Shown: one piece after another, positions 1 to 20,014 of the stretch
Layout of the letters: each line of letters starts with the position of its first letter
Numbering within the stretch: position 1 is the stretch's first letter
IMG/VR virus record: IMGVR_UViG_3300043410_001074
Span: 1-20,014 of that record
DNA: 20,014 bases
Direction: 5' to 3' (one strand)
Source: a virus
Translations under genes and position numbers: made by a program
Notes under the pieces: generated by a model
What the model saw: only the letters and a program-made list of their open reading frames with translations
What the model was told of the DNA's origin: nothing
Databases searched by the model: none

Positions 1-603
1 AAAGAGGATCTTAGACTTAGGTAGTTTAGGGGTATTCTTAAAATCCTTACCTTCCACACTACGTCCCACAAATCCAACATAGGTGCTACCGTCTGGTGTC
101 TGCTGAGGAATGGTAACCATATCCTGTTTCTCACTGTACCCCAGAGAAAACTTCCTCATTGAATCCTTGGTGATTCTGCGTCCCTCAAAATATCGAATTG
201 CTCTTGGTGATTCTAGAGCCTGAGTATTGAGACGCTTAATCATAATCTCGTCAAAGGGAACAAAGTCTGGCCTTACCTCAAGCATCTTATCAATGCTGTC
301 AGTAATGTCTACGTCTGTCTTGGCAGAGTCAATAAACCTTCCTGCCTCAAAGAATGTCTTGCCAGTTACATGCATGACGAACTCTGTAAGAGAACGAGAT
401 TCGTGACAGGAGAAGCAGAAGAATGTTCCACGATCCTTACTTACCTCGCCTGCTGGCGTGCGGTAGTTTGCGTGGTATGGACAGAAGATTAGATAGTCTG
501 AATCTACTTCTGATTCGATATTGATTCCAGACCCGTTGATGACTCGCCTGATCTGTTCTGCTGAGTATAAAGTGGTCTGTTCTTGTCTAAACCGTCGATA
601 CAT
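1..603 (-). CDS. DnaG-type DNA primase, N-terminal part (cut by the window edge)
   Basis: This would make RNA primers on the lagging strand and work with the helicase encoded at 3772-4983. The 201 codons visible run off the left edge without a stop. A CHC2-type zinc finger is clear: Cys41-x2-His44, then Cys63-x2-Cys66, in the motifs CPYH and CFSC. Further on, GFVGR followed by FKNTPKLPKSKILF (residues 177-201) fits the start of the DnaG catalytic core, which has a similar 'GR ... PKYLNSP ... LY' stretch. The Toprim domain should lie outside the window. I chose the ATG at 603 because AGAAGG lies about 8 bases before it and no other common start codon occurs before the zinc finger. The start overlaps the upstream gene by 100 bases, which is unusually long and suggests translational coupling. 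Family call is firm; the exact start is less so. Confidence 0.9.
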   Translation of the reverse strand, partial: MYRRFRQEQTTLYSAEQIRRVINGSGINIESEVDSDYLIFCPYHANYRTPAGEVSKDRGTFFCFSCHESRSLTEFVMHVTGKTFFEAGRFIDSAKTDVDITDSIDKMLEVRPDFVPFDEIMIKRLNTQALESPRAIRYFEGRRITKDSMRKFSLGYSEKQDMVTIPQQTPDGSTYVGFVGRSVEGKDFKNTPKLPKSKILF

Positions 604-839
604 GCGGCTGCCTTCTTTCCAATAAATGATCCGTATACGCTCAATATAAATTCGTAATAATTACCTGTATATGATAGCGACCAATCTGGCTCTATGTCAA
701 TACGAATGACGTATCCTTCGTCTCTCATAGAATCAGATAATAGTCTAATATATTCTTCTTTCATGCGTGGAATAAGGCGGTCATCATGAATCTGACCATC
801 TAAACTAAATCTCTTTATTCTTTTGTGCATGAAACTCAT
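504..839 (-). CDS. Conserved-looking phage protein of unknown function upstream of primase
   Basis: I do not recognise a named family. The 111-residue product is charged and soluble-looking, with no membrane segment or signal peptide. The N-terminal half (RIKRFSLDG, then DDRLIPRMKEEYIRLL) looks like a compact alpha/beta domain, ending around the strand-like EFILSVYGSFIGKK. The last 33 residues are polar and are encoded in DNA that also encodes the N-terminus of the primase in another frame, so this tail may be little constrained. The ATG at 839 lies 7 bases downstream of a TATAAT box with no Shine-Dalgarno sequence, which fits a leaderless start; a second in-frame ATG at 830 is possible. Position directly before the primase suggests a replication-associated role, but this is inference only. 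Confidence 0.75.
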   Translation of the reverse strand: MSFMHKRIKRFSLDGQIHDDRLIPRMKEEYIRLLSDSMRDEGYVIRIDIEPDWSLSYTGNYYEFILSVYGSFIGKKAAACIDGLDKNRPLYTQQNRSGESSTGLESISNQK

Positions 840-846
840 GTAACAA

Positions 847-852
847 ATTATA
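847..852 (-). promoter_or_regulatory. Putative -10 box for the primase operon
   Basis: TATAAT on the minus strand ends 7 bases before the ATG at 839, so a transcript starting at the usual distance would begin at or next to the start codon. No convincing -35 box lies 16 to 18 bases upstream; a TTGATA at 866-871 is too close (13 bases). It fills the short gap between the collagen-like fibre gene and the 111-residue gene. Confidence 0.5.
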
Positions 853-875
853 CAGGATTATCTTATATCAAAATG

Positions 876-1544
876 TTAGCCAATTTGATTGACTGTAATG
901 ATGGTAGATGGAATTACTGGACCACCCATTGAACCCGTATTGTGTTCAAGGACAATATTGTGATTATCTGTAGCCCAATAAATTTCTACAAAATCTTCTG
1001 CCTGTAATTCAATAAAGAAGTTCCATGCCGCAACAATATATGGACTGTTGGTATTTACGCTTACACGAGTATTGGTATCTGGAACTTGCTGACCATTCTT
1101 TACCAACCAGATTTCTGCGGTAGTTCCATTACCGCCACCGCCACGATTATGCAACTGGAATGAGAAGGCAAAGTTATACTTTCCAGCATTATCAGCCTTT
1201 AGTTGAGTGTTATTTACAACAGAAAATCCGCTAGTAATATCTTGTTCTCTGACTAAAACTGGCTGACCAACAGATACTGTGGTTACTACCTGATCCTGAA
1301 TGTCATACCAAGATCCGTATGCGCCGAATCCTCCTGCTGGACCCGTATTTCCCTGGATGCCCTGAATTCCTTGAATACCCTGCTCACCCTGAATTCCCTG
1401 CTCTCCTTGAATTCCCTGCTCACCAATATTTCCCTGAATACCCTGAATTCCTGGAACTCCTTGAAGTCCTTGTGGTCCAGGTGGGCCTGCTGGTCCTGGA
1501 ATTCCAGTATCCCCAGTCTCAACTGGATTATAAAATCTAGCCAT
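876..1544 (-). CDS. Collagen-like tail fibre / adhesin with C-terminal trimeric jelly-roll domain
   Basis: Predicted virion fibre that probably contacts the host surface. Residues 11-73 are 21 uninterrupted Gly-X-Y triplets rich in GIQ and GEQ, the signature of a collagen triple helix, which implies a homotrimer. Residues 77-222 form a beta-rich domain with GKYNFAFSFQLHN, then AEIWLVKNGQQVPDTNT, and a hydrophobic end TIITVNQI. This matches the C1q/TNF-like head found at the tips of many phage and cyanophage fibres, where it both trimerises and binds ligand. The gene overlaps the upstream 97-residue gene by 8 bases and has only a weak AGG upstream of its ATG, so translation is probably coupled. 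It is the last member of the adhesin block. Glu and Gln, not hydroxyproline sites, dominate the Y positions, as is usual in bacterial and phage collagens. Confidence 0.9.
   Translation of the reverse strand: MARFYNPVETGDTGIPGPAGPPGPQGLQGVPGIQGIQGNIGEQGIQGEQGIQGEQGIQGIQGIQGNTGPAGGFGAYGSWYDIQDQVVTTVSVGQPVLVREQDITSGFSVVNNTQLKADNAGKYNFAFSFQLHNRGGGGNGTTAEIWLVKNGQQVPDTNTRVSVNTNSPYIVAAWNFFIELQAEDFVEIYWATDNHNIVLEHNTGSMGGPVIPSTIITVNQIG
1326..1514 (-). repeat. Gly-X-Y coding repeat (collagen stalk)
   Basis: A 9-base and 18-base periodicity encodes GIQGEQ and GIQGIQ units. Such repeats change length easily by recombination or slippage, which would change the length of the stalk. Confidence 0.9.
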
Positions 1545-1830
1545 TGTGTGAAACCTGTTCTAAGCCAAGTTCAATTACTGCAACTTCTGAATCATTTTCT
1601 GAAGTAACTGCATAGAGAACTTCTCCAGCACGCAATTCTACTGACCAAGCAGCGTGGGGGATAAGTCGATATCCATAATCGCCAATGGAAACCCCTTCAC
1701 CACCAATATAAACATAGGCGGTATCTGAGATATTCTGAATTGTAATATCTCTTCCTGTGTGATTTCCAGTCGCAGAAACTGCGACGGCATTTGTATCATT
1801 TAGCACAACGTGCTTGTGTGTGACTGCCAT
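1537..1830 (-). CDS. Small beta-rich phage structural protein, probably virion-associated
   Basis: The 97-residue product has no cysteine or membrane segment and reads as alternating beta strands: ITIQNISDTAYVYIGG, then a turn, then WSVELRAGEVLYAVTS, then a hydrophobic strand VAVIEL. Small proteins with this pattern are often encoded beside phage fibre or head-decoration genes, but I cannot assign a named family. It has the strongest ribosome binding site in the window (GGGGAGGAAG, 1833-1842) and its own extended -10 box, which suggests high expression, as expected for a protein present in many copies per virion. It could be a decoration or head-fibre protein, or a collar between fibre parts. 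It overlaps the collagen-like gene downstream by 8 bases. Confidence 0.75.
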   Translation of the reverse strand: MAVTHKHVVLNDTNAVAVSATGNHTGRDITIQNISDTAYVYIGGEGVSIGDYGYRLIPHAAWSVELRAGEVLYAVTSENDSEVAVIELGLEQVSHNG

Positions 1831-1832
1831 AA

Positions 1833-1842
1833 CTTCCTCCCC
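1833..1842 (-). promoter_or_regulatory. Strong Shine-Dalgarno site for the 97-residue protein
   Basis: GGGGAGGAAG is placed 2 bases before the ATG at 1830, with its GGAGG core 5 bases before it. It stands out because most adhesin-block neighbours have weak or no Shine-Dalgarno sequence. Confidence 0.75.
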
Positions 1843-1866
1843 GTTAAACGCTTTTGCGTCTTAACG
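1842..1866 (-). promoter_or_regulatory. Inverted repeat at the 5' end of the 97-residue gene transcript
   Basis: On the minus strand CGTTAAGACGC, a loop AAAA, then GCGTTTAACG; ten pairs with one bulged base (position 1860). It lies between the -10 box (1869-1874) and the ribosome binding site. As RNA it could be a stem-loop at the very 5' end that protects the message; as DNA it could be an operator. There is no U-rich tail, so it is not a normal intrinsic terminator. Confidence 0.6.
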
Positions 1867-1868
1867 TT

Positions 1869-1877
1869 AGTATACCA
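1869..1877 (-). promoter_or_regulatory. Putative extended -10 promoter for the 97-residue and collagen-like genes
   Basis: TGGTATACT on the minus strand fits an extended -10 element (TGN followed by a TATAAT-like box) and lies immediately after the stop codon of the lectin gene. No good -35 box is visible. It would drive the 97-residue gene and the collagen-like fibre. Confidence 0.5.
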
Positions 1878-2477
1878 CTAAAAACCGTCTACAGCATTAC
1901 TTGCGTTGTAGGAACAGTTTACTATTGGGAATGGATACCAACCTTGTTCTTCAAAATTATATTCCATATTAAATGTTTCTGCTCCATTGGATTCACCAAA
2001 CATTGCTCTAATTGGATACCAAAGGTTGTAGTTGAGTGCAAATACATCAGTGGACTCTATGGTCGTAGTTCCATGAAGTCCACCATTATTGATATCAACA
2101 TTAGAGATTGATGAACCAGTCAGCGCATCTGTACCAATCCAGAAATATGAAGAGTCGTCGCTAGTTGTTCTAAACTTAGTTCTTCCGTTTCCTGGAGGAG
2201 AAAAGTATCCTGTCCACATTAAACTAAAATCGTCTTCAGAGTTTGTGCTGAATGCAAAATCAGTATCTTGTCCAGCAGATGCTGGGCTTGCTGCAAGTAA
2301 TCCAGCAATGTCATCAGCAAAATAATAATTATACTTTCTTCTCCAAAGACCACTTACTGGACTTCCTGGAATGGATGAGAATGATATTCCTGAACCTGGG
2401 TCTACTCCTGCTCCCCAGCCTCCACCGCCAGAATTAGTGTATATGGATGTTCCGATAATAGACTGAATCATTGTCAT
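1878..2477 (-). CDS. Putative GLEYA/PA14-like carbohydrate-binding adhesin
   Basis: Likely a receptor-binding virion protein that recognises sugars on the host. After a glycine-rich start (residues 17-24), residues about 45-175 follow the pattern of the GLEYA/PA14 lectin fold: FSLMWTGYFSPPGNGRTKF (84-102), the paired acidic residues Asp107-Asp108, YFWIG (111-115), and Tyr154-Pro-Ile-Arg157. In GLEYA domains of fungal adhesins the corresponding parts are 'GYF ... G.Y.F', a DD that binds calcium, 'W.G' and 'YPIR'. The start at 2477 is 2 bases after the stop of the upstream fibre gene and has no good Shine-Dalgarno sequence, so it is probably translated by coupling; the ATG at 2471 is an alternative. 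Assignment is by motif reading and not by a profile search. Confidence 0.7.
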   Translation of the reverse strand: MTMIQSIIGTSIYTNSGGGGWGAGVDPGSGISFSSIPGSPVSGLWRRKYNYYFADDIAGLLAASPASAGQDTDFAFSTNSEDDFSLMWTGYFSPPGNGRTKFRTTSDDSSYFWIGTDALTGSSISNVDINNGGLHGTTTIESTDVFALNYNLWYPIRAMFGESNGAETFNMEYNFEEQGWYPFPIVNCSYNASNAVDGF

Positions 2478-2479
2478 GA

Positions 2480-3751
2480 TTAGTCAATCGCCAATCCTGC
2501 ACCGCTAAGCATCCACTTGTTTGGACCAATCTTTAGCAAGGTAGCCATGGAGTTATTTGGAATGTAGAACCACTCTGAAGTCTGGTCATATCCAGCACCC
2601 CATACCTCTGTAAATCCGCTATCGGTGGGACGAATGTATGTCCAACTATTTCCACTTACTACAGTAATTGCTGATCCAATTGGGAAGTTTACCTGAGCAT
2701 CTGTTGGAACGTATACTGTATATCCATCTCCATCATTCTTGTAAACATGCTTACCAATATCAGTTAACTGTAGTGTGTAGTCATTATAATCGCCTTGGTA
2801 ATTCTGGGGAATGAATCCACTTGCTGTATCCTGAACAGATCCATCACCAAATACGATACCGCTTGGGTTTCCAGACTTGTTCAACTTAGTTCTGAGCATT
2901 TCCCATGAACCACCGTTTTCTTCACCCCAGTTAGTGAATTCTACCTTGTAGTATTCCTTAGCAGCAACATCAAGCATGATGTACTGCTTCTCTGTAATAT
3001 AGTTTCCAAGTCCTCCAGTTACTGGGAAGAGTGGATGATACTCTCTTGTCTCAAAGTTTTCAATATTCTCCCAGCCCTCAACATTCCAAAGGACACCTGC
3101 TGGGCTAGAATTTGGATTCCACTCAGTCTCTGTCAACTGATTGTAAATTCCACCAGCAGATTCTCTCTTGAGATGAACAAACTCAGATACATTACATGCT
3201 GCATCTTCCCAACCACTTGAGTAATAATCAATTTCCTGTGGAATAAAGATCTGCTGGCGAGTATATGAGAAGCCACCAAACTTGTCTACAGAATTATTGT
3301 TGGCTCCGCCGCCACCCTGTGCTGCCTGCTGCCAAAAATGGAACTGAACCTTATAATACTTATTATTAATCATGTCGTGCATGACTAACTTGCTAAGACC
3401 TGTATCAATAATGTTTGTACCAACTTGGTTTTGCAATGCGCTTCTGAAAGAAGTGTAAGATCTATCTGCAACCTGATCAAGATTGTCCCAACCCTCTGAG
3501 TTCCACTCTGTACCCGCTGGACTTGTATTGCTGCTATATGTTGTTTCTTCTGCAATATTAATAAGTCCACCACTATTAAGTCTAGTAATCTTAAGACCTG
3601 TGTCGATCTCGTCAATAAGTTCTACGCCTGATGGCTTGCGGAAAGTAACTGGCTTGCCAATTAGATGCTTATTGGTTCCAACAATATAGGTTGCTGGATA
3701 TGTTCCAGTTGGTTCTGGAATCTCGCGGGGGGCTGGTGTAATAATAGTCAT
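2480..3751 (-). CDS. Tail fibre / receptor-binding protein with an internal duplication
   Basis: The 423-residue product has three parts. Residues 1-58 are a short N-terminal section. Residues about 60-165 and 199-292 are two copies of one domain: both begin with GG, continue with an SPAG-x-x-WN-x-EGW motif (77-88 and 216-227), and later have YYKV followed by a short hydrophobic strand (132-137 and 267-272). Residues about 299-311 (GIVFGDGSVQDTA) match a linker common before phage fibre tips, and 315-423 resemble a fibre C-terminal domain known from cyanophages: YTLQLTDIGKHVY, then FPIGSAITVV, then ATLLKIGPNKWMLSG. The ATG lies 6 bases after TGATATAAT with no Shine-Dalgarno sequence, so the start may be leaderless. 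It begins the adhesin block immediately after the helicase in the genome's minus-strand order. Confidence 0.8.
   Translation of the reverse strand: MTIITPAPREIPEPTGTYPATYIVGTNKHLIGKPVTFRKPSGVELIDEIDTGLKITRLNSGGLINIAEETTYSSNTSPAGTEWNSEGWDNLDQVADRSYTSFRSALQNQVGTNIIDTGLSKLVMHDMINNKYYKVQFHFWQQAAQGGGGANNNSVDKFGGFSYTRQQIFIPQEIDYYSSGWEDAACNVSEFVHLKRESAGGIYNQLTETEWNPNSSPAGVLWNVEGWENIENFETREYHPLFPVTGGLGNYITEKQYIMLDVAAKEYYKVEFTNWGEENGGSWEMLRTKLNKSGNPSGIVFGDGSVQDTASGFIPQNYQGDYNDYTLQLTDIGKHVYKNDGDGYTVYVPTDAQVNFPIGSAITVVSGNSWTYIRPTDSGFTEVWGAGYDQTSEWFYIPNNSMATLLKIGPNKWMLSGAGLAID
2876..3574 (-). repeat. Duplicated domain inside the 423-residue fibre
   Basis: Copy 1 is at about 3257-3574 and copy 2 at about 2876-3157. 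They share the SPAG-x-x-WN-x-EGW core and the YYKV strand but have diverged along most of their length, so this is an old protein-level duplication and not a recent DNA repeat. Confidence 0.7.
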
Positions 3752-3757
3752 GAAATC

Positions 3758-3766
3758 ATTATATCA
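3758..3766 (-). promoter_or_regulatory. Putative extended -10 promoter, leaderless type, for the 423-residue fibre
   Basis: TGATATAAT on the minus strand ends 6 bases before the ATG at 3751. It sits in the 20-base gap after the helicase stop codon. No recognisable -35 box is seen, which is tolerated by extended -10 promoters. Confidence 0.6.
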
Positions 3767-3771
3767 TTTTT

Positions 3772-4983
3772 TTACTCAAAGTCCTTGTAAACAAAGCGAC
3801 CTGAGTCAAAGTCAACCTGAACGACGAACTCTCCAAGGAAGCCGTTACGGTTCTTTCTGAATACCGCCTCAAGAACATCGCTGTTAGCGGCACGACCAAG
3901 TGCTAGAAGCCAGTCAGCATCATAGGCAATCTGTCGTGACCATGAAGTCTGACCAAGCGTGGGAACGCTGTTCATATCAGTAACGTCATCGGGGGTTGCA
4001 GATGAGATAGCCACAATAGGCATTTCCTCGCTGATAGCAAGCAACTTTAGTTCACGACTGAGGTTCTTCATCTTGACGACCTCATTATCAGTTCTCTGGT
4101 TGGCAGACATTAGGTTTAGGTAATCTACGAATACAATGTCTGGCTTGTACTGATCAATCTTTCCACGCAGAACGGATGGGGTTACCTCACCAATACCTTC
4201 GTTGGAAATGATATGAATGCTTGGCTTACCATCAAATGTCTTATGCATCCACTTCTTGAACATATCAATCTCTACGTCACCACGAGACAACTTGCGATGA
4301 CTCCACATACCCTGACCAATGATTGTGTAGACACGGTTTCTTACTTCTGCCTCCGTCATTTCCAGCGATACGATAAGAGGGCTCTTGCCATTACGCCAAG
4401 CCTGTACAGCAAGGTACAGAGCCATCCATGACTTTCCAATGGCTGGGTAGGCAAGAAGAACACCAAACTGTCCTGGGGTAATTCCTGCTGGAAGATAGTT
4501 GTCAAACCCTGCTAGACCAGTGTAGATACCATGAGTACCACTTTCCTGTAGACGCTTGATATTCTCAAAGTAAGCAACAGCATCATCCACATCTGAAACA
4601 TCTAGATCTCGTACTGTGGAGGTAATGCGCTTAAGGTTTGCTGTCTCTCCAATGAGACGATCAAGAGCCTCATTAGCCTTGCCGTCCTGAACATCTGTTG
4701 CAGCAGCACGCAACATTACCTTGACATTATCATTAAGATACTCTGTGCGTAGTTCATCAAGATGGTGCTTCGTAGCACCAGTATCAGCAGTATAGTCAAA
4801 GTCACGAAACTTCTGCTTGACAACATCCACTGGAGGCGTTGTCTGATTCTGCTCATAGTAATTGCGAATAAAGTCCCACACATCATTGTGCGTTCTAAGA
4901 AGTGTGTCTACATTTGCCTGTAGCAAAACATGCGTCTGCTTATCATTTAGGACCGCAGATAGGGTCTTTGCCTCAAGATTCAT
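3772..4983 (-). CDS. DnaB-type replicative DNA helicase
   Basis: Hexameric helicase that unwinds the fork during phage replication, presumably with the primase at 1-603. Residues 1-115 form a DnaB-like N-terminal helical domain. The RecA-like motor has Walker A A178-YPAI-GKS185, Walker B IVFVDYLNLM (283-292, Asp287), a typical DnaB SLEMT (206-210), and a late RKNRNG (376-381) like the arginine-finger and DNA-binding end of the family. QIAYDADWLLAL (351-362) is the equivalent of DnaB 'IEQDADVV'. One oddity: the motif-3 stretch, usually 'LSQLNR', reads ISSATP here, so the conserved glutamine is serine. The length of 403 is a little short for DnaB (about 450) but usual for phages. The ribosome binding site is AAAGGAG, and the gene overlaps the 103-residue gene upstream by 11 bases. 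Confidence 0.93.
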   Translation of the reverse strand: MNLEAKTLSAVLNDKQTHVLLQANVDTLLRTHNDVWDFIRNYYEQNQTTPPVDVVKQKFRDFDYTADTGATKHHLDELRTEYLNDNVKVMLRAAATDVQDGKANEALDRLIGETANLKRITSTVRDLDVSDVDDAVAYFENIKRLQESGTHGIYTGLAGFDNYLPAGITPGQFGVLLAYPAIGKSWMALYLAVQAWRNGKSPLIVSLEMTEAEVRNRVYTIIGQGMWSHRKLSRGDVEIDMFKKWMHKTFDGKPSIHIISNEGIGEVTPSVLRGKIDQYKPDIVFVDYLNLMSANQRTDNEVVKMKNLSRELKLLAISEEMPIVAISSATPDDVTDMNSVPTLGQTSWSRQIAYDADWLLALGRAANSDVLEAVFRKNRNGFLGEFVVQVDFDSGRFVYKDFE

Positions 4984-5284
4984 TTAGCCACTCCTTTGCC
5001 TTCTGGCGCATCTCTGCACGGAACTCTTCATCGGCTTTCTTTGCCTGCATAGATGATAGCAGGCGATCAACATTCTGACAATAACCCTTCCACGTTGGAC
5101 GAGGGTTAATTGTAAAGTAGTAATCCATTGCACTAGTTAGTTCTGGATCATCATAGGATTCAAGAAGATCGTCTGCTGCCCACTGCTCCTTATGCTTGTT
5201 AAGGGTTTGCAATGGGATGCCATTATCCTTGCACTTCTTCTCAAACTTACCAATAAGTGCGAATCTAAACTTACGATCTGACAT
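4973..5284 (-). CDS. Small protein coupled to the helicase; helicase loader candidate
   Basis: No recognised family. The 103 residues are mostly helical and charged, with KFRFALIGKFEKKCKD at the start, an aromatic central part (MDYYFTINPRPTWKGYCQNVDRL cut here as MDYYFTINPRPTWKGY), and a strongly charged C-terminal helix (KKADEEFRAEMRQKAKEW). No Walker motif and no zinc ligands in a recognisable spacing. The gene overlaps the helicase start by 11 bases and its own ribosome binding site (AAGGA) runs into the stop codon of the gene before it, so it is tightly coupled on both sides. Phages that encode DnaB-type helicases often carry a small loader or adaptor gene immediately upstream, which makes this a plausible loader; that is inference from position. 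Confidence 0.8.
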   Translation of the reverse strand: MSDRKFRFALIGKFEKKCKDNGIPLQTLNKHKEQWAADDLLESYDDPELTSAMDYYFTINPRPTWKGYCQNVDRLLSSMQAKKADEEFRAEMRQKAKEWLNES

Positions 5285-5292
5285 GATAATCC

Positions 5293-5478
5293 TTATACAT
5301 AAATAGTGATATAGAAGATCTTCTCATCTTCAAGGTAATTAACTGATGATGCTGACCACCAATTAATCTTGTTCTTCTTTAGCAACTTTGCCATGTTCTT
5401 GAGTGTCTTTGTGGGTGTCTCTCCATATGCCACAAATACACGGCATTCCTCATTTACTGCTTCATATGCTGTGCTCAT
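5293..5478 (-). CDS. Small protein of unknown function (61 residues)
   Basis: Not recognised. The sequence alternates strand-like and helical parts: CRVFVAYGETPTKTLKNMAKLLKKN, read in two pieces as a strand CRVFVAYG and a basic helix TKTLKNMAKLLKKN, followed by WWSASSVNYL and a final strand KIFYITIYV. This beta-alpha-beta-beta order is compatible with a small ferredoxin-like or double-stranded-RNA-binding-like fold, but there are no diagnostic residues. The ATG shares bases with the stop of the gene before it (ATGA) and a GAGAGGA site lies 7 bases upstream, which supports a genuine coupled gene. It belongs to the operon that leads to the helicase. Confidence 0.65.
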   Translation of the reverse strand: MSTAYEAVNEECRVFVAYGETPTKTLKNMAKLLKKNKINWWSASSVNYLEDEKIFYITIYV

Positions 5479-5672
5479 GCCAGTTCCTCTCTAGCCTCAT
5501 TCAACTTCTCAATAAGTTGATTCTCTACAAAATGATACACACGATCAGAGGCTTCCTTAGCACTCTCATCCTCATGCTTATAATCTGTTACCGAACAGTC
5601 AATACGAATATTCTGGAAGTTACCAGTATTAAGCGTATATCCCAACGTCCATGAAATTTTAGTAGGCTCCAT
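5475..5672 (-). CDS. Small conserved-looking phage protein of unknown function (65 residues)
   Basis: First gene of the small-gene and helicase operon. The N-terminal part GYTLNTGNFQNIRID (11-25) reads as two strands joined by a turn, then an acidic loop, then a long helix RVYHFVENQLIEKLNEAREE. The 'GYTxNxGNF/YxxxRID' pattern is one I associate with small proteins of unknown function in the replication regions of several phages, but I cannot name a family with certainty. The start has a good AAAGGA site 8 bases upstream and lies about 20 bases from the predicted transcription start, so it is translated in the usual way, unlike the leaderless genes in this window. Confidence 0.7.
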   Translation of the reverse strand: MEPTKISWTLGYTLNTGNFQNIRIDCSVTDYKHEDESAKEASDRVYHFVENQLIEKLNEAREELA

Positions 5673-5699
5673 TGGAGTCCTTTCTGTAGTCGTGGCACA

Positions 5700-5729
5700 A
5701 GCGTACCATTATCGGTACGGTCTTGTCAA
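5700..5729 (-). promoter_or_regulatory. Putative -35/-10 promoter of the small-gene and helicase operon
   Basis: On the minus strand a perfect TTGACA (5724-5729) is followed, after 18 bases, by an extended -10 TGG-TACGCT (box at 5700-5705). It precedes the 65-residue gene, and everything down to the helicase stop follows without a gap larger than 8 bases. It is the only promoter here with a consensus -35 box. Confidence 0.65.
5702..5719 (-). promoter_or_regulatory. Perfect palindrome overlapping the promoter; operator candidate
   Basis: CGTACC, six bases ATTATC, then GGTACG (as read on the plus strand): two perfect 6-base arms with a 6-base centre. It covers the -10 box and spacer, the ideal place for a dimeric repressor to block RNA polymerase. 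The helix-turn-helix protein encoded just upstream (5734-6270) is a candidate binder. Confidence 0.6.
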
Positions 5730-5733
5730 TACC

Positions 5734-6270
5734 TTAGACGGTTTCGGAGAAAACGGGAATGAATCTTCCGTTCTCGTCCTTTAGATAGTAGATCATACCA
5801 TCACCCATTGCATACCGCAACTCTTGCTCTGTGGGTGTTTTGTTATTGGTAATCAAACCATCTTTTCTTTCTCTGCCCATATGTGTCTGAGCCATGAGAT
5901 TCCTTGCCTCAAAAATCTGATCTTCAGAATAATAACTCATATGATGAAAGGCACGTTCACCGTTTGGCAATTCTCCCATAGGTTCTGGTAAAAGTCCCGC
6001 CTTAATTAATCTTGGAATGCTTTTCTTATGATAATTAAGTAATTGCGCTGTTTCAGAAACAGTGTAGGCACGCTTCCTTTTACGCTTGAATTCCACCATC
6101 GTGGTCATCATTTGAATATCTTTGGTACAGTTCCACAAAGTTACCATACCAGAAGCACGACTTACATGTACCATTCGAACTAAATCTCCATCAAGAAACC
6201 ATGTCTTACGAGTAGGTCTGACAATTATCGGGAGATTGAGGCTGCCATCCTCATTTTTTCCATTCGCCAT
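5734..6270 (-). CDS. Helix-turn-helix DNA-binding protein (MerR/excisionase-like)
   Basis: Probably a regulator or DNA-organising protein. Residues 1-60 form a mostly beta N-terminal part (WFLDGDLVRMVHVSR, then VTLWNCTKD). A basic stretch KRKRKR (62-67) leads into a helix-turn-helix: AYTVSETAQLLNYHKKSI (68-85) and LIKAGLLPEP (88-97), the layout of MerR- and excisionase-type winged helices, in which the second helix enters the major groove and a wing follows. YYSEDQIFEARNLM (113-126) corresponds to the family's usual 'F...DI..L' helix. The C-terminal 50 residues are not recognised. Its start lies inside the zinc ribbon gene (46-base overlap), with GGAG somewhat far upstream. It lies immediately before a promoter with a perfect palindrome, so autoregulation or control of the helicase operon is possible. 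Confidence 0.78.
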   Translation of the reverse strand: MANGKNEDGSLNLPIIVRPTRKTWFLDGDLVRMVHVSRASGMVTLWNCTKDIQMMTTMVEFKRKRKRAYTVSETAQLLNYHKKSIPRLIKAGLLPEPMGELPNGERAFHHMSYYSEDQIFEARNLMAQTHMGRERKDGLITNNKTPTEQELRYAMGDGMIYYLKDENGRFIPVFSETV

Positions 6271-6416
6271 AGTATTGCCGCTTCTCCATTATTCTTATCA
6301 AAGTCGTGATAAAACTTTCTGTATCCACAACGAATGCAGAATACCTCTAAATGATTGTGTTCAGTAAAGGCTCTGTCAATAAACATTCTGCCTCTGCATC
6401 GTGGGCATTTTAACAT
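6225..6416 (-). CDS. Small zinc ribbon protein
   Basis: The 63-residue product has two CxxC knuckles, Cys4-Pro-Arg-Cys7 and Cys27-Ile-Arg-Cys30, the second followed by GYRKF. This is a zinc ribbon as found in many small phage and transcription-related proteins. The basic character (RCRGRMF, RKF, RMEKMRM) fits binding to nucleic acid, but the role is unknown. The gene has no Shine-Dalgarno sequence; its ATG is 9 bases after TGATATAAT, so the message would have almost no leader. It overlaps the helix-turn-helix gene downstream by 46 bases, and the C-terminal helix is encoded within that overlap. It opens the non-structural block after the tail genes. Confidence 0.75.
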   Translation of the reverse strand: MLKCPRCRGRMFIDRAFTEHNHLEVFCIRCGYRKFYHDFDKNNGEAAILWRMEKMRMAASISR

Positions 6417-6425
6417 GATGGCGAA

Positions 6426-6434
6426 ATTATATCA
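6426..6434 (-). promoter_or_regulatory. Putative extended -10 promoter for the zinc ribbon gene
   Basis: TGATATAAT on the minus strand, whose TGA is also the stop codon of the tail gene before it. It ends 9 bases before the ATG at 6416. Same nine bases as at 3758-3766. No -35 box is seen. Confidence 0.55.
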
Positions 6435-6875
6435 CGTTGGGATACCAATAGCCGTGATGTTCACTGTGGTCGTTACCTGACCAGACTTATTGAACTTAAC
6501 AACGCCTTCAATACGAGAAGTGGTGATTGATCTAATAACTACTGTTACGTCATCACCAATATCTGACGTACCACGATTAACTACCGTCGCAGTTGCTACT
6601 GGTGGATACTTAAAGTCAGAAGAATATGAGAATGAGAATGCTCTGGTTGTTCCAGCCGTTACGTTTTCGTTATTAACGATATCAACATAGCCAGCAATGA
6701 TTCTTGCTGCTCTTGTCTGGATTACCTGATTTCCTGCGTCTCTTGTGGATACCGTGGTGTAGTTATAGGTTGCTGAGGAGATCTCATTAGAAACCTCGTT
6801 GATAGCATTAGCAATTTGATAGATGTATGTAACGTCTAGAGGTTGTCCACGGTCTGGAAGGGGGATTTTTGCCAT
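6432..6875 (-). CDS. Small tail/fibre protein with a possible H-type-lectin-like domain
   Basis: The N-terminus (KIPLPDRGQPLDVTYIYQ, 3-20) is of a type I associate with phage tail-tip accessory proteins and is followed by a short helical part to about residue 35. Residues 62-145 are a beta sandwich: AFSFSYSSDFKYPPVATATV (79-98), VTVVIRSITTSRIEGVVKF (110-128), and a final strand VNITAIGI (138-145). The order 'F ... PPV ... VxN/IT ... GF/V' resembles H-type lectins (sugar-binding proteins), but no binding residues can be confirmed by eye. The ATG is 6 bases after an extended -10 box and lacks a Shine-Dalgarno sequence, so it may start as a leaderless transcript. It is the last gene of the tail block, so adhesion or fibre attachment is likely. 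Confidence 0.72.
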   Translation of the reverse strand: MAKIPLPDRGQPLDVTYIYQIANAINEVSNEISSATYNYTTVSTRDAGNQVIQTRAARIIAGYVDIVNNENVTAGTTRAFSFSYSSDFKYPPVATATVVNRGTSDIGDDVTVVIRSITTSRIEGVVKFNKSGQVTTTVNITAIGIPT

Positions 6876-6881
6876 AGGGAA

Positions 6882-6911
6882 ATTATACCACTAGAGGGCG
6901 CTTATTGTCGA
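6882..6911 (-). promoter_or_regulatory. Putative promoter for the 147-residue tail gene, leaderless type
   Basis: TCGACA (6906-6911), 18 bases, then TGGTATAAT (box at 6882-6887), ending 6 bases before the ATG at 6875. It has the best -35 match among the leaderless-type promoters here. It would allow this gene to be expressed apart from the tail genes before it. Confidence 0.6.
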
Positions 6912-7415
6912 ACTGTACATGAGGAAATCACTTGCGCTATCTTGAACCACTGGCCTTCCAGGTCTGTAGATTTCTACCTTCATCTGCTTTGTTGTTCCTG
7001 TTCCACCTGTATATGGATATGTTGTGGCATAGCCAATATTGAGAGATGTTGATGCAATTCTTCCCTTGTATATCCAATCACTTGGATTTGCCCCAGCATT
7101 TCCAGACAATTGAATCCATACGTCATAATATGGCAAATTAGCCAACCACTTTTCTTCTCCATCTACGGTCTTATAAATGGAAACATCGCTCCAAACGGCA
7201 GATACATATCCTGTTTCCTTCTTTAGTTGAATTGTTCCTGGAATCTCAATTGTTCCCTGAACAAAAGTAACATCTGGATTAACGTTATACACTGGGCTCC
7301 ACGCAGAAAAACTATTTCTGTCCTCTGAAATAATTCTGAATCTAACCTGATATTCTGGACTATAGATGCTCATATCCGCAAACTGCTGCTTGGGAATAAT
7401 AAGTTTCTTAGACAT
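6891..7415 (-). CDS. Minor tail protein with a fibronectin-III-like part
   Basis: The 174-residue product is beta-rich without membrane segments. Residues about 20-46 (YQVRFRIISEDRNSFSAWSP) have the 'Y.VR.R...ED....S.WS' pattern of the last strands of a fibronectin type III domain, a common glue module in tail tips. The middle part (WLANLPYYDVWIQLSG) and an end rich in Tyr, Thr and Gly are not recognised. Its start codon overlaps the stop of the 469-residue gene as TAATG, with AGGAG 8 bases upstream, so the two are translated together. A role in the tail tip is inferred from position and composition. Confidence 0.75.
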   Translation of the reverse strand: MSKKLIIPKQQFADMSIYSPEYQVRFRIISEDRNSFSAWSPVYNVNPDVTFVQGTIEIPGTIQLKKETGYVSAVWSDVSIYKTVDGEEKWLANLPYYDVWIQLSGNAGANPSDWIYKGRIASTSLNIGYATTYPYTGGTGTTKQMKVEIYRPGRPVVQDSASDFLMYSSTISAL

Positions 7416-8824
7416 TATGAAACTCCTAGAGCAAACCTAAAATCTACATAATTGTTGGTGTTAGTAAGTTTAATAATTGGACTACCGTCGCCTCTAATAA
7501 TTGAATAGCCTACCATCTTATATGTTGGATTTTCAATGGTATTCTCAATTCTAAATCCATCAAGTGCTAGGTAATGTACATCGGAAATAGAATTGTCTGA
7601 CTTTGTAATTTGTACAAAGATTCTACAAACTCTAATTTCTGATGAAGAGAAGTCTGGTGAAGTATAAAATCTTGTATATGGAAGAGTTGTTGATGCAGAC
7701 TCATTGCTATAGTCTATATTTTGTGAAAGTTGCCAAGAAGAGACATGGTATCTGTTTGTATCAAAATAAGAGCCAGGAATATATATCTGTGCCTTGGCAA
7801 ATCCACTAGTTGTATTAATTTCATTCTTATAAAATTCCATCAAAACTTTTACATTCTTTACTGCTGGTAAAGAGGTAGCGGTATCATCGACCAAAGAAAA
7901 TGCCAACTTTAAAAGATCTGATGTGTTGTTTCCAGTAATATTAAAACTAATATCGTTAAGATGAATGTGCTCACCTGTTCCAGTCCAGTCACCATCTAAT
8001 GCAGAATAAGAAATTTCTGAAAGATTCCCTCTAACCATAAGGGTTCTATTAAGATGGCGTGGACCTTCTTTTCTTGCCTTGCGTGTATTGGTCTGGAAAA
8101 TTGGGTCACCAGTATCAGCATAGAAAGCCTGATGTGTATCCTGAATATCTACTGTCGTAGTTGTTCCATTGAATCCAAGATTAGTATTGAGTGGTGGCTC
8201 GCTGATAGATGTTCCGTGCAACTGCCAGGATTGTGTGAAGTTAAAGATCATTCTGCTGTCATACTGTGTTGCAAGGCTGTTGCTTGCTGCTGACCAAATT
8301 CCTACTTCTGATATTTCATATCTATTATCTGTAGGAAGTTCTGCTGTAAGAGACAACTTTGTTCTTGAAACAATTGCTGAACCCACTGGTGAAAGTGCAA
8401 CCGCAGGATTGATTGTAGTAGCACTTATTTTTGAATAAGTAAATCCTACTGGATTGCTTCCTCCATCAAGAACTACTCCTGTTACACGATACTGACCGTC
8501 TAATTCTGTGTCTACCCCAGAAATAATTACCGTTTCTCCAGCAACAATATCATGATAGGTTGAGGTTGTCAAAGTTGCGACATTAGACAAAAGTTTCTTA
8601 TGGGTAATTATATAGGTAGCAGAATCATCCACAAAGCCTTTTGATGAAATGGGAACTCTTGTCATCTCAAAATCCATCATTTGCTTGCCATAAATATCAT
8701 TTGGCATAGCATCGTTCTGATCTAGAGGATTTGCGCCGCAGCCAATAGAAAGATGGGTCGCATAAGCAGGAACCTGACCAAGCAGGTACTTTGAAATAAG
8801 TTCTTTACCGTCGTTTGTAATCAT
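7415..8824 (-). CDS. Tail-tip / fibre protein (469 residues)
   Basis: Starts with NDGKELISKYLLGQ and then THLSIGCGANPL, a pattern seen at the start of many phage tail-tip and fibre proteins in which a helix is followed by the attachment domain. Residues 154-230 (KLSLTAELPTDNRYEISEVGIW and on) continue this first domain, interrupted at about 80-150 by a small beta module that also occurs twice in the 1615-residue hub. Residues 270-469 form a beta-rich C-terminal region with alternating strands (IHLNDISFNITGN; VKVLMEFYKNEI; YLALDGFRIENT) that I do not recognise but which has the look of a jelly-roll or carbohydrate-binding domain. It overlaps the gene before it as ATGA and the gene after it as TAATG. 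Probably attached to the distal end of the tail. Confidence 0.78.
   Translation of the reverse strand: MITNDGKELISKYLLGQVPAYATHLSIGCGANPLDQNDAMPNDIYGKQMMDFEMTRVPISSKGFVDDSATYIITHKKLLSNVATLTTSTYHDIVAGETVIISGVDTELDGQYRVTGVVLDGGSNPVGFTYSKISATTINPAVALSPVGSAIVSRTKLSLTAELPTDNRYEISEVGIWSAASNSLATQYDSRMIFNFTQSWQLHGTSISEPPLNTNLGFNGTTTTVDIQDTHQAFYADTGDPIFQTNTRKARKEGPRHLNRTLMVRGNLSEISYSALDGDWTGTGEHIHLNDISFNITGNNTSDLLKLAFSLVDDTATSLPAVKNVKVLMEFYKNEINTTSGFAKAQIYIPGSYFDTNRYHVSSWQLSQNIDYSNESASTTLPYTRFYTSPDFSSSEIRVCRIFVQITKSDNSISDVHYLALDGFRIENTIENPTYKMVGYSIIRGDGSPIIKLTNTNNYVDFRFALGVS
8375..8587 (-). other. Small beta module, copy 3 (inserted in the 469-residue protein)
   Basis: Residues about 80-150 read NVATLTTSTYHDIVAGETVI and then ISGVDTELDGQYRVTGV, followed by a GFTYSK strand. 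The order 'V.TLTT...H....GE.V.I.GVD..L.G.Y.V' matches the two copies in the hub at 10695-11215. Confidence 0.7.
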
Positions 8825-9555
8825 GGGCTTTCTACCAAGTCAATTGTACCATTCGTCAAAATTTGAACCTGGATCTCCTCGCTATCTTCTACTGTATCTA
8901 TCTCTATTACTAAGTCTCCGTTATCATCAAAGTATGGCTCATATACGCCCCGAAGGGATAAATCAATGGCAAATCTTGAGAAATAATCTGTATCATAGGA
9001 GGTGGCAACAATGTTGTTTGGGTTAAAACTTCTTCTAATTGTTGGAAGGTTTTTGATTGGAGCATAGATAACCTCTTGACCATCAATAAGATCTGATCTA
9101 GACATATTTGCTAATTCTGTTGCACCAATATCTTCAAATAATAGATCCGTAATTAAAGCAATCTCAACAGATGAGTCGTCAAATTGAATGATATCACTTG
9201 GTGCTACCTTAAAATTTTTGCTAGTAATATTGGCTGGCTTGTAATTTGGAAGAACTGGTGCTGCCTGGGGAGGAGATGCAACATAAGAGGTTGCACTAGA
9301 ACTATAAGATCCTCCGCTGCTTGTTCCTCCTCCACCACCAGAACCGTTACTTGTAGGAGCGGCTGGTTGTGCTGCTGTGGCGGCATTTGAGTATGCGGCT
9401 ATAACATTATTTACATTTGCGGTAGACGAAGCACTCTTTGAATAGGCTGCGGCTGCTTTAGCATAATTGGCGGCTGCCTCAAAATTTCCTGCCCTTGCTG
9501 CTTCTTCTGCAAGAGCAAGACGTTCATTTACTTTTTGAGTATTTTTTGATGCCAT
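8821..9555 (-). CDS. Tail-associated structural protein with Ala-rich helix and Gly/Ser linker
   Basis: Three parts: an alanine-rich helical N-terminus (residues 8-63, with EEAARAGNFEAAANYAKAAA, like a helical repeat), a flexible Gly/Ser/Thr linker (about 64-92, NGSGGGGGTSSGGSYSSS), and an acidic C-terminal domain (about 110-244). The last contains ELANMSRSDLIDGQEVIYAP (147-166) and ends with strands DLVIEIDTVEDSEEIQVQIL. I do not recognise a named family. It lies between the tail hub and the next tail-tip gene, with a good GGAGG site before its ATG and an ATGA overlap with the next gene. A connector between hub and fibres is a reasonable guess: the helical part could bind the hub and the linker carry the terminal domain. 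Confidence 0.75.
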   Translation of the reverse strand: MASKNTQKVNERLALAEEAARAGNFEAAANYAKAAAAYSKSASSTANVNNVIAAYSNAATAAQPAAPTSNGSGGGGGTSSGGSYSSSATSYVASPPQAAPVLPNYKPANITSKNFKVAPSDIIQFDDSSVEIALITDLLFEDIGATELANMSRSDLIDGQEVIYAPIKNLPTIRRSFNPNNIVATSYDTDYFSRFAIDLSLRGVYEPYFDDNGDLVIEIDTVEDSEEIQVQILTNGTIDLVESP

Positions 9556-9556
9556 A

Positions 9557-12500
9557 TTATACCTCCGCTAAGTGGATTGTTGTTGACACACTGCCACTTT
9601 CCTTTTTGTATTCTATATTATAAACAACAAATCTTGTATTTGAGTCAGTAACAATGTCAATATTATTATTCTTATAATTAACCTGAACAATATCTCCAAG
9701 TTGTAGATGAGGAACACCGAAGGTCACCACGCCAATAGTTTTTCTTGGATAGATTACCTTCTGAATAATCCAATCCATCATTGACTCTGCTGCTGCATCT
9801 GTCTGTACATAAGGTGTTTCAATAGAGAAGTCATTCCTACCATACTTATTTCTGCTATTAAGTACATCAGAGTAGAGTCTTTGATAATTGGCTGCCCCCG
9901 TTGTTCCATTGTAAATGTCTTCTGTAAAATTGCTGTTTTTCTTAAAGAAGTCGTCTACCTTGAGAGAATGAGTTGTGTTTTGTGTAAATGCAATACCTAG
10001 GATTCTCAGATAATTACCGCTAGTATCGTCTAGATTTAGGTTTTTGTCAATGGTATTGAAGATAAGGAATTCTGCTCCATATGATCCAGCCATGAACCCC
10101 GATACAGAATAGCCACGAACCCTATTCAATGTTTCTGCAAGTTTAGCATAAAGTGCTGGGAAAGCCCTATCATATCTAATATTAAAGTATGCTGCTTCAC
10201 GCATGATTGTCCCAAACTCTTCATAGTACAGGCTATATGCTGGAGGATTTTCTGAACTAATGCCTGAAAGATAAGTGTTCTGCACCATGCCGCTTATTGC
10301 ATACTTCTTAATTGCCTCTGATTCTGTGATCAGTTCATCACCAAATATCTTAGAGATTGGCAACTGTAATGCCCTGGCAGTATTTTCTGCAAAATTATCT
10401 GATAGTGCATAAACATTTTCAAACATGAGGCGAGAAGATCCGCGAACAAACAGGGCCATGTTGTTGTATTGAGGCAATGGATTTGTGTCATTGACTACTG
10501 CAATCTGCTTGTTATTAAGATAAAGGAAGAATTGTCTGCTAGTTCCAATATCTAGGTATTCTGCTGATAAATCATAAACGGTTGTCTTGTCGCCTGTTGT
10601 AAGTCTAGATTGAGTTGTAAATTTACCGTCGTCAACAAGAACTTCTGTAAGACCTCTGTAAAGAATCTCTGGAATTGCAACCTTGTTTACTCCAGTTACA
10701 AGACCAATTGGATCAAGATCTGCTGAGGCTATTGTGCCAGAGGATATAGTGTTGTACTGAATTGTTCTTGCGGTAACCGCAGATATAAGAAAGGTTCCAT
10801 TAAGTGCCGCATCAACATCTGTAATAACAATTTGCTCACCCGCAACGAAACTATGATCTCTCAATGTTGTTAGAGTGACTAGAGTTCCAGTTCTTTCTTT
10901 CTTAATAATATCTGCTGTATTCTTTCCTGAAACAACCTTATAGAAAAATACATCTGATATTACAGTTTCACTATCAAGTGATCGAGTTACAGTTCCTCCA
11001 TTTGATGAAGTAGTATTTAGGGTAGAAGTTGTTTGATACTGGAATATCTTTCTGTCTGTAGATATTGATGTAACAATAAACTCTCCATTGAGCGCAGTTG
11101 TTGTGGCAGTCTTATCATTATCATCTACGAGTCCTGAAACAACTACATTTGTCCCTATTTCAAAATTATGCTGTGTCTCTAATGTTACCGTTACCAATCC
11201 GCTAACACAAGTAACAATTGGACTCTTAACAATATTATATCCAGAACTGTTTGAATTATTGTTATATGAAGAAACATTGTTTTGACTAAGTGCCGCTATT
11301 TCAAAGTAATAGCCAACGTTTGTATCCTTATTGAGTCCGAAAGCAATTCCTCCACTACCACCAGTAATTGAAATTTGCTTGCTTGGATCTCCTGATGATA
11401 GTGCGCTAGGAGAATAAATATTGAATGCTCCCAGAGGTGTCTGATCCTGATTAGTTCCAGATTCAATCTTTCCAATGATTCTTAACCTTGTTCCAAAATT
11501 TTTGTATGGCTTGTCAAGTGGCTTATATGCATAGGTGACAAAACTTGCTGGATCAATTTCTTGTGGAAGAGTTGGTCCATTGAATACCAGGGCAGATGTT
11601 TGAACAGATCCAGACTTTGCGGTCTTGTAATAATTAACATCATTTTCTGTAATATTTGTATTTGCCATAAAGTTTTTAATAATGCCATTTCTTGTTGACT
11701 TAATGGCATATGATTGAGAGGTATATGTTTGTCCATTAATAATCTTAGAATTACCCGCCTCTTCTATTCCTGTTTCTGTTGAATAGACAATGCTCTTGTT
11801 TGTATTAAACAAATATTCTTTTGCATTTTGAATAGAACCCTTTACGTTGCTATCGTTAATCCATGATGAGTTAGCATCAATACCAGACATATGTTCAGTT
11901 ATGTCTGTTCCGAATTGACCACGACCGTGTTCTTTAATTATCCCACCCTGAACATTTACATAAATCCTTACTCTTCCAGTTGGATACATCTTTCCATTAA
12001 ATCTTAGATTGGCAAAGTATGCCTGATATTCTTGATTATTGCTAATCCAAACATTGCCAACTCCTGCTACAGAATATTCTACAGCGTCATATCTAATGAT
12101 TTCTCCATTGGCATAAAAATATCCTGCATAATTTCCAAGCCAATAAACGCTTTCTCCAAAATCAATTGCGTTGTTAATTATGTTTCCATCTACAATTGTA
12201 GGAATATCGGCAGTTAGTTTTGTCTTCATTGGCATTGCCGCCAAGGAATATCCTGATGCCTGGGTAGCAGATTGATTAACAGTCTTTGTTAATTCTTTAC
12301 CTGCTACCTCCCAAAGAAGAACTGGTTTATAAACAAAAGTCTTATAATCGTCAATGTATGGCGCTTGAGCAATTGATCCAATTGATTTCTGAATATAACG
12401 AGTGGTGTAGTTAATCTCTCCACCGTTATATACAGTCTTTTCCTGTGATGCAATATTCATGATATTTGGCAAAGCAATCTCTGATCCAACAATCTCTTCT

Positions 12501-14404
12501 TGACCATAAAGAGTTAAATCTGTATCTCTTGCAGTAGCAGAAGGAAGAATATAATTCTTTGACATTACGACAAGATTATTATATTCATCAAAGAACATTG
12601 CGCTCTGAGAAGACATAGCCAACTGCTGCAAAGTTTCTGCTAGATTTTGATCAGGCCCAACAAAGAAGTATGGAATGATAAGTTCTTCATCTTCTTCTGT
12701 TCTTTTGAAAACATAATTGCTAAATCCAACATAATCCAGCAAAACCATAATTGCATAACTTAGTGATACATTTGTTAACAAAAGTTCTGGGGATTTCTTT
12801 GATTCTAAGAAATAAAACAGATCTCTAAGGTCTAGAGAAATTAATGCTGCTGTATCGCTTACCTGTGGAATTTTTTCTGAATAAAGAGTCTTTACTGGAA
12901 TATAGTAATCGTAACCATCAACATTCTTTACAATATCATAAAAAAGGAATTTGATCTTACTGTTTGAATATTGGCTAATTATGCTTCCTTGATTTGTTTC
13001 ATTATTAAAAATATTGTTTTCGTTAAAGGAAAGATCGTCATCAAAAATATTTATTTGACCAGTTGATGCCAATAAATTACCTGTAGGCATTGAGTATGAT
13101 CCCAGGTCTGCTAAAGTTTTTGTTACAGAATAGTCTATTGTTTTTTCTGTTATGTCTGCAACAAGTCTAGGAGATAGTTCAATAAGATCAAAGGTTGAGT
13201 TAATTTTGTTCATGGTGTCAACAACAATTCTTAGGCCATTGACAAACTGAAATTCTCTAAAAATCTTTACGGAATTTTCGATGAAATAATCTGGATCAGA
13301 TAATTTCTTCATTACCTTTGTATTTTTAGTAATGTCTAAATCTGATAACTTCCAGGTATATTCTGCATCAAATGTCTGCCAGTTAGAACCATCGCTTATA
13401 TAAAGCACACCTCTTGCTGTATTTGATTCCTTGTATAGATATGCGTATCCATATGGCGCAAGTGCAGGACGCATGGATATTGATGAAATCTCTCCAGCAA
13501 AGGTGAAGTTATCCACAAATAAAGATGGAATAGTTAGACCATATTCGATCTCAATATATCCATCAGAACCGATAATTGCTGAACTATCTGGTCTTGTGTC
13601 TCCTTCATCAAATGAAATTAGGTTTACCCAATTATTGTTTTCATCTAATGCCTGTATAGCCCATCTTTTTGGAGTTGTCTTGTTAGCCTCTCCATATAAT
13701 GGATCTGCAACGTTAGTATTGTTTCCTACTCTATATGGACCGTTGTTTACGTCTCCAACATTTGTTTGCATCTTGACAACAATTCTATTGGTGGGTACTG
13801 CATTTTCATAAACAACAAAAGGTGCTGCATCATAAATATAGTAGGATTGATTTGTAGTTCCTGTACCAGAATTTAAAGCAATACCGAATTCATTGGTCTT
13901 ACCATTTTCTGCCTCAGTTCTATAAGAAGTCCAATATTTAAAGTCGTCATACCTTGATGACATATAGTATCTTGGACGACTTGAATTAAGGCTATCAATA
14001 TACTGATTGTATCCACTAGAATTTCCCACAATTCCTAGGTATAGTAACTTGTTGATTCCTGATCGTGGACGATTTTGCTTAAAGCAATCGTCAAGGGAGT
14101 ATAGTAAGCCAATCTTTCTTTTAGGAGCAACAAAATATGCTGGCTCATCGTTGTCGTCAAATCCTGCATTAATGATAACATCAGAGTCTGTTGCACCTGT
14201 GTAGAATCCGCCTGAATCTACTTCTTCGTATGCTGATCTAATAACACCATATTTTGGGTCTGTAGTTCCTGGACGGTATCTATAGTTACCCACCTTAGAA
14301 ATATTGTATGATTGATTTAGGTTCCACTCAACCCATACTGCCTGCTCACTTTCAATAGTGTGAGAATAAGTAAGTTTATTTTCAAGAGCATCTGACTTAA
14401 ACAT
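9557..14404 (-). CDS. Tail hub / tip protein, 1615 residues, with lectin-like insertion
   Basis: Central protein of the distal tail that closes the tube and carries fibres. The middle (about residues 540-615) has hub features: SYAIMVLLDYVGFSNYVF, then ETLQQLAMSSQSAMFFDEYN and NLVVMSKNYIL, the pattern of gp27-like hub domains. The C-terminus returns to the hub fold: LQLGDIVQVNY (about 1565-1575) and a last strand STTIHLAEV. Between them, about residues 945-1330 look like a concanavalin-A/laminin-G-like sandwich (GIAFGLNKDTNVGYYFEIAA; RQFFLYLNNKQIAVV; MALFVRGSSRLMFENVYAL), interrupted by two copies of a small beta module. The N-terminal 400 residues are Tyr- and Asn-rich and beta-like, not recognised. 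A GGAAGAAG site precedes the ATG, which overlaps the upstream stop as TGATG. No peptidase or lysozyme motif was seen. Confidence 0.82.
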   Translation of the reverse strand: MFKSDALENKLTYSHTIESEQAVWVEWNLNQSYNISKVGNYRYRPGTTDPKYGVIRSAYEEVDSGGFYTGATDSDVIINAGFDDNDEPAYFVAPKRKIGLLYSLDDCFKQNRPRSGINKLLYLGIVGNSSGYNQYIDSLNSSRPRYYMSSRYDDFKYWTSYRTEAENGKTNEFGIALNSGTGTTNQSYYIYDAAPFVVYENAVPTNRIVVKMQTNVGDVNNGPYRVGNNTNVADPLYGEANKTTPKRWAIQALDENNNWVNLISFDEGDTRPDSSAIIGSDGYIEIEYGLTIPSLFVDNFTFAGEISSISMRPALAPYGYAYLYKESNTARGVLYISDGSNWQTFDAEYTWKLSDLDITKNTKVMKKLSDPDYFIENSVKIFREFQFVNGLRIVVDTMNKINSTFDLIELSPRLVADITEKTIDYSVTKTLADLGSYSMPTGNLLASTGQINIFDDDLSFNENNIFNNETNQGSIISQYSNSKIKFLFYDIVKNVDGYDYYIPVKTLYSEKIPQVSDTAALISLDLRDLFYFLESKKSPELLLTNVSLSYAIMVLLDYVGFSNYVFKRTEEDEELIIPYFFVGPDQNLAETLQQLAMSSQSAMFFDEYNNLVVMSKNYILPSATARDTDLTLYGQEEIVGSEIALPNIMNIASQEKTVYNGGEINYTTRYIQKSIGSIAQAPYIDDYKTFVYKPVLLWEVAGKELTKTVNQSATQASGYSLAAMPMKTKLTADIPTIVDGNIINNAIDFGESVYWLGNYAGYFYANGEIIRYDAVEYSVAGVGNVWISNNQEYQAYFANLRFNGKMYPTGRVRIYVNVQGGIIKEHGRGQFGTDITEHMSGIDANSSWINDSNVKGSIQNAKEYLFNTNKSIVYSTETGIEEAGNSKIINGQTYTSQSYAIKSTRNGIIKNFMANTNITENDVNYYKTAKSGSVQTSALVFNGPTLPQEIDPASFVTYAYKPLDKPYKNFGTRLRIIGKIESGTNQDQTPLGAFNIYSPSALSSGDPSKQISITGGSGGIAFGLNKDTNVGYYFEIAALSQNNVSSYNNNSNSSGYNIVKSPIVTCVSGLVTVTLETQHNFEIGTNVVVSGLVDDNDKTATTTALNGEFIVTSISTDRKIFQYQTTSTLNTTSSNGGTVTRSLDSETVISDVFFYKVVSGKNTADIIKKERTGTLVTLTTLRDHSFVAGEQIVITDVDAALNGTFLISAVTARTIQYNTISSGTIASADLDPIGLVTGVNKVAIPEILYRGLTEVLVDDGKFTTQSRLTTGDKTTVYDLSAEYLDIGTSRQFFLYLNNKQIAVVNDTNPLPQYNNMALFVRGSSRLMFENVYALSDNFAENTARALQLPISKIFGDELITESEAIKKYAISGMVQNTYLSGISSENPPAYSLYYEEFGTIMREAAYFNIRYDRAFPALYAKLAETLNRVRGYSVSGFMAGSYGAEFLIFNTIDKNLNLDDTSGNYLRILGIAFTQNTTHSLKVDDFFKKNSNFTEDIYNGTTGAANYQRLYSDVLNSRNKYGRNDFSIETPYVQTDAAAESMMDWIIQKVIYPRKTIGVVTFGVPHLQLGDIVQVNYKNNNIDIVTDSNTRFVVYNIEYKKESGSVSTTIHLAEV
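10695..11215 (-). repeat. Two copies of a small beta module inside the hub's lectin-like domain
   Basis: Copy 1 at about 10980-11215 (VTVTLETQHNFEIGTNVVVS then LNGEFIVTSI, IFQYQT) and copy 2 at about 10695-10905 (LVTLTTLRDHSFVAGEQIVI then LNGTFLISAV, TIQYNT). The 'T.T..H.F..G..V.I......LNG.F.V..V....F.Y' layout is found in many phage and environmental proteins. Copies differ at the DNA level. Confidence 0.75.
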
Positions 14405-15045
14405 CAGACTTCTTCCAAACTAACATTGACTGTCCAAAAGTCGAAATTCGTGCCGCCTCTTTTTTCGATAGTATAGTCAAAGCCTGCAAAGTACATCATT
14501 CTTACATCATTGTATACACCAAGGTAATTAAAAGATTCATCCTTTACATCTCCAGCGACCTTGAAAGAATCATTGTTGAACTTATCATATCCTAGATAAA
14601 CATAGAATGGACCTGGATGATTTTCGTACCAGTCAAGAAGTTCAACCCCGCCAGCGCCACCATCTACTGTATACTCCTGATCTGCCCCAGACATAACCGC
14701 TTTGCCTGCACTATCAAAAATTACATTTCTTGAGAATGATCGTGAGGGAAGTCTTTGCCATGATACGCTTAGACTAATCTTATCGGCAATATGGTATGAA
14801 CGCATTGTTCCGTTAATCATTCTCTGGCGAGACTCAATACGCTGCTGATTAACATTCATCTCTCCACGATTATGATCTGAACAAATAATAAAATCCTGCT
14901 TTTCATTTCCTAAAGGAAATCTCATGCCAGATTCATCAATATTTCCAGAATTATCTGACCAAAGCATTGCTTGTGGACGAGAATATTTCTTTCTACCAGC
15001 AATATATGTAGACGTACTAGTTGGATTGCTTGGATTAATATCCAT
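14404..15045 (-). CDS. Distal-tail-like minor tail protein
   Basis: The 213-residue product follows the tape measure gene directly, where siphoviruses encode the distal tail protein that links tube and hub. The sequence fits minor tail proteins I know from actinobacterial phages: ESRQRMINGTMRSYHIADK (71-89), then ISLSVSWQRLPSRSF (90-104), ELLDWYENHPGPFYVYLGYD (about 134-153), and a last strand FWTVNVSLEEV. The 'SW.LPSRS' and 'LL.WY..H.GPF.VYL' parts look like the core of the fold. The start overlaps the tape measure end by 11 bases, with AGGAGA just upstream; the end overlaps the hub start as TGATG. Assigned by position, size and motif reading. Confidence 0.8.
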   Translation of the reverse strand: MDINPSNPTSTSTYIAGRKKYSRPQAMLWSDNSGNIDESGMRFPLGNEKQDFIICSDHNRGEMNVNQQRIESRQRMINGTMRSYHIADKISLSVSWQRLPSRSFSRNVIFDSAGKAVMSGADQEYTVDGGAGGVELLDWYENHPGPFYVYLGYDKFNNDSFKVAGDVKDESFNYLGVYNDVRMMYFAGFDYTIEKRGGTNFDFWTVNVSLEEV

Positions 15046-18000
15046 TAATTCTCCTAATTGAACTGTTGTCTACACTCTTAATCTTCATCATAACCTTGTT
15101 TGCAATTTCATCAGCAGAGGCTCCAGGCTGGTTTACAGGAACATTTATGCTATATGTATTATACACTGGAGCGTTAATGTTTGCACTAGTTACACTCGCT
15201 GCCTTTACTCCGTCAGTCTTTGATGCTGGCATAGCATAACTTGGCATACCAAAAGATCCCTGATTAATTGCCTTAAACATTGGCTCGCCATACTTATCTA
15301 CCATTGACTTTCTAATAACAAACTCTCCAGGTGTGAGTACTGCTGGAACAGCATCCCTTCCTCCATTTCCAGCAACACCTCCAGTGTTCAATGGTGTAAT
15401 ATCAAATCCAAATTCTTTTCCTGCCAATGGTCCTAGAGGAATTCCAAATACTGAATCTGGCAACTTAAGTTTTACCTTGTTTAGATTTCCAATTATATGC
15501 TCATTAATAACACCCTTGAATGATGAAAGTGCTCCAGTGAACCATGATTTCCATGTTTCTGGGTCAAAGATGGACTTAAGGGCATTTTTCATTGATACTA
15601 CCTTTTCATCAAATGTCTCAGCCTTCCATTTATCCCACCATGTTCCGATTGCTGTAAATGCATTAATGAATGCAGTCTTTACATTGTCCCATAGACTTAA
15701 GAATAGATCAATCTTTGGCTGAATATTATTTGTCCAGAATGTGTTCCAGTATTCCTTGATTGCATCAACAAATCCAGTAAACTTTGTCTTTACAGTTTCC
15801 CAAACATCCTTAATTAAATTAATCTTTGGCTCAATTGTGTTTGTATAGAATGCATCCCATCTTGCCTTAATTGCATCAATGAATCCACCAAACTTTAATT
15901 TGACTGTTTCCCAAACATTGCTAATCCAATCAATCTTTGGTTGGATTGTATTTGCATAAAACTCATCCCACTTTGCCTTAATAGCATCAATAAACGCACT
16001 AAACTTTGCTCTGACTGTTTCCCATGCAGAAGCAATCCAGTCGATTTTTGGCTGGATTGTACCTGCCCAGAATCCATCCCATGCAGACTTGATTGGCAAG
16101 ACAACATTCTCATAGAACAACTGTGCAATTGCAACAAATAGTGCCGCTATTGTTTCTACAACTGCCTTAACATTTTCAGAAATTGTATTCCAGGCATTCT
16201 TAATTGGCTGAATGACTGTTGTATCGACCCACGTTGCTACTCCGTTCCAAGCATTCTTAATTGGCTGAACAACATGTGAATCAACCCACTGTGATATACC
16301 ATTCCAGGCATCCTTGAATGGCTTAACCATGTTATTCCACACTCCAGCCCAATCAATATCTGGCATCAAGAAGTCCCAGTTATCTGGAACAATGTTATCT
16401 AAGAATGTTTGCCAACCGCTCTGCTCTTCTGGACCCTTACCAAACTTATCCAAAATTGTTTGAATTTGTGTTTGCAAATTATTAAGATCTCCCTGAGCCT
16501 TTGCAATTGCTTTATCAAAAGGAGTTGTCTTTGGAACCTTAGCAGAAGAAATGTTGCTACCACCGCCACCGCCAGTGGGTAGATCTGCCATTTCTCTCTT
16601 TGCCTGAAGAATTTGCAACTCTTGATCAAGATACTTCTTTCTATTTTCAAGACCTTGCTTTTCTTTTGTCAGGGTAGTCTCAACATCACCCTTGATATCT
16701 TCAAGAAGTGTCTTTTGTCTATCAAGTTTTTTAACCTGCTCTTCAAGTGGGGCAAGTTGACTGTCCTGTACGTCCTTAATTTCTTTCTGCTTATTCCAAA
16801 TATTAGTATTTAGAGTTTCAATCTGTGGAGCATAGTTATCAATAATTGCCTGATATGGAGCAATCTGTGCATCTCTTTGCTTTTCAGCAGCAGAGATAGC
16901 CTTATCTGCTGCGGCAAGCGCATCCTGTTCTGCACGAATTCTTAATCTATATGTATCTTCAACTAAGAACTTCTGATATTCCTGTGCGTCAATTTGCTCT
17001 TGAATGGCATCAAGTGAGTCCTGAATTAGTTGCTTTTCTTCATTATAAGCATCCTTCTTCTTGTTAATTTCATCTCTTTGTTGCTGGAAGGCTTGCTTTT
17101 GCAAATCCTGAGCATTTTGAGTAGATGCTGCCTGCATTTCCTGTTGTGCAGCAGCAGCGGCATAAACATCTCCACTACTTAATGCTTCAGCCAAGCCTAT
17201 CTGACGCTTTTGCTGATCAAGGATATATTGATTAACATTTGCAACCTTTTGTAGAGCGGCTTCCTGATCGTCAATTGATGACAACTGATCATCAAGTGCA
17301 GAAATCTGTTGATCAATTACTGCTGTTTGCTGATCTGCAATTTGCTGCTGAACTCTCTTTTGCTTCTCAAGTTCATAGATTCTATCCTCAATTGGTCTTG
17401 TCTGAGCATCCTGCTCTTCCTGAAGTTGATCAAGTAGGCTCTGGTGCAAATCCTTTTGCTCATTCAAAGAATCAATGATTGGCTTGTATTGTCTTTCTAT
17501 TGCAGCAATATGCTGTTGCTGAAGTTCAATATCATGATTGATGGCATCTAGTTGTTTCTGGTATTCTGCCTCTTGCTTATTTAGTTCATCAACCTTGTCG
17601 TTAAGGGCTTGCATTGGTCCATTTTGAATATCATCAATTTTTTCTCCAATTTGACCAATTGCATACTCTGCGTCTGAGATTGAATTAAGTGGAAGTTTAA
17701 GTCCATCAATTGTGACACTCTTCTTGCCAAATCTCTTCTTAAGTTCTTCATCGAACATTCCTTCAGCCTTGCGATCAATCTTGACTTCCTTGATTGTAAT
17801 GGCTGCCTGCTCATTGCGAATCTTGTTCTCCTGGTCTGCAAATGGATCTTTTGGAGTTCCACCACCGCCGCCAGTTCCTCCACCCTTTGTATGCTTTGCA
17901 ATCCAATCGGCTCTCTTCTTTTCTAGAGATGCAAGTTTATCTCTAGCAGCATTTGTCTGACCCATTAGAGAGTAAAGTGCAGAAAGTTGTGCTGTTAGGG

Positions 18001-20014
18001 TTGCAGTCATTGCTCCTGCGGAAGCAATTTGTGCCATAAATCCACCCATATCATAACCAGATGCTGCCAGTTGTAGAACCTTCATTGCATCTGCTGCATC
18101 TGTTATTCCCTTTGCTCCCTCAATAGATGCTGGGTATAGATCAGCCAATTGCTGCTGCATTATCTTAAGAGCCTGTGGCTGACCCAAACCATTGAGGGAA
18201 GTCTCTATTTGAGACATTCCCTTATTAAACTCATCAAGACTAATCTGACCATTTACAAATTGTGAACTTAGCAAATTCATCGCTGCTTGGCTGCTAGTCT
18301 TTAATAGATCAAAATTCTTTGCTGTATCAAGAACTGCCTTCGCCTGATCGTATTGTGGATTAACAGTGCTCTTAAGGGCTTCTGGGATATAGGCAAGTGC
18401 AGCAACGGTCTTCTTTGCATCATCGACAGCCTTCTGGTCAAAGATTGCATCAAATCCCTTAGTTCCAAACTTATCAATTTGTTCCTGAACATTGCTAAGT
18501 GCTGGAGCAAGTTGTCCCTCAATATACTTTGAGATATCCTTGATCTTGCCCTCGTCATTAAATGATGCCTGAAGATCTGCTGTTACTGGAAGGAAAACAT
18601 GCTGCTTTCCTGCTTGCTGTGCTACTGCCTCAATAATTGAAGTGGCAACATCCTTTGGTGCTCCAGATGCGAGGAGGTTTGAGAACATAGCCCTAAGTGT
18701 TGCGGCTGCTTCTTGATCTGTTGCCTGACCAATTACTCGTGACTTTTCTTGCATATCTGGATTATTTGCAATATATTCATTTGCTTGCTGTGCAGTAGTT
18801 CTTGCCTGAATTGTATTGCCAGCAGAAGTTGTTGGCTGCTCAAATCCTGTCTTTTGCTGAGTAAAACCAAACTCTCCTGCAAGAGACTTTAGTTGATCCT
18901 TTGTTAGTTCAGCAGCATCTCCCAAATCTCTAATCTTGTCGCCAAGATTCTTATATGTAAGTACGAATGGCATGGCTATTGCAGTAAGTGCTGCGATTGC
19001 TGCAACTGCGGCAGTAATTGCCCACCCTACTGGTGTCATTTCAAGCGCAAGGGCACTACTTGCTGCACCCGCTGCTATTGACCCTTCTGCTGCTGCTGTA
19101 GACCCTGCTGCCAGTGTTCCTGTTGCTGCTGCGGCTTCACCTGCGCTGGCTGCCAATGCAGTTTCCGCTGCTGCTGCGGTTGCTCCTGCTGCAACTGTTC
19201 CTTCCGCTGCCTTTCCAATGCTACCAACCTTTGATGGAATTGGAACGCTACCTGCTATGTCTGCTCCAACATCAGCAATCTGCTTAACCCTTACAATCTT
19301 TAAAGCCTTTAGTAATTGAGTTACAGCACCTCTAACCAAGTCTATTCTAATGATTGCATCAAGTGCGGATAGAGCAGAGGATGCAATAAAAATCTTATTG
19401 GCAAAATCTCCCATAGTTCCAGGAAGGAAGGACATAGCCAAAGACAATCCATCCACTGCATAGAGCATTCCAGCAAATCCACCAAGCCCCTTCTTGCGTG
19501 CCCCACCTTCTTGTGTTATTGATTGAGTATTCTCCTGATGTGCAACGGCTTCCTTTTCTGTGGCAATAGTATCTGTAATTGTTGCAACTGCCTCAGTTTC
19601 GGTGGCTACCGCTGCCTTTCCTGCTGCCGTGGAAAGTCTGTCAAGATTCATGGCGGCTTCTCCATCACCCTGTGCAGACGCTCCACCTCCAAGCATTACC
19701 GCTCCACGCATCTGACTTGCAGAAAGTTCTGGAGGATGAACTGTTCTTGCAACACCAACATTTATTCCCTCACCAATCCAGTCTCCGAGGAGGTAAGACC
19801 ATGGTGGTGGTGATGCAGCATTTACTCCATTTAAGAATCCTACCTTAAATACTCTTCCGCCGCCTTCACCCATGTCGGTGAACTCATTCATTAATCTAGT
19901 TCTGGTTCTTGTATCAAAAGCAATTCCATCTACAACTGGTTCAAACATATTTGCTGGCATACCCTGATTAATAGCCTGTGCAAGAGCAGTTCTAATTGTT
20001 GTTCCTTGAGCCTT
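15035..20014 (-). CDS. Tape measure protein, C-terminal part (5' end outside the window)
   Basis: Sets tail length and lies inside the tube until ejection. The reading frame is open to the right edge: 18 more codons (KAQGTTIRTALAQAINQG) precede the first ATG at 19960, so the true start is outside and at least 1659 residues are encoded. Order from the N-terminal side: soluble start; an Ala/Gly-rich hydrophobic part (about 18930-19250, including WAITAAVAAIAALTAIAMPF); helical part; Gly-rich linker (about 17860-17890); very long Gln/Glu-rich coiled coil (about 16590-17660); second Gly-rich linker (about 16555-16580); Trp-rich tandem repeats (15605-16320); and the C-terminal motif AVPAVLTPGEFVIRK (about 15305-15350), typical of tape measure proteins. 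No peptidase or transglycosylase motif was seen in this part. It overlaps the distal-tail gene by 11 bases. Confidence 0.93.
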   Translation of the reverse strand, partial: KAQGTTIRTALAQAINQGMPANMFEPVVDGIAFDTRTRTRLMNEFTDMGEGGGRVFKVGFLNGVNAASPPPWSYLLGDWIGEGINVGVARTVHPPELSASQMRGAVMLGGGASAQGDGEAAMNLDRLSTAAGKAAVATETEAVATITDTIATEKEAVAHQENTQSITQEGGARKKGLGGFAGMLYAVDGLSLAMSFLPGTMGDFANKIFIASSALSALDAIIRIDLVRGAVTQLLKALKIVRVKQIADVGADIAGSVPIPSKVGSIGKAAEGTVAAGATAAAAETALAASAGEAAAATGTLAAGSTAAAEGSIAAGAASSALALEMTPVGWAITAAVAAIAALTAIAMPFVLTYKNLGDKIRDLGDAAELTKDQLKSLAGEFGFTQQKTGFEQPTTSAGNTIQARTTAQQANEYIANNPDMQEKSRVIGQATDQEAAATLRAMFSNLLASGAPKDVATSIIEAVAQQAGKQHVFLPVTADLQASFNDEGKIKDISKYIEGQLAPALSNVQEQIDKFGTKGFDAIFDQKAVDDAKKTVAALAYIPEALKSTVNPQYDQAKAVLDTAKNFDLLKTSSQAAMNLLSSQFVNGQISLDEFNKGMSQIETSLNGLGQPQALKIMQQQLADLYPASIEGAKGITDAADAMKVLQLAASGYDMGGFMAQIASAGAMTATLTAQLSALYSLMGQTNAARDKLASLEKKRADWIAKHTKGGGTGGGGGTPKDPFADQENKIRNEQAAITIKEVKIDRKAEGMFDEELKKRFGKKSVTIDGLKLPLNSISDAEYAIGQIGEKIDDIQNGPMQALNDKVDELNKQEAEYQKQLDAINHDIELQQQHIAAIERQYKPIIDSLNEQKDLHQSLLDQLQEEQDAQTRPIEDRIYELEKQKRVQQQIADQQTAVIDQQISALDDQLSSIDDQEAALQKVANVNQYILDQQKRQIGLAEALSSGDVYAAAAAQQEMQAASTQNAQDLQKQAFQQQRDEINKKKDAYNEEKQLIQDSLDAIQEQIDAQEYQKFLVEDTYRLRIRAEQDALAAADKAISAAEKQRDAQIAPYQAIIDNYAPQIETLNTNIWNKQKEIKDVQDSQLAPLEEQVKKLDRQKTLLEDIKGDVETTLTKEKQGLENRKKYLDQELQILQAKREMADLPTGGGGGSNISSAKVPKTTPFDKAIAKAQGDLNNLQTQIQTILDKFGKGPEEQSGWQTFLDNIVPDNWDFLMPDIDWAGVWNNMVKPFKDAWNGISQWVDSHVVQPIKNAWNGVATWVDTTVIQPIKNAWNTISENVKAVVETIAALFVAIAQLFYENVVLPIKSAWDGFWAGTIQPKIDWIASAWETVRAKFSAFIDAIKAKWDEFYANTIQPKIDWISNVWETVKLKFGGFIDAIKARWDAFYTNTIEPKINLIKDVWETVKTKFTGFVDAIKEYWNTFWTNNIQPKIDLFLSLWDNVKTAFINAFTAIGTWWDKWKAETFDEKVVSMKNALKSIFDPETWKSWFTGALSSFKGVINEHIIGNLNKVKLKLPDSVFGIPLGPLAGKEFGFDITPLNTGGVAGNGGRDAVPAVLTPGEFVIRKSMVDKYGEPMFKAINQGSFGMPSYAMPASKTDGVKAASVTSANINAPVYNTYSINVPVNQPGASADEIANKVMMKIKSVDNSSIRRINGY
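15605..16075 (-). repeat. Tandem 37-residue (111-base) repeats in the tape measure gene, four copies
   Basis: The conserved PKID element recurs at about 15704, 15815, 15926 and 16037, exactly 111 bases apart. Each copy reads NTIQPKIDWI, then WETVK, then KF and FIDAIKARWDAFY with variation; the last is the most diverged. In-frame spacing keeps the protein helical. Confidence 0.85.
16190..16325 (-). repeat. Tandem 19-residue (57-base) repeats in the tape measure gene, three copies
   Basis: The VQPIKNAWNGV-type unit recurs with the same plus-strand string (GCATTCTTAATTGG or close variants) at about 16194, 16251 and 16308, spaced 57 bases. Related in style to the 37-residue repeats next to it, from which it may derive. 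Confidence 0.8.

Follow-up and report, generated by a model that had tools for sequence, protein, structure and literature searches.

How does a phage gene begin when a -10 box stands only a few bases before its start codon and the start lacks a Shine-Dalgarno (SD) sequence? The question arises at four gene starts in a 20,014-base tailed-phage fragment, the entire IMG/VR record IMGVR_UViG_3300043410_001074 (hereafter the window). Its main genes lie on the minus strand and comprise a tape measure, tail genes, a zinc ribbon, an HTH protein, a DnaB-type helicase, a fibre block and a primase operon; for the helicase and a 111-aa gene, the closest named relatives are Streptomyces phages of Stanwilliamsviridae. 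Judging from the sequence, we consider it very probable that the boxes are extended -10 promoters used by the host sigma factor, and that they make leaderless mRNAs. Leaderless starts would then occur throughout the genomes of a large group of phages, correcting the expectation that phage genes carry an SD, and the start codons and transcript starts of this mostly uncultured group would become predictable from DNA alone.

Four boxed starts in the window

The preliminary description had placed TATAAT 7, 6, 9 and 6 bases before the ATGs at 839, 3751, 6416 and 6875, respectively, and these distances are correct; the first T of the box lies 12 bp from the start codon at 3751 and 6875, 13 at 839 and 15 at 6416. 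The first box (TATAAT, 847-852, minus strand) forms with its abutting TG the element TGTATAAT (847-854), is laid out as TGTATAAT-TTGTTAC-ATG, and precedes the predicted leaderless 111-aa gene of the primase operon (504-839, minus strand; phrog_17515). The second, TGATATAAT (3758-3766, minus strand), lies in the 20 nt that follow the helicase stop codon and is arranged as TGATATAAT-GATTTC-ATG. It precedes a 423-aa gene (2480-3751, minus strand), a probable fibre for which Pfam and PHROG gave no match, whose transcript is predicted to be leaderless with +1 at the A of the ATG; this gene opens a block inserted between the helicase and the 111-aa gene.

The third box (TGATATAAT, 6426-6434, minus strand; TGATATAAT-TTCGCCATC-ATG) contains a TGA that also terminates the upstream 147-aa gene, and precedes a 63-aa zinc-ribbon-like gene (6225-6416, minus strand) with a predicted near-leaderless start, the 3-nt leader reading AUC-AUG. 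The fourth (TGGTATAAT, 6882-6890, minus strand; TGGTATAAT-TTCCCT-ATG) directly follows an upstream TAG stop and precedes the 147-aa gene itself (6432-6875, minus strand), which ends the tail-gene run and is predicted to be leaderless. Of the four boxes, it alone is preceded by a good -35-like element, the hexamer TCGACA (6906-6911, minus strand) 18 nt upstream of the box. The boxes had also been regarded as marks of block borders. This description suits 839 and 3751, but the genes that start at 6416 and 6875 lie next to each other.

The claim that three of the four boxes carry TG one base upstream was confirmed, with 839 as the exception; because its TG abuts TATAAT without a spacer base, the 839 box is not a true extended -10. 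The motif TGNTATAAT occurs three times in the whole window, and every copy sits in a gap of 15-20 nt ahead of 3751, 6416 or 6875. The reported lack of an SD held as well. Across the 18 starts checked, the longest match to AAGGAGGT was 0, 0, 0 and 3 letters at the four boxed starts, placing them among the weakest, and at least 4 letters at 12 of the 14 others. A further TATAAT abuts the ATG of a 244-aa gene with a strong SD (GGAGGTATAATATG, 9553-9561, minus strand); because its spacing is zero, a promoter role for that gene is unlikely.

Could AT-rich intergenic gaps simply yield functionless TATAAT hexamers near ATG codons? The raw counts in the window would allow this, since TATAAT alone stays within shuffle expectation and TATAAT followed by ATG was found 5 times against 3.1 expected, a count reached in 18% of shuffles. 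At the 18 gene starts, TATAAT 6-9 nt upstream was found 4 times against 0.04 expected (Poisson P about 1e-7).

A spacing peak at the gene starts of related phages

Because the record ends with the window, the genome-wide motif test was performed on relatives. Using the helicase and the HTH protein as baits, we collected 101 viral loci, and the spacing test covered 1,026 called genes on 11 contigs, namely the window and 10 related contigs (nine whole or near-whole and part of a tenth). Genes were called by our own procedure as the longest non-overlapping open reading frames, and some gene starts are therefore wrong.

The excess of the motif at gene starts that the preliminary description anticipated took the form of a peak one base wide: TATAAT lies exactly 6 nt before 64 genes, whereas the spacings of 5 and 7 nt account for 2 and 9 genes, respectively, and positions 15-54 nt upstream average 2.35 genes each, so that the distance from the first T peaks at 12. 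The boxed genes number 85 and represent 43 protein families, of which 37 show the 6-nt spacing over the 11 contigs; replication, tail and accessory functions are all represented. The gap upstream of boxed genes has a median of 19 nt, versus 5 nt otherwise. In a set of 20 contigs, most copies of TGNTATAAT within a contig share one strand, and the motif is commoner than its reversed-pattern control. In StarPlatinum and Braelyn, both Stanwilliamsviridae, 6 nt was the only spacing from 0 to 14 nt at which TATAAT preceded a start (4 genes, gp46, gp54, gp64 and gp230, and 2 genes, gp51 and gp61, respectively). In the control phages SPO1 and VR7 (T4-like), which infect other hosts and are both of 40% G+C, none was found at 6 nt before starts. 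An origin by chance is refuted by the peak (64 genes at one position against about 2), by its spread over 37 families and by its absence from two phages of similar G+C; the conservation of the box at orthologous starts argues against it further, and we assign it a practically negligible probability. The data also gave no support to an association of the box with accessory genes inserted recently, families present in at most 3 contigs accounting for 27 of 68 boxed and 225 of 551 unboxed genes (P=0.90).

Orthologous starts retain the box despite changing flanks. Among 67 loci holding both the 111-aa gene and the helicase, 66 have TATAAT close to the 111-aa start, and orthologous boxes at 5-7 nt occur in 66 loci; TATAAT is kept in 55 of the 56 loci in which the helicase is adjacent and in all 11 in which a block is inserted between them, as is the fibre block (876-3751) in the window. 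TATAAT lies no more than 40 nt from the stop of the helicase gene in 5 of these 11 inserted blocks; another two carry TACAAT or TATACT 6 or 5 nt before an ATG, as read by eye. The fibre block of the window also encodes, on the minus strand, a collagen-repeat protein (876-1544) and a GLEYA/PA14-domain protein (1878-2477), which are probably receptor-binding accessories.

A profile built from one 6-nt-spaced gene per family consists of T at -15 (71%), G at -14 (94%), TATAAT at -12 to -7, a free discriminator, a pyrimidine at -1 and A or G at +1; a -35 sought across the families in this profile gave no consistent signal. The pyrimidine at -1 is present at 56 of 62 predicted leaderless ATG starts versus 228 of 578 unboxed ATG starts (P=3e-15), and a pyrimidine at -1 followed by a purine at +1 is the usual pattern of transcription start. 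Start codons at 5-7 nt spacing comprise 73 ATG, 2 GTG and no TTG, compared with 734 ATG, 124 GTG and 168 TTG (16%) among all called genes, and an SD of at least 5 letters was found at 5 of 85 boxed versus 259 of 941 other genes. A TG abutting the box pairs with 7-nt spacing and TGn with 6-nt spacing (P=0.0007), but because mainly one orthologous family carries this pattern, a ruler running from TG to ATG was set aside.

Two families of boxed genes deserve mention. A family of 72-80 aa (L057, L058, L068, L079 and L030) has TATAAT at 6 nt without TGn, together with conserved upstream sequence (TCCAGTGTGGAATGAGTCTA in L057), and might use another variant of the promoter. Proteins of about 180-390 aa (L055, L019, L051 and others), which may be of the 2-oxoglutarate oxygenase type, nearly always start 6 nt after TATAAT.

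Predicted leaderless initiation and its rivals

In the mechanism that we favour, each box would act as an extended -10 promoter (TGNTATAAT, or TGTATAAT at 839), read by the housekeeping RNA polymerase of an actinobacterial host with no need of a -35. A 6-nt spacing would set +1 at the A of the ATG, with 5 or 7 nt tolerated, and a 9-nt spacing would set it at the purine three bases before the ATG; because the spacing places +1 there, the mRNA would begin with AUG or ANN-AUG. Such an mRNA, devoid of an SD, would be translated by the leaderless route that is routine in Actinobacteria. About 18 bp, box and start codon included, would thus form a complete start of both transcription and translation, which fits a 15-20 nt gap, and a cassette of 18 bp should suffice to transcribe and to translate. 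Upstream promoters could also read these genes, and such transcripts would not be leaderless, yet would still offer no SD.

The message of lambda cI from PRM is a phage mRNA that starts at its AUG. Leaderless initiation in lambda was noted by Zheng et al. (PMC3160421), but cI is a single repressor gene, whereas the phages studied here have predicted leaderless starts genome-wide, at replication, tail and accessory genes. The same study described TA-led leaderless genes of Actinobacteria and Deinococcus-Thermus, in which the first T of the TA signal lies about 12 bp before the start and no SD is present (Zheng et al. 2011, PMC3160421). This geometry is that of TATAAT-N6-ATG, although those genes belong to bacterial chromosomes of high-G+C hosts and carry a loose TAnnnT, while the phage genomes carry the full TATAAT, usually with TGn. 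Mycobacterial promoters have no conserved -35 and a purine start usually preceded by a pyrimidine (PMC3898074), and mycobacterial leaderless translation requires RTG (ATG or GTG) at +1 (PMC4633059); the phages share all three traits, the lack of a -35, the pyrimidine-purine step and the restriction to ATG and GTG. TGn occurs in only 7% of mycobacterial TANNNT promoters (PMC3898074), against G at -14 in 94% of our 6-nt families, an indirect comparison given that the 94% derives from boxes selected for TATAAT. The mechanism is thus already established in Actinobacteria, and the phages would be its new users; the literature searched, outside which most subscription journals fall, yielded no account of leaderless initiation as a genome-wide code in phages. 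StarPlatinum and Braelyn show the same order of helicase, small gene and primase together with TATAAT-N6-ATG starts, but have a higher G+C (49-50%), fewer full-consensus boxes and a 111-aa orthologue without a box. With the same starts in these named Streptomyces phages, the leaderless prediction is directly testable in culture.

Might the boxes be real promoters while translation proceeds mainly by reinitiation on read-through polycistronic mRNA, the leaderless product being minor? The genes are co-directional, the gaps between them are short, measuring 15-20 nt before three of the four starts, terminator-like sites are no commoner than in shuffles (5 versus 4.5 expected), and SD-like motifs appear in some 9-nt spacers of relatives (6 of 18). 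Reinitiation would, however, have no use for the exact 6-nt spacing and the pyrimidine at -1, and both the specific depletion of SD at boxed starts and the exclusion of TTG as their start codon run counter to it; we regard this possibility as improbable.

T4 late promoters consist of a short, strong -10-like box with no -35. The boxes resemble them, and two adjoin the genes for the phage HTH and zinc-ribbon proteins, as might be expected of a phage-specific late promoter serving a phage-encoded sigma factor or sigma-remodelling protein, in the manner of T4 late or SPO1 middle and late promoters, rather than the host sigma. We consider this more improbable still: TGNTATAAT is the standard extended -10 of the housekeeping sigma factor, the boxes are not confined to one functional class of genes, and the T4-like control lacks the peak. 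Furthermore, a Pfam search of 12 relatives returned Sigma70 region 2 in none and region 4 only as sub-threshold fragments with no match over the cut-off, in a survey that divergent factors could escape and whose records may be incomplete. Use of the host housekeeping sigma is accordingly the economical and most likely reading of these sequences. The host itself would be actinobacterial because whiB was found in 9 of the 12 relatives (the set searched, distinct from the 20-kb window); in 14 control genomes it matched only in Corynebacterium. Freshwater actinophages were assigned by whiB in the same way (PMC6802176). A search of bacterial genome contigs for relatives of the phage, as a further clue to the host, found none.

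Nine-nucleotide spacing and leadered use of the box

At the 147-aa tail gene, the spacing of the box in most relatives is either 6 nt, with 20 unique TGn sites, or 9 nt, with 18, and 7 and 8 nt are almost absent. Taken together, the 147-aa and 63-aa genes provide 28 unique sites with 9-nt spacing, every one with A at position 7, and three 8-nt sites carry G at position 6, so that a purine stands three bases before the ATG throughout. This suggests a 3-nt leader, ANN-AUG, as the simplest reading of the 9-nt sites. The class is at odds with a strict rule of RTG at +1 (PMC4633059) and counts against our explanation to that extent. The extended -10 leaderless cassette of the preliminary description is supported with qualifications, the 839 box not being a proper extended -10 and 6416, like 9-nt cases generally, appearing to have a 3-nt leader and not a strictly leaderless start.

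The motif TGNTATAAT also lies at least 14 nt upstream of 48 other genes, of which 40 have an SD of at least 4 letters, compared with 11 of 40 predicted leaderless genes; spacings of 11-14 nt are nearly empty. The proposed code for operon starts is consequently borne out by the peak across relatives but is not the sole code: because TGNTATAAT also precedes leadered SD genes, the same promoter has two outputs, of which this code is one. Tentatively, a single -10 box might be put to different modes by spacing alone, with a 5'-AUG at 6 nt, ANN-AUG at 9 nt and an SD leader at 14 nt or more, a scheme that we consider possible but rather doubtful. If true, initiation with the 3-nt leader would form a class of its own, under selection and outside the mycobacterial RTG-at-+1 rule; this conserved class is worth following.

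A leadered start was also observed in the window at a 97-aa gene (1537-1830), where TATACT is followed by a stable hairpin and then by a GGAGG SD (1828-1870, minus strand). The hairpin, directly before GGAGG, has a folding energy of -10.6 kcal/mol (z -3.4). Homologues of this gene in L091, L093 and L094 have a leaderless box in place of the leadered start.
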